Assembly (NCBI RefSeq): GCF_030129945.1
Contig: NZ_JARRAF010000008.1
Coordinates: 124,001 to 188,000 of the forward strand
Source: Parachitinimonas caeni
GTDB taxonomy: Bacteria; Pseudomonadota; Gammaproteobacteria; Burkholderiales; Chitinimonadaceae
Length of the DNA stretch: 64,000 nucleotides
Direction of reading: 5' to 3'
Shown: positions 1-64,000 of the stretch, piece after piece
How the letters are laid out: each line of letters starts with the position of its first letter
How positions within the stretch are numbered: position 1 is the first letter of the stretch
Made by a program: the position numbers and the translations under genes
The notes under the pieces: model-generated
What the model was told of the DNA's origin: nothing
Database searches by the model: none
What the model saw: the letters and a program-made list of their open reading frames with translations, nothing else

Positions 1-245
1 GCAAACCGATTGAAGCATCCCGCAGCTATTGCTTTGTGCCAGAACAAGGGGCGCACGCAGAAATCCGTATTGAGACAGGGGTGACGATTGCAGGGCAATC
101 CTTGCTCGACATGGCGGTTGGCGATTACCGTTCACCCTTGACTCTACAACAAAGCAAGCTTTTAATGCGCAGCCTGCTTACTCAGTTACTGGGTGATGCA
201 CCACTGTATACACGTCGCCTGTTGCAAGACCTGCAGAGCCTGTAA
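1..245 (+). CDS. recO: DNA repair protein RecO, C-terminal end (partial)
   Basis: This open frame enters from the left edge (reading frame from base 3) and ends at TAA 243-245, leaving about 80 residues. The tail has the RecO C-terminal pattern: a FVPEQG-like stretch, LLDMAVGDY, then LMRSLLTQLLGDAPLYTRRL, which matches the end of the family (LMR..L..YLGG.PL.SRELL). RecO works with RecF and RecR to load RecA onto SSB-coated single-stranded DNA. The neighbour pdxJ downstream followed by acpS is the usual recO-pdxJ-acpS order of proteobacteria, which supports the call. The zinc-binding and OB-fold parts lie outside the window and cannot be judged. Confidence 0.82.
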   Translation, partial: KPIEASRSYCFVPEQGAHAEIRIETGVTIAGQSLLDMAVGDYRSPLTLQQSKLLMRSLLTQLLGDAPLYTRRLLQDLQSL

Positions 246-473
246 GCACTACTACCCTCCCGACAGGTCAACCGCCAACGATACCGGCAAGTGGTAGATA
301 TTCAGTACCCGAAGATCTTTAGCAGCGAGTGAGTCATGGGGTCACTGCCCGAGCGAACTTTGAGCCAAGGCGATCAAGCATGCCGATCAGCACACGCAGG
401 TGATGGCGGCATCGGCCTCTCCGCCGCCAGACTCGCACAGCCCAGATATTCAGAATCAACAGAGGAGACACGG

Positions 474-1205
474 ATGATTGCCCTTGGCGTCAACATTGAT
501 CATGTCGCTACACTGCGGCAAGCGCGCGGCACCATCTATCCCAGTCCGACCCAGGCTGCACTTATCGCAGAATCCGCTGGAGCAGACCTCATTACCTTGC
601 ATTTACGGGAAGATCGACGCCACATTGTCGACAACGACGTCTTCGTTATGCGGGCGGCTTTGCAAACCCGCATGAACCTGGAAATGGCCGTTACCGACGA
701 GATGCTCGAAATCGCCCTGCGCGTAAAACCTCAGGATGTCTGTCTGGTGCCAGAACGGCGCGAGGAACGCACCACTGAGGGGGGACTGGATGTTGTGCGT
801 CACTACAATCGTGTCAAGGATTTCACGCGAACCTTGCAGGATGCGGGCATTCGGGTCTCCCTTTTTATCGCCCCAGACGAAGAAGCGCTGCGTGCAGCGC
901 ATGAGTTGGGTGCCCCAGTAGTCGAATTGCATACCGGCGCCTACGCAGAATCGCATGGCGAAGCCATGCAGCAGGAGCTTAGCCGCATCAAGGCCGCCGC
1001 TACGCTGGGGGATGACCTTGGCTTAGTCGTCAATGCGGGACATGGGCTCAACTATCACAACGTCCAACCGATCGCCGCCATACCAAGTATCCGAGAACTC
1101 AATATCGGCCACGCCATTATTGCCCAGGCAATCTGGGTAGGTCTGGCGGACGCTGTTCGAAGCATGAAAGCGCTCATGCGCGAAGCGCAGCAAATGCGGG
1201 GGTAG
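474..1205 (+). CDS. pdxJ: Pyridoxine 5'-phosphate synthase PdxJ
   Basis: PdxJ condenses 1-deoxyxylulose 5-phosphate with 3-amino-2-oxopropyl phosphate to give pyridoxine 5'-phosphate, the last ring-forming step of de novo vitamin B6 synthesis in the cytosol. The 243-residue product has the usual family length and opens with [16 protein letters not shown], the diagnostic N-terminal phosphate-site motif; [12 protein letters not shown] near residue 190 is the second phosphate loop. The frame is open from 336, but ATG 474 is chosen because an AGAGGAG ribosome site lies 7 bases upstream and the family starts there. It ends in TAG, 4 bases before acpS. Homology is very clear; regulation is not visible beyond probable co-transcription with acpS and nagZ. 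Confidence 0.97.
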
Positions 1206-1209
1206 TTGA

Positions 1210-1605
1210 ATGATCTACGGCATTGGAACCGATCTAGTAGAGAACGCCCGCATTGCGGAGCTTTATGAAAAATACGGCGACCGCTTCCTCGGGCAAATCC
1301 TGACCGAGGCGGAACGGGCGGAGTTTGTACAGGCCAAACAACCCGTTGCCTTTCTGGCCAAGCGATTCGCCGCCAAGGAAGCCTTCGCCAAAGCACTGGG
1401 AACGGGGATACGGCACCCGGTTTCATTTGGCAAGATCGGTGTCGGCCACGAGAAAGGGGGGCGCCCCCTGCTGCAATTTGATGATTCAGTGCGCGATTTG
1501 ATGGCTGAACGTGGCGTCAGCCGGGCTCACTTGAGTATTTCGGATGAACACAGCATGACCGCTGCGTTTGTCGTACTGGAAGCAAGCCAGGGAGTATCAG
1601 CGTGA
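1210..1605 (+). CDS. acpS: Holo-[acyl-carrier-protein] synthase AcpS
   Basis: AcpS transfers 4'-phosphopantetheine from coenzyme A to a serine of acyl carrier protein, activating it for fatty acid synthesis. The 131-residue protein has the two signature motifs of the family: IYGIGTDLVENARI at the N-terminus, with the Mg-binding Asp, and FLAKRFAAKEAFAKALGTG around residues 47-65, with the second Mg ligand Glu. Length is normal for bacterial AcpS. It follows pdxJ by 4 bases and overlaps the GTG start of nagZ (GTGA overlap at 1602-1605), so the three genes look like one transcript with translational coupling. Confidence 0.96.
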   Translation: MIYGIGTDLVENARIAELYEKYGDRFLGQILTEAERAEFVQAKQPVAFLAKRFAAKEAFAKALGTGIRHPVSFGKIGVGHEKGGRPLLQFDDSVRDLMAERGVSRAHLSISDEHSMTAAFVVLEASQGVSA

Positions 1606-2696
1606 GCATTCCGAACATCCCCCTAGGCCCTGTCATGGTCGATGTGCAGGGATTCGCACTGACCGAGGAAGAACGGCACCGACTGATTCATCCTCTGGTA
1701 GGTGGCGTGATTCTGTTCTCGCGCAATTTCCAGTCTCCGCAGCAAATTGCCGAGCTATGTAATGCCATCAAGCAACTTCGAACCCCTGCCCTACTGATTG
1801 CCGTCGATCACGAAGGTGGGCGCGTGCAGCGGTTCAGAGAAGGCTTTACCCGTATTCCACCAATGCAGGCAGTAGGAGAGGTATACGATCAATCAGCCGA
1901 TGACGGTTTGGCACTGGCTACCGAAATTGGCTGGATCATCGGCAGTGAACTGGCCGCCTATGGCATCGACTTCAGTTTCACACCCGTTCTGGATGTGAAC
2001 CATCAGCGTTCCGGTGTCATCGGCAATCGCAGCCTGCACCAGAATCCTGCCATCATCACCTTGCTGGCACGCGCCCTGACGGAAGGGCTGCAACAAGCCG
2101 GCATGTCCGCAGTCGGCAAGCATTTCCCTGGTCATGGCTACGTCGAGGCAGACTCCCACCATGCTATTCCTGTAGATGAGCGCAGTCTGGCGCAAATCGA
2201 GCAGGCTGATTTGGTTCCGTTTCGCTCGCTCGCCCAACACGGTATGGCGGCCGTCATGCCCGCCCATGTGGTCTACCCGCAGGTAGATCAACAACCAGCC
2301 GGCTATTCAGCGATCTGGCTTCAACAAATCCTGAGGCAGGCACTCCAGTTTGATGGCGTGATTTTCAGTGACGATCTATGCATGGAAGGTGCTGCAGGCG
2401 CCGGAAGCATCACCGCCAGAGCCGAATTGGCGTTTCAGGCAGGCTGCGACATGGTATTGGTTTGCAACCAACCTGCGCTGGCCGATGAATTGCTGCACAC
2501 GCTGGCACGTACCCCAGACAAACAGAGCCACACGCGTCTGGAACGTATGCGGGCCCAGCCACGTCTAAGCTTGCAGCAACTACAACAAGATGCGCGTTGG
2601 ATGGTGGCCCACCAAAAGATTACGGCGCTATCGCAGAAGCTGGCGGGGATGGATAGCGGCATAACCGTTGGCGAAGCACCTCCTCCCTGCGCCTGA
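1602..2696 (+). CDS. nagZ: Beta-N-acetylhexosaminidase NagZ (GH3)
   Basis: NagZ removes N-acetylglucosamine from anhydro-muropeptides in the cytosol during peptidoglycan recycling. Visible GH3 features are the N-terminal GPVMVDVQG, the DHEGGRVQR substrate motif, KHFPGHG followed by DSHHAIPVDE (the flexible loop with the catalytic Asp/His dyad typical of NagZ), and IFSDDLCMEGA containing the nucleophile Asp. The start is GTG at 1602, overlapping the acpS stop by 4 bases. At 364 residues it is about 20 longer than the E. coli enzyme, the excess being in a poorly conserved C-terminal tail. In bacteria with an inducible ampC beta-lactamase, NagZ products act as inducers; no such gene is in the window. 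Confidence 0.95.
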   Translation: MSIPNIPLGPVMVDVQGFALTEEERHRLIHPLVGGVILFSRNFQSPQQIAELCNAIKQLRTPALLIAVDHEGGRVQRFREGFTRIPPMQAVGEVYDQSADDGLALATEIGWIIGSELAAYGIDFSFTPVLDVNHQRSGVIGNRSLHQNPAIITLLARALTEGLQQAGMSAVGKHFPGHGYVEADSHHAIPVDERSLAQIEQADLVPFRSLAQHGMAAVMPAHVVYPQVDQQPAGYSAIWLQQILRQALQFDGVIFSDDLCMEGAAGAGSITARAELAFQAGCDMVLVCNQPALADELLHTLARTPDKQSHTRLERMRAQPRLSLQQLQQDARWMVAHQKITALSQKLAGMDSGITVGEAPPPCA

Positions 2697-2788
2697 AGCC
2701 CCGCGACCCTCTGGCCGGCAAGCCTCGCTGGCGGAGGGTGCAATGAGTGGTCTATACATAATAGTAACTTCGGAAAAGGAGTTAAGGC

Positions 2789-3169
2789 ATGATCAACCTC
2801 GCACACCAGCCCAACTATGTTGCCGTGACCGTCGCGGGTGAATTCAACTTGGCTGACTATAAGGAGTTCGAGGAAAACGTCCTGTATCAGATCAAATTTC
2901 ATGGTCCAGCAAGTTTGCTGTTTGATTTGACGGAAATGCTCGACTACACACTGGATGTGGTGTGGGAGGAGATTCGTTTCAGCCGCGCGCATCGTCGGGA
3001 CTTCGGCAAGATTGCCGTCGTTACCAATGACCAGTGGGTCACCTGGTCGGCTTGGATTGCCAGACTATTTGTGGATGCTGAGGTACAAATCTTCAGCGAC
3101 ACCACGGAAGCCGAGATCTGGCTCGATTCCGAAGCAGAGCTGGCAAGCCAACAAAATCCGTCCAGCTGA
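2789..3169 (+). CDS. SpoIIAA/STAS-like protein (DUF3478 type)
   Basis: A 126-residue cytosolic protein without signal peptide or membrane segment. The pattern is of the SpoIIAA-like STAS fold: short beta strands (VAVTVAGEFNLADY), then SLLFDLTEMLDY, a helix DVVWEEIRFSRAHRRDFGKIAVV, and IFSDTTEAEIWL near the end. Members of this family are small stand-alone proteins of unknown function. A good ribosome site (AAGGAG about 10 bases upstream) supports ATG 2789. It lies 92 bases after nagZ with AT-rich sequence (CTATACATAATAG around 2750-2762) that could hold its own -10. A MITE begins 89 bases after the stop. Confidence 0.75.
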   Translation: MINLAHQPNYVAVTVAGEFNLADYKEFEENVLYQIKFHGPASLLFDLTEMLDYTLDVVWEEIRFSRAHRRDFGKIAVVTNDQWVTWSAWIARLFVDAEVQIFSDTTEAEIWLDSEAELASQQNPSS

Positions 3170-3257
3170 TTGCCGTCGCGGAGTATCCAGTGCAAGCCAG
3201 ACTCTCCGCCGGTCACGAGGTACTTTCGACCTCGCGGGGCCATATGTAGATGGCCAC

Positions 3258-3471
3258 CTAGGCTCTGTTGACAATTTGTTTTCAGCCGCGCCGGATTTGG
3301 GCCTGCTGCAGTATTGACTGTCAGGCTGTTGGCTTACGTCGCCATGCAGTACAGCCTGTGCGCCCAGACGGGAAACCGCGTGGCTTACCACCAAGCGGCA
3401 CGCTTTTCGCCTTTCATCCGGCCCAAATCCGACGAAACGCGATCCGAAAACAAAATGTCAACCGAGCCTAG
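3258..3471. mobile_element. MITE, group I, copy 1 (214 bp)
   Basis: The ends are inverted repeats: CTAGGCTCTGTTGACA at 3258 and TGTCAACCGAGCCTAG ending at 3471, with CTAG at both ends as likely 4-bp target duplication or part of the TIR. The inside is palindrome-rich, with CCGGATTTGGGCCTGCTGC facing GGCCCAAATCCG. Its reverse complement matches the left half of the element at 41424 closely (shared runs such as TTTCGTCGGATTTGGGCC and GGTAAGCCACGCGGTTTCCC). There is no ORF for a transposase. It fills most of the gap between the STAS-like gene and the next gene. Confidence 0.8.
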
Positions 3472-3595
3472 CGCCAACAAGTATTTCATGCGATGTTGGC
3501 ATTCCGGATGCAAGTGGCAGGAACTGCGTATAACCATAAAGCTGCGTCTTGATTGAGGGCTTGAAATCGCTTCTTGTTGAACTGCCTTCAAATCC

Positions 3596-3626
3596 TTGAC
3601 AAGCCTAGCCTCACGTTGAATATGAC
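3596..3626 (+). promoter_or_regulatory. Possible sigma-70 promoter
   Basis: A perfect -35 hexamer TTGACA (3596-3601) is followed 18-19 bases later by ATATGA/TATGAC (3620-3626). It sits about 80 bases before ATG 3705, the chosen start of the large hypothetical gene. The spacing is slightly long, so strength is uncertain. Confidence 0.4.
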
Positions 3627-3704
3627 ACATACCGATTGGTAATTTGTCATAATCCCCACACTTACCTTATTTCTTTGGCGGCAACTGGCTGCCGGCGGGC
3701 ATCG

Positions 3705-5426
3705 ATGCGGGAAATACTGAATTCGATCAATTCCTTGTTCAACCGAGAACAAGATCCTTTCGAGAGTCCCAAATCTGCGGCCTCTTGGATGAAGAAGATC
3801 CGCCTGACCGAGGTATCAGCCCAGCTGGGCAAGGTACAAGAGGCGGTACATCGTTTTGCTCAAAAAGACCACCCCCTGAATCTGGCAGCCCTGCAGGCAC
3901 TGCTGCTGATTGACGAACAGGCACAACCTGCCTTCGATCTGGTTCGGCAGCAATATATTCAGAACCCGAGAATGTCGAAGCAGATTGAAGAAAAGCTATG
4001 GCAAGACATTGTCGGCTTTTCGCGCGATATGCTGGCGGCCTACCAGCGCTTTGTTCTGCTGGAGGAACCCAAGCCCGAAGAGGCTTCGGAGTTTCAGAAG
4101 CTGACAGCGATCATGCTGGCCCGGGCGTTGCACTACATCAGCATTCAGATGAAGTGGCATTTTTTCCGGTTTTCAGCGCCGGACCCCAAACTCTGGAGTG
4201 CCGCCCATCAGATCTATCGGCTGTCTGAAGTCAGCGATGTCGATAGCGATCCCTTTTCGCTCTACCCTGCCCTGTCCTCGCCCACAACCTCCTGCGCGGA
4301 TGAGTACGTGCAGATCATGATGTTGGCGACCCTCAACAATGGCAATTTCAGCTTTCGGCAGTTTGACTGGGCCGATAGATGGCTGGATTCCTGGTCGCGC
4401 CATATTCAGATCGAGCGCAAGTACCGCGCCAATGTCCACCAGTTTTGTCTGAATCTGCAGGAGCCCGCAGGCCCCAGCAAGATTCACGATCAAGTTGATG
4501 GCGAAACGATGCGCTATTGGGGGGTGATCGAGTTGCTGGCTGAGATGACCAAGATCATCAAGCAGCTGGAGGCCGGCGAAAGTCCGCAACGCCTCGGCTT
4601 GGGCGACGACTGCCGCATGCCGGGTTGCCTGGACTTCATGAAGCAGCTGGAAATCCTTTGGTCACGCGAGCTGACCCATCAGATTCACCGCAGCGAGCGC
4701 CACAAGGTCAATAAATTGGTGGAAGTGGTGCAGGGCCTGAACAATATCTTTCAGGCAATCCGGCAGGATGATGACCGCATCATGTCTGTGCAGACGATGA
4801 AGCGCACGCCTGAGAGCGCCGAAGTCATGGACATGAAACTCTATGGCTTCGTGACCGACCGCACAAAGCAACGCATGGCGGAAATGCAGAACAAGCACTC
4901 GAGCTATGCACCTCGCCATCTGGAAACCGTGTCGTGGGTGCTTGAGAACCAGAGTGAAGGCGGTTTCGGCGCTGTATTGCCAGTCAATGGCAACGACTGG
5001 GTGCGTCTAGGCGTGCTGGTTGGCATGCGTAACGACGCCAACAGCAACTGGATTCTGGCGGTGATTCGTCGGCTTAACCGGATTGATACCGAGCATCTGT
5101 ACGCCGGGCTGCAGATCCTCTCTACCGCCTCGGTGTCTGTCACCATGCGGTCGGAAGACGAGCATCGCCGCCCATCTGCCTTGTCGATGAGCGCCGATGG
5201 CCTGGATACCTTCGGTGCGATTGTGCCGCGCTTGGGCCTGTACATTCCGCACCAAACCGAAGGCAAACGCATCAATACCATGCTGATCCAGGCAGCAGAC
5301 TACTCAATGGATCGCTTCTACCACGTCACCGCCCGCGATAAGCATTTCACGGTGAAGTTGGGTGATATGCTGGAAAAAGGACCGGACTGGATCTGGTCTT
5401 CGGTCGATCTCCTGCGCAAAGACTAG
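3705..5426 (+). CDS. Conserved hypothetical protein with PilZ-like C-terminal motif
   Basis: A 573-residue soluble protein with no signal peptide. The first 390 residues are alpha-helical with no motif I recognise. At residues 404-420 there is RHLETVSWVLENQSEGG, in which NQSEGG fits the PilZ second motif [D/N]xSxxG; the usual RxxxR first motif is not convincing, so c-di-GMP binding is only a suggestion. After it come beta-strand-like segments (DWVRLGVLVGMR, WILAVIRRLNRID). The frame is open from 3636 but ATG 3705 fits better with the promoter candidate upstream. The stop TAG (5424-5426) coincides with the terminal CTAG of a MITE, so the annotated C-terminus ends exactly where the element begins. 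It stands alone between two MITEs. Confidence 0.7.
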   Translation: MREILNSINSLFNREQDPFESPKSAASWMKKIRLTEVSAQLGKVQEAVHRFAQKDHPLNLAALQALLLIDEQAQPAFDLVRQQYIQNPRMSKQIEEKLWQDIVGFSRDMLAAYQRFVLLEEPKPEEASEFQKLTAIMLARALHYISIQMKWHFFRFSAPDPKLWSAAHQIYRLSEVSDVDSDPFSLYPALSSPTTSCADEYVQIMMLATLNNGNFSFRQFDWADRWLDSWSRHIQIERKYRANVHQFCLNLQEPAGPSKIHDQVDGETMRYWGVIELLAEMTKIIKQLEAGESPQRLGLGDDCRMPGCLDFMKQLEILWSRELTHQIHRSERHKVNKLVEVVQGLNNIFQAIRQDDDRIMSVQTMKRTPESAEVMDMKLYGFVTDRTKQRMAEMQNKHSSYAPRHLETVSWVLENQSEGGFGAVLPVNGNDWVRLGVLVGMRNDANSNWILAVIRRLNRIDTEHLYAGLQILSTASVSVTMRSEDEHRRPSALSMSADGLDTFGAIVPRLGLYIPHQTEGKRINTMLIQAADYSMDRFYHVTARDKHFTVKLGDMLEKGPDWIWSSVDLLRKD

Positions 5427-5695
5427 GTTCTGTTGACATAAGGTTTACAGTCGCGCCGAGCCGAGTTTTGGGGCAGGGCTAGGCAGGGTAAGCGCGGTTT
5501 AGCGAGCTAAATAAGCGAACCCTAACGACGCACTGCCCCAAAAATCGACCCGGCCCGCAGGGTTTCACCGGAAAACGGCCTGGACCTGTGTTGCAGAGCG
5601 CTTGCATAGAATGACTATGCGGCGCGCTCTGCGCCTTGCTCCAGGCCATTTTCCGGTGAAACGCGATCTGCAAACCTTACGTCAACAGAACCTAG
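5423..5695. mobile_element. MITE, group I, copy 2 (273 bp)
   Basis: Terminal inverted repeats are CTAGGTTCTGTTGACATAAG at 5423 and ACGTCAACAGAACCTAG ending at 5695. Next to the left end is a block of about 50 bases (GGCAGGGTAAGCGCGGTTTAGC onwards, 5484-5532) that recurs in the copies at 14415 and, inverted, at 41424. The right arm is a long imperfect inverted repeat: GTTTCACCGGAAAA pairs with TTTTCCGGTGAAAC, and CAGAGCGC faces GCGCTCTG inside it. No transposase ORF. The left TAG is the stop codon of the upstream gene. Confidence 0.88.
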
Positions 5696-5740
5696 GTTCT
5701 GTTGACGTTGAATTTCCAGAACGGCAATTCAACGGCGGCA
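5692..5740 (+). repeat. Abutting solo MITE terminus
   Basis: A second left-type end, CTAGGTTCTGTTGACGTTGAA, starts in the same CTAG (5692-5695) that closes copy 2. It is followed by a small hairpin, GTTGAATT facing AATTCAAC. I found no matching right end before the permease gene at 5826, so this is a truncated second insertion or a tandem remnant. Confidence 0.6.
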
Positions 5741-5825
5741 GACCCGGAGGCAGTACGGCGATTCTGCTACCAGCGGGCAGCAAATCGCCGTTTTACATTC
5801 CCCGTACGACTGCGCTGACCAGACA

Positions 5826-8303
5826 CTATGAGTGGTTCAGGGCGCGTAACGGGGGCGTCGCCAGTACCTTGCGCAGCAAAGGCCAGGCGGCAAGCAGCAC
5901 CCCGGCAGCACCGCCGACCAGCCCCCCCACGGGCAAATACCAGTTGAAGTTCCACCCCAGCTCAAACAGCTTGCTGGCAGCCAAAGCACCCGTCAGCAAG
6001 GCAGCCAGACCGGCCAGCACTCCTGCTACCCCGCCTACCATCAACAGCTCGGTACTCATGGCCTGCCACACCACCCTGCTCGAAGCGCCAAGCGTTCGTA
6101 GAATCGCGGCCTCCCGTCTGCGCTCATCCTGCGTTGACAGTGTTGCGGCATAGAGCACGGTTAATCCCGCCAGCAAGCTGAATGCAAACACATATTCAAT
6201 CGCCTCTGCGGCCCGGGTCAGCATGGAACGAACCTCATTCAGAATCACGGTGACATCGATAATTGTCAGGTTCGGATAAGTTCGTACCAAGCCATTCACA
6301 AATGCCTGCTTGTCGGCCCTCACATGAAAGCTGGTGAGATAGCTGGCAGGCACCCCGCCCAGCAGGGCGTGGCTGCCCACGACAAAGAAATTGGGCTGGA
6401 ATGAATCCCAATTCACCTTGCGCAGGCTGGTAACAGGTGCTTCAAAGCGTCGGCCATCAATCATGAATACCAGCCTGTCGCCCAGTTTGATGCCCAAGCG
6501 CTCGGCCAGACTTTCCTCAACCGAAAATTCTGGCACCGCGTCATTTAGCGGTCGACCAGCGACCAGGCGATTGTCCTTGCGCAGCGAGTCTCCCCAGGAG
6601 AGATTGAACTCACGCTCCGCCAGATTACGCGCCCGCTCATCCTTATAGCTGTCTGGCTTCAGCACCTTGTCTCCAATCGACAGCAAGCGTGCCCGGATCA
6701 TCGGCGCAAAAGTCGGGGCAGTCATACCGTTGGCGCGGAAGGCGGAAGCAATCGGTGCCCGCTGATCTGGCTGGATATTGATTCCAAAACGATTGGGTGC
6801 ATCGGGTGGCAGCGATCGCGCCCAAGCGGAAAGCAAGTCTCCACGCACCACCACCAGCAGCAACAACGCCATTATCCCCAGGGATAACGCCACAATCTGC
6901 GCCACCGACATAACCCGGCGCCGGGCCAGATTGGCCACGCCAAAACGAAACCCCGGCCCCAACGGCAAAGCCAGATGCGTGCTTAGCCACAACAGCAGCC
7001 AGGCTCCTGTCGCAGACAACAAGATGGTGCCGCCCATTCCGGCGAGCGCCAGGGCAGCCAGCAGGGCATCGCCAGCCTGCCAGCCAATCAGGCCGCACAG
7101 AACCAGAGCTCCCAAGCCCCAGGCCACGCGCTCGTTGGCGGCGGGTGCCAGATCACGCCGGATCACTCTCAGTGGCGACACCTTTTGCAGACGCAACAAA
7201 GGCGGCAAGCAGAAGCCAAACAGCAACGTCACGCCAACCGTAAAGCCACTCAATGCCGGCCACCAGGACAATGGCGGCAAGTCGGTCTTCACAAAGGTTG
7301 CCAAGCTGCTGACCAAGGCAAAATGCGCCATTACCCCAACACCGAGCCCCAGTGCACCAGCCAGCAAGGCAAGCAACACATACTGCCGCAGGAACAGGCT
7401 GACAATCAGGCGCTGGCTGGCCCCCAATGTGCGTAACAACGCTACCGGATCAAGATGCCGCTCAACATAACGGCGCGCTGCCAGCGATATGGAAGCAGCT
7501 GCCAGAAAGACACTGACCAGCGCTGACAAGCGCAGAAAGCGCTCCGAACGTTCGAGCGATGTTCTGACTTCAGGCCGAGCCTCCCGCACGTCCTCGATAC
7601 GCTGGCCGCGCTGCAGTTTTGGCGCCGCCCAGGCCCGATACGCCTTGATGGCATCAGCAGGCCCGGCCAGCAGCAAGCGGTAGCGAATCCGGCTGCCTGT
7701 CTGAATCAAGCCCGTGGACGCCACATCGGCCGCCGGGATCAGCAGACGGGGCACAAAATTGTAGAGATCCATCGCCGCATCCGGCTCCCGCTGGATCGCC
7801 TCGACAATCCGGAACGAGCGTTCACCCAGAACAATGGTGTCCCCGGGTTTGAGGCCGAGGCTATCGAAAAGACGTTGGTCGCCCCAGGCCGTACCGGGGC
7901 TTGGCGCCGCCACCGTTTCGCGGTAGCTGTCCGGCCGTCCCAGCCGCACTTTGCCACGCAGCGGATAATTGGGCGTCACGGCCTTGATGGTGGTCAGCTG
8001 TGCCTTGTCGCCGATCTGCACCATGCTGGGAAAAATCGTCGTCTGCGCCAGCGCGAGGTTCAGACGCTTGGCCTCGGCGCGAAAAGCATCAGGAATCGGC
8101 TGATCGGCACTCATCACCAAGTCTGCTGCCAGCATCTGGTCAGCTTCCCGCTCCAACGCCCTTGCTACACGATCGGTAAACAAACCGACGCTGCTCATCG
8201 CCGCAATGGCCACCACCAGGGCCACCAGCATCACCGTCAGTTCGCCGGCCCGTAGATCGCGCCGCAACATCCTGGCGGCCAAGCTCCATCCTGCGGCAAC
8301 CAT
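5826..8303 (-). CDS. ybbP: ABC transporter permease, FtsX-like (YbbP family)
   Basis: A large inner-membrane permease of about 825 residues. It has an N-terminal membrane anchor (MLVALVVAIAAMSSVGLF), a periplasmic MacB-like region, a central set of transmembrane segments around residues 240-490 and a C-terminal FtsX triad (VFAFSLLAGLTVLYAATL; LLMVGGVAGVLAGLAALLTG; WYLPVGGLVGGAAGVLLAAW). The family works with YbbA as an export or release ABC system; the substrate is not established, although E. coli ybbAP sits beside tesA as here. The start at 8303 forms a TAATG overlap with the ybbA stop, so the two are translationally coupled. An upstream in-frame ATG at 8360 lies inside ybbA and is unlikely. 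Confidence 0.88.
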   Translation of the reverse strand: MVAAGWSLAARMLRRDLRAGELTVMLVALVVAIAAMSSVGLFTDRVARALEREADQMLAADLVMSADQPIPDAFRAEAKRLNLALAQTTIFPSMVQIGDKAQLTTIKAVTPNYPLRGKVRLGRPDSYRETVAAPSPGTAWGDQRLFDSLGLKPGDTIVLGERSFRIVEAIQREPDAAMDLYNFVPRLLIPAADVASTGLIQTGSRIRYRLLLAGPADAIKAYRAWAAPKLQRGQRIEDVREARPEVRTSLERSERFLRLSALVSVFLAAASISLAARRYVERHLDPVALLRTLGASQRLIVSLFLRQYVLLALLAGALGLGVGVMAHFALVSSLATFVKTDLPPLSWWPALSGFTVGVTLLFGFCLPPLLRLQKVSPLRVIRRDLAPAANERVAWGLGALVLCGLIGWQAGDALLAALALAGMGGTILLSATGAWLLLWLSTHLALPLGPGFRFGVANLARRRVMSVAQIVALSLGIMALLLLVVVRGDLLSAWARSLPPDAPNRFGINIQPDQRAPIASAFRANGMTAPTFAPMIRARLLSIGDKVLKPDSYKDERARNLAEREFNLSWGDSLRKDNRLVAGRPLNDAVPEFSVEESLAERLGIKLGDRLVFMIDGRRFEAPVTSLRKVNWDSFQPNFFVVGSHALLGGVPASYLTSFHVRADKQAFVNGLVRTYPNLTIIDVTVILNEVRSMLTRAAEAIEYVFAFSLLAGLTVLYAATLSTQDERRREAAILRTLGASSRVVWQAMSTELLMVGGVAGVLAGLAALLTGALAASKLFELGWNFNWYLPVGGLVGGAAGVLLAAWPLLRKVLATPPLRALNHS

Positions 8304-9007
8304 TACACGCCCTCCCGTTCGACGACCTTGCCACCCGCCAGCCGCAACCGGCATTGGCAACGCTGGGCCAGACGGTCATCATGCGTGACCAGCACCAGCG
8401 TCGTGGCATGCTCGCGATTCAGGTCAAACAGCAGATCAATAATTGCCGCCCCCGTCTGCGTATCCAGATTGCCGGTTGGCTCATCGGCAAACAGCAGGTC
8501 GGGCGTGGTGGCAAATGCCCGTGCAATCGCCACCCGCTGTTGTTCGCCGCCCGACAGCTGCTTGGGATAATGCCTCAGCCGCTCCCCCAAACCCACCCGA
8601 CGCAGGATCGCCTCGGCCTCGCGCCGGGCATTGGCGCGGCCAGCCAGCTCCAGCGGTAGCGCGGCGTTATCCAAGGCGGTCAGCGCACCAAGCAGCTGGA
8701 AGGACTGGAACACAAAGCCGATACGCTCCGCACGCAATTTGGCCCTGCCATCCTCGTCAAGCCGGTTCAGCGACTGGCCAACCAGCGTAACCTCGCCCGA
8801 CGTAGGCATATCCAGCCCCGCCAACAATCCAAGCAGAGTAGACTTGCCCGAGCCCGAGGCACCGACAATCGCCAGGCTGGCTGCGGGCGGCAACTCGAAG
8901 CCAACCGAGTCTAGAATGGTCAGTGTGTCAGTCTGCATACCGACTTGCTTGGTCAAACCTTCAGCCCGCACAATCGGGCCCTTTGCAAATTCTGGGGTCA
9001 TAGACAT
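8303..9007 (-). CDS. ybbA: ABC transporter ATP-binding protein YbbA
   Basis: A 234-residue ATPase of the LolD/MacB class. Walker A is GASGSGKST, the Q-loop lies in VFQSFQLL, the signature is LSGGEQQRVAIARAF, Walker B is LLFADEPTGNLD and the switch His is in LVTHD. All catalytic residues are present. It is coupled to the permease gene by a TAATG overlap and is divergent from tesA, the same order as ybbA-ybbP/tesA in E. coli. ATG 9007 is only 49 bases from the chosen tesA start, leaving little room for two promoters; a solo MITE end lies in that gap. Confidence 0.93.
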   Translation of the reverse strand: MSMTPEFAKGPIVRAEGLTKQVGMQTDTLTILDSVGFELPPAASLAIVGASGSGKSTLLGLLAGLDMPTSGEVTLVGQSLNRLDEDGRAKLRAERIGFVFQSFQLLGALTALDNAALPLELAGRANARREAEAILRRVGLGERLRHYPKQLSGGEQQRVAIARAFATTPDLLFADEPTGNLDTQTGAAIIDLLFDLNREHATTLVLVTHDDRLAQRCQCRLRLAGGKVVEREGV

Positions 9008-9027
9008 GTTGGAAATGCGTTGGGTAT

Positions 9028-9042
9028 CAGGTTCTGTTGACT
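9028..9042 (+). repeat. Solo MITE terminus in the ybbA/tesA gap
   Basis: CAGGTTCTGTTGACT matches the outer 14 bases of the group I element end (CTAGGTTCTGTTGAC). No partner end is visible nearby, so it looks like a remnant. It occupies a third of the 49-base divergent intergenic region. Confidence 0.5.
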
Positions 9043-9056
9043 TTGGTCTGGCGATT

Positions 9057-9731
9057 ATGAAGCGCCTGGGTCAACAAAGCCTTGGGGTTATTTGTCTGGC
9101 TTGGGCCCTGGCTGCCGGAGCAACCGAACCCACCCAGTCCTCGATGACGCTGGTAGCCGCCAAAACATCACATGAAGCAAAAATCCTGGTATTCGGCGAT
9201 AGCCTGTCGGCAGGCTATGGCATCCGTGTCGAGCAATCCTGGCCCGCGCTGGTACAACAGCAGCTGGGGCCGAAGGTTCAGGTTATCAATGCCAGCCAGT
9301 CTGGCGAAACCACTGCCGGAGGACTGACGCGCCTGCCAGCGCTGCTGGCCGAGCATAAACCCAGTATCGTCATCATTGAGCTGGGTGCCAACGATGGCTT
9401 GCGGGGACTACCCATTGACGCAGCCCGAGCCAATCTCGACCGAATGATCACCCTAAGCCGCGACACCGGAGCCAGAGTACTGCTGCTGGCCATGCGCCTA
9501 CCGCCCAACTTCGGCCCCGCTTACACGGCCAAGTTCCGCAATATGTACGATCAGCTTGCCACCCAGCACAAGTTGCCCCCACCACCGTTCCTGCTGGATG
9601 GTCTGGCGGATCGCCCCGACCAGTTCCAGGCAGACCAGCTGCACCCCACGGCGCAGGCGCAGCCACAGCTGGTGATCAATATCATGCCGACGTTGAAGCG
9701 CATGCTTGAACCCGCCAAAAAGAAGAAGTAA
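9057..9731 (+). CDS. tesA: Arylesterase / acyl-CoA thioesterase I (TesA), SGNH hydrolase
   Basis: A 224-residue periplasmic SGNH hydrolase that cleaves acyl esters and thioesters. Block I is ILVFGDSLSAGYGI with the nucleophile Ser49, the oxyanion residues lie in GETTAGG and GANDGLRG, and the catalytic Asp/His pair is in DQLHPTAQAQ near the C-terminus. ATG 9057 gives a signal-like N-terminus (MKRLGQQSLGVICLAWALAA). An in-frame ATG at 9006 would add 17 residues and overlap the ybbA start codon. Neither has a strong ribosome site. The C-terminus ends with a run of lysines. Confidence 0.92.
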   Translation: MKRLGQQSLGVICLAWALAAGATEPTQSSMTLVAAKTSHEAKILVFGDSLSAGYGIRVEQSWPALVQQQLGPKVQVINASQSGETTAGGLTRLPALLAEHKPSIVIIELGANDGLRGLPIDAARANLDRMITLSRDTGARVLLLAMRLPPNFGPAYTAKFRNMYDQLATQHKLPPPPFLLDGLADRPDQFQADQLHPTAQAQPQLVINIMPTLKRMLEPAKKKK

Positions 9732-9804
9732 CGGTCACAACCGCCACCCGGCAAGCCTCGCGGCATCTGGCTTCCTGGCTCATTCATTCCGACCCGAGAC
9801 CCGT

Positions 9805-10557
9805 ATGACATCCCGAAGAATCGCTTTGATCACCGGTGCCAGTGGCGGCATTGGCGCCGCCACGGCCCTGCGCATGGCCCAGGCCGGGTTTGATCTGGTC
9901 TTGCACTACCACCAAAACCGCCAGGGCGCCGATGACCTCGCCAGGCAGTGCCGGGAGCGGGAAAGCCAGGTCTGGCTGATGCAAGCCGACCTGCGGGAAG
10001 AAACCGCCATTGAACACCTGTTTGCCGAAATAGATGCGCACTGCGGGCCGCTCCATGCCCTGATCAACAATGCCGGGATCGTGCAACCGCAGATGCGGGT
10101 CGAGACCATGAGTGCTGCGCGCCTGACGAATACCTTTGCGAGCAACGTGCTCAGCGTCTTTCTGTGCAGCCGCGAAGCCGTCAAGCGCATGTCCACCCGA
10201 CACGGCGGGCGCGGCGGGGTAATCGTCAATGTCTCGTCTGCTGCGGCGCGGCTGGGGTCACCAGGCGAATATGTGGACTATGCCGCTGCGAAAGCCGCCA
10301 TCGATGCGCTGACTAAAGGCCTCTCCCTCGAAGTGGCGAGCGAAGGCATCCGGGTAAATGCAGTACGGCCGGGCTATATCGACACCCCGATCCACGCCAA
10401 AGCCGGCGACCCGCGACGCCTGGCCCGGTTGGCACCGAATATTCCGATGCAGCGCTGCGGCCAAAGCGAAGAAGTCGCCCATGCCATTCACTGGTTGGCC
10501 TCCGACGAGGCATCTTATGTGACTGGCGCCTTCATCGACTGTGCAGGTGGCCGCTAG
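9805..10557 (+). CDS. SDR family oxidoreductase (YgfF-like)
   Basis: A 250-residue classical short-chain dehydrogenase. The cofactor motif is TGASGGIG at residues 10-17, NNAG lies near 89, the catalytic Ser is in VNVSSAAARLGS and the YxxxK pair is in YVDYAAAKAA. The RPGYIDTPIH segment after the active site is also typical. Sequence style is closest to the YgfF/glucose-dehydrogenase-like group, whose true substrate is unknown; NADP use would fit the small residues after the first beta strand but is not proven. It starts 73 bases after tesA and is followed by the M48 gene after 30 bases, so the three may be co-transcribed. Confidence 0.88.
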   Translation: MTSRRIALITGASGGIGAATALRMAQAGFDLVLHYHQNRQGADDLARQCRERESQVWLMQADLREETAIEHLFAEIDAHCGPLHALINNAGIVQPQMRVETMSAARLTNTFASNVLSVFLCSREAVKRMSTRHGGRGGVIVNVSSAAARLGSPGEYVDYAAAKAAIDALTKGLSLEVASEGIRVNAVRPGYIDTPIHAKAGDPRRLARLAPNIPMQRCGQSEEVAHAIHWLASDEASYVTGAFIDCAGGR

Positions 10558-10587
10558 CCAGCCCCCTCATACTCAATCTGCGCCAGC

Positions 10588-13500
10588 ATGCCTGAAATCT
10601 ACCCTGCCAGCCCTCCCGACATCCCCGACCAACTGACCCAGGCCAGCCCCGGCTACCGGATAAAGGCCTGGCTGGCCCTGTTGGTTCTGGCTGGATTCGT
10701 GCTGCTTTATCTGGGTTTGACCAGCTGGTTCTGCTGGACCAGCTACCGCTTGTTCCTGCCGCTGTTCAAAGGGGGAAGCACCAGCTTTGTCAGCATCGTC
10801 GTGGCCATCTGTGCGGCCTTTTTCGGCTTTTTCATGCTCAAGGGCCTGTTGTCGGTCCGGCATTCCGGGAAACGTGAAGGCATCGAGGTCACCGCCCAGC
10901 AAGAACCAACACTGTTTCGCTTTCTGGAGCGACTGGCCTCCGAGGCAGGTGCCCCCAAGCCACACCGGGTCTTTCTATCGGCACGCGTCAACGCTTCGGT
11001 CTCTTACGACCTTTCGATCGTCAATCTGCTGTTTCCTACCCGCAAGAATCTCGAAATCGGCCTGGGCCTGGTCAATGTCTTGACCCTCAGCGAACTCAAA
11101 GCGGTGCTCGCCCACGAGTTCGGCCACTTTGCCCAGCGCTCGATGGCGGTCGGGCGCTGGGTCTACATTGCCGAGCAGATCGCCAGCAACATCGTCGCCC
11201 AGCGTGATGCTTTCGATCATTTTCTGAACAGCCTGCGTCGCTCCGACATCCGAGTTGCCTGGGTGGGCATGTTGTTGTCGTTGGTGGTCTGGTCGATCCG
11301 CTCGGTGCTGGATAGCGCATTCAGGCTGGTAACACTGGCCCAGCGTGCGCTGTCCCGGGAAATGGAAATGCAGGCAGATCTGGTGGCCGTGGCGCTGACA
11401 GGTTCGGATGATCTGGTACACGCACTCTATAAAACGGCCAGCGCCGAAGATGCCTGGGAGCGGGCGATTGCCTTCGCCAATGGCGAAATCGGCCGGGGCC
11501 GCGCCACGCGCGATCTGTTTGCGGTACAAGCCCGCGTCATCCAGCACATGCGGGTAATTTTGAATTCGCCGGTCTACGGCAAGCTGCCGCCCATGAAGAA
11601 AGCCCCGGAACAGCATCGGGTGTTCAAAGTCGATCTGGCGCAGCCTTCGCAGATGTGGTCCACCCATCCGCTCAACCACGAGCGCGAGGAAAATGCCAAG
11701 CGTATCTATATCCCCTCGCCTCACGACAGCCGCAGCGCCTGGAGCCTGTTTGCCGACGCCAACGCCCGCCGCGAGCAGTTGACGGATCTGCTGACCCACA
11801 ACGCCACCGATCTGCCTCCCAAGGCCAGCCTCGAACAATCCCTGCAGGCGCTGGATGTACAGTATCGGCGGTTGTTCCTTAACCGCTTTTATCGCGGCGC
11901 CTATCTGGGCCGTTCGGTCGTGCGATTTGCCCGACAAGCTAGCGACCTGTACGGACCATCGCTGGAGACGGCGCTGGCGGACCTTGCCGGGCTGTATCCC
12001 GAATCGCTGGCCCGCGATCTCGACAAACTACGTCGGCTGGAACGGGAGTGCGCACAGCTCGAAGCCTTGCGCGATGGCTTTCTGTCCGCCCCTGGCGGCA
12101 CCATCCGGCACGGCGGCAAAACTTTGCAAAGAAGAGACCTGCCCAAAGCCATCGAATCCTTGCGCAAGGCCAAAGACCGGGTACAGCAACGCATCTGGGA
12201 TCATGACCGGCGCGTCCGCACCGCACACCGCGCCGCCGCACGACGTTTGGGCCACGGCTGGGAAGCCTATCTGGTAGGGCTACTGAGCGTGTTGCATTAC
12301 GCCGATCACAGCGATGCCAATCTGACCGATGCACGCGGCTTGCTGGCAAACGTCGTCAGCGTGGTAACGGTTTCCGGCTCGGTTAACAAGAAAGGGCGGG
12401 CGCGGGTCCTGGCCTGTGCCAAGGAAGTCTACGCCGCGCTTTGCAGCATTTACGGCCATCGGCAGCAAGTGCGGCTCGACAGCCAGCTGCTCAAACGCAT
12501 GGATCTGGAAAGCTGGGACAAAGCCCTGGGGGAGCTGCAGCTGATTGCCCCTGACGCGTACAACCTGGGCGACTGGCTACAGGTGATTGACCAATGGGTC
12601 AACACCACATCGAACGCACTCTCCACCTTGCGCACGGCCACGCTTGAAGAATTGCTGACCACCGAAGCGCTGGTGGCCAAGGCGCTGCATGACCAGCAGG
12701 CGATCGCGCCTGCACCGGCCCCCAGCCAGGTGCCGGGCGACTTCCCCACCCTGTTGCCCGGTGATGAGCGCGAGCGCCAGACCCGGCTCGACTGGTGGTC
12801 ACGTTTTCAGACCGCAGATGGCACCTGGGCCACCTTCGCCCGCACCGCTGTCGCCTGCTCGATTGTCGGCATCGTGCTCGGGTTTGGCGACTCGGTCGGC
12901 AACAATCAGGTCTACCTCTACAACGGCCTGACCCGTCCGGTGATCGTGCAGATTGACGCGCAACAGGCTGAATTGAGTGCCGGCCAGATGACCCTGCTGG
13001 AACTCAAAACCAACCGAGCCGTTCAGATTTCAACACGAACCCTGGAAGGGCACCCGATCGAACAGTTTGAGGCGCCTCTCGAAGCCGGTAACAACCACTA
13101 TGTCTACAACGTTGCCGCCGCCAGCCCGCTGATTGAATGGACCGCCAGTTACGGCACCACCACCGAAACCGCCCCGCTCCAACTTGGCGCACCACGCTGG
13201 ACCACGACCAGTGTTGATTTCCCGTTTGTCCAGCCACCCGATTCGATCCAGACCAAACAGGGCGGCACCACACGCACCGTATTGAGCGGAATGGCTGACG
13301 CCAGCCCTGCTGCCATGCTCGACACCCTGAAAAATACTGATGATCAGGCCCGGTTGATTGCCACTCGCGCCCGCTGGGATGACATCCGCACGCCGAATAC
13401 CCTTTACTGGTTGCAACGGGCCAGCGAACTGCCGCAGTTTGAATCGCTGATGCGCAGCAGGCTGCGCGAACAGCCGGCAGAAATTCCAACCTGGCGGATG

Positions 13501-14418
13501 CTGCAAGATCTGCTGCCGACGCGACAAAGACAAGCAATCTGTCAGGAGCACCAGACCCGGGCCCAGGCCAACCCGCAACACGCCGGCTGGCATTACCTGA
13601 CTGCACGCTGCCTGCCGGATGCCGCCTTGCGGGACGCCGCCTTCATCGATGGCGCTACACGCTGGCCACAGCATGGCTGGTTCAGTTATGCCGCCGGGGG
13701 CGTTCTGGCAGAGCGTGGCGATTGGCAAGCAGCCTTGCCACTGCTGGAAAGGGCAGCCACCCAGGAACCCGCATTGGCAGATTACGCTGCCGTGGCTGCC
13801 GCACGGGTGCGCCGAGCCTTGCTCGGCGAATCGGCCCCCCTCGCTGACCTGGCCCACCATTCACGCGAGCTGCAAGGGCTGCTGCGCCTGGAGTCGGGCA
13901 GCCTGGAGCCAGCCAACCCCTGGCGAGCGATCAGCCAGCTGAAAGACGGAAAGCTGACTGAAGCCCTGGCAACCGCCGCCAACACCGAACAGCTGGAAGC
14001 GATGGTCATTCGACTTGCTGCCGCGTCAGAAGGCAGCAGCCCCCTCCTGCTTAACAAGGCATTGCAGCTACCGATCAACCAGGGCATCACCGCGCAAACG
14101 CTCTGGCCTGCCTACGCTCTGGCATTACGCCATCAGGCCAATGTCGCCCACTTTAAGCCGCTGCTTGCCCGGATGCGAGGTGAAGAGCCCGGTCGTCTGC
14201 TACAGTTCGTCGAAGCCCTGACTGGGCAGCCCGATCTAGCCCTTGCCAACCGGCTGCTGCAAAACCTGCCACCCGAGCTACGGGGACAAGCAGCCAGCAT
14301 GGGCTTGATCCTGCTGGGAGATGCCGCCCCCGCCGCATGGCGCACCGAAGCCAGGCGCCTGCTGTTTGCCAGTGAGCGGCCATATTTTCGCGACACATCC
14401 ACTACCACCCCACCTTAG
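10588..14418 (+). CDS. M48 family membrane metalloprotease with C-terminal helical repeats
   Basis: A 1276-residue protein. Two transmembrane segments lie at about residues 27-50 and 66-88, followed by an M48 peptidase domain with HEFGH at 176-180 (zinc ligands and catalytic Glu) and EMQAD as the third-ligand region near 260. Residues 390-750 are helical. A further hydrophobic segment (AVACSIVGIVLGFG, around 755) precedes a periplasmic-like beta region, and the last 400 residues look like TPR-type helical repeats (for example WFSYAAGGVLAERGDWQAALPLLERA). It is much longer than HtpX (about 290), so it is an M48-plus-repeat protease of unknown substrate. The stop TAG (14416-14418) is part of the terminal TTAG of a MITE. 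Confidence 0.85.
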   Translation: MPEIYPASPPDIPDQLTQASPGYRIKAWLALLVLAGFVLLYLGLTSWFCWTSYRLFLPLFKGGSTSFVSIVVAICAAFFGFFMLKGLLSVRHSGKREGIEVTAQQEPTLFRFLERLASEAGAPKPHRVFLSARVNASVSYDLSIVNLLFPTRKNLEIGLGLVNVLTLSELKAVLAHEFGHFAQRSMAVGRWVYIAEQIASNIVAQRDAFDHFLNSLRRSDIRVAWVGMLLSLVVWSIRSVLDSAFRLVTLAQRALSREMEMQADLVAVALTGSDDLVHALYKTASAEDAWERAIAFANGEIGRGRATRDLFAVQARVIQHMRVILNSPVYGKLPPMKKAPEQHRVFKVDLAQPSQMWSTHPLNHEREENAKRIYIPSPHDSRSAWSLFADANARREQLTDLLTHNATDLPPKASLEQSLQALDVQYRRLFLNRFYRGAYLGRSVVRFARQASDLYGPSLETALADLAGLYPESLARDLDKLRRLERECAQLEALRDGFLSAPGGTIRHGGKTLQRRDLPKAIESLRKAKDRVQQRIWDHDRRVRTAHRAAARRLGHGWEAYLVGLLSVLHYADHSDANLTDARGLLANVVSVVTVSGSVNKKGRARVLACAKEVYAALCSIYGHRQQVRLDSQLLKRMDLESWDKALGELQLIAPDAYNLGDWLQVIDQWVNTTSNALSTLRTATLEELLTTEALVAKALHDQQAIAPAPAPSQVPGDFPTLLPGDERERQTRLDWWSRFQTADGTWATFARTAVACSIVGIVLGFGDSVGNNQVYLYNGLTRPVIVQIDAQQAELSAGQMTLLELKTNRAVQISTRTLEGHPIEQFEAPLEAGNNHYVYNVAAASPLIEWTASYGTTTETAPLQLGAPRWTTTSVDFPFVQPPDSIQTKQGGTTRTVLSGMADASPAAMLDTLKNTDDQARLIATRARWDDIRTPNTLYWLQRASELPQFESLMRSRLREQPAEIPTWRMLQDLLPTRQRQAICQEHQTRAQANPQHAGWHYLTARCLPDAALRDAAFIDGATRWPQHGWFSYAAGGVLAERGDWQAALPLLERAATQEPALADYAAVAAARVRRALLGESAPLADLAHHSRELQGLLRLESGSLEPANPWRAISQLKDGKLTEALATAANTEQLEAMVIRLAAASEGSSPLLLNKALQLPINQGITAQTLWPAYALALRHQANVAHFKPLLARMRGEEPGRLLQFVEALTGQPDLALANRLLQNLPPELRGQAASMGLILLGDAAPAAWRTEARRLLFASERPYFRDTSTTTPP

Positions 14419-14727
14419 GTTCTGTTGACGTAAGGTTTACAGTCGCGCCAGGCCGTGTGTTGGCGCGGGGCTATACCCGCAAGGAGTAGGCCGTGGATGG
14501 TAAGGGGCTAAAGCCCCAGCCACCACGCACGGCAGGGTAAGCGCGGTTTAGCGGGCTAAATAAGCGACCCCTAACGACGCCACGCCCCGGAGGGCTTCGC
14601 CGGAAAATGGCCTGGAACAAGGCGCAGAGCGTGACGCATAGGCATTCTATGCAAGCGCTCTGCAACGCAAGGCCAGGCCCTTTTCCGGCGAAACGCAATC
14701 TGCAAACCTAACGTCAACAGAACCTAG
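14415..14727. mobile_element. MITE, group I, copy 3 (313 bp)
   Basis: Ends are TTAGGTTCTGTTGACGTAAG at 14415 and ACGTCAACAGAACCTAG ending at 14727. The inside repeats the design of copy 2: GTTTACAGTCGCGCC next to the left end, the block GGCAGGGTAAGCGCGGTTTA (14532 onward), and a right arm forming an imperfect cruciform (TTCGCCGGAAAATGGCCTGG facing CCAGGCCCTTTTCCGGCGAA). An extra insert near the left end, containing a small hairpin, distinguishes it from copy 2. No ORF. The left TAG doubles as the M48 gene stop. Confidence 0.9.
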
Positions 14728-14743
14728 GCTCAAGACAGACACC

Positions 14744-15307
14744 ATGCCCGCCCCACCCCCAATCCACATCCGCGCTGTACAGGAATTCGAAGAACCTGCC
14801 TACGCCGCCCAAGTCGAGCAGATCTTTGGGGACAAGGCACGGGTCCCGCTGCTGGCAGAGCGTCTAGACAGAAATGAACTGATGGAAGGTCGCCGGCTAA
14901 GAGCCACCCTGCCGCAGCCACAGCGTTTACGGATGGCTGCTTATGCCGGCGATGCCCTGGTCGGTTGGAGTAGCGGGTGGTATGAGGTCGGTGGTACGTT
15001 TTACATGGCCAGCTCGGCCGTGATGCCCGAATGGCGCCGACAGGGCATTTACAGCCGACTGGTTCAGGCAATTATCGAAGAAGTAAAAAGCCAGGGTGGT
15101 GCCCAGATCCGCTCGCGTCACGTTGCCAGCAATAATCCGGTTCTGATTGCCAAGCTGAAGCTGGGTTTCATGATTACCGGCACCGAATACTCCGAAGAAC
15201 TGGGCCTGCTGGTATTGCTGAATCACTATCTATACCCGGGTCGCAAGGGATTATTTGTTGAACGGACGACGCCGTTTTCCCGGGAAAACCGATTTGAAAC
15301 ACGATAA
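14744..15307 (+). CDS. GNAT family N-acetyltransferase
   Basis: A 187-residue GNAT-fold protein. The acetyl-CoA motif A is AVMPEWRRQGIYSRLVQAIIEE (about residues 91-112: R-x-x-G-x-Y in place of the usual R-x-x-G-x-G/A). It is preceded by a beta strand with GWSSGWYEVGGTFYMASSAV and followed by HVASNNPVLIAKLKLGFMITG, the typical motif B. Substrate cannot be inferred. It starts 16 bases after MITE copy 3 and ends 36 bases before a group II MITE, so it is enclosed by repeats and has no obvious operon partner. Confidence 0.8.
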   Translation: MPAPPPIHIRAVQEFEEPAYAAQVEQIFGDKARVPLLAERLDRNELMEGRRLRATLPQPQRLRMAAYAGDALVGWSSGWYEVGGTFYMASSAVMPEWRRQGIYSRLVQAIIEEVKSQGGAQIRSRHVASNNPVLIAKLKLGFMITGTEYSEELGLLVLLNHYLYPGRKGLFVERTTPFSRENRFETR

Positions 15308-15343
15308 GTTCGCTGCTTTTTTTCTCGCAACCGCCACCTCAGG

Positions 15344-15459
15344 CTAGACCCTGTTGACGTTTTCATGCAAGCGAGTGATTTTAAATGGGGAATTTAAATA
15401 CGGGTTTATAAATCCCCTTTTAAATCAGGAAATTATTTCAAAACATCAGCAGTGCCTAA
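15344..15459. mobile_element. MITE, group II, copy 1 (116 bp, AT-rich)
   Basis: The left end CTAGACCCTGTTGACGTTTTC and right end CATCAGCAGTGCCTAA resemble the group I termini but the inside is AT-rich (GTGATTTTAAATGGGGAATT, then AATCCCCTTTTAAATCA). It is a near relative of the element at 16376, same orientation. A possible GTG start (15452) of the methyltransferase frame lies in its right terminus. Confidence 0.75.
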
Positions 15460-15481
15460 GCCATACATGGAAAGTATCAAC

Positions 15482-16165
15482 ATGCTAGATACCATCAAGG
15501 CCGCAGATCAAATGTATGCCAATCACCTGCGCAAGGGCGCTGATGACCCATACCACACGATATTCCCGAAGTTCTGCCAACGCTGTAGCGCCATTCCTGA
15601 TGCCGCCATCCTCGAAGTGGGTTCGCGGGAGGTCAGTGGAGTCAGCCGGCGCCCCCACTTCGCTGCTGCCCGTTATGTCGGCATGGATATCCACGAGGGG
15701 CCGGGTGTAGATCTTGTCGGAGACGCCCATCAACTCAGCAGCATTTTTCCCGCTAATCATTTCGATGCCTTGTTTTCGATTTCCGTATTCGAGCATCTGG
15801 CGTTTCCATGGAAAGCGGCCATGGAGATCAATACGGTGCTGAAACCAGGCGGCATCGTTTACATCTCCACCCACCCGGTCTGGCCGCCCCATGAACTACC
15901 GTGGGACTTCTGGCGCTTTCCGCTAGGTGGGTTGCGTCTGTTATTCAGTGAAGCACTGGGTTTTCGTGTGCTTGAAGCCACAGAGGGCATTCCAGGTCGC
16001 GTTCACTCAATGGTTGATGATCCTCCCACGCGAGATCTGCCCTATTTCGAGCTGTCCTTGGGGGTGGCACTGATTGCAGAAAAAATCGCGGATTACGATC
16101 GGGAAAAGTTGCGATGGGATCTCCCGATCGCATCGGTGCTGGATTCGCTATATCCAAAACGCTGA
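15482..16165 (+). CDS. Class I SAM-dependent methyltransferase
   Basis: A 227-residue methyltransferase. Motif I is AILEVGSREVSGVSRRP, an unusual variant of the nucleotide-binding loop (E-x-G-S instead of G-x-G-x-G). YVGMDIHEGPGVD gives the motif II acidic residue and DVLF-like FDALFSISVFEHLAFPWKA is the post-I/motif IV region found in many small-molecule and sugar methyltransferases. LKPGGIVYISTHPVWPPHELPWDFWRF resembles glycan- or capsule-linked methyltransferases, but the substrate is unknown. The frame is open upstream to a GTG at 15452 inside a MITE and an ATG at 15467; 15482 is the most conservative choice. The gene is flanked by two direct copies of the group II MITE. Confidence 0.8.
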   Translation: MLDTIKAADQMYANHLRKGADDPYHTIFPKFCQRCSAIPDAAILEVGSREVSGVSRRPHFAAARYVGMDIHEGPGVDLVGDAHQLSSIFPANHFDALFSISVFEHLAFPWKAAMEINTVLKPGGIVYISTHPVWPPHELPWDFWRFPLGGLRLLFSEALGFRVLEATEGIPGRVHSMVDDPPTRDLPYFELSLGVALIAEKIADYDREKLRWDLPIASVLDSLYPKR

Positions 16166-16375
16166 GCGGTGGCGTGGCATTCACAACGCTGGTCTGGAGA
16201 AAACAGGCACCTGTCAGATGGTGTCTGGCCCTCCCACTGCTGGCGGGCACCTCTCGGACCCTGCGGAGATAACCGCGTGGTGCCGAGGCACAGTGTTGCC
16301 CTGAACCTGATTTCAGTCAGACCGGAGCCCGTTTAGCGCAGAAACCAATGGATTTGGCGCGGTAGATTGATTGGT

Positions 16376-16493
16376 TTAGGCTCAGTTGATGCTTTCAATC
16401 AAGCAATTGATTTTAAATGGGAATAATGAGCTTTAAATTTCCCTAATCCTATTAAAAATCAATCAGCCTTTTAAATGTATCAACAGGGACTAA
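16376..16493. mobile_element. MITE, group II, copy 2 (118 bp, AT-rich)
   Basis: The ends are TTAGGCTCAGTTGATGCTTTC and TATCAACAGGGACTAA, with inner arms ATTGATTTTAAATGGGAAT and AATCAATCAGCC. Aligned with the copy at 15344 it shares GATTTTAAATGGG and the overall plan, in direct orientation. The 210 bases before it (16166-16375) contain no ORF I can support. It ends 49 bases before the esterase start. Confidence 0.75.
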
Positions 16494-16542
16494 GGAGTGA
16501 TTCACAGGCTCAGTCCCAATACTCAACCCGTTGCGACCGGAA

Positions 16543-17721
16543 ATGAAACATCGACAAAGCCTAGCGATGCCGGCGATCTACCTGCTGGCCTGCTTGCCAC
16601 AAGCTGCCTGCACCAGCCTGCCACAGCCCTCCCTCACCAGCATGGCACAAGCCGTCGATGCTCCAGCCTTCGACAGCCTGCCTCGGCAGCTGCGGGAAGC
16701 CATTGTCGCCAGCCAGACCGCCCTACGCCCACAATCCCCCAGTCATGATGCAGAGGTCATCCGACAACGCGGGCCCATTTTTGCCGACGGAGATACCCTG
16801 ACCTTCAGCTATCGGGGGCTGGCTGATAGCGTCAGCAGCTGCTGCGTGATCCGACAGTCCCTGCAGCAACTGGCACCCGATCTTTGGGCGGGCAGTGTGC
16901 GGATTCGCGGGTTGCAGCAGGCGCGGCTCGATATCAGTCTGCTGCCACAAATCAACGGTCAAGCGCAAACCACCACCACCTTGCAGTGGCGTGGGCCCGA
17001 GACCAGCGCCGATCCGCTGGCGGCCGATCCATTGCGTGGCCGGCTCAGTCTTTATCGGCTCGCCAGCACGGCCCTGGCCGCCGAGCGCAATGTACGGGTC
17101 TATGAGCCCCCTGGCCCGCATACCGGCCCATTGCCAGTGGTATATCTGACCGATGCCGAGTGGCTATTGCCACCCCTGGCTGCGTTGGTCGAGCCACTGA
17201 TTCTGCAAGGACAGCTGCCGCCGGTCCTGCTGGTGGGGGTGGATGCCGCCTCCCCCAAAGCCGGTGCAGATCCACGCGGGGAGGAATACCTCTGGTCACG
17301 GCATTCACCACAGTACGCCCGGCATGCCGAGTTTTTCGTGAAGGAACTGAGCCTGTGGGCCGAGCAGGAACTGGCAGCTTCCCCGCTTCCTGCGGATCGT
17401 GTCGTTGCCGGAGTATCAAACGGTGCGTCATTTGCTGCCTCAATCAGCAGCCAGCACCCACGCCACTTCGGGTATGCGCTGGTGCTATCGAGCGGGGTTT
17501 TGCCCCCTTCGCCCCTGCCAGTCGGCCGGGAAGCTCCGGCTTACTATCTTTATGCCGGTCGGCTCGAACCGGAGTTCTTTACCCAGACCGCAGCGCTTGC
17601 CCACCTTCTGGGCATTAATCAAGTCAGGTTGAAATGGGTCGATGGCGTCAGCGGCCACCAGCTCGCCGCCTGGTTACCCGCCTTGGTCGAGGGACTGCGT
17701 TGGGCACTCGCACAACGTTGA
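16543..17721 (+). CDS. Putative esterase lipoprotein (enterochelin esterase / esterase D-like fold)
   Basis: A 392-residue exported protein. The N-terminus MKHRQSLAMPAIYLLAC carries a possible lipobox LLAC at residues 14-17, so membrane anchoring is likely. The C-terminal half is an alpha/beta hydrolase: PLPVVYLTDAEWLL, PPVLLVGVD, the nucleophile elbow AGVSNGAS (GxSxG), and a late GHQLAAW His. It resembles the Fes/esterase D class, including the WSRHSPQYARHAEFFVKELSLW segment between strand and elbow. The N-terminal 150 residues look like an extra beta domain. A TTG at 16531 is in frame but ATG 16543 is preferred. A weak hairpin terminator follows at 17791. Confidence 0.75.
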   Translation: MKHRQSLAMPAIYLLACLPQAACTSLPQPSLTSMAQAVDAPAFDSLPRQLREAIVASQTALRPQSPSHDAEVIRQRGPIFADGDTLTFSYRGLADSVSSCCVIRQSLQQLAPDLWAGSVRIRGLQQARLDISLLPQINGQAQTTTTLQWRGPETSADPLAADPLRGRLSLYRLASTALAAERNVRVYEPPGPHTGPLPVVYLTDAEWLLPPLAALVEPLILQGQLPPVLLVGVDAASPKAGADPRGEEYLWSRHSPQYARHAEFFVKELSLWAEQELAASPLPADRVVAGVSNGASFAASISSQHPRHFGYALVLSSGVLPPSPLPVGREAPAYYLYAGRLEPEFFTQTAALAHLLGINQVRLKWVDGVSGHQLAAWLPALVEGLRWALAQR

Positions 17722-17790
17722 GTTGATGTGCCAGACACACAGCCTTTGCCGTTTGCTAACGATTTTTAAAAATTTTTTTCGGGGTGCTTG

Positions 17791-17813
17791 ATCTGCGTCA
17801 GAGCAGATTTTTT
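17791..17813 (+). terminator. Possible intrinsic terminator after the esterase gene
   Basis: ATCTGC (17791-17796) pairs with GCAGAT (17803-17808) around a 6-base loop and runs into six T residues. The stem is short, so strength is doubtful. Confidence 0.4.
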
Positions 17814-18189
17814 CCCGAAAATACTCTCAACTTACAGAACTGAAAGCTCTGCTCATTCGATCGACCGATCTAGCCGATCAGACTAACCCGACCCAACCAA
17901 TCTGTTGCAGCGCTTTCGACCGAAGGTTGAAAAATCTGAATAGGCGATACCCGGCAATCGGGCCGTATTTCCGCTTTATGACAAAGGCGTGACCTTTTAG
18001 CCTATCTCCCTTTTTTTCTCGACTTGCCATACCGCTGGTTTGGACAAAGTTCCTCTCACCGCGCCGCTAAAAAAACCCGACGAATCAAGCAGTCCTGACC
18101 GTGCAAGACCCGCCGTTTTATTTGCAGTGCGCAATGAATTTTTTTAAACAGCGTTGTATGGTAGTGGCGTTGCCAAGCGAAAGCAGACG
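17814..18189. other. Intergenic stretch without a recognisable gene
   Basis: About 376 bases with no supportable ORF on either strand. It is more AT-rich than its surroundings and carries short palindromes (CGATCGACCGATC near 17857). It probably holds the promoter of the small secreted protein downstream, but I cannot identify hexamers with confidence. Confidence 0.4.
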
Positions 18190-18657
18190 ATGCCCGCCCC
18201 CGGATTTTGCCGATTCCTTCTCATGGTTTTTCTGGTCAGCTGGGGCAGCGCCCATGCCAACGCAGGGTTACGCGAACCGGAAGCCCCCGCAGGTTGCAAC
18301 ATCGAACAGGCCGCCCGCACGCATCGCGAACTACGCCATCAACCGGGGCACTTTGATGGTGCCAGCCGCCATGACGCGGTGGACCGGTGGAATGGCCCCC
18401 TGCACAGCGCCATGCAGTGTCTGGCCAAGGCATTTGGCCAAGGGGGGCAGGATATTTTACGGCTCCGGCAATTGATGGGGCCGGTAGACAAAATCATTAA
18501 CGCTCAGGATGCGCAGGTCAGGCCGCTCAAAGACGGCTTTGCGCCCAACGCCCGCCAGTTCTGGATCTACCACTGGCGTGGTGAACACGACTATCTGGTT
18601 TTTGCCATTCGCCAGCGTTCGGTCTTGGCCGTGCGCTGGTACTACGCCGGTGAATAG
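18190..18657 (+). CDS. Small secreted hypothetical protein
   Basis: A 155-residue protein. The signal peptide is clear: a short N-region, then FCRFLLMVFLVSWGSAHANA with a probable cleavage after AHA or ANA around residue 25. The mature part is about 130 residues with two Cys and many His and Arg (for example AARTHRELRHQPGHFDGASRHDAV) and ends in an aromatic stretch (RSVLAVRWYYAGE). It recalls small periplasmic proteins, but I do not recognise the family. It precedes the M14 carboxypeptidase by 81 bases in the same direction. Confidence 0.6.
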   Translation: MPAPGFCRFLLMVFLVSWGSAHANAGLREPEAPAGCNIEQAARTHRELRHQPGHFDGASRHDAVDRWNGPLHSAMQCLAKAFGQGGQDILRLRQLMGPVDKIINAQDAQVRPLKDGFAPNARQFWIYHWRGEHDYLVFAIRQRSVLAVRWYYAGE

Positions 18658-18738
18658 AGGTGCGCCGGTGGCGCGTGCAGTCGTGCGCGTACACAACACC
18701 TCCGACTACGGAGAAGTCGTTCCAAAAAAAGGAGAATC

Positions 18739-21036
18739 ATGAAGCAAGCAGCAATTCGTGCCGGAAAGCGGCTCAGCACAAGCGGATTTGGCAAGCGCAG
18801 CCTGGCCAGCCTGTTGGTATTTGCCGCATTGAGTGGCACCACCTTCGCGCATTCCGTTGCAGCCTCGGCGGAGGAAGGTCGTACGTTTGTTCGCGCCTAT
18901 TTCAAGGATCTCAATCATGCCCACAAGATCGTGCATGATCGCTACGAGACCATGGAATCGAAGTACGAGAAGGGTTATGTGATCGTCAACGCGACCGAAG
19001 CCGAGATCAAGGAACTCGAAGCCAAGGGTTATCGCGTTGAAGCAGACTCCCAGTGGGTACACCAGATGGCCGCTGAAATTGTCAGCGAGTCGTCGGGCAA
19101 CAGCTTTGCCGCCGCCGGTATTCCTAACTTCTCCTGCTACGAAACCGTAGAGGAATCGTTTGCCGCCGCCCAGGCCATGGCATCGTCCCGCCCTGATCTT
19201 GCCACCTGGACCAAGATCGGCAGCTCCTGGGCACAATCGCAAGGCTTGGGTGGATACGATATCCGCGTCCTCAAGCTCACCAACTCGGCCAAGGGTGGCA
19301 GCAACAAGCCCAAGCTGTTCATCAACAGTGCCATCCATGCTCGCGAATATGCCACCGCACCGTTGGCCTTGGCTTTTGCCAAAAAGCTGTTCAACGGCTA
19401 CGGCGTCGATGCCGACGCCACCTGGATACTGGACCACCACGAAGTTCACCTGTTGCTGCAAACCAACCCGGACGGTCGCAAGCAGGCTGAAACCGGCATC
19501 CTCTGGCGCAAGAACGCCAACACGGCTTATTGCGGTGCCACCAGCAATTCGCGTGGTGCCGACCTGAACCGTAACTTCACCTTCGGCTGGAATACCACCA
19601 ATGGCAGCGGCTCCAGCGGTAGCCAGTGTAACGATACCTATCGCGGCCCATCTGCCGGTTCCGAGTCCGAAACCAAGGCGATTGAAGCCTATGTGCGTTC
19701 GCTGTGGACAGATCGTCGCGGCCCGAACCGCACCGATGCGGCCCCGCTCGATACCAGCGGTATCCACCTCGACATCCATAGCCACGGTCGCCTCTTGCTG
19801 TGGCCGTGGGGCACCAACGGTGCGGTAGCTGGCAACGATACCCAGCTGACAACGCTGGGCCGCAAGTTTGCCTTCTTCAACAACCACACCCCGCAGCGCT
19901 CGCTGGATCTGTACGAAACCGACGGCACCAGCGATGGCGTCAGCTACGGTGAACTGGGCGTTGCCGCCTTCACCTTCGAGTTGGGTACTGCCTTCTTCGA
20001 GAAGTGCAGCTACTACAACGACACCATCCTGCCAACCAACCTGCCAGCGCTGGTTTACGCGGCCAAGGTCGTACGCACCCCCTACATCACCCCGGCTGGG
20101 CCTGATGCTCTGAGCGTAGCGGCATCCGGTACGGCTTCGACCACGGGCGTACCGGCCGGTACCCAGGTGACACTGACCGCTCAGGTTGATGACACCCGCT
20201 ACAACAACAGCAACGGTACCGAGCCGACCCAGAACGTGGGCGGCGCTGAGTACTACGTGGACAAGGCACCTTGGGAGTCTGGTGCCGTTGCCAAGTCGAT
20301 GTCGGCCAGCGATGGTAGCTTCAACAGCAACAAGGAAGGCGTTACCGCCACCATCGACACCACCGGCTGGTCTTCCGGCAAGCACATGGTGTTCGTACGC
20401 GCCAAGGATGCCAGCAATAACTGGGGTGCCGTCAGCGCGGTATGGGTGAATATCGGTGACGGTGGCGGCGGTACAGCCCCAACTGCCAACTTCACTTCGA
20501 CCGTCAGCAATCTGACCGCCAGCTTCACTGACACCAGCACTGACGACGGCACCATCGTTTCGCGCAGCTGGGACTTTGGTGATGGCAGCAGCTCGACTGC
20601 CGCCAACCCAAGCCACACCTATGCGGCAGCAGGTACATACAGCGTCAAGCTGACAGTGACTGACAACGAAGGCAAGACCGGCACCACCACTCGCAGCGTG
20701 ACCGTCAGCAGCGATGGCGTAACCGTTCTGGTCAATGGCCAGACCGTAAGCGCCTTGTCTGGTGCCAGCAGCTCGTGGAAGTACTTCAAGGTCATCATTC
20801 CATCCGGCGCCAGCAACCTGTCGATCAAGACAAGTGGTGGCACGGGCGATGCCGACCTGTACACCCGAGTCGGCGCCCAGCCAACGACCTCCAGCTACAA
20901 GTGCCGTCCTTATGCATCGGGCAATACCGAAACCTGTACCGATGCCGCACCTGCAGCGGGTGAGTACTACATCGGCCTGCGGGGTTACAGCGCCTATAGC
21001 GGTGTCAACCTGTCGGTGAACTTCACCGCACCTTGA
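18739..21036 (+). CDS. Secreted M14 zinc carboxypeptidase with PKD and PPC domains
   Basis: A 765-residue exported metallocarboxypeptidase. After a signal peptide (cleavage near AHSVAASA) comes a propeptide to about residue 120, then the M14 domain: INSAIHAREY supplies the HxxE zinc ligands, LDIHSHGRLLLWPWG the third His, and FTFELGTAFFE the catalytic Glu. Around residues 575-660 is a PKD domain (SRSWDFGDGSSS, HTYAAAGTYSVKLTVTD). The last 90 residues form a bacterial pre-peptidase C-terminal (PPC) domain with GDADLYTRVG and YYIGLRGYSAYSGV. The architecture fits extracellular protein degradation. An AAAGGAG ribosome site precedes ATG 18739 and a strong terminator follows. Confidence 0.93.
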   Translation: MKQAAIRAGKRLSTSGFGKRSLASLLVFAALSGTTFAHSVAASAEEGRTFVRAYFKDLNHAHKIVHDRYETMESKYEKGYVIVNATEAEIKELEAKGYRVEADSQWVHQMAAEIVSESSGNSFAAAGIPNFSCYETVEESFAAAQAMASSRPDLATWTKIGSSWAQSQGLGGYDIRVLKLTNSAKGGSNKPKLFINSAIHAREYATAPLALAFAKKLFNGYGVDADATWILDHHEVHLLLQTNPDGRKQAETGILWRKNANTAYCGATSNSRGADLNRNFTFGWNTTNGSGSSGSQCNDTYRGPSAGSESETKAIEAYVRSLWTDRRGPNRTDAAPLDTSGIHLDIHSHGRLLLWPWGTNGAVAGNDTQLTTLGRKFAFFNNHTPQRSLDLYETDGTSDGVSYGELGVAAFTFELGTAFFEKCSYYNDTILPTNLPALVYAAKVVRTPYITPAGPDALSVAASGTASTTGVPAGTQVTLTAQVDDTRYNNSNGTEPTQNVGGAEYYVDKAPWESGAVAKSMSASDGSFNSNKEGVTATIDTTGWSSGKHMVFVRAKDASNNWGAVSAVWVNIGDGGGGTAPTANFTSTVSNLTASFTDTSTDDGTIVSRSWDFGDGSSSTAANPSHTYAAAGTYSVKLTVTDNEGKTGTTTRSVTVSSDGVTVLVNGQTVSALSGASSSWKYFKVIIPSGASNLSIKTSGGTGDADLYTRVGAQPTTSSYKCRPYASGNTETCTDAAPAAGEYYIGLRGYSAYSGVNLSVNFTAP

Positions 21037-21079
21037 TCGCCCAGCCCGCCCACAAGCGGGCTTTAACGAGCCAAGACGC

Positions 21080-21112
21080 GACAAAGCCGGCATTTGCCGG
21101 CTTTGTCGTTTT
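21080..21112 (+). terminator. Intrinsic terminator after the M14 gene
   Basis: A 13-bp perfect stem, GACAAAGCCGGCA paired with TGCCGGCTTTGTC (21080-21107), is followed by GTTTTC. The A-rich left foot gives some function on the minus strand too, toward the end of the solute-binding gene. Confidence 0.8.
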
Positions 21113-21148
21113 CAATCGTGGCGCACTATTTACATCCCATGCCCCCGA

Positions 21149-21949
21149 TCAGGAATCCTCGACGATCTTCTGGATCTCACCCTTCTTGCGCCCTTTGGCA
21201 ATGATCTGATTCAGCTTTGGAATCCACTTGGCGTGCGGACTATCGCGCAAGGCCGCAAAGCGGATCTGCTCTCGCTGCATCGGTTTGGGCAGAATCACCA
21301 GATCATCTATCTCGGGCAACGATACATCGAGGTTTTTCAACACTTCCTCTGCAGTGGCGCGCCGGCTGTGCAGCAGCACCACATCAACCCGCCCCATATG
21401 CAGCTTGCGCAAGCGGATGACAAACGAGTCCGGGTCTTCTTCAACGCGGAATAGCTTGTCCCGCATCGCCTCGAACTCTCCGGTGTAGCGGCAGCCTCGA
21501 AATGCCGACAACACCTTGCCTTTCAGATCCTTCAGACCATCGACTTTGAGCTTGTCCGCCTTGCGCGCGACCATCCAGATATTGGTGGCATACACCGGCT
21601 CGGAAAACACCAGGGTGCCCGTTTCATCGGCATCCTTGGGCATTCCCCACAACAGACCCTCACCGTGCAGGGCCAATGCGGCTGCCCGCTTCCAGGGGTA
21701 AGGCCGGTAATCAAAGCGTGCGCCCAGACTGCGTTCGAAATAGCCCAGCAATTCGCGGTTGAAAGCCGTCATGGGCAGCATCTCGCCGTCCGGCCCGGTA
21801 CGCTGCCGCACAATCAGCGGTACCGGCGAGCTATCCTCTTCCGCCCACACCGGAGCGCAGTGGCTCAGCCACACTGCCGCCAAGACCGTCCAAATGGCCC
21901 CGCGCCCCCGAGATCGCCTTGCAACACGTTGCCACTGAGCCCATCTCAT
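21149..21949 (-). CDS. Periplasmic solute-binding protein-like (family 3)
   Basis: A 266-residue protein with a signal peptide (IWTVLAAVWLSHCAPVWA) followed by a bacterial SBP family 3 fold: FNRELLGYFERSLGARFDYRPYPWKRAA, FSEPVYATNIWMVARKAD and LKDLKGKVLSAFRGCRYTG. Such stand-alone members occur without an ABC transporter and are of uncertain role. It starts at ATG 21949, directly behind the proC stop (21954), so it is probably the last gene of the yggS-proC transcript. The longer open frame back to 22081 lies inside proC and is rejected. Ligand unknown. Confidence 0.75.
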   Translation of the reverse strand: MRWAQWQRVARRSRGRGAIWTVLAAVWLSHCAPVWAEEDSSPVPLIVRQRTGPDGEMLPMTAFNRELLGYFERSLGARFDYRPYPWKRAAALALHGEGLLWGMPKDADETGTLVFSEPVYATNIWMVARKADKLKVDGLKDLKGKVLSAFRGCRYTGEFEAMRDKLFRVEEDPDSFVIRLRKLHMGRVDVVLLHSRRATAEEVLKNLDVSLPEIDDLVILPKPMQREQIRFAALRDSPHAKWIPKLNQIIAKGRKKGEIQKIVEDS

Positions 21950-21953
21950 GATT

Positions 21954-22766
21954 TCAGCGCTGCCCCGCAAACTGCTCGCCCAACTCAGCTGCCCGCTTTG
22001 TTGCAGCTGCGACGGCATCGACGATAGCTTGCTCAACCCCGGCAGACGCCAACTGGGCCAGACCGCGCTCGGTAGTACCACCTTTCGATGTCACCCGCTC
22101 GCGCAAGGTACCCGCACTCTCCTCGCTCTGCAGGGCCAGGGCGACGGCGCCCTCAAAAGTCCGGTAGGCCAGCTGTCTGGCAACCTCGGGGCTGAAGCCT
22201 TGTGCCTCGCCAGCAGCCTGTAGCGCTTCGATAAAGTAGAAAACATAGGCCGGCCCACTGCCCGAAACGGCCGTCACCGGGTCCAGCTGCTGCTCGTTGT
22301 CGAGCCAGACCACCTCTCCCGCTGCAGCCAGCACTTGGCCGGCCACCGCACGGCCAGCGGCATCGACGGCCGGGTCGGCATACACACCGCTGATCCCTTT
22401 GCCAATCAGCGCTGGTGTATTCGGCATCGCCCGTACAATCCGCCGATGTCCACCCAGCCACCCTGACAGCGCCTCGACCCTGACGCCTGCAGCAATCGAG
22501 ATCACCAGCGCGTCGGCAATATCCGATGCAATATGCGCGGCCGCTTCTGCCATTTGCTGTGGCTTCACCGCCAGCACGACAACTTCGGATGCCGGCAACC
22601 TGTCATCAGCCGCCAGGGTATGAACTCCGAACTGCCGGGCCAGCTCGGCCCGCTTGTCGGCAGAGGGTTCCAGCACTGCAATATCAGCAGGCTGCAGACC
22701 TTGTCGTAACACCCCCCCCAGCATGGCGGTGGCCATATTGCCCCCACCGATGAAAGTCAGTTTCAT
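21954..22766 (-). CDS. proC: Pyrroline-5-carboxylate reductase ProC
   Basis: ProC reduces 1-pyrroline-5-carboxylate to proline with NADPH, the last step of proline synthesis. The 270-residue protein opens with TFIGGGNMATAMLGGVL, the dinucleotide-binding motif. VVLAVKPQQM, VRAMPNTPALIGKG and the C-terminal signature AVSGSGPAYVFYFIEAL followed by TVTSKGGTTERGL-like VTSKGGTTERGLAQL are all diagnostic. Length is normal. It sits downstream of yggS and a small membrane protein, as in many proteobacteria (yggS-yggT-proC neighbourhood). Confidence 0.97.
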   Translation of the reverse strand: MKLTFIGGGNMATAMLGGVLRQGLQPADIAVLEPSADKRAELARQFGVHTLAADDRLPASEVVVLAVKPQQMAEAAAHIASDIADALVISIAAGVRVEALSGWLGGHRRIVRAMPNTPALIGKGISGVYADPAVDAAGRAVAGQVLAAAGEVVWLDNEQQLDPVTAVSGSGPAYVFYFIEALQAAGEAQGFSPEVARQLAYRTFEGAVALALQSEESAGTLRERVTSKGGTTERGLAQLASAGVEQAIVDAVAAATKRAAELGEQFAGQR

Positions 22767-22858
22767 GCGTTTTCCCCGTTTTTATTCGACACAAGATTGG
22801 CAAACCTGCTCTCGGCTTGCCATATGGACAAGCTCCGCCAAGGGCGGGGTAATGGCAC

Positions 22859-23434
22859 CTAGGGCGCCACCCCAAAACTGATAGCGTGGCTATGCTTGGT
22901 CAGCAGATGCTTGAGCAGGTTGTAATACAGGCGGTCGAGGTCGCGCTGGCCGCTGATCGGCAACTGCAGCGCAGCATCCAGTTCTTTGCTGCGTAATTCC
23001 AGCCTTTGCAGCTGATCACCTTCCAGCGCGTATTCGAGTGACGACACAGCCGTCAATGGCATCGACACCGTGGCCGGCACCCCCCAGCCCTGCCAGGACA
23101 GGCTGACCGAGTCACTGCTGACATGCACGATGGTCCGCCAGAACCAGTAGCGCTTATGCCAGGCAAAGCCGACCAAGCCTACCAGCATCAGCCCGCCCAC
23201 TACTGCAGTCACCGGTTCGCCGATGATGGCAGCCTGAATCAGAAAGCCCATTGCCAGCACCGAAACCACCAGCACCACCAATCCCGGAAACAGGCGATTC
23301 AGCGAGTGCTCGGGCAAGCGCTGCCAGGTAGAGGCAAGCTCAATGCTATCGCTACCCGGTCCTTCGAGAACCCTCACCCAGCGCGCCAGCTGGGCGAAGG
23401 TCGGGGCATTTGAATGAGGTACAAACTGTTGCAT
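22859..23434 (-). CDS. Small membrane protein of unknown function
   Basis: A 191-residue protein with two adjacent hydrophobic segments, LFPGLVVLVVSVLAMGFLIQAAII (about residues 48-71) and VTAVVGGLMLVGLVGFAW (about 75-92). They are followed by a charged cytosolic beta-rich part (TIVHVSSDSVSLSWQGW, SSLEYALEGDQLQRLELRS) of the kind seen in PH-like bacterial membrane proteins. I cannot name a family with confidence. It lies between yggS and proC on the minus strand, 78 and 92 bases from them. Confidence 0.6.
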   Translation of the reverse strand: MQQFVPHSNAPTFAQLARWVRVLEGPGSDSIELASTWQRLPEHSLNRLFPGLVVLVVSVLAMGFLIQAAIIGEPVTAVVGGLMLVGLVGFAWHKRYWFWRTIVHVSSDSVSLSWQGWGVPATVSMPLTAVSSLEYALEGDQLQRLELRSKELDAALQLPISGQRDLDRLYYNLLKHLLTKHSHAISFGVAP

Positions 23435-23512
23435 AAACCAGAGTCCCGTCAGGGTGAATGTGAGTTGATGCGCGGTTTCTGCAAACCGGCATCGAGAAAG
23501 TGCCTTACCCGG

Positions 23513-24211
23513 TCAGGGATGTTGGCTGCGCGCACCGAAAATGGCGGTACCCACTCGCACCAGCGTAGCGCCCTCCGCAATGGCCAGCTCCAGATCGGCC
23601 GACATCCCCATTGACAGGGTATCCAGCGGATAACCAGCCTTCTGCAGCTGCTCGAACAGTTGACGCAGGCTGATGAACTGCTGACGAAGTCGCTGCAGAT
23701 CGTCTGTAGGCTCGGGAATGCACATCAAACCGCGTAGCGTCAGGCGTGGCAGCTCAGCGATTTCGGCAGCCAAGGACACGGCGTCCTCAGGCTGACAGCC
23801 GCTCTTGCTGGCCTCTCCGCTGACATTGACCTGCAGGCAGACGTTCAGTGACGGCAAGTGCGTCGGCCGCTGGCTTGACAGACGTTCGGCAATTTTCAGC
23901 CGGTCAATCGAATGCACCCAATGCGCACGCTCGGCCACGGCCCGGGTCTTGTTGCTTTGCAACGGACCAATGAAATGCCAGATCAAGCCGGGCAAATCGG
24001 CCAAAGCATCGGACTTGGCAACCAGTTCCTGCACATAGTTCTCGCCAAAAGCATACTGGCCGGCAAGATACAGCTCCCGCACCGCGCTGGCAGGAAAGGT
24101 CTTGCTGACAGCCAGCAGACTGACGGCCCCCGCCGATCGGCCTGCCGTGCGCTCGGCAGTGGAAATTCTGGACAGTATGGTCTGCCTTGCATTCTCTAGT
24201 GTTGTTGTCAT
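23513..24211 (-). CDS. yggS: YggS family pyridoxal phosphate homeostasis protein
   Basis: A 232-residue PLP-binding protein (PLPBP/YggS family) that maintains pyridoxal phosphate balance and has no known catalytic activity. LLAVSKTFPA carries the PLP lysine near residue 36. FGENYVQELVAKSD, WHFIGPLQSNKTRAV, LQVNVSGEASKSG, LRGLMCIPEP and LSMGMSADLELAI are the ordered family motifs. The start at 24211 is supported by family length; the frame is open to 24295. It is divergent from pilT across 349 bases and leads a probable yggS-orf-proC-SBP transcript. Confidence 0.95.
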   Translation of the reverse strand: MTTTLENARQTILSRISTAERTAGRSAGAVSLLAVSKTFPASAVRELYLAGQYAFGENYVQELVAKSDALADLPGLIWHFIGPLQSNKTRAVAERAHWVHSIDRLKIAERLSSQRPTHLPSLNVCLQVNVSGEASKSGCQPEDAVSLAAEIAELPRLTLRGLMCIPEPTDDLQRLRQQFISLRQLFEQLQKAGYPLDTLSMGMSADLELAIAEGATLVRVGTAIFGARSQHP

Positions 24212-24560
24212 AATTCCCCGCAGCGCGCTTCCAGCAAGGCTTTGCGTCGTATCGCCGTCATCCCGGCAGCGTATCGGAACCGGACAATACGGCATTCAGG
24301 CAAGCCTGCGCCAAAGCGTTGTCATATTTTTACGTCTAATATTATTACCAGCCGAACCCAAATGCGGGGTTTCCAGCCCGTTGGGCGATAGTCGCCATAT
24401 CGGACCGCAAGGCATGCCGCCCACGGTCTTTCGAGCCGGGTTCGGCTCGACGCCAACACCGGCATTTATATGATGACTCGTCACGCAGTCTGCCACCCAG
24501 TGTCGATTCGACCTGCTGCGACCAGCAAGGCGCACAGCTCGAACCCCGGAGGATTATAAA
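24212..24560. promoter_or_regulatory. yggS/pilT divergent intergenic region
   Basis: This 349-base gap holds no supportable gene. For pilT, TTGTCA (24319-24324) with TTATTA (24342-24347) at 17 bases is a moderate sigma-70 candidate. A stable hairpin, TCGAGCC facing GGCTCGA (about 24429-24451), lies near the middle of the pilT leader, and GCCGAACCC at about 24352 is the reverse complement of GGGTTCGGC in that hairpin, so an alternative long-range pairing is possible. AGGAGGAT-like GGAGGATT (24549) is the pilT ribosome site. Confidence 0.45.
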
Positions 24561-25601
24561 GTGGAAATTTCCGAACTTCTGGCCTTTGGCGTCAAGAACA
24601 AGGCGTCTGACCTTCACCTTTCGTCAGGCTTGCCGCCAATGATCCGCGTTCACGGTGACGTGCGCCGCATCAACCTGCCGCCCATGGAACACAAAGACGT
24701 ACACGACATGGTGTACGACATCATGAACGATGGGCAACGCAAGGTATACGAAGAAACCCTGGAGTGCGACTTCTCGTTCGAAATCCCCAACCTGGCGCGT
24801 TTCCGGGTTAACGCCTTTGTGCAGAACCGGGGGGCTGCAGCGGTATTCCGGACCATTCCGTCGAAAGTGCTAACCCTCGAAGAACTGAACTGCCCCAAGG
24901 TTTTCAAGGATATTGCACAGAACCCTCGCGGCATCGTGCTGGTGACCGGGCCAACCGGCTCGGGTAAATCGACCACGCTGGCCGCGATGATCAACTACAT
25001 CAACGAAAACGAGTTTGGCCATATTCTGACGGTAGAAGACCCGATCGAATTCGTGCATGAGTCGAAAAAGTGTCTGATCAACCAGCGGGAACTCGGGCCA
25101 CACACCCTGAGCTTTGCCAACGCGCTGCGTTCGGCACTGCGGGAAGATCCGGACGTGATTCTGGTGGGTGAAATGCGGGATCTGGAAACCATCCGGCTGG
25201 CGCTGTCTGCAGCGGAAACCGGTCACCTGGTGTTCGGTACCCTGCACACCTCATCTGCCGCCAAAACCATCGACCGTATCGTGGACGTGTTTCCGGCAGC
25301 CGAAAAAGAAATGGTACGGTCGATGCTGTCCGAATCGCTTCGCGCCGTAATCTCGCAAACCCTGCTCAAAACCAAGGACGGCAACAGTCGGGTGGCGGCG
25401 CACGAGATCATGATCGGCATTCCGGCGATCCGTAACCTGATTCGGGAAAACAAGATCGCCCAGATGTATTCGTCGATCCAGACCGGCCAGCAATATGGCA
25501 TGCAGACACTCGATCAGTGCCTGACTGATCTGGTGCGACGCAATATCACCTCGGTGGTCGAAGCACGTGGCAAGGCATCCAATCCGGATAACTTCCGCTA
25601 A
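24561..25601 (+). CDS. pilT: Type IV pilus retraction ATPase PilT
   Basis: PilT is the hexameric ATPase that disassembles type IV pili and drives twitching motility. The 346-residue protein has the N-terminal ASDLHLSSGLPPMIRVHG, Walker A GPTGSGKST (130-138), the Asp box and Walker B in ALREDPDVILVGEMRD, the His box HLVFGTLHTSSA, and the retraction motif AIRNLIRE near the C-terminus. The start is GTG 24561 with GGAGG 7-8 bases upstream. It precedes pilU by 223 bases, the usual pilT-pilU pair. Confidence 0.98.
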   Translation: MEISELLAFGVKNKASDLHLSSGLPPMIRVHGDVRRINLPPMEHKDVHDMVYDIMNDGQRKVYEETLECDFSFEIPNLARFRVNAFVQNRGAAAVFRTIPSKVLTLEELNCPKVFKDIAQNPRGIVLVTGPTGSGKSTTLAAMINYINENEFGHILTVEDPIEFVHESKKCLINQRELGPHTLSFANALRSALREDPDVILVGEMRDLETIRLALSAAETGHLVFGTLHTSSAAKTIDRIVDVFPAAEKEMVRSMLSESLRAVISQTLLKTKDGNSRVAAHEIMIGIPAIRNLIRENKIAQMYSSIQTGQQYGMQTLDQCLTDLVRRNITSVVEARGKASNPDNFR

Positions 25602-25616
25602 AACCAGACATCCATC

Positions 25617-25639
25617 CCTGGCGGGTTTTGCCCGCCAGG
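25617..25639 (+). terminator. Hairpin after pilT
   Basis: A 9-bp GC-rich perfect stem (CCTGGCGGG/CCCGCCAGG) with a 5-base loop, 15 bases after the pilT stop, but no T-tract follows. It could attenuate read-through into pilU or protect the pilT 3' end. Confidence 0.4.
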
Positions 25640-25824
25640 CCCAATGAGTTGCCGACAGAAGCCGGTTCAAAACCTTTCGTGAGCAGTCCTCAGCAGGGGT
25701 TGGCAGATACCCCATGCAAGCGACCTCTCAGTAAACGCCTGAAAGGGTTTAAGCCATCGGCATATCATCAGCAAGGGTAAAGGCGTATGCTGTGCGCCCT
25801 TCAAATCATGCCAGGAGCGCAATC

Positions 25825-26961
25825 ATGGAAAAGGAACAAGCCACTAAATTCATGCACGATCTCTTGCGCCTGATGCGGGCCAAGAATGCGTCAGATCTTT
25901 TCATTACGGCCGATTTTCCGCCCGCAATGAAAATCGACGGGAAAATGACTCCGGTTTCCAACCAGTCTTTGAGTTCGCAGCACACCAAGGAACTCGCCCG
26001 CGCGATCATGAATGACCGGCAGGCTGAAGAATTCGAAGCCACCAAGGAGTGTAATTTTGCGATCAGCCCTGGCGGTATCGGCCGCTTCCGGGTGAATGCC
26101 TTGGTGCAGCAGGGTCGTATTGCCTTGGTATTGCGTACCATTACCACCGAAATCCCGAAATTTGACGATCTGGGCCTGCCGCCGGTGCTCAAGGATGTTG
26201 CCATGACCAAACGGGGTCTGGTGATTTTCGTTGGCGGTACCGGTTCAGGTAAATCAACTTCCCTCGCTGCGATGATCGGCTTCCGTAACGAAAACAGCTA
26301 CGGCCATATCATCACAATTGAAGACCCGGTCGAATACGTACACGACCACAAGAATTGCATCGTGACGCAGCGGGAAGTCGGCGTGGATACCGACAGCTGG
26401 ATGGCCGCCCTCAAAAACACGTTGCGACAAGCGCCGGATGTCATCCTGATCGGTGAGATCCGCGACCGCGAAACCATGGACTACGCGATTGCCTTTGCGG
26501 AAACCGGCCACCTGTGCATGGCAACCCTGCACGCCAACAGCGCCAACCAGGCCCTCGACCGTATCATCAACTTCTTCCCCGAAGAACGCCGCGCTCAGCT
26601 GCTGATGGACCTTTCGCTGAACCTGAAAGCCTTCATCTCGCAACGTCTGATTCCTCTACGTACCGGCAAGGGCCGGGCCGCAGCCGTGGAAGTGATGCTG
26701 AACTCCCCCCTGATTTCGGACCTGATCTTCAAAGGCGACGTGCACGAAATCAAGGAAATCATGTCGAAAAGCCGTGAGCTGGGCATGCAGACTTTCGACC
26801 AGTCGCTGTTCGAGCTGTACGAAGCCGGCAAGATCAGCTACGAAGATGCGTTGCGCAATGCAGATTCGGTCAATGACCTGCGCCTGAAGATCAAGCTGCA
26901 AGGGCAGGAGGCAAAGGGGCGCGACATCCTGCAGGGGCTGGACCACCTCGACATTGTGTGA
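25825..26961 (+). CDS. pilU: PilT-dependent retraction ATPase PilU
   Basis: PilU is the accessory retraction motor that boosts PilT force. It has 378 residues from ATG 25825 (CAGGAG ribosome site about 7 bases upstream; the open frame to 25792 is not used). NASDLFITADFPPAMKIDGK, Walker A GGTGSGKST (137-145), VILIGEIRDRETMDYAI and HLCMATLHANSANQALDRIINFFPEE are typical for PilU rather than PilT, and the C-terminal extension (QGQEAKGRDILQGLDHL) is normal for the subgroup. A 57-bp MITE hairpin begins 14 bases after the stop. Confidence 0.96.
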   Translation: MEKEQATKFMHDLLRLMRAKNASDLFITADFPPAMKIDGKMTPVSNQSLSSQHTKELARAIMNDRQAEEFEATKECNFAISPGGIGRFRVNALVQQGRIALVLRTITTEIPKFDDLGLPPVLKDVAMTKRGLVIFVGGTGSGKSTSLAAMIGFRNENSYGHIITIEDPVEYVHDHKNCIVTQREVGVDTDSWMAALKNTLRQAPDVILIGEIRDRETMDYAIAFAETGHLCMATLHANSANQALDRIINFFPEERRAQLLMDLSLNLKAFISQRLIPLRTGKGRAAAVEVMLNSPLISDLIFKGDVHEIKEIMSKSRELGMQTFDQSLFELYEAGKISYEDALRNADSVNDLRLKIKLQGQEAKGRDILQGLDHLDIV

Positions 26962-26974
26962 CGATTGGCTATAA

Positions 26975-27031
26975 CTAGGTTCTGTTGACGTAAGGTTTGC
27001 AGATCGTAAACCTTACGCCAACAGAACCTAG
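26975..27031. mobile_element. MITE, group I, minimal TIR-only copy (57 bp)
   Basis: Two 24-base ends face each other with a 9-base spacer: CTAGGTTCTGTTGACGTAAG... and ...CTTACGCCAACAGAACCTAG, one mismatch in the stem. CTAG closes both sides. It has no cargo at all, so the whole element is one hairpin, placed just after pilU, where it may act as a transcript end or stabiliser. Confidence 0.9.
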
Positions 27032-27111
27032 TCGCCAGCTCGCCTTGGCCTCGCAAATGCGAGGCCAAGTCATGTCTGGGGCGGATAAATCAACTCACAC
27101 GGAGAAATCAC

Positions 27112-27480
27112 ATGGCAAACGCAGTCAACTGGTTCGAGATCCCGGTCACCCAATTCGAGCGTGCACAACGCTTTTACGCCACCGTATTGGGCCGCGAGGT
27201 TCCTCTGTGGGAAATGAACGGCATGAAGATGGGCATGTTGATGGATGGGCAGGAAGGCGTTGGCGGTTCGATCATCCAATTTGAGGGGGCCGAGCCTTCA
27301 AAGACCGGCACGCTGGTTTACTTGAATGGCGGAGAAGACTTGAGCGTGATGCTGAGCCGTGTGGAGGCGGCGGGCGGCAAAGTCACCATGCCCAAGACCC
27401 AGATCACCCCAGAGATCGGTTACATGGCAGTGTTTGAAGATTGCGAAGGTAACCGCGTCGCCTTCCATTCCCCCAAGTAA
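27112..27480 (+). CDS. VOC family protein (glyoxalase/bleomycin-resistance fold)
   Basis: A 122-residue single-domain VOC protein. NAVNWFEIPVTQFERAQRFYATVLG is the first beta-alpha-beta unit with the metal or substrate edge, followed by MGMLMDGQEGVGGSI and the second unit starting TLVYLNGGEDLSVMLSRVEAAGGKV, ending GYMAVFEDCEGNRVAFHSPK with the conserved DxxGNxxxF-like close. Metal ligands are not all evident, so the reaction is unknown. AGGAG-like GGAGAA precedes ATG 27112. A terminator hairpin follows. Confidence 0.85.
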   Translation: MANAVNWFEIPVTQFERAQRFYATVLGREVPLWEMNGMKMGMLMDGQEGVGGSIIQFEGAEPSKTGTLVYLNGGEDLSVMLSRVEAAGGKVTMPKTQITPEIGYMAVFEDCEGNRVAFHSPK

Positions 27481-27509
27481 AGGCCGGGGGCAGTTATCCC
27501 AACCATCAG

Positions 27510-27534
27510 ACGGCGCGCCAAGCGCCGTTTTTCA
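27510..27534 (+). terminator. Intrinsic terminator after the VOC gene
   Basis: ACGGCGC and GCGCCGT form a stem around GCCAA (27510-27528), followed by TTTTTC. Confidence 0.7.
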
Positions 27535-27722
27535 TTGATGAGGACGCCACGTCTGGCCGATGCGCCGATCGTCGCTCGCGCCAACACCGCCCGAGCGGTA
27601 AAATGCCCCTTTCCCATGCCGTCGTTGGGGTCCCGCTCTGTGCTTTTCCGCCAGCCCTGCCAGCCACCGCTGGCCACTTGCAAGGGTTTGCGGCACCCAC
27701 AGCAGCCCCCCGCCTGATCCCC

Positions 27723-28367
27723 ATGCCCCATACCACTCTCTGGCTGATTCGCCATGGCGAAACCGACTGGAACCGCGCACGTCGCTTTCAGGGCCATACT
27801 GATACCCCGCTCAATCGCATCGGGCTGCAACAGGCCGAGCAACTGGCGCTTAGCCTTGCCCTGCACCACCAGCGCGAGCGCTTTGCCGCGCTATACGCCA
27901 GCGACCTCGCGCGCGCCACCCAAACCGCAGCCGCCGTAGCGCGCCAGACCGGCCTGGCTCTGGCGACCGATGCCGCCCTGCGCGAACAGCATTACGGGGT
28001 ACTGGCACGGCTGACGCCCGAGGAAATGGCCATTCAGCAACCCGAAGCCTATGCCCGCTGGATTGCACGCGACGCCGATTACGTGTTACCCGGCGGAGAA
28101 AGCCGTAATGGCTTTTCAGTCAGGGTGCTGGCAGCCCTCAAGGCGATTGCCAACCGTCATCCGGCCAGCCAGGTGCTGGTGGTTGCACATGGCGGTGTGC
28201 TCGATTGCGCCTATCGCGCCGCCACCGGCCAAGGCATGGCCCCCACGCGCCTGCATGATCTGCTCAATGCCAGCATCAATCGTGTCCGTTTTGTCGGTGA
28301 TAGTCTGGATGTGGTGGCCTGGGGCGACGTCAGTCACCTGCAGGTCGAAACGCAGGATGAAGTGTGA
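27723..28367 (+). CDS. Histidine phosphatase family protein (phosphoglycerate mutase-like)
   Basis: A 214-residue branch-1 histidine phosphatase. [10 protein letters not shown] carries the phospho-accepting His near residue 10, then [22 protein letters not shown] with the second Arg, and [14 protein letters not shown] with the second catalytic His. It resembles CobC/GpmB-type phosphatases; a mutase role is unlikely without the full PGM context. ATG 27723 is chosen because the family begins there; the open frame runs back to 27603. Its stop overlaps the GTG start of recQ by 4 bases, indicating coupling. Confidence 0.88.
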
Positions 28368-30211
28368 ATCTGGCAACCCTCCAACCCACCATGTCCAAGC
28401 GCCCCAGCTACCCTGACGCCCTGTCAGTCCTGCGAGAAGTTTTTGGCTACCCGGCGTTCCGGGGCAGCCAGGCCGCTATCGTCGAACACGTTGCCAGTGG
28501 GGGGGACGCGCTGGTACTGATGCCAACCGGCGGCGGCAAATCGCTGTGCTATCAGATTCCTGCACTGTTGCGGCCAGGATGCGCTGTCGTGGTGTCACCA
28601 CTGATCGCCCTGATGAAGGATCAGGTCGATGCGTTGATACAGCTGGGGGTAGAGGCTGCATTTCTGAATTCAACGCTGGATGCCGACGCCGCCCGTGACG
28701 TCGAGCGGCGCATCCTCTCCGGCGAGCTGGATCTGGTTTACGTCGCGCCAGAGCGCTTGCTGACCCCACGTTTCCAGAGCCTGCTCGAACGCGCGACCAT
28801 TTCATTGTTCGCCATCGACGAAGCCCACTGCGTCTCGCAATGGGGCCATGATTTCCGGCCGGAGTACATCGGGCTCTCGGCTTTGCACGAGCGCTTTCCA
28901 GACATCCCCCGCATTGCGCTGACCGCCACCGCCGACCATGCCACCCGTGCAGAAATCATCAGCCAGCTGGGGCTGGAAGGCGCACGAGAATTCCTGTCCT
29001 CGTTCGATCGGCCTAACATCCGCTACACGATCATCGAGAAGAACAACGCCCGCAAGCAATTGCTGGAACTGATCCGACGCGAGCACAGCGGCGATGCCGG
29101 CATCGTTTACTGCCTGTCGCGCAAGCGTGTGGATGAGACCGCCGCCTGGCTACGTGAACAGGGCATCATGGCCTTGCCGTACCACGCAGGTATGGATGCA
29201 AGCAGCCGTGCTGCCCATCAGGCCAAATTCCTTCGTGACGAAGGTATTGTCATGGTCGCCACCATTGCCTTCGGCATGGGTATCGACAAACCCGATGTGC
29301 GCTTTGTCGCCCACCTCGACCTGCCCAAGAGCCTCGAAGGCTATTATCAGGAAACCGGCCGTGCGGGTCGGGATGGCCTGGCCTCATCAGCCTGGTTGGC
29401 CTATGGCCTGAATGATCTGTTGTTGCTGAAGGAGATGATCGAGTCCTCGGGCGCTCCCGATGCCCAGAAGCAGGTTGAGCGCCAGAAGCTCGACGCCATG
29501 CTCGGGCTGGCCGAAACCACGCGCTGTCGCCGTCAGGTGCTGCTCGGCTACTTTGGTGAAACGCTGGAGAAACCGTGCGGCAATTGTGATAACTGCCTGA
29601 CCCCCCCGGAAACCTGGGATGGCACCGAAGCCGCACGCAAAGCCCTGTCAGCGGTGTACCGCACGGGTCAACGCTTTGGCGCCGGTCAGGTCATCGACGT
29701 GCTCCTGGGCAAAGAGACAGACAAGGTCAAACAGAACTTCCATCAGAAGCTGTCAACTTTCGGTATCGGCAAGGAGTTGAGCGAAACCCAGTGGCGCGCG
29801 GTATTCAGGCAGTTGATCGCCGGCGGTTATCTGCAGACGGTGCCGGACGGACACGGCGCATTGATGCTCAGCGAAGTGGCCCGCCCCCTGCTCAAAGGTG
29901 AAACCACACTGACGCTACGCAAGATTCGTGAACGTGCCGCCGGCAAGATCCGCACCGGCAGCAGCGGTGCCCCCGAGTTTGCCAATGCCGAGGAGGAGGC
30001 CACCTGGCAGCGTCTGCGCCTCTGTCGCAAGCGGCTGGCGGACGAGCAGAATGTTCCGGCCTACATCATCTTTGCAGACTCGACATTGCGGGCGATGCTC
30101 GAACACCGGCCCGCCACACTTGCCGAGATGGCCCGAATTTCCGGCGTAGGCCACGAGAAGCTGGGCCGCTACGGTCTGGCCTTTCTTGATGCCCTGCACG
30201 CCCTCGACTAA
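28364..30211 (+). CDS. recQ: ATP-dependent DNA helicase RecQ
   Basis: RecQ is a 3'-5' helicase acting in recombinational repair (RecF pathway) and suppression of illegitimate recombination. The 615-residue protein has motif [17 protein letters not shown] (P-loop at 54-61), motif II DEAH (152-155), the RecQ aromatic-rich loop [14 protein letters not shown], motif [14 protein letters not shown], the zinc-binding cysteines (CRRQ, then CGNCDNC), a winged-helix RQC region and a C-terminal HRDC domain (from about residue 535). The start is GTG 28364 overlapping the upstream stop; ATG 28391 (MSKRPSYP) is a plausible alternative. Confidence 0.97.
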
Positions 30212-30228
30212 ACCCCCATTTTTCGATC

Positions 30229-30912
30229 ATGAAACTACTCGCGCTCGACACCTCTACCGACCATCTGTCGCTTTCGCTGATTCTCGATGACCAGCAGATT
30301 GACCGCGCCTGGCAGGTAGGCCAGCAACACTCCGAACTGACACTGCCCTATCTGCGCCAACTACTGGCCGACTGCCAGCTCAGCCTGAGCCAGCTCGACG
30401 GCATCGCGGTTGGCATCGGCCCCGGCTCATTTACCGGTTTGCGGATTGGCTGTGGCATCGTGCAGGGACTGGCATTCGGCATCGACCGTCCGGTTGTCGG
30501 CATCAACACGTTGGCTGCACTGGCGACCGCCACCACCGGTCCACGCGCCTTCGTGGCAATGGACGCACGGATGAGTCAGGTGTACTACGCCGCGTTTGAG
30601 CGTGACGCCAACGGAGTGCCCCATGAGGTCATTCCAACCGGGCTGGCCAACCCGGAGCAGGTGCTGCTGCCCGAAAATCAGGACTGGCATGGTATCGGCA
30701 ATGGCTTCGCCGCCTATGGTCCAGCCCTGCAACAGCGTTTGGGTACGCAGCTGGCCAGCATCACCCCCGATCGACTTCCGCTAGCCTGTGACATCGCGCG
30801 CCTGGCCCGGCATGAGTTTGCCGCCGGCCGGGCTGTTGCCGCCGATGCGCTGGAGCTGCTGTATGTGCGCGACAAAGTCGCCCAGAAAACTCACGAACGG
30901 GCCAAAGCATGA
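30229..30912 (+). CDS. tsaB: tRNA t6A synthesis protein TsaB
   Basis: TsaB is the scaffold partner of TsaD in the threonylcarbamoyl transfer that makes t6A37 in ANN-decoding tRNAs. The 227-residue protein starts LLALDTSTDHLSLSL, the ASKHA phosphate-1 motif. HSELTLPYLRQLL, GPGSFTGLRIGCGIVQGLA and DARMSQVYYAAF are characteristic. It overlaps rimI by 4 bases (ATGA), and udg follows with a GTGA overlap, the common tsaB-rimI-udg order. It starts 17 bases after recQ. Confidence 0.96.
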   Translation: MKLLALDTSTDHLSLSLILDDQQIDRAWQVGQQHSELTLPYLRQLLADCQLSLSQLDGIAVGIGPGSFTGLRIGCGIVQGLAFGIDRPVVGINTLAALATATTGPRAFVAMDARMSQVYYAAFERDANGVPHEVIPTGLANPEQVLLPENQDWHGIGNGFAAYGPALQQRLGTQLASITPDRLPLACDIARLARHEFAAGRAVAADALELLYVRDKVAQKTHERAKA

Positions 30913-31346
30913 GTATCAGAATCGCTACCGATGACGATCTGCCGCTGTTAGCGGCGATCGAAGCCCAGGTGCAGCACTCCCCCTGGACCGAACGGCAATT
31001 CAGCCAATCCATCTGGCTTGGTCACCACACAATGGTGATGGAACAGGAAGGGCAAGTGATTGGCTTTGCCGTCATCATGCAGGTGCTCGACGAAGCCACG
31101 CTTCTGAACATCGCGATTGACCCCAGTCAGCAAGGTAAGGGATTTGGGCGCCTACTGCTGGCGGAAGCGATTCAGCATGCGCGGCGGAATCTGGCCAAGG
31201 TTCTGATGCTGGAGGTCAGGGAGGGCAATCAGTCCGCCCGGACGCTGTATCAGCGCGTCGGCTTCAAGGAAGTCGGTTGCCGCAAACAGTACTACCCGAC
31301 CCCCAATGGCCATGAAGACGCCATCCTGATGGACCTGGCACTGTGA
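30909..31346 (+). CDS. rimI: Ribosomal protein S18-alanine N-acetyltransferase RimI
   Basis: RimI acetylates the N-terminal alanine of ribosomal protein S18. The 145-residue GNAT protein has IEAQVQHSPWTERQFSQS at the substrate side, the acetyl-CoA loop DPSQQGKGFGRLLL (Q-x-x-G-x-G) and LEVREGNQSARTLYQRVGFKEVG, the standard RimI C-terminal motif. It is translationally coupled to tsaB (ATGA overlap) and to the udg gene (GTGA overlap). Confidence 0.94.
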   Translation: MSIRIATDDDLPLLAAIEAQVQHSPWTERQFSQSIWLGHHTMVMEQEGQVIGFAVIMQVLDEATLLNIAIDPSQQGKGFGRLLLAEAIQHARRNLAKVLMLEVREGNQSARTLYQRVGFKEVGCRKQYYPTPNGHEDAILMDLAL

Positions 31347-32284
31347 CCCGACACGACATCATTCTGGAAGAGCTTGGTCTGGCCCCACTTTGGATCAGAC
31401 GGGAGCTGCTGCAAGCATTGGCAGAGCAGGAGGCCGAACAGGCCGAGGCAGCAGCTTTCGTCGGCCACGATGAAGCCCACCCTCCTCACCCCGCCGATAC
31501 ACTGGAACCCCCCCCGGCCGAAGCCCGCATGGCGCCTGCTGAGGAGATGCATCGTAGCGCGCCAGTGATCCCCATCAACCGCCCGAGCAGCAAGTCCGGA
31601 AGCCACGCAGCCCCCACAAGCCCAGCCAACACAGAAATTGACCCAGAAGAACAGAGTCGACAGCAGCGCGCCGCCCGCATCGCGGGCCTGAGCTGGGACG
31701 AGCTGCAAGCGGAAATCAGCCAGTGCCGGGCATGCGGACTATGCGAAGGCCGCACCCAGACCGTCTTCGGCGTTGGCCAACCTGGGGCCACTTGGATGGT
31801 AGTCGGAGAGGCGCCAGGCGCTGAAGAAGACAAACGCGGTGAGCCATTTGTCGGCCAAGCCGGCAAATTGCTCGACCAGATGCTGTTTTCGGTATCCGCC
31901 AAGCGCAATCAGGAGGTCTACATCGGCAACGTGCTCAAGTGCCGACCACCGGGCAACCGTAACCCGCAACCCGGCGAAGTTGCACTCTGCGCACCTTTCC
32001 TGCTGCGGCAGATTGCCCTGATCCAGCCCAAACTGATCATTGCCTCCGGTCGCTTTGCGGTGCAGACCTTGCTCAGCAGTACCGCCCCCATCAGCGCACT
32101 ACGCGGCAAAGTCCATCAATACGGCGACACTCCCGTCGTGGTCACCTACCACCCGGCCTACCTGCTACGCAACCTGCCGGACAAAGCCAAAGCCTGGCAA
32201 GACTTGCTGCTGGCCAGACGTACCGTCAACCCAGCCCGCGCTTTGCCACCGCAACAAGCCACGGACGAGGACTCATCCGATTAG
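31343..32284 (+). CDS. Uracil-DNA glycosylase, family 4 type
   Basis: The enzyme removes uracil from DNA in base excision repair. It has 313 residues; the catalytic domain starts near 110 after an acidic, Pro-rich linker. [18 protein letters not shown] contains two cluster cysteines, [29 protein letters not shown] is the active-site motif of family 4, and [21 protein letters not shown] supplies the other Fe-S cysteines. [10 protein letters not shown] is the late His motif. The start is GTG 31343 overlapping rimI. The stop TAG (32282-32284) lies in TTAGGTTCT, which may be a decayed MITE end. Confidence 0.92.
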
Positions 32285-32300
32285 GTTCTACGGTTGAGTC
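32281..32300 (+). repeat. Possible decayed MITE terminus at the udg stop
   Basis: TTAGGTTCTACGGTTGAGT resembles the group I end TTAGGTTCTGTTGACGT with an inserted AC and a G to substitution. No right end is found before 32541. The 256 bases up to the GDPD gene hold no gene that I can support. Confidence 0.3.
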
Positions 32301-32540
32301 TGCGGAGTGCGCCTCGCCAGAAAACAACCCGAACCAAAGCGAAGCGCACACCGCTCGCAGCAAGGCTTCTACAGCTGAGCATCCGACCCAACTGGGTTCT
32401 GCTACTGGCGATGTCTATCAATAGGCAAGCGCTGCTCCCCTTCCATTAACCGTAAGGCCCACGCAAGAAACCGCGCAGCGACCGGGCAAAATCCGGTAAC
32501 AGCGCCTACGATGAATCATCGTTCACCCGGAAGTGGCCTT

Positions 32541-33218
32541 ATGTATCTGCTTGCTCATCGTGGAGCGCATGCCCAGCTCCACGAAAACACCCTTGAAGCG
32601 TTTCTGGCTGCCGCCAAACTGGGGTTTGACGGCATCGAAACCGACGTGCGTGTCTCGGCCGACCAGGAAGCCGTGCTGATTCACGATCGCGTCGCCCCGA
32701 ATGGCATCCCGGTTGCCGCGCTGACGCGACGTGAATTGTCGGACGCTTGCGGCTATCCAGTCCCAACCCTGACCGAAGCGCTGGATGCCATCCCCAGCCT
32801 GCTCTGGAATATCGAAATCAAGACACCGGCCGCTGCCAGCATTGCCTTGCCGATCCTGCAGCGCTACGAAGCCCGGCACCGGCTACTCATCACTTCTTTT
32901 CACCACGATGTCGCCCTGGCTGCCGCCAGAGCACTCAAATCGCCATGTGGCTTTCTGAATGCGCACAAGCCTGTGGCCATCAACACCTTGCTGCATGCCG
33001 CACTACCTGTTGCCAATCTGCGTACCCTCGTCTGGCATTACGAGGTACTCGATCAGGAAATCGTCCGCCAGACCAATAACCTTGGCTTTCGCAACGCCGT
33101 TTACGGTGCAGGAACGCCGTTCGAACATGATCTGTGCCGCGAATTCGGTGTCCATGCCTTGATTACCGACCACCCCGAACACTGCGGCCTGAGCGCCGCC
33201 GGCGCCAAGCACCATTAG
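32541..33218 (+). CDS. Glycerophosphodiester phosphodiesterase (UgpQ-like)
   Basis: The 225-residue enzyme hydrolyses glycerophosphodiesters to glycerol 3-phosphate. The N-terminus LLAHRGAHAQLHENTLEAF has the catalytic HRG-x(n)-EN pattern; FDGIETDVRVSADQEAVLIHD gives the metal ligands E-x-D and the second His; NIEIKTP and ITSFHHD follow as expected. No signal peptide, so cytosolic. ATG 32541 has GGAAG 7 bases upstream; an upstream ATG at 32511 lacks a ribosome site. The stop TAG (33216-33218) is part of the TTAG end of a MITE. Confidence 0.92.
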   Translation: MYLLAHRGAHAQLHENTLEAFLAAAKLGFDGIETDVRVSADQEAVLIHDRVAPNGIPVAALTRRELSDACGYPVPTLTEALDAIPSLLWNIEIKTPAAASIALPILQRYEARHRLLITSFHHDVALAAARALKSPCGFLNAHKPVAINTLLHAALPVANLRTLVWHYEVLDQEIVRQTNNLGFRNAVYGAGTPFEHDLCREFGVHALITDHPEHCGLSAAGAKHH

Positions 33219-33491
33219 GCTCTGTTGAGTTTGAATTACGGCGCGCTGCAATTTCGGCCCTCTGCAGGGAACTTCAACCGAAACGGCTTCTCGAAGCCCA
33301 GCCTGCTGCGGTTCAAGCGCTCATCGCGGCAGGCCAAACCCTATTGACATAGGTTTGCGACATCGCCCAATCCAAGCCACCGTGCTTAACCGGAAAATAG
33401 CCATCAGCCTGCAGCGCAGCATGGTTTCTGCTGCCCTTCAGGCCCTTTGCCGACAAACGCGATCTGCAAACCATATGTCAACAGACCCTAG
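33215..33491. mobile_element. MITE, group I, nested or composite copy (277 bp)
   Basis: The outer left end TTAGGCTCTGTTGAG starts at the GDPD stop, and the right end ATATGTCAACAGACCCTAG closes at 33491. A second left-type end, CCCTATTGACATAGGTTTGC, lies at about 33339, and pairs better with the right end (GCAAACCATATGTCAACAGACC). This suggests an element of about 150 bp (33338-33491) inserted beside or inside an older, decayed one. The right arm again contains the CCGGAAAAT...GCGATCTGCAAACC type block. Confidence 0.75.
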
Positions 33492-33501
33492 TTAGTTCAG
33501 T

Positions 33502-33507
33502 TAGAAT
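33502..33507 (+). promoter_or_regulatory. Possible -10 element of dapA
   Basis: TAGAAT lies 28 bases before the dapA ATG and directly outside the MITE right end. TCAACA at 33478-33483, contributed by the element terminus, would be a poor -35 at 18 bases. Confidence 0.3.
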
Positions 33508-33534
33508 GCGCCTTTTCGTTCGGAAGACGGGATC

Positions 33535-34413
33535 ATGTTGACAGGCAGCCTCGTAGCTATTGTGACGCCGATGTTCGAAGACGGTAGTCTTGACTTCGAC
33601 TCGTTTCGCAAACTGATCGACTTCCATATCGCAGCAGGCACCAAAGGCATCGTCGCCGTTGGCACCACCGGTGAGTCCGCCACGCTGGATGTGGAAGAGC
33701 ACATCAAGGTAGTAAAGGTGGCCGTCGAGCACGCCGCCAAACGGGTACCCATCATTGCTGGCACCGGCGGCAACTCAACGCGAGAAGCCATTGAACTGGC
33801 CAAGCTGGCCAAGGGCGCCGGCGCCGATCTGTCGCTCTCCGTCGTTCCCTACTACAACAAGCCCACGCAGGAAGGCATGTATCGCCACTTCCGCACCATC
33901 GCGGAATCCGTCGATCTGCCCGTTCTGTTGTACAACGTTCCCGGCCGTACCGGCGCGGACATGAGCAACGACACCGTACTGCGGCTGTCTGAAGTGTCCA
34001 ATATTGTTGGTATCAAAGATGCCACCGGCGATCTCGCCCGGGCTGCCGACCTGATCCGCCGGGCGCCTGAAGGTTTTGTGCTCTACAGTGGTGACGACGC
34101 CACCACACTCGCCTTCATTCTGCTGGGCGGACATGGCACGATTTCGGTCACCGCCAATGTCGCGCCTCAGGCCATGAGCGAGATGTGCAACAAAGCACTG
34201 GCTGGTGACATTGCCGGTGCCCGCGCACTCAACGACCGCCTGCAGGGCCTGCACAAACAACTCTTTATCGAATCGAACCCGATTCCAGCCAAGTGGGCGG
34301 TTGCCAGGATGGGTCTCATGCCCGGTGGTCTGCGCCTGCCATTAACCCCGCTTTCCGCCCATAGTCACGATGCCGTCATCGGCGCCATGCGCCAGGCAGG
34401 CATTACTGCCTGA
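33535..34413 (+). CDS. dapA: 4-hydroxy-tetrahydrodipicolinate synthase DapA
   Basis: DapA condenses pyruvate with aspartate semialdehyde, the first committed step to lysine and diaminopimelate. The 292-residue protein has GTTGESATL (44-52), the tyrosine loop [11 protein letters not shown] (104-114), YNVPGRTG (133-140) and the Schiff-base Lys161 in VGIKDATGD. Length and motifs are standard. It is followed after 33 bases by bamC, the same dapA-bamC order as in E. coli. A MITE occupies most of the upstream region. Confidence 0.98.
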
Positions 34414-34446
34414 TGGCTCGACGTTTACCCAGTATTTGATACCGCT

Positions 34447-35637
34447 ATGCTCAATCGCATCACCGCACTCCCTTTCAAGACCATCAGTTCGCTGACATTG
34501 CTTGCCTTGCTGGCCGGTTGCAGCAACGTGAAGATCCCGTTTATCTCCTCGGACGACAAAGCCGACGCGAATGCCTCGTATAAATCAGCCCGGGAATCAG
34601 TTGTCTCCCGCTCGCTGGAAGTGCCTCCAGACCTGACCGCGCCAGACTCATCCGGCAATTACAGCATTCCGGGCCTGACTGGCGTCAAACTATCTGGCCA
34701 GGCAGCCAAAGCCATCGAAAACAACACTGTCGCTCCCAGCCTGACTGGCGTGCGGATTGAGCAGGCTGCTGGCCAGCGCTGGCTGGTGGTGGATGCCCCC
34801 GTAGAGAAAGTCTGGCCACAGGTTCGCGGCTTCTGGGATGAGGCCGGCTATGCCCTGACGGTAGATAGTGCCGTACTGGGCATTGTCGAAACAGACTGGG
34901 CAGATGTCCGGGCGCGAGTGCCGCAAAGTGGCCTGCGAGGGCTGTTTGGGCGCGTGCTTGACCAAGTCTACTCCAGCGGCGAAATGGAGAAATTCCGCAC
35001 CCGTGTTGAGCGCAGTGCAGATGGCAAATCAACCGAAATCTATCTAAGCCAGCGCAAGATGGAAGAGGTATATAGCGATCGGCAGCAAACGACCACCATC
35101 TGGACCCCCCGGCCTTCGCAGCCAGAGCGCGAAGCTGAAATGCTCAAAAAGCTGATGTTACGAATGGGGGTAGGAGAAGAGACTGCAGCCGCTGTCGCAG
35201 ATGCCACAAGCAAGCCGGCTACCACCATCAATACCGCCACTGCCAATGCCCGGATGGAACAACAAGCCGATGGCAAACGCCAGATTGTGCTGGTTGATAC
35301 CTTTGACCGCGCCTGGCGGCGTGTTGGACTGGCACTGGACCGGACTGGTTATGTTGTAACCGACCGCGACCGCGCCATGGGCACCTTCTATGTCAAAGCC
35401 ATCATCGCTCGCGGAGGTGCCGAGGAAGAAGGCTTCTGGTCGAAGCTAGCCTTCTGGCGGGATAAGTCAGCCGGCACCGATCCGAAAGCAAGCGGCACAC
35501 AAGTGCCGGAGTATCTGGTGATCGTTTCCAGCAAAGAAAACCAGACCTCCGTCAGAATCGCCAATAAAGATGGCACCCCTGCGACGGCAGCACCTGCCAT
35601 CGAAGTGCTGGACCAAGTGCTAGCGCAACTGCGTTGA
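34447..35637 (+). CDS. bamC: Outer membrane assembly lipoprotein BamC
   Basis: BamC is a lipoprotein of the BAM complex that inserts beta-barrels into the outer membrane. The 396-residue protein has a signal peptide with lipobox LLAGC (Cys at 25), an unstructured N-terminal stretch with LEVPPDLTAPDSSGNYSIPG (the BamD-binding pattern), and two helix-grip domains: RWLVVDAPVEKVWPQVRGFWDEAG and the second IVLVDTFDRAWRRVGLALDRTG. Downstream of dapA as in enteric bacteria; a strong terminator follows. Confidence 0.94.
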   Translation: MLNRITALPFKTISSLTLLALLAGCSNVKIPFISSDDKADANASYKSARESVVSRSLEVPPDLTAPDSSGNYSIPGLTGVKLSGQAAKAIENNTVAPSLTGVRIEQAAGQRWLVVDAPVEKVWPQVRGFWDEAGYALTVDSAVLGIVETDWADVRARVPQSGLRGLFGRVLDQVYSSGEMEKFRTRVERSADGKSTEIYLSQRKMEEVYSDRQQTTTIWTPRPSQPEREAEMLKKLMLRMGVGEETAAAVADATSKPATTINTATANARMEQQADGKRQIVLVDTFDRAWRRVGLALDRTGYVVTDRDRAMGTFYVKAIIARGGAEEEGFWSKLAFWRDKSAGTDPKASGTQVPEYLVIVSSKENQTSVRIANKDGTPATAAPAIEVLDQVLAQLR

Positions 35638-35655
35638 TCGCCACGGCCCAAGCCA

Positions 35656-35687
35656 AAAACCGGAGGATTCCCCCTCCGGTTTTTTTA
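35656..35687 (+). terminator. Intrinsic terminator after bamC
   Basis: AAACCGGAGG pairs with CCTCCGGTTT around ATTCCC (35657-35683) and runs into a T7 tract. Confidence 0.88.
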
Positions 35688-35689
35688 TG

Positions 35690-35728
35690 TCTGCTGAAAA
35701 GAAAAAAGGGCGGGTTTCAACCCGCCCC
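35690..35728 (-). terminator. Intrinsic terminator, minus strand
   Basis: Read on the minus strand, GGGCGGGTT and AACCCGCCC form a perfect stem (plus coordinates 35708-35727) followed by CTTTTTTC. It would end transcripts coming from the Sel1-repeat gene or from anything encoded between 35730 and 36020. Confidence 0.8.
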
Positions 35729-35730
35729 TT

Positions 35731-36020
35731 GCGTATGGCCATCGTAAGCAGGTACTCACGAAGCATGGTGGTTTACAGTGACATGCCCAATGTCGCCACA
35801 ACATCGAAACATGCCTTATGGCTTCGACATCCGGTACCTGCCATCCCTCCGCATCTGTTTGGGGAAGAGTGCGGGCCTGCCGATGGCTCTGCCAGTTTTT
35901 TCTGTGAAATTGTTGGCAGCACGGACCAGCATAGCTGCATTGGCGTGATCTGACACTGCACAAGTAAATCCGGCAAACCTGTACTAATTGCCTCAAGCTG
36001 GTTTGCTGTGGCGGGCAACG
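35731..36020. other. Gene-free stretch before the Sel1 gene
   Basis: About 290 bases lie between the minus-strand terminator and the Sel1-repeat gene stop. The best protein-like frame is a 46-codon minus-strand ORF at 35816-35956 (GTG start, ...HANAAMLVRAANNFTEKTG...), which has no ribosome site. I do not annotate it as a gene. The region could be a long 3' untranslated region. Confidence 0.35.
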
Positions 36021-36653
36021 TCAGCGCATCGCCTTGATTCGGGCGGCAATCTCACGCGCACGCCAGGGTGCAGCAGGATCCCCCCCGCGAGCGGCTGCAC
36101 TGAACCAGTAGTATGCTTCGATCAGGTCTTGCGTGACACCATCACCGTGTTCATAAAGTGAAGCCAGCAAATACTGGGCGCCCGCGTGACCCGCTTCTGC
36201 AGCCAGACGATACCAGCGAGCTGCCTTTGCGTAGTCCTGCGGCGCCCCTCTACCCAGAAAATACTGGGTGCCCGCAGCCACCTGAGCCTCAACATGGCCA
36301 AGCGCTGCCGCCTCTTCGAAACGCCGGGTTGCCTCGGTTAGCGACTTTTCCACCCCTTCTCCGCGCTCATACAGCATCGCCAAGGCGTTCGAGGCCGGGG
36401 CAGAACCTTGAGCGGCCGCTTTTTTCAGCCATTCGACGGCAGAGGGAAGATCAGTCGATCCCCCCTCGCCTCTGACCATCATCATCGCCAGATTGAATTG
36501 ATCCAGGCGACTGCCAGCTCTGGCGCCGTGCTCCATTAGCCGACGTGCTTCCACCAGCTCGTTACGTTGATAGGCCAGAGTACCTGCAGTTTCTGCATAC
36601 ACCCCTCCACACAGTCCGGCCAGACCTAGCAAACAACCCAGCACCTTTCGCAT
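36021..36653 (-). CDS. Secreted Sel1-repeat (TPR-like) protein
   Basis: A 210-residue exported protein: signal peptide MRKVLGCLLGLAGLCGGVYA, then four to five Sel1-like repeats of about 36 residues (DLPSAVEWLKKAAAQGSAPASNALAMLYERGEG; TEATRRFEEAAALGHVEAQVAAGTQYFLGRG; DYAKAARWYRLAAEAGHAGAQYLLASLYEHGDG; DLIEAYYWFSAAARGG). Such proteins are scaffolds for protein interactions in the periplasm; the partner is not known. It ends near a minus-strand terminator. The pseudokinase protein at 56693 carries similar repeats. Confidence 0.85.
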   Translation of the reverse strand: MRKVLGCLLGLAGLCGGVYAETAGTLAYQRNELVEARRLMEHGARAGSRLDQFNLAMMMVRGEGGSTDLPSAVEWLKKAAAQGSAPASNALAMLYERGEGVEKSLTEATRRFEEAAALGHVEAQVAAGTQYFLGRGAPQDYAKAARWYRLAAEAGHAGAQYLLASLYEHGDGVTQDLIEAYYWFSAAARGGDPAAPWRAREIAARIKAMR

Positions 36654-36783
36654 GACAGTTCTCCTGAAAGCTGATGCCTATTGGTCGCCGTTACGCTATC
36701 TATCTTTCGGTGCCAAGCAAGCAGGCCCCAAAGTGACGAGCGTTACCGGCCGATGGCGACTGCGGTCGATTCAAGCTGGCGTC

Positions 36784-37152
36784 TTAGACTGGCGCACTGC
36801 CCTCATACACCACAAAGTACTTGCGAACGGCTTCCACAACTTCAAAGCGACCACGGAACCCCGCTGGAATCACAGCCGCTTCACCAGGACCGATCTCGCT
36901 GAAGTTTCCGGCTTCATCGTGAATGCGTACTTTCCCTTCCAGTACACAAAAAAACTCATGCTTGTCGGCGGCAAACTGAATGCGCCAGGCACCGGGTTCG
37001 CAGCTCCAGATACCGCAACTTAAACCCGCCTGCTGGTACTGGGTCCAGGTATTGCGTTGTGGGTTGCCACTAACAAGACGCTCGCTGCGGGGGTGATCCA
37101 GCACCGGCTCGACTCGATTTTCCGAAAAGACGACTATCTTGGTTGCTGGCAT
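36784..37152 (-). CDS. Cupin domain protein (DUF861 type)
   Basis: A 122-residue single cupin. AWRIQFAADKHEFFCVLEGKVRIHDEAG is the first cupin box with the pattern E-F-x(6)-G, and FSEIGPGEAAVIPAGFRGRFEVVEAVRKYFVVYEG the second, in the style of ureidoglycine-aminohydrolase-like (cupin_3, DUF861) proteins. Full metal ligand set is not certain. It is separated from the Sel1 gene by 130 bases and lies divergent from the ETF-QO gene. The reaction cannot be named. Confidence 0.8.
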   Translation of the reverse strand: MPATKIVVFSENRVEPVLDHPRSERLVSGNPQRNTWTQYQQAGLSCGIWSCEPGAWRIQFAADKHEFFCVLEGKVRIHDEAGNFSEIGPGEAAVIPAGFRGRFEVVEAVRKYFVVYEGSAPV

Positions 37153-37325
37153 GGCATTTTCCTCGTTATGAGCACTTTGCCATTATCCCACGCCGAGCCG
37201 GGCCATATTGCAAATCAAACGCTTGTTTGACTGCCAATCCGCTTTATCGGCATCATTCAGGCGATAATTGGTAGCAAACCCGACATATATCGGGGCTCAA
37301 AACAATTCAGTGAAAGGAATAAAGC

Positions 37326-38984
37326 GTGGAACGCGAATTCATGGAATACGATGTCGTTATCGTTGGCGCCGGCCCTTCCGGCTTGAGCGCAGCGATCCGC
37401 CTGAAGCAAATGGCGGCCAAGGACGGAAAGGAAATCGGTGTCTGCGTGCTCGAAAAGGGTTCGGAGGTAGGCGCTCACATCCTGTCCGGCGCCGTCATCG
37501 ACCCCATCGCGCTCAATGAGCTGTTTCCTGACTGGAAAGAACGCGGTGCGCCGCTCAATACGCCCGTGAATGAAGATCGCTTCCTGATTCTGGAAGAAGA
37601 CGAAGCGTGGCGTATTCCCAACATGCTGTTACCGCCCCTGATGAACAACCACGGTAACTATATCGTCAGCCTTGGTAATGTCTGCCGCTGGCTGGCCCAG
37701 CAGGCGGAAGAGCTGGGCGTGGAAATCTATCCCGGTTTCGCAGCCGCCGAGGTGTTGTATCACGACGACGGCTCGGTGAAGGGGGTAGCCACCGGTGATA
37801 TGGGCATTGCCAAAGATGGCAGCCACAAGCCCGAATATGCACGGGGAATGGAGCTGCACGCCAAGTACACGCTGATTGCTGAAGGTGTTCGCGGCTCGCT
37901 GGCCAAAGAAATCCAGTCTCGCTTCAACCTGCGTGATGGCGTTGATCCACAGAAATTCGGTATTGGCCTGAAAGAGTTATGGCAAATCGACCCGGCCAAG
38001 CACAAACAAGGCCTGGTGATCCACTCCCAAGGCTGGCCACTGGGTGGCGTGGCGGGAGGCGGCTCATTCCTGTATCACCTGGAAGACAATCAGGTGGCGG
38101 TGGGCTTTGTGGTTCACCTTAACTACGCCAACCCCTGGCTATCCCCTTACGACGAGTTCCAGCGCTTCAAGACCCATCCCGCGATCCGCAGCTTCTTCGA
38201 AGGCGGCAAGCGAATCGCCTACGGTGCACGTGCCATCAACGAAGGCGGCCAGCAGTCGATTCCGAAACTGGTCTTCCCTGGCGGTGCACTGATTGGCTGC
38301 TCGGCAGGCTTTGTCAACGTGCCACGCATCAAGGGCAGCCACAATGCCATGAAGACCGGGATGCTGGCTGCCGAAGCCGCCTTCCAGGCCATCTGTGGCG
38401 AAGGCCGCAACGGCCATGACGAGCTGACAAGCTACCCTGAAGCCATGCGCAAGTCCTGGGTTTGGGATGACCTGGATAAAGTACGCAACGTCAAACCAGC
38501 CCTCACCAAGTTCGGCATGTGGGGCGGCACACTGTATGGCGGATTTGATATGTGGTGCCATTCGCTCGGCATCCGTCTGCCCTGGACTTTCCGCCACGGC
38601 AAGGCCGACCACGAATGCCTGCAACCGGCAGGCGAATGCGACAAGATCAGTTATCCCAAGCCGGATGGCGTGGTCAGCTTCGACAAGCTGTCGTCGGTTT
38701 TCATCTCGAATACCAACCATGAAGAAGACCAGCCCAGCCACCTGACGTTGAAAGATGTGTCGGTGCCGGTTGCCGTCAACTGGACCAAGTATCAGGGACC
38801 GGAGCAGCGCTTCTGCCCGGCAGGCGTGTATGAATACGTCGGTCTGAGTGAAGGTCAGCCCAAGCTGCAGATCAACGCCCAGAACTGCGTACATTGCAAA
38901 ACCTGTGACATCAAAGACCCGACTCAGAATATCAACTGGGTTGTCCCGGAAGGGGCAGGCGGACCAAACTATCCAAATATGTAA
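37326..38984 (+). CDS. Electron transfer flavoprotein-ubiquinone oxidoreductase
   Basis: ETF-QO passes electrons from acyl-CoA and other dehydrogenases, via ETF, to ubiquinone in the inner membrane. The 552-residue protein has the FAD motif [55 protein letters not shown] and, at the C-terminus, the single 4Fe-4S site with CPAGVYEY then [12 protein letters not shown]. Start GTG 37326 is preceded by GAAAGGAAT; ATG 37341 is a close alternative. The etfA/etfB genes are not in the window. A strong bidirectional terminator follows. Confidence 0.96.
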
Positions 38985-39002
38985 GGCATAGGTCAGCCGC
39001 AC

Positions 39003-39040
39003 AACGAACAACGGCGACACAAGTCGCCGTTGTTCGTTTC
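39003..39040. terminator. Bidirectional terminator between ETF-QO and isoamylase genes
   Basis: AACGAACAACGGCGAC (39003-39018) pairs with GTCGCCGTTGTTCGTT (39023-39038) as a 16-bp perfect stem with an ACAA loop. The two genes converge on it. T-tracts are short on both sides. Confidence 0.75.
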
Positions 39041-39059
39041 TTGCCTCAAACGCCCAGCA

Positions 39060-41363
39060 CTACTTGGCGATCAGTAGCAATACTCCTCTGCCGCACAGGC
39101 CATATACCGTCGATTCGCCTCCCATCAGCACTTCCTGCCCCGGCTCGCGCACCTGGGCCGGCCCTTCTGCCCAGTTACAGCTGTCGGTTACGCGATACCA
39201 GCTGCGACCCGCGCCGGGCCACGGCAACCGAAAGTCCACATTGCCACTCCAGCCGTTGTATGCAACGAAGATGGCCGCAGCCGGATCAGCCAACTCACTG
39301 CCGTCAATCCTCCAGGCCAATGCCCGGTTGTTGGTGTCAGAGAAGTAGGCGCTATCCGCAACAGAACCATCCGGCTTGAACCAGCGTAGTTGCTCCATGC
39401 CATTGCCGTTGCCATCGCCAGCCGAATAGAAATCAGCTGGGCGCAATGCCGGGTGCGCCTTGCGAAACGCCAGCATGGCCTGAGTAAAGCGATTGAACTG
39501 ACTCTGCTCGGCCGTCCAGCTCCAGCTTAGCCAGTTCGCCGAGGAGTCGAGGTTGTAAGGGTTATTGTTGCACTGAAGGGAGCGCAGATATTCATCTCCC
39601 CCCACCAACATCGGCACCCCGGCGGAGACCGCCATCAGCATTACGGCATTGCGCGCCGCCTTGCGTTGATCAGCCGCCACCCCGGCCTGATCCCAGCTAT
39701 GGTTGTGATCCTCTCCACCATCCGAGGGGCCGTATGGCCATGCCTGGGTGTTTTGCTTGCTGTTGCAGCTGTAGAGGTCTTTCAGGGTGAAGCCGTCGTG
39801 GGCGGTGATGAAATTCACCGAATGCCAGGGTTTGCGGCCATCGTCCTGGTACAAATCCGCCGAGCCTGCAACGCGCATGGCCAACTGGCCCGGCGTCACC
39901 GGCTCGACGCCCAGTTTGTTCTGGCTTTTTCGGATCGTATCCCGGTAGAGACCATTCCACTCCGCCCAACCAGACGGAAAGCCGCCCACCTGATACGAAT
40001 TACCGCCGATCGCCCACGGCTCGCCGATCAGATCCACCCCTGCCCCACCCTGCGCCGGCCGTGGCATCAGCTCACGAGCAATGCGATTCAGGGCATTGCC
40101 GGCGTCAAGCTTGTCGTAGTTAAAACAGCCATGTTCGCAGCTATTCCCCAGCACCGTGGCCAGATCAAAGCGGAAGCCATCCACGCCGAGGTTGTCGCGC
40201 CAGTGCGCCAGCGAATCGACGATCAGATCCTGCGCTACTCGATTACGGGTGTTGTAATTCCCGCCCACGCCGGTGTTGTCCCAAGGGGACTGGCGATCAT
40301 TGGTCAGGGAGTAATAGCTCGGATTATCCAACCCACGGAAGCTGAACAGGTTGTAGGTGGTCTTATCGCCAGCCGTCCAGGCCCCTCCTTCGCCCGTGTG
40401 GTTGTAGACGACGTCGATGTAAACCTTGATTCCCTGTGCGTGAAAGGCATTCACCATCTGCTTGAACTCACGACTGGGGCCGCCTGGTGACTTGTCGTAG
40501 GCGTAACGGCGATCCGGCGCAAAGTAGTTGAGAGTCATATACCCCCAATAATTGTCGTCTACGGTACTGGTTGGATAGACATCAATCGCATCGTTCTGGG
40601 TCTCCTGCACCGGCAGGAACTCCACCGCCGTCACGCCCAGCGAGGCCAAATACGCCGCCCTCATCGCAGCCCCCTTGTAAGTGCCCCGATAGGCCGCAGG
40701 AACGGCGGGATCATTCCTCGTCAGCCCCCGCACATGCGCTTCATACACCACGTCGTCCTTGAACGCTCGGATCGGCTTGCTGCCGGTCGGCGTCGCATCC
40801 GGCTTCAGTACGATGCCCTTGGGTGCAACCAATCCACTATCGACCTTGCGGTATAAAGCACCACTGGCATACGCCGTGCCACTCTGCATCGACGGCGTCA
40901 CCGGGTCGTGGCTCAGCTCCAGCGCATAGGGGTCTGTCAGCAGCTTGTTCGGGTTGAAGCGATTGCCCTGCTCATCCACATCAGAAATGAAACCGATATC
41001 TGAACCCTTGCTCCAAAGCGGGTTATAGGGCCAGTTGGGTCCCCAGGCCCGATAGCCATAGTAAACGGTACCGCTCGCCCCCAGCTTTCTCAGCATGTCG
41101 GTGGAAATGGCCGTACTCCAGACGCCATTGACATCCCGGGTCATCAACAGACGGGTGATCTCGTGCTGGCCCGTCGGCGCAGCATACAGATACAGCTCGA
41201 TACGGCTGGCACGCGACGAAAACACCTTGAAGCCGATGTTGGTCTGGCGGGCGTCATAGCGAGCGCCAAGCTGGTTGGGGTTGATGGCAGCATTGGCTGG
41301 CAGGGCGCACAGGGAAGCACCCGCCAGCAGCGCGGCAAGCAGCGCTGGGCGAAAGGGCAGCAT
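39060..41363 (-). CDS. Secreted isoamylase (glycogen/amylopectin debranching, GH13)
   Basis: A 767-residue exported alpha-1,6-glucosidase. A signal peptide ends at ALPANA, and the mature protein starts AINPNQLGARYDA, much like the extracellular isoamylase of Pseudomonas amyloderamosa. Further shared blocks are YYGYRAWGPNWPY, RFNPNKLLTDPYA, YLASLGVTAVEFLPVQETQ, VYIDVVYNHTGEGG, the nucleophile region GVDGFRFDLATVLGNSC, the acid GEPWAIGGNSYQ, and NFITAHDGFTLKDLYSCN. This makes it a secreted isoamylase rather than the cytosolic GlgX. It is alone, convergent with ETF-QO. High similarity to the named enzyme is from memory of its sequence, not a search. Confidence 0.93.
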   Translation of the reverse strand: MLPFRPALLAALLAGASLCALPANAAINPNQLGARYDARQTNIGFKVFSSRASRIELYLYAAPTGQHEITRLLMTRDVNGVWSTAISTDMLRKLGASGTVYYGYRAWGPNWPYNPLWSKGSDIGFISDVDEQGNRFNPNKLLTDPYALELSHDPVTPSMQSGTAYASGALYRKVDSGLVAPKGIVLKPDATPTGSKPIRAFKDDVVYEAHVRGLTRNDPAVPAAYRGTYKGAAMRAAYLASLGVTAVEFLPVQETQNDAIDVYPTSTVDDNYWGYMTLNYFAPDRRYAYDKSPGGPSREFKQMVNAFHAQGIKVYIDVVYNHTGEGGAWTAGDKTTYNLFSFRGLDNPSYYSLTNDRQSPWDNTGVGGNYNTRNRVAQDLIVDSLAHWRDNLGVDGFRFDLATVLGNSCEHGCFNYDKLDAGNALNRIARELMPRPAQGGAGVDLIGEPWAIGGNSYQVGGFPSGWAEWNGLYRDTIRKSQNKLGVEPVTPGQLAMRVAGSADLYQDDGRKPWHSVNFITAHDGFTLKDLYSCNSKQNTQAWPYGPSDGGEDHNHSWDQAGVAADQRKAARNAVMLMAVSAGVPMLVGGDEYLRSLQCNNNPYNLDSSANWLSWSWTAEQSQFNRFTQAMLAFRKAHPALRPADFYSAGDGNGNGMEQLRWFKPDGSVADSAYFSDTNNRALAWRIDGSELADPAAAIFVAYNGWSGNVDFRLPWPGAGRSWYRVTDSCNWAEGPAQVREPGQEVLMGGESTVYGLCGRGVLLLIAK

Positions 41364-41423
41364 GTTGTCTCCGAATCAGGAATTATTAATTTTGACGCCG
41401 TAACAGCCGGTAGGGGCCGAGAC

Positions 41424-41754
41424 CAGGCGCTGTTGACGTTTTATTTTCGGATCGCGTTTCGTCGGATTTGGGCCTGATGCAAGGCGAAAAGCGCGCCGCT
41501 TAGTGGTAAGCCACGCGGTTTCCCGCCTGGCAGTCAACACCGCAGCAGGCCTAAATCCGGCGAAACCCTCCGTCCCCGCAAGGGGGATGCCGTGGCTGTA
41601 AGCCGCTTCGCGGCAACAGCCACACAAGGCCGGGTCGATTTTTGGGGCATGGCGTCGTTAGGGTTCGCTTATTTAGCTCGTAAACCGCACTCACCCTGCC
41701 TAGCCCCAAAACTCGGCCCGGCGCGACCGAAAACAAAACGTCAACAGAGCCTAG
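41424..41754. mobile_element. MITE, group I, chimeric copy (331 bp)
   Basis: The left end is degenerate (CCAGGCGCTGTTGACGTTTT) and the right end is ACGTCAACAGAGCCTAG, closing at 41754. The left half (TTTCGTCGGATTTGGGCC..., GGTAAGCCACGCGGTTTCCC) matches the reverse complement of copy 1 at 3258. The right half (GGCGTCGTTAGGGTTCGC...GCACTCACCCTGCCTAG) is the reverse complement of the left block in copies 2 and 3. It is therefore a mosaic of two subtypes. No transposase ORF; long open frames running through it are accidental extensions of maeB. Confidence 0.85.
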
Positions 41755-41882
41755 GTGAGCCCCGATTTGTAATCCAGTTGTCCGAAACTACAGCTCACCG
41801 AAAGGGCAGGCCGAAGCGACCCGAACTTGCCGGAATGCGCCTTTGTACGGCTTTCCGCAGTATTTGGGTCAAACGTCCGGTC

Positions 41883-41888
41883 TATAAT
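41883..41888 (+). promoter_or_regulatory. Probable -10 element of maeB
   Basis: A perfect TATAAT lies 37 bases before ATG 41925. No good -35 is seen at 17 bases; TTGGGT at 41864-41869 is too close (13 bases). It lies 129 bases inside of the MITE right end. Confidence 0.45.
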
Positions 41889-41924
41889 GGCAAGCATTCT
41901 CAAAAAGGAAGGTTGGAGCCGCAG

Positions 41925-44225
41925 ATGGATGAAGAACTGCGCAAGAGCGCACTCGAATATCACCAATTTCCCAAGCCCGGCAAAATCCAGGTCGCACCGA
42001 CCAAGCCGCTGGCCTCACAACGTGATCTGGCACTAGCCTATTCCCCCGGCGTTGCTGCTGCCTGCGACGCCATCGTCGAAGACCCCCTTAACGCCTACAA
42101 GTACACCGCACGCGGCAATCTGGTCGCAGTCATCTCCAATGGCACAGCCGTGCTCGGTCTGGGCGACATCGGCCCGCTCGCCGGGAAGCCGGTCATGGAA
42201 GGCAAGGGCGTGCTGTTCAAGAAGTTTGCCGGTATCGACGTGTTTGACATCGAAGTCAACGAAAAAGACCCGGACAAGCTGATCGACATCATCTGTGCGC
42301 TGGAGCCGACCTTTGGTGGCATCAACCTCGAAGACATCAAGGCGCCAGAGTGTTTTTACATCGAGAAGAAATGCCGTGAACGGATGAAGATTCCGGTATT
42401 CCACGATGACCAGCACGGCACTGCCATCATCACTGCGGCAGCCGTTCTGAATGGCCTGCGCGTGGTCAACAAGGACATCAGCAAGGTCAAACTGGTGACC
42501 AGCGGCGCTGGCGCAGCAGCGATTGCCTGTCTTGACCTGCTGGTAAAGCTCGGCATCGACGTCGCCAACATCATCGTTTGCGACTCGAAGGGCGTCATTT
42601 ATGAAGGGCGGGAAGACCAGGCCCGCATGGACGAGTCCAAGCTGCGCTACATCAAGGACACCCCGAATCGCACCCTGAAAGATGCGATTGCCGGCGCGGA
42701 CATCTTCCTTGGTCTATCTGGCCCCAACCTCGTCTCGCAGGATATGGTGCGGTCGATGGCTGCGCACCCACTGATTCTGGCACTCGCCAACCCTGAGCCA
42801 GAAATCCTGCCCCCGCTGGCCAAAGAAGCCCGGCCAGACGCCATCGTCTGTACCGGTCGCTCCGACTATCCGAATCAGGTCAACAACGTCCTCTGCTTCC
42901 CCTTTATATTCCGGGGAGCCATGGACGTTGGGGCAACCACCATCAACGATGAAATGAAGCTGGCTTGCGTGCGGGCGATTGCCGATCTGGCCATGGCCGA
43001 GCAGTCAGACGTGGTGGCAGATGCCTACAGCGGCCAGACGCTGAAGTTCGGTCCCGAATACATCATTCCCAAGCCCTTCGATCCACGACTGATTGTCAAG
43101 ATCGCCCCTGCCGTCGCCAAAGCGGCTATGGATAGCGGTATCGCCACCCGACCAATCACCGATCTCAACGCTTATCGCGATGATCTGCTGCAATTCGTCT
43201 ACAAGTCCAACTTGTTCATGAAACCGGTATTCAGCGCGGCCAAGCAGTCGAAGAAGCGGGTGGTCTACGCCGAAGGTGAAGACGAGCGCGTCCTGCATGC
43301 CGTTCAGGAAGTGGTAGACCAAGGCCTGGCCTTCCCCATCCTGATCGGTCGCCCCAATGTCATCAATATGCGCATTGAGAAACTGGGCCTGCGCATCCGC
43401 CCGGGGGTCGATTTCGAGCTGGTCAACAACGAATATGACCCGCGCTACCGCGAATACTGGACGCTCTACCAGCAACTGATGGCGCGCCGTGGCGTATCGC
43501 AGGAATTCGCCAAGCGCGAAGTCCGCCGCAAGACCACGCTGATTGGCGCGCTGATGATCCGCCGTGGCGAAGCCGATGCCATGATCTGCGGCACCTATGG
43601 CCACTATCACTCGCATCTGGACTTCGTGGAGCAGGTGCTTGGCCGCAAACCCGGCACCAACACCTGGGGAGCGATGAATGCGCTGATGCTGCCCAAGGGC
43701 AATGTCTTCATCACCGACACTTACGTCAATCAGGACCCAACCGCCGAGCAACTGGCGGAAATCACCCTGATGGCCGCCAGCACGGTCCGTAACTTCGGCA
43801 TCCAGCCGAAAGTAGCGTTGCTGTCACACTCGTCGTTCGGCACGGTCGATTCACCGACCTCGCTCAAGATGCGCAAAGTGCTTGAGCTGCTGCGCGAGAT
43901 GGCGCCTGATCTTGAAGTCGATGGCGAAATGCACGGGGATGCCGCCTTGTCGTCGATTATCCGCGATCAGGTCTTCCCGAACTCCGATCTGAAAGGCGAA
44001 GCCAATGTGCTGGTCATGCCGACGCTGGATGCCGCCAATATCTCGTTCAACCTGCTCAAGGTCAGCTCGGGCGATGGCCTGACCATCGGGCCGATTCTGC
44101 TGGGTTGTGCGCGGCCGGTGCATATTGTCACCCCCACCGCCTCAGTCCGACGTCTGATCAACATGACGGCACTTGCCGCCGTCGAGGCTTCGCAACTGAC
44201 CTCGCCGGTTTCCTACGAAATCTGA
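41925..44225 (+). CDS. maeB: NADP-dependent malic enzyme MaeB (malic enzyme-phosphotransacetylase hybrid)
   Basis: MaeB decarboxylates malate to pyruvate with NADP. The 766-residue protein has the malic enzyme part up to about residue 425 ([56 protein letters not shown]) and a C-terminal phosphotransacetylase-like domain, regulatory in this family ([45 protein letters not shown]). ATG 41925 is chosen for its GGAAGG/GGAG ribosome site and the family start [14 protein letters not shown]; the open frame reaches 41592 inside the MITE. A terminator follows the stop. Confidence 0.96.
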
Positions 44226-44254
44226 TCCGCAGCAGATCGTGCAATGCAGCAAAA

Positions 44255-44285
44255 ACAAACCGGGCTCAAGCCCGGTTTGTCGTTT
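44255..44285 (+). terminator. Intrinsic terminator after maeB
   Basis: ACAAACCGGGCT and AGCCCGGTTTGT form a stem (44255-44280) followed by CGTTTTCG; the left foot is A-rich. Confidence 0.8.
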
Positions 44286-44407
44286 TCGCGATAAGCCGTG
44301 CAGCCAACGCAGGCTTGCGCCATAATCGCCCGGTTTTGGTGCCGGGTCGAAACCTGCAACAGCGGACCACCCTGGCAATCTCCCCCTGTGCCAACGAGGA
44401 AATGCCC

Positions 44408-44677
44408 ATGAGTGATGACTTCAAGTCCAGCGACCCATTTGGCTTCTTCCGTAATTTGTGGAAGCCCATGGAGTCGCAGATGCAGAACTTCATGCCCCCG
44501 CTGACCGAAGAGGAGCTGGACCGACGCATCACCGAGCTCAAAACCATCGAGCACTGGCTGAATATGCAGCTGGGAATGTTGCAGATGAGCATCAAGACAC
44601 TGGAGCTGCAGAAAACCGGCCTGTCGGCCATGAAGCGGATGGACAAAGAACCGCCCGCCAAGCCGCCAGGCAAATGA
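44408..44677 (+). CDS. PhaM-like polyhydroxyalkanoate granule regulatory protein
   Basis: An 89-residue protein. DPFGFFRNLWKPMESQ followed by MPPLTEEELDRRITELKTIE, HWLNMQLGMLQMSIKTLELQ is the PhaM helical domain, which in Ralstonia eutropha binds and activates PHB synthase and links granules to DNA. This copy is short and lacks most of the long Lys/Pro/Ala-rich C-terminal tail used for DNA binding; only MKRMDKEPPAKPPGK remains. ATG 44408 is chosen over ATG 44402 because GAGGAA lies 6-7 bases upstream of it. No PHA synthase gene is in the window. Confidence 0.8.
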   Translation: MSDDFKSSDPFGFFRNLWKPMESQMQNFMPPLTEEELDRRITELKTIEHWLNMQLGMLQMSIKTLELQKTGLSAMKRMDKEPPAKPPGK

Positions 44678-44762
44678 ACGCCGTGAGTCGGCCAGCATCC
44701 TTCAGGCGCTGAAGAACCCGCCTATCTCCAAGACTGATCAGGGTTCTGAAGCATGCCAGCTG

Positions 44763-44838
44763 CCGCAATACATTGCGGAAGACAGATCGGCCGGACTTTT
44801 TGACGTTTTTAATCTACGGGCGAACAGCCCGGTTTTTT
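44763..44838 (+). terminator. Hairpins and T-tract after the phaM-like gene
   Basis: CCGCAAT/ATTGCGG (44763-44778) forms a tight hairpin, and CGGGC/GCCCG (44817-44831) with a GAACA loop is followed by TTTTTT, a small intrinsic terminator just before the next gene. Confidence 0.5.
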
Positions 44839-44890
44839 CAATCACGTTTTTACCTTGATCAAGACAGATCGAATTACAGGAGAATCCGTC

Positions 44891-45934
44891 GTGCGACAAC
44901 TTCTGATCGCCAGCCTGACAAGCGCCGCCTTGCTCGCCATCCCTGCCCACGCTGCCAAGAAGCAGCCCGCCGCTGCGCCGGCAGCTCAGCCTGCCAAGGC
45001 TCCGCAGATTGAAATGTCGCTGAAGGATATGACACCGCTGTTCATCGACTTCTACGATGCGGCGACAACCCCCGTAGTAGTACCGTCACCGCCAGCCGCC
45101 CCCAAGCCACCGGCAACCGCATCAGCACCCGCACCAACACCGGCGCCGCCTGCAGCACCGGTCAAAGCCATGCCCAACGCTGAACAACGCTTCAATGCCT
45201 GGAAGAAGTACTACAACTTCACCGTGCAAGAAAACGACGAAGCCCTGCGCAAAGAGCTTGACGCCAAGTTCGATCGTTACGCCGCAGTCATGAAGCAGAT
45301 TGAAGGCGGCTACGACACCATGGAGCCAAAGCCCGACGCCCTGAACACGGCACTGGCTGCGCAATATCTGCCAGAAAAAGGCATGTCGATTGGCTTTGTC
45401 ACCTACGTTGGCCTGTTCGAAGGCAAGGTGATGTCGAAGATCGAAGAAGGCAAGCAGAAGATCTACCTGCCGCTTGAAGTCACGCCCGAACAGCGCGCAC
45501 TGCCTCTGGCCCGTATCCTGGCTGACAATATGCAGAACACCATCGTCGCCTGGCCTAATGGCAACCCACGCAATCTGGCCGAGTGGGTAGTGGCCGAAGG
45601 CGTGAAGGCGCACGTCTTGCAGAATGTCGTACCCGGCAAGACCCAGGCTGAATACATGGATGTACCGGCAGACTGGTTGGCCAATGCCCAAGGGAAACAG
45701 GCAGACATCTTCAAGGAAATGGTGCCCCTGCTGAAAGATAGCGGCGCTACCATCGAGACCTATCGTAAGGACAAGCTGAACGAAGCCCGTCTGGCAGGCT
45801 GGGTTGCGGTTGAAGCATTCCTGAAGAAGAAGGCCCGCCTGGCAGACATGATCCGTCAGAGCCCTGCCGACATCATCCGCCTGACCGATATGGCGCTGTT
45901 ACGTGGCGCCGTACAGGCCAACAAGAAGAAGTAA
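44891..45934 (+). CDS. Exported hypothetical protein with Pro/Ala-rich linker
   Basis: A 347-residue protein. GTG 44891 with ACAGGAG 8 bases upstream gives a clear signal peptide (MRQLLIASLTSAALLAIPAHA). Residues 22-105 contain a low-complexity Ala/Pro/Lys segment flanking SLKDMTPLFIDFYDAAT. The rest is a helical domain (AEQRFNAWKKYYNFTVQENDEALRKELDAKFDRYAAVMKQIEGG..., ending KKKARLADMIRQSPADIIRLTDMALLRGAVQANKKK). I do not recognise the family. It lies between the phaM-like gene and flhB, with 185 bases to the latter, and need not be flagellar. Confidence 0.65.
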   Translation: MRQLLIASLTSAALLAIPAHAAKKQPAAAPAAQPAKAPQIEMSLKDMTPLFIDFYDAATTPVVVPSPPAAPKPPATASAPAPTPAPPAAPVKAMPNAEQRFNAWKKYYNFTVQENDEALRKELDAKFDRYAAVMKQIEGGYDTMEPKPDALNTALAAQYLPEKGMSIGFVTYVGLFEGKVMSKIEEGKQKIYLPLEVTPEQRALPLARILADNMQNTIVAWPNGNPRNLAEWVVAEGVKAHVLQNVVPGKTQAEYMDVPADWLANAQGKQADIFKEMVPLLKDSGATIETYRKDKLNEARLAGWVAVEAFLKKKARLADMIRQSPADIIRLTDMALLRGAVQANKKK

Positions 45935-46119
45935 TCACCTCGACTGGCCGGTAACTGGCGCAACGGTGCCCCTGACACCGCACTGCGCCAGCTTTCGGTC
46001 TAGTTTGAAGTAATCGCCCCGCAGCGAGACAGCCGTCTCGCCCGCGGCCGGGTGCAGCCCGGATTCCCCTCCTTCGACGTACCCAGCAGTTTTCAGTCAG
46101 CCTCCCAAAGGGAAATGCC

Positions 46120-47259
46120 GTGGCCGAAGACAGTGATCTTGAACGTACCGAAGACCCCTCGCCCCGACGGCTGGAAGAAGCCCGAGAACGGGGCCAGATT
46201 GTCCGCTCTCAGGAGTTGGTAACCTTCGCCGTGCTGATGACCGGCGTTGTCGGCATCATTTATCAAGGCCCGGATATTCTTACGGCCATCAAGCAGATGA
46301 TGGTCGATCAGCTCAGCTTCAACCGGGCACGCATCGCCGACCCCACCCAGATGGCCCTGCAGTTGTTACGGGCTTCGCAGTCCGTTCTGACTTCACTGTT
46401 ACCCGTGTTCATGATGACCGTCATCGCAGCCATTGTGGCCCCGCTGCTGGTGGGGGGATGGCTATTCACGTTCGAGCCACTGGTACCCAACTTCGGCAAG
46501 CTCAACCCGGTCAACGGCTTGGCACGGATGTTCTCGGTACATGCGCTGTCAGAAATGATCAAGGCCATTCTCAAGTCCAGCCTGATTGGCGGTGTGGCCA
46601 TCGCCGTGCTTTGGCGACAGCGGGATGAGGTTCTGACTCTGATTTCGATGCCACCGATGATGGGCATGGCCTATGTGTTCGAGCTGGTGCGATTCACCCT
46701 GCTATTGGTGGTCGGCTCGCTGGCGCTCCTGGCGGCGTTGGATGTTCCTTACCAGATGTGGGAATACAGCCGTGGCCTGCGTATGACCAAGGAGGAAGTC
46801 CGTCAGGAAGCCAAGGAAGCGGAAGGCGATCCGCAACTGAAAGGCCGCATCCGCGCCATGCAGCGCGAAGCGGCCCGCAAGCGCATGATGGCGGAGATTC
46901 CGCAGGCCAATGTGATCGTCACCAACCCGACTCACTATGCCGTCGCCCTGCGCTATGAAGAAGGCAAGAATGCAGCCCCGGTGGTCGTCGCCAAAGGGTC
47001 ATATCTGTTGGCAGAGCGCATCATCGAAATCGGCAAGGAGCATCAGGTGGCGATCCTGCGCGCGCCGCCGCTGGCGCGGGCGCTCTATCATCACGCCGAG
47101 CTGGGAACCGAAATCCCTGCAGCCCTGTATACAGCAACCGCCGAAGTTTTGGCCTATGTTTACCAGTTGCGAGCCTATCAGCAGACTGGTGGCGTACAAC
47201 CTACCCCGCCACAGAATCTGCCGGTCCCCCCGGAGCTGGATCCAGGCGGCGAAGCCTAG
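46120..47259 (+). CDS. flhB: Flagellar export switch protein FlhB
   Basis: FlhB is a membrane component of the flagellar type III export gate that changes substrate specificity from rod/hook to filament. The 379-residue protein has the N-terminus DLERTEDPSPRRLEEARERGQIVRSQEL, four transmembrane segments, and the cytosolic autocleavage motif NPTH (269-272) in VIVTNPTHYAVALRYE. The C-terminal tail is about 20 residues longer and Pro-rich. The start is GTG 46120 with AAAGGGA upstream. Its stop TAG (47257-47259) is the TAG of a 55-bp MITE that separates it from flhA. Confidence 0.97.
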   Translation: MAEDSDLERTEDPSPRRLEEARERGQIVRSQELVTFAVLMTGVVGIIYQGPDILTAIKQMMVDQLSFNRARIADPTQMALQLLRASQSVLTSLLPVFMMTVIAAIVAPLLVGGWLFTFEPLVPNFGKLNPVNGLARMFSVHALSEMIKAILKSSLIGGVAIAVLWRQRDEVLTLISMPPMMGMAYVFELVRFTLLLVVGSLALLAALDVPYQMWEYSRGLRMTKEEVRQEAKEAEGDPQLKGRIRAMQREAARKRMMAEIPQANVIVTNPTHYAVALRYEEGKNAAPVVVAKGSYLLAERIIEIGKEHQVAILRAPPLARALYHHAELGTEIPAALYTATAEVLAYVYQLRAYQQTGGVQPTPPQNLPVPPELDPGGEA

Positions 47260-47310
47260 GTTCTGGTGACGTCAGGTTGGCGACTGCAAACCTGACGTCA
47301 GCAGAACTTA
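47256..47310. mobile_element. MITE, group I, minimal TIR-only copy (55 bp) between flhB and flhA
   Basis: CTAGGTTCTGGTGACGTCAG and CTGACGTCAGCAGAACTTA form one hairpin of about 20 pairs with two mismatches and a 9-base loop region (GGCGACTGC). The layout is identical to the copy at 26975. The left CTAG includes the flhB stop codon; the right end has drifted (CTTAAG). Confidence 0.85.
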
Positions 47311-47382
47311 AGATTCCCGCAAAGATTCAATCGCATAGCGTTTTTTTGCAGTGGCGAAAGCGCAACGTGGCAGGTGCCAGAG

Positions 47383-47411
47383 TTGTATTGATACCTGCTT
47401 GGTTTTATAAA
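47383..47411 (+). promoter_or_regulatory. flhA: Probable sigma-70 promoter of flhA
   Basis: TTGTAT (47383-47388), a 17-base spacer and TATAAA (47406-47411) lie 31 bases before the flhA ATG and after the MITE. It could restore flhA expression if the MITE hairpin blocks read-through from flhB. Confidence 0.6.
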
Positions 47412-47442
47412 TCAAACTGTTAAACGAGTTTCTTAAGAATCA

Positions 47443-49509
47443 ATGTTCAGTGGCGCAAACCTCACCCGGTTAGCTGGCCCCATCCTCGTTCTGATGGTGC
47501 TGACCCTGTTCATTCTGCCGTTACCCGCGTTACTGCTGGATTTGTTCTTCACTTTCAATATTGCGGTTGCCATTATCGTGCTGATGGTGTCGATCAACAC
47601 CAAGCAGGCCCTTGAATTTTCAGCATTTCCAACGGTTCTACTGGTCACAACGCTGTTACGGCTGGCCCTTAACGTGGCGTCGTCACGGGTCATCCTGTCG
47701 CAGGGGCACCAGGGAGAAGCCGCCGCAGGCAAGGTTATTGAGGCTTTTGGTCACTTCCTGATTGGCGGCAACCTCGCCATCGGCATCGTGGTGTTCATCA
47801 TCCTCACCATCATCAACTTTGTGGTCATCACCAAAGGTGCCGGCCGGATTGCGGAAGTATCGGCACGCTTCACGCTTGATGCCATGCCCGGCAAACAGAT
47901 GGCGATTGACGCAGACCTCAACGCCGGTCTGATCGGTGAAGACGAAGCACGCAAACGGCGCTCGAATATCGCACAGGAAGCGGACTTTTTCGGTTCAATG
48001 GACGGTGCCTCAAAATTTGTCCGGGGCGATGCCGTCGCTGGCATTCTGATCATGGTCATCAACATCGGTGCCGGGGTCATCGTGGGCATGCTCTCGCACG
48101 ACATGGGATTCGCCGAAGCCGGCAAAACCTTTGCCCTGCTGACGATTGGTGACGGTCTGGTGGCACAGATCCCTGCCCTCATCATTTCTACGGCGGCCGG
48201 TATCGTCGTTTCACGCGTTGCCACCGACGAAGACCTGTCACAGCAGTTGATAGGCCAGCTGTTTGCCAAGCCGCAGACCCTTTATGTCACCGCTGCCGTG
48301 ATCGGCATGTTTGGCTTGATTCCAAACATGCCACACATTGCCTTCCTGCTGATTGCATCGGGGTTGGCTGGTCTTGCTTACTGGCTCGAACAGAAGGCCA
48401 AACAGCCTGACCCAGCCCAGCAGCAGGCCGCCCAGGCGGCAGAGGCCGCCAAACAAGCTGCCGAACCACCCATGCAGGAGGTAGGCTGGAATGACGTCTC
48501 GCCGGTCGATCCCGTCGGGCTGGAAGTTGGCTATCGGCTGATCCCGCTGGTAGACCGTAATCAGGATGGGGAATTGCTGCGACGGATTCGGGGCATCCGT
48601 AAGAAAATTGCTCAGGAAATGGGCTTCCTGGTGCCGCCCATCCACATCCGCGACAATCTGGAACTCAAACCCAACGCCTATCGCATTCAGCTCAAGGGTG
48701 TGGATATCGGCATGGGCGAAGCCTATTCGGGCCAGTTTCTGGCCATTAACCCCGGTCGTGTGCTAGGGCCATTACCGGGTACACAGACCACCGACCCGAC
48801 CTTCGGCCTGCCTGCCATCTGGGTAGACGGCAATCTGCGCGATCAGGCACAGGCGCTTGGTTATACCGTGGTTGATGCGAGTACCGTGGTGGCAACTCAT
48901 ATTTCCAACCTGCTACAAACGCACGCGTCGGAGTTGCTGGGGCGGGAAGAAGTCCAGCAGTTGCTGGACCATATCGGCAAGGATTACCCGAAACTGATTG
49001 AAGAAGTCGTACCTAAAGTCATTTCGATCGGACTGCTGCAAAAAGTGCTGCATAACTTGCTGGATGAAGGGCTGCATATCCGCGACATGCGCACCATTCT
49101 GGAGACGCTGGCCGACAGCATCAGCCGCACAGGCGATCCTGACGAGCTGACGTCTGCGGTGCGTACCGCGCTGGGTCGGGCCATCATGCATCAGCTCTTC
49201 CCTGGCGAAACCGAGCTACAGGTGGTAGCGCTTGATCCAAGCCTGGAAAACATCCTGATGCAAGCCACTCAGGGGCGTGGCGGGTTGGAACCGGGCTTGG
49301 CAGAATCGCTGCTGAAGCAGGCCGGGGAAATCAGTGAATCGCTGGAGCAGCAAGGACTGAATTCCGTGCTGATCACCCCTGCTGGCCTGCGCCCTCTGTT
49401 ATCGCGCTTTTTGCGGCGGGCAGTGCCGCAGTTCAAAGTCGTGGCACACAGCGAAATCCCCGATACCAAGACGATTCGTATCGTTGCGGTATTGGGAGGC
49501 AGGGCCTGA
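47443..49509 (+). CDS. flhA: Flagellar export gate protein FlhA
   Basis: FlhA is the major export gate of the flagellar type III apparatus. The 688-residue protein has eight N-terminal transmembrane segments (for example PILVLMVLTLFILPLPALLLDLFF), the FHIPEP signature region between helices 4 and 5 (RFTLDAMPGKQMAIDADLNAGLI), and a cytosolic domain from about residue 340 after a Gln/Ala-rich linker, carrying DPVGLEVGYRLIPLVD and the PNAYRIQLKG segment. It ends 114 bases before flhF. No Shine-Dalgarno stronger than AAGAA is visible upstream. Confidence 0.98.
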   Translation: MFSGANLTRLAGPILVLMVLTLFILPLPALLLDLFFTFNIAVAIIVLMVSINTKQALEFSAFPTVLLVTTLLRLALNVASSRVILSQGHQGEAAAGKVIEAFGHFLIGGNLAIGIVVFIILTIINFVVITKGAGRIAEVSARFTLDAMPGKQMAIDADLNAGLIGEDEARKRRSNIAQEADFFGSMDGASKFVRGDAVAGILIMVINIGAGVIVGMLSHDMGFAEAGKTFALLTIGDGLVAQIPALIISTAAGIVVSRVATDEDLSQQLIGQLFAKPQTLYVTAAVIGMFGLIPNMPHIAFLLIASGLAGLAYWLEQKAKQPDPAQQQAAQAAEAAKQAAEPPMQEVGWNDVSPVDPVGLEVGYRLIPLVDRNQDGELLRRIRGIRKKIAQEMGFLVPPIHIRDNLELKPNAYRIQLKGVDIGMGEAYSGQFLAINPGRVLGPLPGTQTTDPTFGLPAIWVDGNLRDQAQALGYTVVDASTVVATHISNLLQTHASELLGREEVQQLLDHIGKDYPKLIEEVVPKVISIGLLQKVLHNLLDEGLHIRDMRTILETLADSISRTGDPDELTSAVRTALGRAIMHQLFPGETELQVVALDPSLENILMQATQGRGGLEPGLAESLLKQAGEISESLEQQGLNSVLITPAGLRPLLSRFLRRAVPQFKVVAHSEIPDTKTIRIVAVLGGRA

Positions 49510-49623
49510 GGTATTCGTTCGCCAGATTCAACCGGGTGGCAACCAAGCCCCCAGTCAATAAAACAATACAAAGCGCCGCAGTCATTGCAGGCGCCATAAC
49601 CGACCAGCCAAAGAGAGGCCGAT

Positions 49624-51282
49624 ATGGTCGTCAAAAAATTCTACGGAACCAGCACCCGCGAGGTGTTGCGTCAGGTGAGGGATGAGTTGGGGCCTGACGC
49701 ACTGATCCTGTCCAACCGGCAGGTTAATGGTGGCATCGAAATCATGGCCGTGGCCGATACCGATGTAGCGGCACTCAGCAGCCACCAGATCACCAAACCC
49801 GCCGGCAAACCTGCAGCGCCACGGCCGGCAGAGCCTGTCAGGGTCGTCGGCAAGCCGGCATTGCCGGTCAGCGCTCCACCGGCGGCTGCCGCTGCGCCTG
49901 CCGCAGCTGCTGCGGCCGCACGACCCGTGTCGGCTCAGGCCAAAGCCCTGCAGCGGACCTACGCCATTCCACCCGAGCTATCCGACGACGAGCCAAGCTA
50001 TGCGGATGTCGCCAGCAAGCCGTCTGCCCCCCCTGTGCGCCGGCCAGAACCCAAGCCTGTCCGGGCTGACCCGGTCATCAAGCCACCTGCGGCGGCAATG
50101 TCGATTGAGGCTACCCGCACCGACCCACAGTTTGGCATTCCCATCACCGCGACCGAGTCGATGCGGCGAGAGCCTCAGCTGTTTTCCAGCGAGCCAACCA
50201 AGGTCTCACCCGCGCCACCAGAGCCAGCACCAGAGCCCGGTGAAAGCCGGGTGCCGCCCAAGCCGGTTGCCTCCTCCCCAGCCGTCGCCGTCAGCAAAAC
50301 CGAGACCCCTGAGGCCTTTGAAGAAGTTACCCGGGAAATCAAGCAGCTGCGCAGTCTGCTGGAGGGTCAGCTGGCCGGTCTGGCCTGGAACGAGCTGAAG
50401 CGACACGACCCCGAGCGCCTGGAGGTCTTTCGCCGTCTGCTGTCGGTCGGCTTCAGCCCGGCCCTGTCCCGGCAGATCGTTGACAACATGCCCGCCGGTT
50501 ACAACGTTGACCGGGGCATGAAATGGGCACGCAGCGCGCTTCAACACAACCTGCCAACGGTTGGTTCCGCCTTCGATATTGTCGATAGTGGTGGGGTGTA
50601 CGCTTTGGTCGGCCCGACAGGTGTCGGCAAAACCACCACGGTTGCCAAGCTCGCCGCTCGCGCTACGCTCAAACATGGCCCCAACCGGGTAGCACTGATC
50701 ACCACCGATGGTTACCGGATCGGCGCGCAGGACCAACTCCGCATCTACGGCAAGATTCTCGGCGTGCAGGTGTTTGCTGTCTCTGGGGAAGAAGACTTGC
50801 GACACACCTTGTCGAGTGTCGCGAATCGCCATCTGGTGCTGATCGACACCGTGGGCATGAGCCAGCGAGATCAGCGCATTGCCGACCAGATCGCATTTCT
50901 GAGCGGTCATGGCAATCAGGTCAAGCGCCTGTTGCTGCTGGCCGCCAATGCTCAGGGCAATACGTTGGATGATGTTGTCCGGCGGTATTTTGGCGGCGGT
51001 TTGTCCGGCTGCATTTTCACCAAGCTGGACGAGGCATTCTCGGTGGGCAATGGCCTGGATGTGATCGTGCGTTACAAGTTGCCCTTGTACTACATCACCA
51101 ACGGCCAGCGGGTGCCGGAAGACCTGCACGTCGCCAGCTCGGCCTACCTGATTGACCGCGTCTTCAAAGCGCCCCCGGAGCTACCCGCGTATCGGCTGAA
51201 ATCGGAGGAATACCCGGTATTCCTCGGCTCCAAGACCGAGCCACATCTGGATTTCAGCTGGGGTGAGGTCGGCAATGCATAG
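49624..51282 (+). CDS. flhF: Flagellar placement GTPase FlhF
   Basis: FlhF is an SRP-type GTPase that marks the cell pole for flagellar assembly. The 552-residue protein has the B domain start VVKKFYGTSTREVLRQVRDELGPDALILSN, a long Pro/Ala-rich linker (about residues 52-235), the N domain, and the G domain with G1 GPTGVGKTTT (330-339), ITTDGYRIGAQDQLRIYG, G3 DTVGMSQRD and G4 TKLDE. The linker is longer than in Vibrio or Pseudomonas homologs. Its stop overlaps the flhG start by 8 bases. Confidence 0.97.
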   Translation: MVVKKFYGTSTREVLRQVRDELGPDALILSNRQVNGGIEIMAVADTDVAALSSHQITKPAGKPAAPRPAEPVRVVGKPALPVSAPPAAAAAPAAAAAAARPVSAQAKALQRTYAIPPELSDDEPSYADVASKPSAPPVRRPEPKPVRADPVIKPPAAAMSIEATRTDPQFGIPITATESMRREPQLFSSEPTKVSPAPPEPAPEPGESRVPPKPVASSPAVAVSKTETPEAFEEVTREIKQLRSLLEGQLAGLAWNELKRHDPERLEVFRRLLSVGFSPALSRQIVDNMPAGYNVDRGMKWARSALQHNLPTVGSAFDIVDSGGVYALVGPTGVGKTTTVAKLAARATLKHGPNRVALITTDGYRIGAQDQLRIYGKILGVQVFAVSGEEDLRHTLSSVANRHLVLIDTVGMSQRDQRIADQIAFLSGHGNQVKRLLLLAANAQGNTLDDVVRRYFGGGLSGCIFTKLDEAFSVGNGLDVIVRYKLPLYYITNGQRVPEDLHVASSAYLIDRVFKAPPELPAYRLKSEEYPVFLGSKTEPHLDFSWGEVGNA

Positions 51283-52150
51283 CGGTGATCAGGCAGCCGG
51301 ACTACGCGATCTGGTCGAGCATGGCGGCAGCCGCGCCATCTGCTGCTTTGGCGCACACGGAACAGGCGTCACCAGCATGGCCATCAACCTTGCGGCGGCG
51401 CTGGCCCACCACGGCAAACGGGTCATGCTGGTGGATGAATCACGCGGCAACGAGAGTGCCGTCGCCCGCCTGCAGCTGAATCAACGCTTTACCTTTGACC
51501 ATGTATTAGGCAGGGATGTGCGGTTGTCCGACTTACCCCTGCAAGCGCCGGGTGGCATAGAGCTTCTGCCATTGCAGGCCAGCCAGCAGGTGCTGGCCGG
51601 CATTTCGCCGATCCGCCAGCGCCAGCTCGCTGACGAATTCGACAGCATTGCCGCTTGCATAGATCTGCATCTGATTGACGGCCGGCCGGCACAGACCGAT
51701 GAGCCGCCCAGTCTGGCGCTGGCATCAGACGACATGATCGTGGTCATCACCCCGCATGCCGAGTCGATTACCGAGGCTTATGCCTCGATCAAGCTCTTGA
51801 ACAATGAATACGGCCGACGCGAGTTCTGGATTCTGGCAAACCGCGTTCGCACACTGGAAACCGCCAGGGCGCTGTTTCGTCGTATCAAGGAAGTCGCAGG
51901 TCGCTATCTGGGGGCGCGCTTGCGGCTGATGGGTTTTGTCCCGGAGGATGAACGTCTGCACCGCGCCAACCGTCTTGGGCGCCCGGTTACCGATGCGTTT
52001 CCCGATGCAGAAGCCAGCATCGCCTTCGACCAGCTGGCCGATGCCATGCTGCGCTGGCCACCCGCCGCCATTGCACAGGGCGACCGCGCCAACCTGCTGT
52101 ATCGCGCCATTGACGGCAGCCGCAAGCTGGCTCTGGATGCCACCTTGTAG
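51275..52150 (+). CDS. flhG: FlhG/FleN-like MinD family protein with degenerate P-loop
   Basis: A 291-residue ParA/MinD-type protein overlapping the end of flhF, the position of flhG, which limits flagellar number by antagonising FlhF. QAAGLRDLVEHGG at the N-terminus matches the FlhF-activating DQAxxLR motif. The deviant Walker A region is GAHGTGVTSMAINLA (26-40): aligned with KGGVGKT, both lysines are replaced (Ala27, Val32). The Walker A' Asp is kept in MLVDESRGNE, and ACIDLHLIDGRPA is a plausible Walker B. ATP binding or hydrolysis may therefore be impaired or altered. Flagellar placement is inferred from context. A compound hairpin follows. Confidence 0.85.
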   Translation: MHSGDQAAGLRDLVEHGGSRAICCFGAHGTGVTSMAINLAAALAHHGKRVMLVDESRGNESAVARLQLNQRFTFDHVLGRDVRLSDLPLQAPGGIELLPLQASQQVLAGISPIRQRQLADEFDSIAACIDLHLIDGRPAQTDEPPSLALASDDMIVVITPHAESITEAYASIKLLNNEYGRREFWILANRVRTLETARALFRRIKEVAGRYLGARLRLMGFVPEDERLHRANRLGRPVTDAFPDAEASIAFDQLADAMLRWPPAAIAQGDRANLLYRAIDGSRKLALDATL

Positions 52151-52195
52151 CCACTCGCCCCTCCCATATCAGAACCAATATCCCCGCAAAAGCTC

Positions 52196-52247
52196 AGGCC
52201 CTGCAGTCAGGCATTGGTGTTCTGACAAACACCCGACTGCAGGGCCT
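52196..52247. terminator. Compound hairpin between flhG and the DUF1566 gene
   Basis: A 13-bp perfect outer stem AGGCCCTGCAGTC (52196-52208) and GACTGCAGGGCCT (52235-52247) encloses a second stem GGTGTT/AACACC. The two genes converge here. There is no T-tract, so it is a stable structured end rather than a classic terminator. Confidence 0.55.
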
Positions 52248-52285
52248 GCATCCCTCAGGAAGAGGCGGTGTATCGCAAGGGCGGC

Positions 52286-55234
52286 CTACTGCACGAAAAA
52301 CCCTTGCGACTTGCCATCCAGATAGCGCACGTAGAACTTGCCAGGTTCCACCCACCAGTCATCCGCCAGATGCACAGAGGGCGTATCCACCAGACCGATA
52401 TCCGGAGTAAACGTGTAGTTCAAACCCTGCAAGGTCACAGCGATGGTGCCGTCGGTGTTCTGGAACAGTTGAGCATTGCTGTCACGCAGGCGCATGACTT
52501 CGTCCATCCGCTTGAAATCGGCCACAAACGGATACAGCGTCTGAGCACGACCATTGAAGTCGGTGAACAGCAAACTGCCATCTGGCTCGACACTGAACGA
52601 AGCAGGTTTATTGCGTGCGAACTGCCACCAGCCCGGCCGTACGGCATAGGTCTTGCCAAGGTAAACGACGCGCAAGACGCCATCGGCGGTTACCCTCAAT
52701 GTCGCAGCCGGGTCGGTCTGACGCATCAGCGACAGCACTACCGTTGGGTCTGCCAAACCCGGCACCAGGCGCGTCACCACGCCCTTCACCGACAGCACCA
52801 GCACCCCTTGGCGGTCACCACGCAACGAGGTTCCGGCGCTTGGATCTGCGGTCAGACGGCCAACCGGCTGTGCAAACACCTTGATGAAGTTGTAATTGAA
52901 TCCCAGGGCGCCATAGCTCTGCTGTCCCTGCTTCTTCAAACCCAAGCTCGTCGAGTCGTTGACCAGTTGAGTCAGAGCGTCATCAAGGCGCTGACCACCG
53001 AGCCTTGGGCTGCCCCCCTCCAGATTGACCGGAGTCTGGTCGAACGACAAACCAGCCGGAGGTGGCAACGGCCGCAGATTACCCGCCGCCAAAGGATCTG
53101 CGCTGTCTTCGACGATGATTTCGCTCAACACGCCCTCCGCGCTGAAAGTCGCGGTTTCCCCTTTCTCCATCGTCAAGCCAGCTGCTCCGGGCGGACAGCG
53201 ACGATCACACGGGAACAGGAGATTGCCGCTCAATACCACAATGCTGTAACCGCCATTGGCATTCACGCTGACCGCGATACGGGCGCTTTGATTGCCAGAC
53301 CGTACAACGGCCCCTCCAGCCGTCACCAGCAAGGGCTGATTGGCCGCGCCTGAGAACGTGGCTGAGCCCTTCACCAACCGCACCACCGGAATCTGTGCGC
53401 CATTGAACGTGGTAGTGGCAATCGCCAACTCGGTATCCGGCGAGGTCGGCAGCACTGCCAGATTGAAGCCTCCAAGGCTCAAGGACAGCGAACGAGGGGT
53501 GCTCGAAGAGCCGGTGTTGCACGGGTCGGTGGATGAACCGATCTTCAGCACACTACCGTTGGCGGCAGCCCCCACCGTTAGCGAAGAACCGCCCCCCAGC
53601 GTCACGGTACCTGGGCCAGCCAGATCAGCCGATGCCCCACAGGGCACGGTGAAGGTGCCGCTGGTTGGTAATGCCGCAGCCTCTGTCACGCTGGAGAACG
53701 TGGTCGAGAAGGTATCAACGGTCAGTGTCGTCACCACCGTCGTGGAGAACAGTGAACTGGAGGTATGGCGTACGGTGACCGTATCACCGTTGTTCACCGA
53801 ACCCGGACTAGTGGTGAATGTCCCGGCATTGATCTTGTACTCCCCCCCTGCAACCGAAATGGAGGCTGGCCCGGTAATCCCCAAAATGGTCGCCGCCGCC
53901 GATTCAACCGCTACATTACGCGCCACATTGGTTTTGGCCGAGAACGTAAAGGGATTAGGCGTGGTATTGGGGGGACCAACCGTTGTTGTCGCCGTTCCGG
54001 TCTCGATCGGCTGCCCGGTATTCAGATTGGTACTAATCGAAAAGATCTGATTGCCTTGAGTCGAAGGGTTGGTGATACGGCTGTTGTTAATCGACACCGA
54101 AACGGAACTGGTCCCCGATGAACCCGATCCGGACGTATTAATCACCAATGTCTGACCACTGCGCGAGGTACTTATCGCACTGCTGATTCCCGCCCCGGAA
54201 ATCGACACATCCAGATAGTTGATGGCTCCGGAAATGACATAGCCGGCCGGAAACTGGATCGCAATCTGTCCATAGGAAGGAAAGTTCTGGGCGAGGTCGA
54301 AATTAACGGTGAAAGTGGAATTGGTAGCACTCACCAGCGATGTTGCCGGAACAATCGTCGCCGAAGGCATGGTAGAAGGCGCCACCGCAATCTCGAAAAT
54401 ACTCTGCAAGGTGCCTACCTTGAGCGTCATCGACGTCAGATCTGCGGGTGGAGAACCACTCAACCCCTTCAAGACAATCTGTGCGCCAGGCTCAACGAAT
54501 CCGGGCTTATTGGTGAAACTGACCCCATTGTCGGTCGAGTAAAACCCTGGGCCAGTGATGGAAATTGGTGTGGGTGTCGTCGTGCCGTTTAAGGTCTGTG
54601 CCGTGGAAAAAATCCAGGTTGAGGGTGGCGAACCCCAGGCATTCGGAAATACCAGAGCCGGGCTAGGATCGAAGCTGGAAGCCAGTCGATCAAAACGATC
54701 AGAAGGGAAGCCACTGCGAACCAGATGCACAAATTTCGATAAGGACTTGGCATACGATGACGAGTCAAAACCATCGCCCATCGAAATCGACCATGCGTTT
54801 GAAGGCGCATCGGCAGCCGTGGTCGAGGTCCAGTAATCGGCATTCTGAAACGACGGGAAAATGGTCTGATTGGTAGCGGGACCATAGCATTTGCGCTCAA
54901 CAATCGATTCCAGCTCCTTCAGATTCGGCAATCGCCAGTCGGTCTTCGAAGCATATGTCGTGGCAGCGGCTGCAGACAGCGCAGTCTGCCAGTCCATCGT
55001 CGTAGCGGAATTCGCGCAGCTGCCCCCACTCCAGGTCTGACCAATCGAGCAGCGCATCCACATCAGACCTGTGGCCTGATGCGTCACCGTGCCATCACCA
55101 TGATCAATGAAATTGGACGTTGGTGTCGTCGCAACAATATCGGGATTACAAACCTGCACGGTCGCCAAGGCATTCGGCATTGCCAGCGCGATGGATAGTC
55201 CAGCCCCAGCAGCAAGGATATGGCGAAGAGTCAT
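52286..55234 (-). CDS. Large exported DUF1566 surface protein with repeat domains
   Basis: A 982-residue secreted protein. A signal peptide (ILAAGAGLSIALAMPNALA) is followed by a DUF1566/Lcl-type domain to about residue 185 (DHGDGTVTHQATGLMWMRC, TDWRLPNLKELESIVERKC, YWTSTTAADAPSNAWSISMGDG). Then come Ser/Thr-rich beta domains, including the repeat-type unit ITGPASISVAGGEYKINAG, VNNGDTVTVRHTSSS found in other proteobacterial surface proteins, and a FecR-like beta region around 610-720 (VRLVKGSATFSG, NGGYSIVVLSGNLLF). The last 250 residues are an unrecognised beta-rich domain. AAGGAG precedes ATG 55234. Probable adhesin or matrix protein; partner unknown. Confidence 0.78.
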   Translation of the reverse strand: MTLRHILAAGAGLSIALAMPNALATVQVCNPDIVATTPTSNFIDHGDGTVTHQATGLMWMRCSIGQTWSGGSCANSATTMDWQTALSAAAATTYASKTDWRLPNLKELESIVERKCYGPATNQTIFPSFQNADYWTSTTAADAPSNAWSISMGDGFDSSSYAKSLSKFVHLVRSGFPSDRFDRLASSFDPSPALVFPNAWGSPPSTWIFSTAQTLNGTTTPTPISITGPGFYSTDNGVSFTNKPGFVEPGAQIVLKGLSGSPPADLTSMTLKVGTLQSIFEIAVAPSTMPSATIVPATSLVSATNSTFTVNFDLAQNFPSYGQIAIQFPAGYVISGAINYLDVSISGAGISSAISTSRSGQTLVINTSGSGSSGTSSVSVSINNSRITNPSTQGNQIFSISTNLNTGQPIETGTATTTVGPPNTTPNPFTFSAKTNVARNVAVESAAATILGITGPASISVAGGEYKINAGTFTTSPGSVNNGDTVTVRHTSSSLFSTTVVTTLTVDTFSTTFSSVTEAAALPTSGTFTVPCGASADLAGPGTVTLGGGSSLTVGAAANGSVLKIGSSTDPCNTGSSSTPRSLSLSLGGFNLAVLPTSPDTELAIATTTFNGAQIPVVRLVKGSATFSGAANQPLLVTAGGAVVRSGNQSARIAVSVNANGGYSIVVLSGNLLFPCDRRCPPGAAGLTMEKGETATFSAEGVLSEIIVEDSADPLAAGNLRPLPPPAGLSFDQTPVNLEGGSPRLGGQRLDDALTQLVNDSTSLGLKKQGQQSYGALGFNYNFIKVFAQPVGRLTADPSAGTSLRGDRQGVLVLSVKGVVTRLVPGLADPTVVLSLMRQTDPAATLRVTADGVLRVVYLGKTYAVRPGWWQFARNKPASFSVEPDGSLLFTDFNGRAQTLYPFVADFKRMDEVMRLRDSNAQLFQNTDGTIAVTLQGLNYTFTPDIGLVDTPSVHLADDWWVEPGKFYVRYLDGKSQGFFVQ

Positions 55235-55249
55235 CGTTTTCTCCTTGCC

Positions 55250-56041
55250 TTAGCGGACCAGAATCACGTAGCCAGTTGAAGACTTCGTCTGGCTGGAGAT
55301 GGAACCTGTACCAAAGTTGACGATGACGGCGTTGGTATTGCTGACTGCACTGGTCGTCGCCGTCAGATAGAAGCTTGACTGCATGTTCGGGAAATACACC
55401 GAGTCCGACACTCCCGAACCAGACTGGCTCATATTGGCAATGCCTCTTAACTCTGCCGGCGTCGGCAAGCGCCAATCGTTATGCCCACACAAGCCCGCCG
55501 TATTGACTTGGCTGACATACTGCTCAGAGTTGCAATTGGTGACATGGCTACAGCCACCGCCAACAGAAGTCCCTGCATACCCGCCATTGGTTGTCGATTG
55601 CGTGCTATACCAGACCACGGCTTCGGTATTTAACCTTGGGCCAGGGTTGAGTGTTTTGACTTCCCAGGTCAGCCCGGTGATATTGTCCCGCGTGCATGCC
55701 CAATCCGTGGCACCCGTTCCCAGCGGCGTCGATGGCGCTACGCCAGAGCCATCGTTGGCAATCTTGGAAAAATCAAAGCCCGAACCCCCATTGCCTTCCT
55801 TGACCAGCACCGATGCACCTTGCGCTGCATCCCTTCCATAGCGACCATCCTGGCGGGGATAAGAATCAGCGTCGCCAGCAATACCGTTGCAGGCAAGCGA
55901 ACCAGATGCGTCGTAGCATGCACTCAAGCCGGAGTCATTCAGCGGCGTTGCCAAAACCGGCGATATCATCGCCCCGGCAACAGGCATCAATTTAACGAGC
56001 AAATGCGCCAGACGGCGCGCAGAAGTGAGTGCTTGGCTCAT
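55250..56041 (-). CDS. Exported DUF1566 domain protein
   Basis: A 263-residue secreted protein with a signal peptide (LLVKLMPVAGAMISPVLA). The mature N-terminus starts with LNDSGLSACYDASGSLACNGIAGDADSYPRQDGRYGRDA, a pattern common in DUF1566 proteins, and the domain follows with FDFSKIANDGS, WACTRDNITGLTWEVKT, NDWRLPTPAELRGIANMSQ and a terminal VILVR. It is immediately upstream of the 982-residue DUF1566 gene (15-base gap), so the two are co-transcribed. Start ATG 56041 follows GAGGTCC. Lcl of Legionella (adhesion) has this domain type; function here is unproven. Confidence 0.82.
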   Translation of the reverse strand: MSQALTSARRLAHLLVKLMPVAGAMISPVLATPLNDSGLSACYDASGSLACNGIAGDADSYPRQDGRYGRDAAQGASVLVKEGNGGSGFDFSKIANDGSGVAPSTPLGTGATDWACTRDNITGLTWEVKTLNPGPRLNTEAVVWYSTQSTTNGGYAGTSVGGGCSHVTNCNSEQYVSQVNTAGLCGHNDWRLPTPAELRGIANMSQSGSGVSDSVYFPNMQSSFYLTATTSAVSNTNAVIVNFGTGSISSQTKSSTGYVILVR

Positions 56042-56170
56042 AAGGACCTCAATCAGACGAAAGAGGGCAGGCCTTGCCGGAACTACAGCAATTTGCACCT
56101 GCCGTTCGTTTCCACTCTAGATTGTAGAACGCCAAGCTAACAGTGACTTAAATTGCACACGCCGTATAAA

Positions 56171-56557
56171 TTATTTACGGTGTTTACCGCGTTTATGTTG
56201 GTGCTTCTTGCTTGTTTTGCTGTGTTTGGACAATTTTGGCGTCTTTTTGGCAGTCCGCTTGCCTGATTTGACTACCTTATTATGCTTTTTGCCAGACGAG
56301 ACAACCGCACCGCCATTTTTACGATCTGAATGACGAACTGCACGGCGGTCTGCATGGCGTACAGCTCGCTTGGATTTGCTCAATCTGGATTTTGTTGCTT
56401 TGGAAGATTCGGCAGTACGACGCTCTTCGTGCTGCTTGGCGGGCTTGGTGTTAACCGCTCTATCCGGCAAGGGGACATCAAGCGGCAAAGGCGCTTCAGC
56501 CGCCCAGGCCGGCATCAACAAACAGGAACACAGCAAAACAAATACGAAATTACGCAT
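56171..56557 (-). CDS. Secreted Lys/Arg/His-rich small protein
   Basis: A 128-residue protein with a convincing signal peptide (MRNFVFVLLCSCLLMPAWAAEA). The mature part is strongly basic and low-complexity: SKATKSRLSKSKRAVRHADR, RRAVRHSDRKNGG, and a tail of Lys/His/Ser (KTPKLSKHSKTSKKHQHK). Composition recalls histone-H1-like tails or cationic surface proteins that bind DNA, polysaccharide or metals. It has no recognisable domain. It is 130 bases upstream of the DUF1566 pair in the same direction and divergent from the pseudokinase gene (135 bases). Confidence 0.6.
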   Translation of the reverse strand: MRNFVFVLLCSCLLMPAWAAEAPLPLDVPLPDRAVNTKPAKQHEERRTAESSKATKSRLSKSKRAVRHADRRAVRHSDRKNGGAVVSSGKKHNKVVKSGKRTAKKTPKLSKHSKTSKKHQHKRGKHRK

Positions 56558-56692
56558 AATGGGTTCGTATCTCACTAAAACAGTTGGTATAAAACACACT
56601 GCCACCTGACGTGGCATAATCAGCCCACGTAAATGGGGGCTGTTTTGATTCCCAGCCCAGAGTCGCCTTCCCGCTAACGCATTGACGCGCCC

Positions 56693-58429
56693 ATGACCAA
56701 ACACGGAGAACCCGTCGGCACTGCCGATCGACTCGTGCAACTAGAAAAGTTCCTGAGCAGCAAGGAAACCGAACGCTGGTGCAAAATACTGGGTCCATAC
56801 TACCCGGCGGCCGACTACTGGCTGAGCCACGAGGCACGAATTCTACAGGAGTTCCAACGAGATCAACGCTATGCGGCCCGATTCATTGCGGTTGATCTTG
56901 ACCGCCGCCTTCTGGTGGGGGAAGCGGATGGCCACCCACTGACGCACTGGCTCTCCTGTCCGACTGGCGCGCTGGACCACCCATTCCAGAAATCCAGCGA
57001 CTTGATCCGCCTGATCAAGGCAACCTGCAAAATGCTGCAGCGCTTTGCCGATGTAGGCCTCGTTCACGGCGGTCTTCGACCCGACATCTTGATACTCCGT
57101 CTGAATGCCCAGCAGGAAATCGACTTCGACAGCCTGAAAGTCATCGACTTTTCAGTAGCCCGCAGCCCTCTGCATCGTGTCGAGAAGCCCCCGTTCATTG
57201 ATGTCGATTGTGCCGATGCCGCCTATCTATCGCCAGCGGCGAAAGAAGCCATCAATCAAGACTGGGCGCGCTTTGCCAAACTCTGTGGCGAACCGGGTAA
57301 GCGATCCTGGTACGAAATCTCCGATACCGCCAAACGCCAATACGACAGCGTGCTGCTGCCAGACCTTGCCTACAACAGCCTGGACTGGCGATGTGACCTG
57401 TATGCGCTTGCCCACTGGTTCCGCCAGATTTCGTTGCACCGTCTCGACTACTTCAAGGATTCACATCAGGAAGCCCTGCCGGCGCTGCTCAAGCGCATGC
57501 AAAAGCCCGTGTGGCAGGGTGGTTTCTCCAGCCTGGATAGTTGTTTGCGTGCGTTGGACTCCTTTGAACTCGATCCCGCTCCCAGCAAAGTCGAGACCCA
57601 GCCACAAACCGTTGCTGTGACAACCATGCATCCGCTACCGGTATTGCATTCGATTCAGCTCTCCCCTGGCACCACCAAGATCGACGCAACCCAAGCCAGC
57701 TCGCCCAAGCCACGCCAGCCCGCCGGGCGACGCGAACCGGCCGGGAGCAGTGGCAAATGGCTTGGTATTTTTGCTGGCATGGCCATTGCGGGCATTGCGG
57801 CGTGGTCTTTACTCAAGCCCAAGCCCGTCGTAAGCCGCCCTCAACCGATGGTCACGCCACCAGTCCAACCCAGCGCGGTAGATGCCCCTGCCTCTGCACC
57901 GGCCATTACGGAAGTACCTGCCTCGGCAGCGGACACCAGCTCATCCAGCAAGCCTGAAGACTTCAAGAGTGACAGTCTTGAAGAGATTCGAGCCGCTGCC
58001 GAGGCAGGCAATGCTTCGGCGCAGACCAAGCTGGGTTTACGTTACCGCAATGGCCAAGGCCTTACTCAGGACAATGAAGAAGCCGTCAAATGGTATCGCA
58101 AGGCCGCAGAACAGAATCACCCTGATGCACAGGCATACCTGGGCTTCATGTATATGAGTGGGCGGGGTGTAAAGCGTGATGATGCTGCAGCTTTTCGTTG
58201 GTCATTGAAAGGTGCAGAGCAAGGTAGCACCATCGGTCAGTACAACCTTGGGCTCCTCTATGCCAACGGGCGCGGTACCCGAGCCGATCTGCAGCAGGCT
58301 TATCGCTGGTTCAAGAAAGCGGCAAGTGGTGGCGAAAACAATGCCAGCGCCCGCCAGAGACTAGCGGAGCTGAAGCCACGCCTGAACAACACCCAGATTG
58401 CCGAGGCCGAGCGCCTGGCCAGTCAGTAA
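56693..58429 (+). CDS. Degenerate protein-kinase-like / Sel1-repeat membrane protein
   Basis: A 578-residue protein in three parts. Residues 1-300 resemble a bacterial Ser/Thr kinase C-lobe: VHGGLRPDILILR (124-136) stands where HRDLKPxNILL should be, IDFSVARS (151-158) for DFG, and AYLSPAAKE (177-185) for the APE-like motif. The catalytic Asp and Asn are replaced (Gly127, Ile132), and no glycine loop or VAIK lysine is seen, so it looks like a pseudokinase. A transmembrane helix (WLGIFAGMAIAGIAAWSLL, about 354-372) follows, then a Pro/Ala linker and four Sel1 repeats in the periplasm (about 430-565). It may transmit a signal across the membrane. Confidence 0.75.
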   Translation: MTKHGEPVGTADRLVQLEKFLSSKETERWCKILGPYYPAADYWLSHEARILQEFQRDQRYAARFIAVDLDRRLLVGEADGHPLTHWLSCPTGALDHPFQKSSDLIRLIKATCKMLQRFADVGLVHGGLRPDILILRLNAQQEIDFDSLKVIDFSVARSPLHRVEKPPFIDVDCADAAYLSPAAKEAINQDWARFAKLCGEPGKRSWYEISDTAKRQYDSVLLPDLAYNSLDWRCDLYALAHWFRQISLHRLDYFKDSHQEALPALLKRMQKPVWQGGFSSLDSCLRALDSFELDPAPSKVETQPQTVAVTTMHPLPVLHSIQLSPGTTKIDATQASSPKPRQPAGRREPAGSSGKWLGIFAGMAIAGIAAWSLLKPKPVVSRPQPMVTPPVQPSAVDAPASAPAITEVPASAADTSSSSKPEDFKSDSLEEIRAAAEAGNASAQTKLGLRYRNGQGLTQDNEEAVKWYRKAAEQNHPDAQAYLGFMYMSGRGVKRDDAAAFRWSLKGAEQGSTIGQYNLGLLYANGRGTRADLQQAYRWFKKAASGGENNASARQRLAELKPRLNNTQIAEAERLASQ

Positions 58430-58503
58430 GATCACCGTAAGACTACGAATACAAGAGCCCTGAATGCGAACCAATCCGGCGGAAAGTTGTTAGTGCAAGC
58501 CGA

Positions 58504-58532
58504 TTGAGCCGATACTGGCGCCTTGCTATAGT
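58504..58532 (+). promoter_or_regulatory. Probable sigma-70 promoter of the amino-acid-binding lipoprotein gene
   Basis: TTGAGC (58504-58509), a 17-base spacer and TATAGT (58527-58532) lie 64 bases before ATG 58597. The leader contains a small palindrome, ATGACCGGCCGGTCAT (58546-58561). Confidence 0.6.
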
Positions 58533-58596
58533 GCATCGCTTGCCATGACCGGCCGGTCATGGCGTACATCTGCATGAAGAAAAAAGGGAGAGTTTG

Positions 58597-59412
58597 ATGA
58601 ATTCCGGTCGTCGTTTGGTAATGAGTTTGTTGGTTTCCGGTTTGATGTTGGCTGCCTGCGGCAAGCAGGAACAACCTGCTTCGGCAGACAAGCCAGCAGA
58701 CGCAGCCAAGCCCGCTGCAGCAGCTGCCGGCAAGGTATACAAGGTAGGTACTGATGCAGCCTATGCCCCGTTTGAATCATTGAACGAGCAAAAGCAGATT
58801 GTCGGCTTCACGGCAGATGTTCTGAACGCCGTTGCCGAAAAAGGTGGTTTCAAGGTTGAGTTCCACAACACGCCTTGGGAAGGTATTTTCCAGACGCTGG
58901 CCAATGGCGACCGCGATCTGGTTGCGTCATCCGTCACGATTACTGACGAACGCAAGCAAACCATGGATTTCTCCGAGCCTTATTTCGAAGCCAAGCAGCT
59001 GATTGCTGTTGGCAAGGGCAGCAAGATTGCCAAGGCAGACGACCTGAAAGACAAGAAGGTAGGCGTACAGACCGGCACCACGGGTGACGAAGTCGTACAG
59101 AAAATGCTGGGTAAGACCAACCCCAACATCAAGCGCTTTGAAAGCACACCGCTGGCCTTGCAAGAGCTGCAGAACGGTGGTGTAGATGCAGTCGTTGCCG
59201 ACAACGGCGTTGTGATCAACTTCGTCAACAACAACAAGGCCGCAGGTCTGTCGATGATTGACGATCCAAGCTTTGCCAAAGAGTTCTACGGTTTTGCGGT
59301 GAAAAAGGGCAATGCAGAATTGATCGCCAAGCTGAATGACGGCATCGCAAAGATCAAGGCTGACGGCACTTACGACAAGATCTACGCCAAGTACTTCGGC
59401 GCCAAGCAATAA
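58597..59412 (+). CDS. Amino-acid ABC transporter substrate-binding lipoprotein
   Basis: A 271-residue SBP family 3 protein for polar amino acids, with a lipoprotein signal (SLLVSGLMLAACGKQEQ, lipobox LAAC) and an Ala/Pro-rich linker. Binding-fold motifs are KVGTDAAYAPFESLNEQKQIVGFTADVLNAV, FHNTPWEGIFQTLANGDRDLVASSVTIT and VGVQTGTTGDEVVQ, in the GlnH/FliY style. The ligand (glutamine, glutamate or arginine) cannot be decided. ATG 58597 follows GGGAGAG; a TTG just before it is not used. A strong attenuator hairpin separates it from the permease gene. Confidence 0.92.
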   Translation: MNSGRRLVMSLLVSGLMLAACGKQEQPASADKPADAAKPAAAAAGKVYKVGTDAAYAPFESLNEQKQIVGFTADVLNAVAEKGGFKVEFHNTPWEGIFQTLANGDRDLVASSVTITDERKQTMDFSEPYFEAKQLIAVGKGSKIAKADDLKDKKVGVQTGTTGDEVVQKMLGKTNPNIKRFESTPLALQELQNGGVDAVVADNGVVINFVNNNKAAGLSMIDDPSFAKEFYGFAVKKGNAELIAKLNDGIAKIKADGTYDKIYAKYFGAKQ

Positions 59413-59440
59413 TCCTAGCGGGGAAATCCCCAAGTCGGCA

Positions 59441-59479
59441 AAGAAGCGCAATTTGGCAAGAATTGCGCTTCTTTTTTTG
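59441..59479 (+). terminator. Intrinsic terminator/attenuator between SBP and permease genes
   Basis: AAGAAGCGCAATT (59441-59453) pairs with AATTGCGCTTCTT (59461-59473) and runs into TTTTTGG. It lies 28 bases after the SBP stop and would make the binding protein more abundant than the permease, as is common in such operons. Confidence 0.85.
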
Positions 59480-59604
59480 GTAATTCTTCACAAAGAAAAA
59501 GACAAAGCGGCGAGCGCAACTTTGCAGCCATCTTCCGATGGCACTCAAGACCAACCACGTTTTAACAAGACTTAAACCCAAGACGGGTAATAGCGGGAGA
59601 CAAC

Positions 59605-60402
59605 ATGGACTTTCCAGCATTCTGGAAGGGAGTACAGCAATCGGTACCCCTGCTCGCAGACGTCCGGCTAGAGATCGTCTGGCAATATCGTGATTTGCTG
59701 TTCGACGGCGCCTGGATGACGCTGAAAATCACACTGATCGCCGTCATCGTCGGCACCATCATCGGTCTGATCGGTGGGATGAGCCGTCTGGCACATGCCG
59801 CGCACGGCCCGTGGCGACTACCTCTGAAGTATCTGGTACGTTGGCCAGTCACCCTCTATGTGACGTTCTTCAGAGGTACGCCGCTATTCGTACAGATCAT
59901 GCTCGTGCATTTTGCCTTGATGCCAGCGCTGGTCCACGTTGATAACGGCCTGTTGATCAGCGGTGAACTTGCACGCACCCTCAAGCAGGAATACGGCGCC
60001 TTTCTGTCAGGCCTGGTTGCGCTGACGCTGAACGCCGGTGCCTATATCACTGAAATCTTCCGCGCCGGCATCCAGTCCATCCACCGTGGACAGACCGAAG
60101 CGGCCCGTTCACTGGGCATGAATTACTGGCAGACCATGATTCACGTCATCCTGCCGCAGGCATTCCGCCGGATGTTACCGCCGCTGGGGAACGAAGCCAT
60201 CATGCTGCTGAAAGACTCCTCGCTGGTTTCAGCCATTGGCCTGGCAGAAATGGCCTATGCGGCCCGGACCGTCGCGGGTGCCTACTCTCGCTACTGGGAG
60301 CCGTATATCGTGATCTCCCTGATCTATCTGGCCATGACCATGCTGATGGCAGCAGGTGTGGCGCGACTGGAAAAGCGTTTCCAGCAAAGCGGCGGCGTTT
60401 GA
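59605..60402 (+). CDS. Polar amino-acid ABC transporter permease
   Basis: A 265-residue HisM/GlnP-family membrane protein. FDGAWMTLKITLIAVIVGTIIGLI opens the transmembrane domain, VTFFRGTPLFVQIML is the typical family signature, ITEIFRAGIQSIHRGQTEAARSLGMNYWQTM is the EAA-loop coupling to the ATPase, and LLKDSSLVSAIGLAEMAYAART follows. An extra loop of about 15 residues (VHVDNGLLISGELARTLKQEYG) lies between helices 2 and 3. No ATPase gene follows: a terminator and a minus-strand gene do, so the ATPase must be elsewhere. Confidence 0.93.
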   Translation: MDFPAFWKGVQQSVPLLADVRLEIVWQYRDLLFDGAWMTLKITLIAVIVGTIIGLIGGMSRLAHAAHGPWRLPLKYLVRWPVTLYVTFFRGTPLFVQIMLVHFALMPALVHVDNGLLISGELARTLKQEYGAFLSGLVALTLNAGAYITEIFRAGIQSIHRGQTEAARSLGMNYWQTMIHVILPQAFRRMLPPLGNEAIMLLKDSSLVSAIGLAEMAYAARTVAGAYSRYWEPYIVISLIYLAMTMLMAAGVARLEKRFQQSGGV

Positions 60403-60433
60403 TACCCCCCACGGTGCGCCCCCACCTGAGCAG

Positions 60434-60472
60434 AAAAAAAGCCCGATACACGTATCGGGCTTTTTGTTTTTG
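60434..60472. terminator. Bidirectional intrinsic terminator
   Basis: AAAAAGCCCGATAC pairs with GTATCGGGCTTTTT (60436-60465) around AC, with T-tracts on both strands. It serves the permease gene and the convergent diguanylate cyclase gene. Confidence 0.9.
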
Positions 60473-60487
60473 TATTCATCACCGTAA

Positions 60488-61774
60488 TCAGGCAGGGACT
60501 CGCACCACCAAACCGCTTTCGAATACCGAATAGGAGTGCTTGCCAGAGAGCTTGGCCTGATACATCGCCAGATCGGCATGCCGCCGCAAGCTGGTGGCAT
60601 CCTCACCGTGGTCTGGGCAAATGGCGATACCAATGCTGGCAGTAACCTGCAGTGGCGCATTACCCACCATCACCGGCTCGGCCAGCGCATCCAGAATCTT
60701 CTGCGCGACAAATGCCGCATCCTCGGCCCCGGCGATCCCCACCAGCAGCAAGGTAAATTCGTCGCCCCCCATCCGGGCCACCGTATCGCTCTGACGCACG
60801 CAGCCGTTCAGCCGACGCGCCACCACGCGCAGCAGCTCGTCGCCAGCGTCATGGCCATAGTTGTCATTGACTAGTTTGAAGTCGTCGAGATCGACAAACA
60901 TCAGGGCCAGCTTGCCGCCATTGCGGGCACGCTGACGCAAAGCCTGTTCGACGTGCTCACCAAACAGATAGCGGTTGGGCAAGGCCGTCAGCGTGTCATA
61001 GAAGGCCAGATAAAGCACGCGCTCTTCGTTGCGCTTGCGGGCAGTGATATCGGCAACCAGCGCAAACACCGAGGTGACATGGCCGTCCTGATCCGGCACC
61101 ACCGAAACACTGACCTCGGCGGTCAGCAGTTCTTCATTGCGCCGACGCAAGATCAGCTCGAAACGGTGATGCCCACGCCCGAACTGCGCCCGCGCTTCTT
61201 GCAAAACCGCAATGCTGTCTTCGGTCAGCACTTGCGACAAGCGCAAGGTCAGTAGCTCATCGCTGCTATACCCCAGCATATCGCACAGCGCAGGGTTCAC
61301 TTCGAGGGGGGCGCCGGTCTCAGCATCAAACAAGGCATAGCCTTCGTTGGCAGCGCCAAGTACCCGTTGATGCAGGGCATCGCTCTCGCGCAGCGACTCC
61401 TCAGCCAAGCGGCGTTCATGAATATCGATGAGGGAGACAATGAGAGCTGTACGGTCTGCCATCTCGGTCAGCCGAGCAGCCAGCAAAGCCCAGATGCGCT
61501 GGCCAGCACCAATTTTCAGTCTTGCTTCAAATTGCCGGATAAACCCGTTATTACGGGCAATCAACAAAAACTGACGGGCCACACTGGGGTTATCGAACAA
61601 ACTTCTCAGCGCCGGCGCATCGCCTGACAAGCCAAGGCTATCCCGCGCCAATTGGTTCTGCGCCAGCACCACACCGCTCTCGGCATCGACCATCAGAATC
61701 GGCAGTGGCGCCAGTTGCGCCATTTCCGCAAGGGTCGATTCGAGTGGGGATGCCGGTGGCAGCATGTGGCTCAT
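60488..61774 (-). CDS. PAS-PAS-GGDEF diguanylate cyclase
   Basis: A 428-residue cytosolic protein without transmembrane segments. A first PAS domain (about 20-125, LPILMVDAESGVVLAQNQLA) and a second (about 140-255, YALFDAETGAPLEVNPALCDMLGYSSDELL, with a PAC motif ITARKRNEER) precede the GGDEF domain (265-425), which keeps DTLTALPNRYLF, FVDLDDFKLVNDNYGHDAGDELL and an intact MGGDEFTLLL. It should therefore make c-di-GMP. I see no RxxD inhibition site (the residues before GGDEF read SDTVAR). It starts right at the folA stop (TAAATG). Confidence 0.92.
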   Translation of the reverse strand: MSHMLPPASPLESTLAEMAQLAPLPILMVDAESGVVLAQNQLARDSLGLSGDAPALRSLFDNPSVARQFLLIARNNGFIRQFEARLKIGAGQRIWALLAARLTEMADRTALIVSLIDIHERRLAEESLRESDALHQRVLGAANEGYALFDAETGAPLEVNPALCDMLGYSSDELLTLRLSQVLTEDSIAVLQEARAQFGRGHHRFELILRRRNEELLTAEVSVSVVPDQDGHVTSVFALVADITARKRNEERVLYLAFYDTLTALPNRYLFGEHVEQALRQRARNGGKLALMFVDLDDFKLVNDNYGHDAGDELLRVVARRLNGCVRQSDTVARMGGDEFTLLLVGIAGAEDAAFVAQKILDALAEPVMVGNAPLQVTASIGIAICPDHGEDATSLRRHADLAMYQAKLSGKHSYSVFESGLVVRVPA

Positions 61775-62263
61775 TTACATGGCGATTCGTTGGTACACAA
61801 GGAAAGCATAGGCAAAATCTGCGGTTTGGCGGCAATCTCTGCAAATTTCCTGAAAGTCTTTTTTTTCAAACGCCGGAAAGTAAGCATCCCCCGCAAAATC
61901 GGCATCGATTTCAGTCAGGTAGAGCTTGCCGGCCAGAGGCAGCGTGGCAGCGTAGAGCTGTGCACCGCCAATCACAAAGATTTCGGGTTCATCGCTCACC
62001 AAGGCCAAGGCGGCATCAAGGGAATGGACGACCTCGCAACCCGCAGCCTGCCACCCAGCCTGGGTCGTCAGCACGATATTGCGCCGGTTGGGCAGCGGTC
62101 GCCCGATCGACTCGAAAGTCTTTCGCCCCATCAGAATCGGGTGGCCGCTGGTTGTGGCCTTGAAGTATTTGAGGTCGTCCGGCAGATGCCAGGGCAACTT
62201 GTTGTCGATGCCCACCACACCATTGCGGGCCACCGCAGCAATCAGGGAAAGATTCGCTTTCAT
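61775..62263 (-). CDS. folA: Dihydrofolate reductase FolA
   Basis: FolA reduces dihydrofolate to tetrahydrofolate with NADPH. The 162-residue enzyme shows SLIAAVARNGVVGIDNKLPWHLPDDLKYFK with the catalytic acid in the PDD segment, GHPILMGRKTFESIGRPLPNRRNIVLT for NADPH and folate binding, and IFVIGGAQLYAATLP. No resistance-type features are evident. It follows thyA by 8 bases and abuts the diguanylate cyclase start, so all three are in one transcript, with thymidylate synthesis and dihydrofolate recycling together. Confidence 0.97.
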   Translation of the reverse strand: MKANLSLIAAVARNGVVGIDNKLPWHLPDDLKYFKATTSGHPILMGRKTFESIGRPLPNRRNIVLTTQAGWQAAGCEVVHSLDAALALVSDEPEIFVIGGAQLYAATLPLAGKLYLTEIDADFAGDAYFPAFEKKDFQEICRDCRQTADFAYAFLVYQRIAM

Positions 62264-62271
62264 GGACCTCC

Positions 62272-63066
62272 CTACACCGCCACCGGCGCTTTGATAGCCG
62301 GGTGAGGGTCATAAGCCTCCAGCGTGAAGTCTTCGTATTTGAAGGCAAAAATATCCCGCACCTCCGGATTGATACGCATCACCGGCAAGGGCCGAGGCTC
62401 ACGGGACAATTGTTCGCGTACCTGGTCGAGATGGTTTGAGTAGATATGGGCATCACCCAGAGTGTGAACGAACTCACCCGGCAGCAAATCACACACCTGC
62501 GCCAGCATCATGGTCAGCAAGGCGTAGCTGGCAATATTAAATGGCACGCCCAGGAACAGATCAGCCGAACGCTGGTACAGCTGACAGGATAACCGTCCCT
62601 CTGCCACATAAAACTGGAAGAAGGCATGGCAGGGCGGCAACTTCATGTTTTCGATTTCACCGACATTCCACGCCGATACGATCAGACGTCGCGAATCCGG
62701 ATTGTTTTTGATCTGAGCAACCAACTGGCTGATCTGGTCAATATGGCGCCCATCCGCCGTAGGCCAGGAACGCCACTGCGAGCCGTAAACCGGCCCCAGA
62801 TTCCCCTGCTCGTCTGCCCACTCGTCCCAGATCGACACCCCGTTCTGCTTGAGATACGCGATATTGGTCTCACCACGCAAAAACCACAGCAGCTCGTGAA
62901 TGATGGACTTGAGGTGAACCTTCTTGGTGGTAACCAGCGGAAAGCCCTTTGAGAGGTCATAACGAGCCTGATGCCCGAAGACCGATAGGGTGCCGGTGCC
63001 GGTGCGGTCGGTCTTTTCGACGCCCTGTTCGAGTACATGGCGAAGCAAATCGAGATAAGTGCGCAT
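62272..63066 (-). CDS. thyA: Thymidylate synthase ThyA
   Basis: ThyA methylates dUMP to dTMP using methylene-tetrahydrofolate. The 264-residue protein is the short E. coli-like form: [27 protein letters not shown], the catalytic Cys in [12 protein letters not shown], the phosphate-binding [20 protein letters not shown], and the C-terminal IKAPVAV. Gene order thyA-folA is common. The 130 bases upstream up to the Lrp-type gene hold no ORF. Confidence 0.98.
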
Positions 63067-63196
63067 GGGTAAATAAAGCGGTAAGCAGCAAAAGTGAGGA
63101 TTTTATCACCGCCCCATCCCCCCACCGAAAACATCTTCTGCGCCAGCATCTTGTGGTAGCACCTGCGACCCAACGTCTGGTTCGTTGCGGTCACGC

Positions 63197-63670
63197 TCAA
63201 AGTGGAATGTGAATCGCTGCAGACTCCTTGACCTCCTCCATCACCGCATAGGTATGGGTTTCGCGCACGCCGGGCAAGGTCAGCAGCGCGGACCCCAACA
63301 GATCGCGATAAGCCTTCATATCCCGCACTCTGGCCTTGATCAGATAATCAAATCCCCCCGCCACCATGTGGCATTCCAGCACTTCCGGCCGGTCGGCCAC
63401 GGCGCTTTTGAAGGTATCGAACACCTCGGGCGTAGTCCGGTCGAGCACCACCTGGATATACACGAGCAGGCCGGCATCCAGCAGCTCGGGGTTCAGTCGG
63501 GCGCTATAGCCGACGATATAACCATCCCGGCTCAGGCGTTTGACGCGCTCCAGACACGCAGTGGCCGATAAATCGACACGTTTGGCCAGTTCAAGATTCG
63601 ATAAGCGCCCATCTGCTTGAAGTTCCCGCAGAATTTTCCGGTCGATTCGGTCCAACCCTTTCAGTGACAA
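63197..63670 (-). CDS. Lrp/AsnC family transcriptional regulator (probable proline-utilisation regulator)
   Basis: A 157-residue Lrp-type regulator: an N-terminal winged-helix domain (LDRIDRKILRELQADGRLSNLELAKRVDLSATACLERVKRLSRDGYIVGY) and a C-terminal RAM ligand domain (VLECHMVAGGFDYLIKARVRDMKAYRDLL, PGVRETHTYAVMEEVKE). The start is taken as TTG 63670, with GGAGA 7 bases upstream and the usual family length; the open frame back to 63820 would overlap the divergent gene. The divergent putA-like gene suggests it senses proline, like PutR of other proteobacteria, which is inference. Confidence 0.88.
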   Translation of the reverse strand: MSLKGLDRIDRKILRELQADGRLSNLELAKRVDLSATACLERVKRLSRDGYIVGYSARLNPELLDAGLLVYIQVVLDRTTPEVFDTFKSAVADRPEVLECHMVAGGFDYLIKARVRDMKAYRDLLGSALLTLPGVRETHTYAVMEEVKESAAIHIPL

Positions 63671-63806
63671 AATATTTCTCCATAAAAAGTTGGTTTCATA
63701 ATGAATTATCCAGCAATTTGAACAAACATTAGCGACAAATTCATCAGCGGCGCGCCTATGATCCGCAACCATTGTCGATCCGTCTCTGGACTTGAGATTG
63801 CACACC
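63671..63806. promoter_or_regulatory. Lrp-type gene/putA divergent regulatory region
   Basis: This 136-base gap is AT-rich from 63690 to 63745 (for example CATAATGAATTATCC, a partial palindrome, and AATTTGAACAAACATTAG), the type of sequence bound by Lrp family proteins. I cannot place confident promoter hexamers. Confidence 0.4.
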
Positions 63807-64000
63807 ATGACCGATTCCATTCTCTACCCCGATCCGCCACGCGGCCTGCCACGCTTCGAGGCGATTCGTAGCCATCTGTTGGCCAACGAAGCCGAAACCG
63901 TCAGCGAGTTATTGAAGCTTGCCTCGGTTGATGACGCGATGGCCAAGCAGATTCATGCCTACACCCTGTCGCTGGGACGAAACGTCCGCCAGGTCGCAGC
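63807..64000 (+). CDS. putA: Probable proline dehydrogenase/P5C dehydrogenase PutA, N-terminal start (partial)
   Basis: The frame opens at ATG 63807 and runs off the window after 64 codons. The N-terminal residues (FEAIRSHLLANEAETVSELLKLASVDDAMAKQIHAYTLSLGRNVRQ) fit the helical start of bifunctional PutA (a short domain before the proline dehydrogenase barrel), and divergence from an Lrp-type regulator is the classic arrangement. The diagnostic domains lie outside the window, so the call rests on a short, weakly conserved segment and on context. Confidence 0.55.
   Translation, partial: MTDSILYPDPPRGLPRFEAIRSHLLANEAETVSELLKLASVDDAMAKQIHAYTLSLGRNVRQVA

What the first reader, a model, noticed from the sequence alone, without database searches (positions are those of the whole stretch)
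52286..58429. Cluster of exported DUF1566 proteins, a cationic secreted protein and a membrane pseudokinase
Two co-oriented DUF1566 proteins (one with Ig-like and FecR-like parts), a 128-residue Lys/His-rich secreted protein, and a divergent protein joining a degenerate kinase C-lobe to a periplasmic Sel1 domain through one membrane helix lie together. The inside domain lacks HRD and DFG residues, so it probably senses or scaffolds rather than phosphorylates. A surface-attachment or envelope-sensing system built from these parts would be new to me.
Basis: inference. Interest (0 to 1): 0.65.

Follow-up and report, generated by a model that had tools for sequence, protein, structure and literature searches.

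The report
Membrane pseudokinase with cationic secreted neighbour
A small group of environmental bacteria carries a membrane protein with a kinase-like, probably non-phosphorylating inner part and a repeat domain outside the inner membrane; in several of them it sits back to back with a gene for a strongly positively charged secreted protein, while the two other genes first reported with it look like accidental neighbours.

Summary
All four genes are at the stated coordinates. Three findings change the reading.

(1) The pseudokinase (578 aa, window 56693-58429) belongs to a constrained single-copy family: 10 of 10, 5 of 5 and 4 of 4 genomes searched of three bacterial families, and no other genome of a 300-genome order sample. 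The HRD aspartate is lost in 19 of 19 proteins; the putative beta3 lysine, alphaC glutamate and DFG aspartate are kept in 19 of 19, so 'lacks DFG' is wrong.

(2) The cationic secreted gene is a real neighbour: a comparable gene lies divergently upstream in 4 of 4 testable genomes of a second family, and an exact 10-mer, TGGCATAATC, occurs 5 times in 347 kb, always in that spacer.

(3) Neither DUF1566 gene was found in 18 relatives' neighbourhoods, so the four-part system is not supported.

Best reading: a transmembrane pseudokinase receptor or scaffold, Sel1 repeats outside and a conserved, probably inactive kinase fold inside, paired with an exported cationic protein. Signal and partners are inferred. 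In Chitinimonas relatives the gene lies just behind minCDE, but hairpins there argue against simple co-transcription.

The parts
56693..58429 (+). transmembrane pseudokinase-Sel1 protein, 578 aa
   Evidence: family in 19 genomes
56693..57598 (+). kinase-like domain, residues 1 to about 302
   Evidence: dN/dS 0.025-0.123 in six pairs of relatives, dS saturated in five of them
56783..56785 (+). K31, putative beta3 (VAIK) lysine
   Evidence: invariant 19 of 19; at the VAIK lysine in the global profile alignment, outside the local alignment
56831..56833 (+). E47, alphaC glutamate
   Evidence: invariant 19 of 19
57065..57085 (+). H125-GGLRP-D131, degenerate HRD catalytic loop
   Evidence: H125, L128, R129 and D131 invariant 19 of 19; HRD aspartate absent 19 of 19
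57146..57148 (+). D152, DFG aspartate (DFS in the window)
   Evidence: invariant 19 of 19
57251..57376 (+). about 40-residue insert between the APE-like and alphaF regions (residues 187-228)
   Evidence: gap in canonical kinases in the global profile alignment
57758..57814 (+). transmembrane helix, residues 356-374
   Evidence: hydropathy; no Cys after the helix in 19 of 19; N flank more positive in 18 of 19
57989..58426 (+). Sel1-repeat region, about residues 433-578, predicted periplasmic
   Evidence: Pfam Sel1 4.9e-31, three stretches; topology
56612..56621 (+). TGGCATAATC, extended -10-like element facing the pseudokinase gene
   Evidence: exact in 5 of 5 divergent spacers and nowhere else in 346,995 bp; 1 in the window, 0.09 expected, 8 of 100 shuffles have one; not listed by the sigma-70 consensus scan
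56171..56557 (-). exported Lys/Arg-rich protein, 128 aa, divergent to the pseudokinase
55250..56047 (-). DUF1566 (Lcl_C) protein B; flanking gene, not part of the conserved unit
52286..55234 (-). DUF1566 (Lcl_C) protein A; flanking gene, not part of the conserved unit
58594..60402 (+). amino-acid-type ABC transporter binding protein and permease
   Evidence: both also downstream in L028, L033, L036; binding protein alone in L030
52195..52248 (.). 24-nt inverted repeat between flhG and DUF1566-A, probable two-way terminator (inference)

Best explanation
The core is a two-gene unit: a transmembrane pseudokinase and, divergently, a small exported cationic protein. Shown by sequence: one membrane helix, a kinase-like domain before it, Sel1 repeats after it, topology signs for kinase inside and Sel1 outside, purifying selection on the kinase-like domain, loss of the HRD aspartate with retention of the putative Lys-Glu-Asp nucleotide set, a divergent cationic gene in two bacterial families, and a conserved promoter-like element. 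Inferred: the Sel1 repeats bind a periplasmic protein or envelope component (possibly the cationic protein or what it coats); this changes the pseudokinase, which may still bind ATP/Mg; and the pseudokinase acts as a switch or scaffold for cytosolic partners instead of phosphorylating them. The DUF1566 genes are bystanders brought next to it by rearrangement.
For: Family in 10 of 10, 5 of 5 and 4 of 4 genomes of three families and 18 of 300 in the order sample, all from these families, one match per genome. Kinase kinship; all 50 Foldseek rows shown (of 985 matches) are kinases, none at E <= 0.001, from a poor model. HRD Asp 0 of 19; K31, E47, D152 19 of 19. dN/dS of the kinase-like domain 0.025-0.123 in six pairs; linker 0.114-0.377 in the four pairs where it could be computed. 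Topology. Cationic partner: the only 5 signal-peptide plus cationic ORFs in 346,995 bp all sit divergent to this gene (criteria set after seeing them); 0 in 153,545 bp around flhF/flhG of 13 relatives. TGGCATAATC: 5 exact in 346,995 bp, all in the five spacers.
Against: No partner, ligand or localisation is shown. The cationic gene is not next to the pseudokinase in 8 of 8 other genomes of the window's family with sequence upstream (minE is there) nor in three of the four f35 genomes (EAL-HDOD there; the fourth contig ends 290 bp upstream), so pairing is not universal. Sel1 regions are net positive (+2 to +8), so simple charge attraction to a cationic protein is not supported. The tails of the cationic proteins are low complexity, and the window copy has only a degenerate form of the proline-rich motif. 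L038 and L039 are from one genus, so five pairs are about four lineages. A sigma-70 consensus scan did not list the 10-mer as a promoter.
Confidence: 0.5

Rival explanations
1. The domain is an active enzyme with a repurposed active site (for example AMP transfer as in SelO), not a dead scaffold.
For: K31, E47, R129, D131 and D152 are invariant in 19 of 19 although the HRD aspartate is gone. A review's table gives E. coli SelO as Hgvmntdn, also without the HRD aspartate and, by counting, with D at the place of D131. The six true kinases used here have K, A or S at that place.
Against: No SelO family among the Pfam matches at E <= 1 of 18 members. The asparagine after D131 is kept in only 3 of 19. 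D or E before that asparagine also occurs in ordinary kinases (recalled).
Confidence: 0.15
2. It is a cell-division or cell-pole factor working with MinCDE, chemotaxis and polar flagella.
For: recR-minC-minD-minE-pseudokinase order in 8 of 8 other genomes of the window's family with sequence upstream (two of the eight, L032 and L035, are near copies); cheA and EAL-HDOD upstream in 3 of 4 f35 genomes; flhF in 19 of 19 carriers. A Sel1-like periplasmic domain occurs in the polar protein SflA (passages of PMC7226244).
Against: Read by eye, a GC hairpin plus a T run follows minE in 6 of 8 spacers (L030-L035); it is in the minimum-energy fold of the three where it was tested with that result (L030, L031, L032), not in that of L033. 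A -10-like TGCCATAATC is in three spacers. So separate transcripts are likely, although the terminator scan of the L033 spacer found none. In the window genome minCDE lie on another contig without the gene. flhF is in 196 of 300 genomes of the order, so it does not discriminate.
Confidence: 0.2
3. The first reader's four-part surface-attachment or envelope-sensing system.
For: The DUF1566 genes are adjacent and have signal-like starts; weak NCBIfam similarity to adhesins, below their cut-offs.
Against: DUF1566 genes not found in 18 relatives' neighbourhoods; no full-length relative of protein A in nine other family genomes.
Confidence: 0.05
4. The cationic gene and the pseudokinase share only a control region and have unrelated functions.
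For: Divergent genes often share spacers without sharing a function (general knowledge); in other genomes the pseudokinase does without this neighbour.
Against: The pairing persists across two bacterial families with a conserved 10-mer.
Confidence: 0.25

Closest known systems
Bacterial transmembrane Hanks-type Ser/Thr kinases (PknB type; recalled)
   Same: cytosolic kinase fold, one helix, extracytoplasmic sensor domain
   Different: HRD aspartate lost, Sel1 repeats in place of PASTA or other sensors, about 40-residue insert before alphaF
Mycobacterial MviN pseudokinase (ActPs3 family in PMC12599244)
   Same: membrane protein with a pseudokinase domain
   Different: the review's table shows all three MviN motifs lost; here the putative beta3 Lys, alphaC Glu and DFG Asp are kept; Sel1 outside
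EssB/YukC (PMC12599244, section 4)
   Same: single-pass transmembrane pseudokinase described as a scaffold
   Different: EssB has lost all three motifs and belongs to type VII secretion; Sel1 here
GLW pseudokinases of proteobacteria (PMC12599244, passages)
   Same: proteobacterial, membrane helix after the kinase domain
   Different: GLW replaces HRD and a bulky hydrophobic residue replaces the lysine there; here H followed by G, A, C or S, with Lys kept
SflA of Vibrio (PMC7226244, passages)
   Same: one helix, periplasmic TPR/Sel1-like domain, cytosolic domain
   Different: opposite order of domains, DnaJ instead of pseudokinase, Vibrio only

Membership tests
Protein kinase-like superfamily | sequence kinship to kinase domains | tested here: met
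   Pfam Pkinase in 16 of 18 at E <= 1, best 2.8e-10; above the curated cut-off for 2 of the 9 scanned whole, L041 and L047; hhalign 98.6% to six kinases
Active Hanks-type Ser/Thr kinase | HRD catalytic aspartate | tested here: not met
   0 of 19
Active Hanks-type Ser/Thr kinase | VAIK lysine, alphaC glutamate, DFG aspartate | tested here: met
   19 of 19 for each; K31 placed by global alignment only
GLW pseudokinases | GLW in place of HRD and hydrophobic residue in place of lysine | tested here: not met
DLHK and CP1 pseudokinases | no transmembrane region (both); HRD aspartate kept (DLHK); linked COG3899 domain (CP1) | tested here: not met
   transmembrane helix present and HRD aspartate absent; COG3899 itself was not searched, Pfam shows mainly kinase-like and Sel1 domains
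SelO AMP transferases | sequence membership of the SelO family | tested here: not met
   no such family among the Pfam matches at E <= 1 of 18 members
SelO AMP transferases | AMP transfer activity | not testable with these tools
   needs an enzyme assay
Sel1 repeat proteins | Pfam Sel1 above cut-off | tested here: met
   window 106.5 bits, cut-off 30.7; 9 of 9 relatives scanned whole
DUF1566 (Lcl_C) | PF07603 above cut-off | tested here: met
   109 and 85.4 bits, cut-off 34.9
FecR domain (protein A) | Pfam FecR match | tested here: not met
   no match at E <= 10

The most novel reading that the evidence does not exclude
A two-gene envelope-sensing system not described in the papers found: an exported cationic protein is read in the periplasm by the Sel1 repeats of its divergently encoded partner, and a nucleotide-binding pseudokinase without the catalytic aspartate passes the signal to cell-pole, division or second-messenger machinery (in one genus the next gene encodes a class III cyclase with an FHA domain).
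Probability: 0.2. Interest if true: 0.8.

Novelty: new variant of a known kind. Interest (0 to 1): 0.55.

Why it matters
Bacterial pseudokinases are described as largely unexplored experimentally (PMC12599244, abstract). This family has a fixed single-copy gene in every genome searched of three bacterial families, a clean and unusual pattern of lost and kept residues, a defined outside domain and a testable partner gene, in bacteria such as Chitinimonas that are, as far as I recall, environmental and not pathogenic.

Tried and rejected
Four-gene neighbourhood: rejected.

My own early reading that the cationic gene is unique to this genome (1 of 10 at E <= 1e-3) was wrong for the wider group. 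The single low-complexity query is insensitive: run against the fetched loci at E <= 1e-3 it found only one of the four f32 copies. A read of the upstream strands and a compositional scan found all four.

Operon with minCDE: weakened by hairpins after minE; against this, the terminator scan of the L033 spacer found none and L036 shows no hairpin.

FHA-cyclase as a general partner: rejected. It lies next to the gene in 2 genomes of one genus; among 19 carriers the only other match at E <= 1e-12 is a weak one (G002, 1.5e-13), while 6 of 27 non-carriers that I picked have best matches of 1.4e-60 or better.

flhF co-occurrence: not discriminating. Charge attraction between Sel1 and the cationic protein: not supported.

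Sigma-70 consensus scan: two promoter-like sites in 55000-58700 (1.8 expected), neither at the shared 10-mer.

AlphaFold models of the kinase-like domain: poor (mean pLDDT 49.7 and 52.6, 4 sequences), so the fold search carries little weight. No Rfam match in 51000-60000. Paper search gave nothing relevant.
Full report
Setting. The window is G000:C326:124001-188000 of a 5.65 Mb draft genome. A genome of the same bacterial family is probably Chitinimonas taiwanensis DSM 18899: L046 has the contig length of G006 contig C22 (my inference). I call the window's family f1 as the tool does. Upstream of the finding lie flhF- and flhG-like genes (named by eye; a ParA/MinD-type ATPase by Pfam for the second); downstream lie an ABC binding protein and a permease.

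Observation. All four ORFs exist. Pfam confirms DUF1566/Lcl_C in both large minus-strand proteins and Sel1 in the plus-strand protein. Pfam gives no kinase match for the window protein itself at E <= 1, but 16 of 18 family members hit Pkinase at E <= 1, best 2.8e-10, and 2 of the 9 relatives that I scanned whole pass Pfam's cut-off (L041, L047; one, L036, shows no kinase hit at E <= 0.1). A profile of the family finds ULK kinases in the PDB at 1.4e-5 and aligns to six true bacterial kinases with 98.6% probability over residues 46-185. The global alignment puts K31 on the VAIK lysine and shows about 40 extra residues (187-228) between the APE-like and alphaF regions. AlphaFold models were poor; the 50 Foldseek rows shown are all kinases but none reaches E 0.001.

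Active site. Over 19 proteins (window and L028-L045), K31, E47, H125, L128, R129, D131, D152, F153 and D235 are invariant. The HRD aspartate is G, S or C in all, and the following asparagine is present in 3 of 19.

Distribution and constraint. The gene is in 10 of 10 genomes of f1, 5 of 5 and 4 of 4 of two more families, f32 and f35, and 18 of 300 in the order, all in these families. In a class sample, 29 of 369 genomes match at E <= 0.001, but apart from G000 itself the best is 4.0e-6; six of those loci hold kinases with intact HRD and DFG. Each of the three families forms one side of a branch in the protein tree (18 sequences; support 100/100, 100/99 and 93/91; L044 and L045 are long branches). 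In six pairs of relatives dN/dS of the kinase-like domain is 0.025-0.123; the linker gives 0.114-0.377 in the four pairs where it could be computed and the Sel1 part 0.055-0.240 in five. dS exceeds 1 in five of the six kinase-domain values, so only the closest pair (L032-L035, 0.042) is free of saturation; domain limits were approximate. The kinase-like domain is under purifying selection.

Topology. One hydrophobic helix in 19 of 19 (weak in L036). The N flank is more positive than the C flank in 18 of 19, equal in L041. No cysteine follows the helix in 19 of 19. This fits kinase inside, Sel1 outside.

Neighbourhood. None of 18 relatives has either DUF1566 gene near the pseudokinase (protein B whole, two pieces of protein A; E <= 1e-3). 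Flanks held were 81 to 9,952 bp upstream and 1,292 to 14,876 bp downstream, so several are short. In 8 of 8 other f1 genomes with sequence upstream, the order is recR-minC-minD-minE-pseudokinase (L032 and L035 are near copies); in L029 the contig begins 361 bp upstream. Gaps are 81-91 bp, 199 bp in L034. Read by eye, a GC hairpin with four or more T follows minE in L030-L035, a hairpin without a T run in L028, none in L036. Folding shows the hairpin for L028, L030, L031 and L032, not in the best fold of L033; the folded part of L034 stopped short of it and L035 was not folded. The terminator scan of L033 found none. In the window genome minCDE are on contig C293 without the gene. In f35, cheA and EAL-HDOD lie upstream in 3 of 4 genomes, and in 2 of these (genus g38) a class III cyclase-FHA gene follows.

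The cationic partner. A search with the window's 128-aa protein found it only in its own genome, and I first took it as unique. A later check showed a weak hit in L037 (9e-5) exactly divergent to the pseudokinase. Reading the upstream minus strand in all 19 loci showed exported cationic ORFs in L037, L038, L039 and L041 (117, 100, 99 and 142 aa), the four f32 genomes with sequence upstream; L040 starts 81 bp before the gene. These four share D[GT]PPPLPGDxPG after the signal peptide; the window has AEAPLPLDVPLPD. With criteria chosen after seeing these proteins, a scan of 346,995 bp found exactly these five and none in 153,545 bp around flhF/flhG in 13 relatives; in the other fetched loci only re-fetched copies of the five turned up. 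L038 and L039 copies are 59% identical with pN 0.265 and pS 0.590, a modest sign of selection. No Pfam or NCBIfam match reaches its cut-off.

Control element. The five spacers share TGGCATAATC, its first base 81, 86, 86, 86 and 111 bp before the pseudokinase start and facing it. It occurs nowhere else in 346,995 bp. In the window one copy is found against 0.09 expected, and 8 of 100 shuffles also have one, so the weight lies in the five-fold recurrence. In further fetched loci, setting aside re-fetched copies of the same spacers, three more copies exist (L051, L074, L137). In the minE spacers L031, L032 and L035 have TGCCATAATC and L034 TGCCATACTC; L028, L030, L033 and L036 have nothing within three mismatches. 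It looks like an extended -10 box (inference); the sigma-70 scan, which asks for a -35 too, did not list it.

History. The window is the first branch of f1 in the tree (99/95 for the other eight; midpoint root), and f32 shares the cationic-pseudokinase arrangement. So this arrangement is plausibly the older one, and the place behind minE derived; both the window and some min-linked genomes keep the ABC transporter genes downstream. The DUF1566 genes then came in by rearrangement. flhG is followed by a fliA-like gene in three of the four relatives printed (L128, L130, L137; not L135) but not in the window (identified by eye).

Mechanism. Best supported is a membrane receptor or scaffold: periplasmic Sel1 repeats receive a signal and the pseudokinase, which may still bind nucleotide, relays it by contact. 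Sensing, nucleotide binding and partners are inferred.

Literature. A review of bacterial pseudokinases (PMC12599244: outline with abstract, part 1 of section 4, sections 10, 12, 13 and a term search) has no mention of Sel1 in its main text, and the families compared here do not fit. Passages only of PMC10211241, PMC7226244 and PMC7327166 were seen. Searches, whose listings are capped (for example 20 of 62 and 8 of 288 papers), listed no paper that by title or abstract start describes this protein; the library is open-access only.

Noticed in passing
window 52289-53557 (-): The last ~420 residues of the 982-aa DUF1566 protein have no Pfam match but recur at 24-31% identity in large open frames (888-1595 aa) in this genome and in three relatives (G003, G007, G009); an uncharacterised C-terminal module.
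   Followed up: partly
L042 11140-12030 and L043 383-1279: A class III cyclase-FHA gene follows the pseudokinase with a 4-bp overlap in L042 and a 13-bp gap in L043, a split-gene echo of receptor guanylyl cyclases (the comparison is recalled).
   Followed up: partly
L109 8162-10987: In the window genome a 941-aa ORF lies between recR and minC, where the 8 relatives with both genes in view have only a short gap.
   Followed up: no
window 52150-52286: flhG is not followed by a fliA-like gene as in relatives L128, L130 and L137 (L135 also lacks it there); likely rearrangement point, with a strong inverted repeat at 52195-52248.
   Followed up: partly
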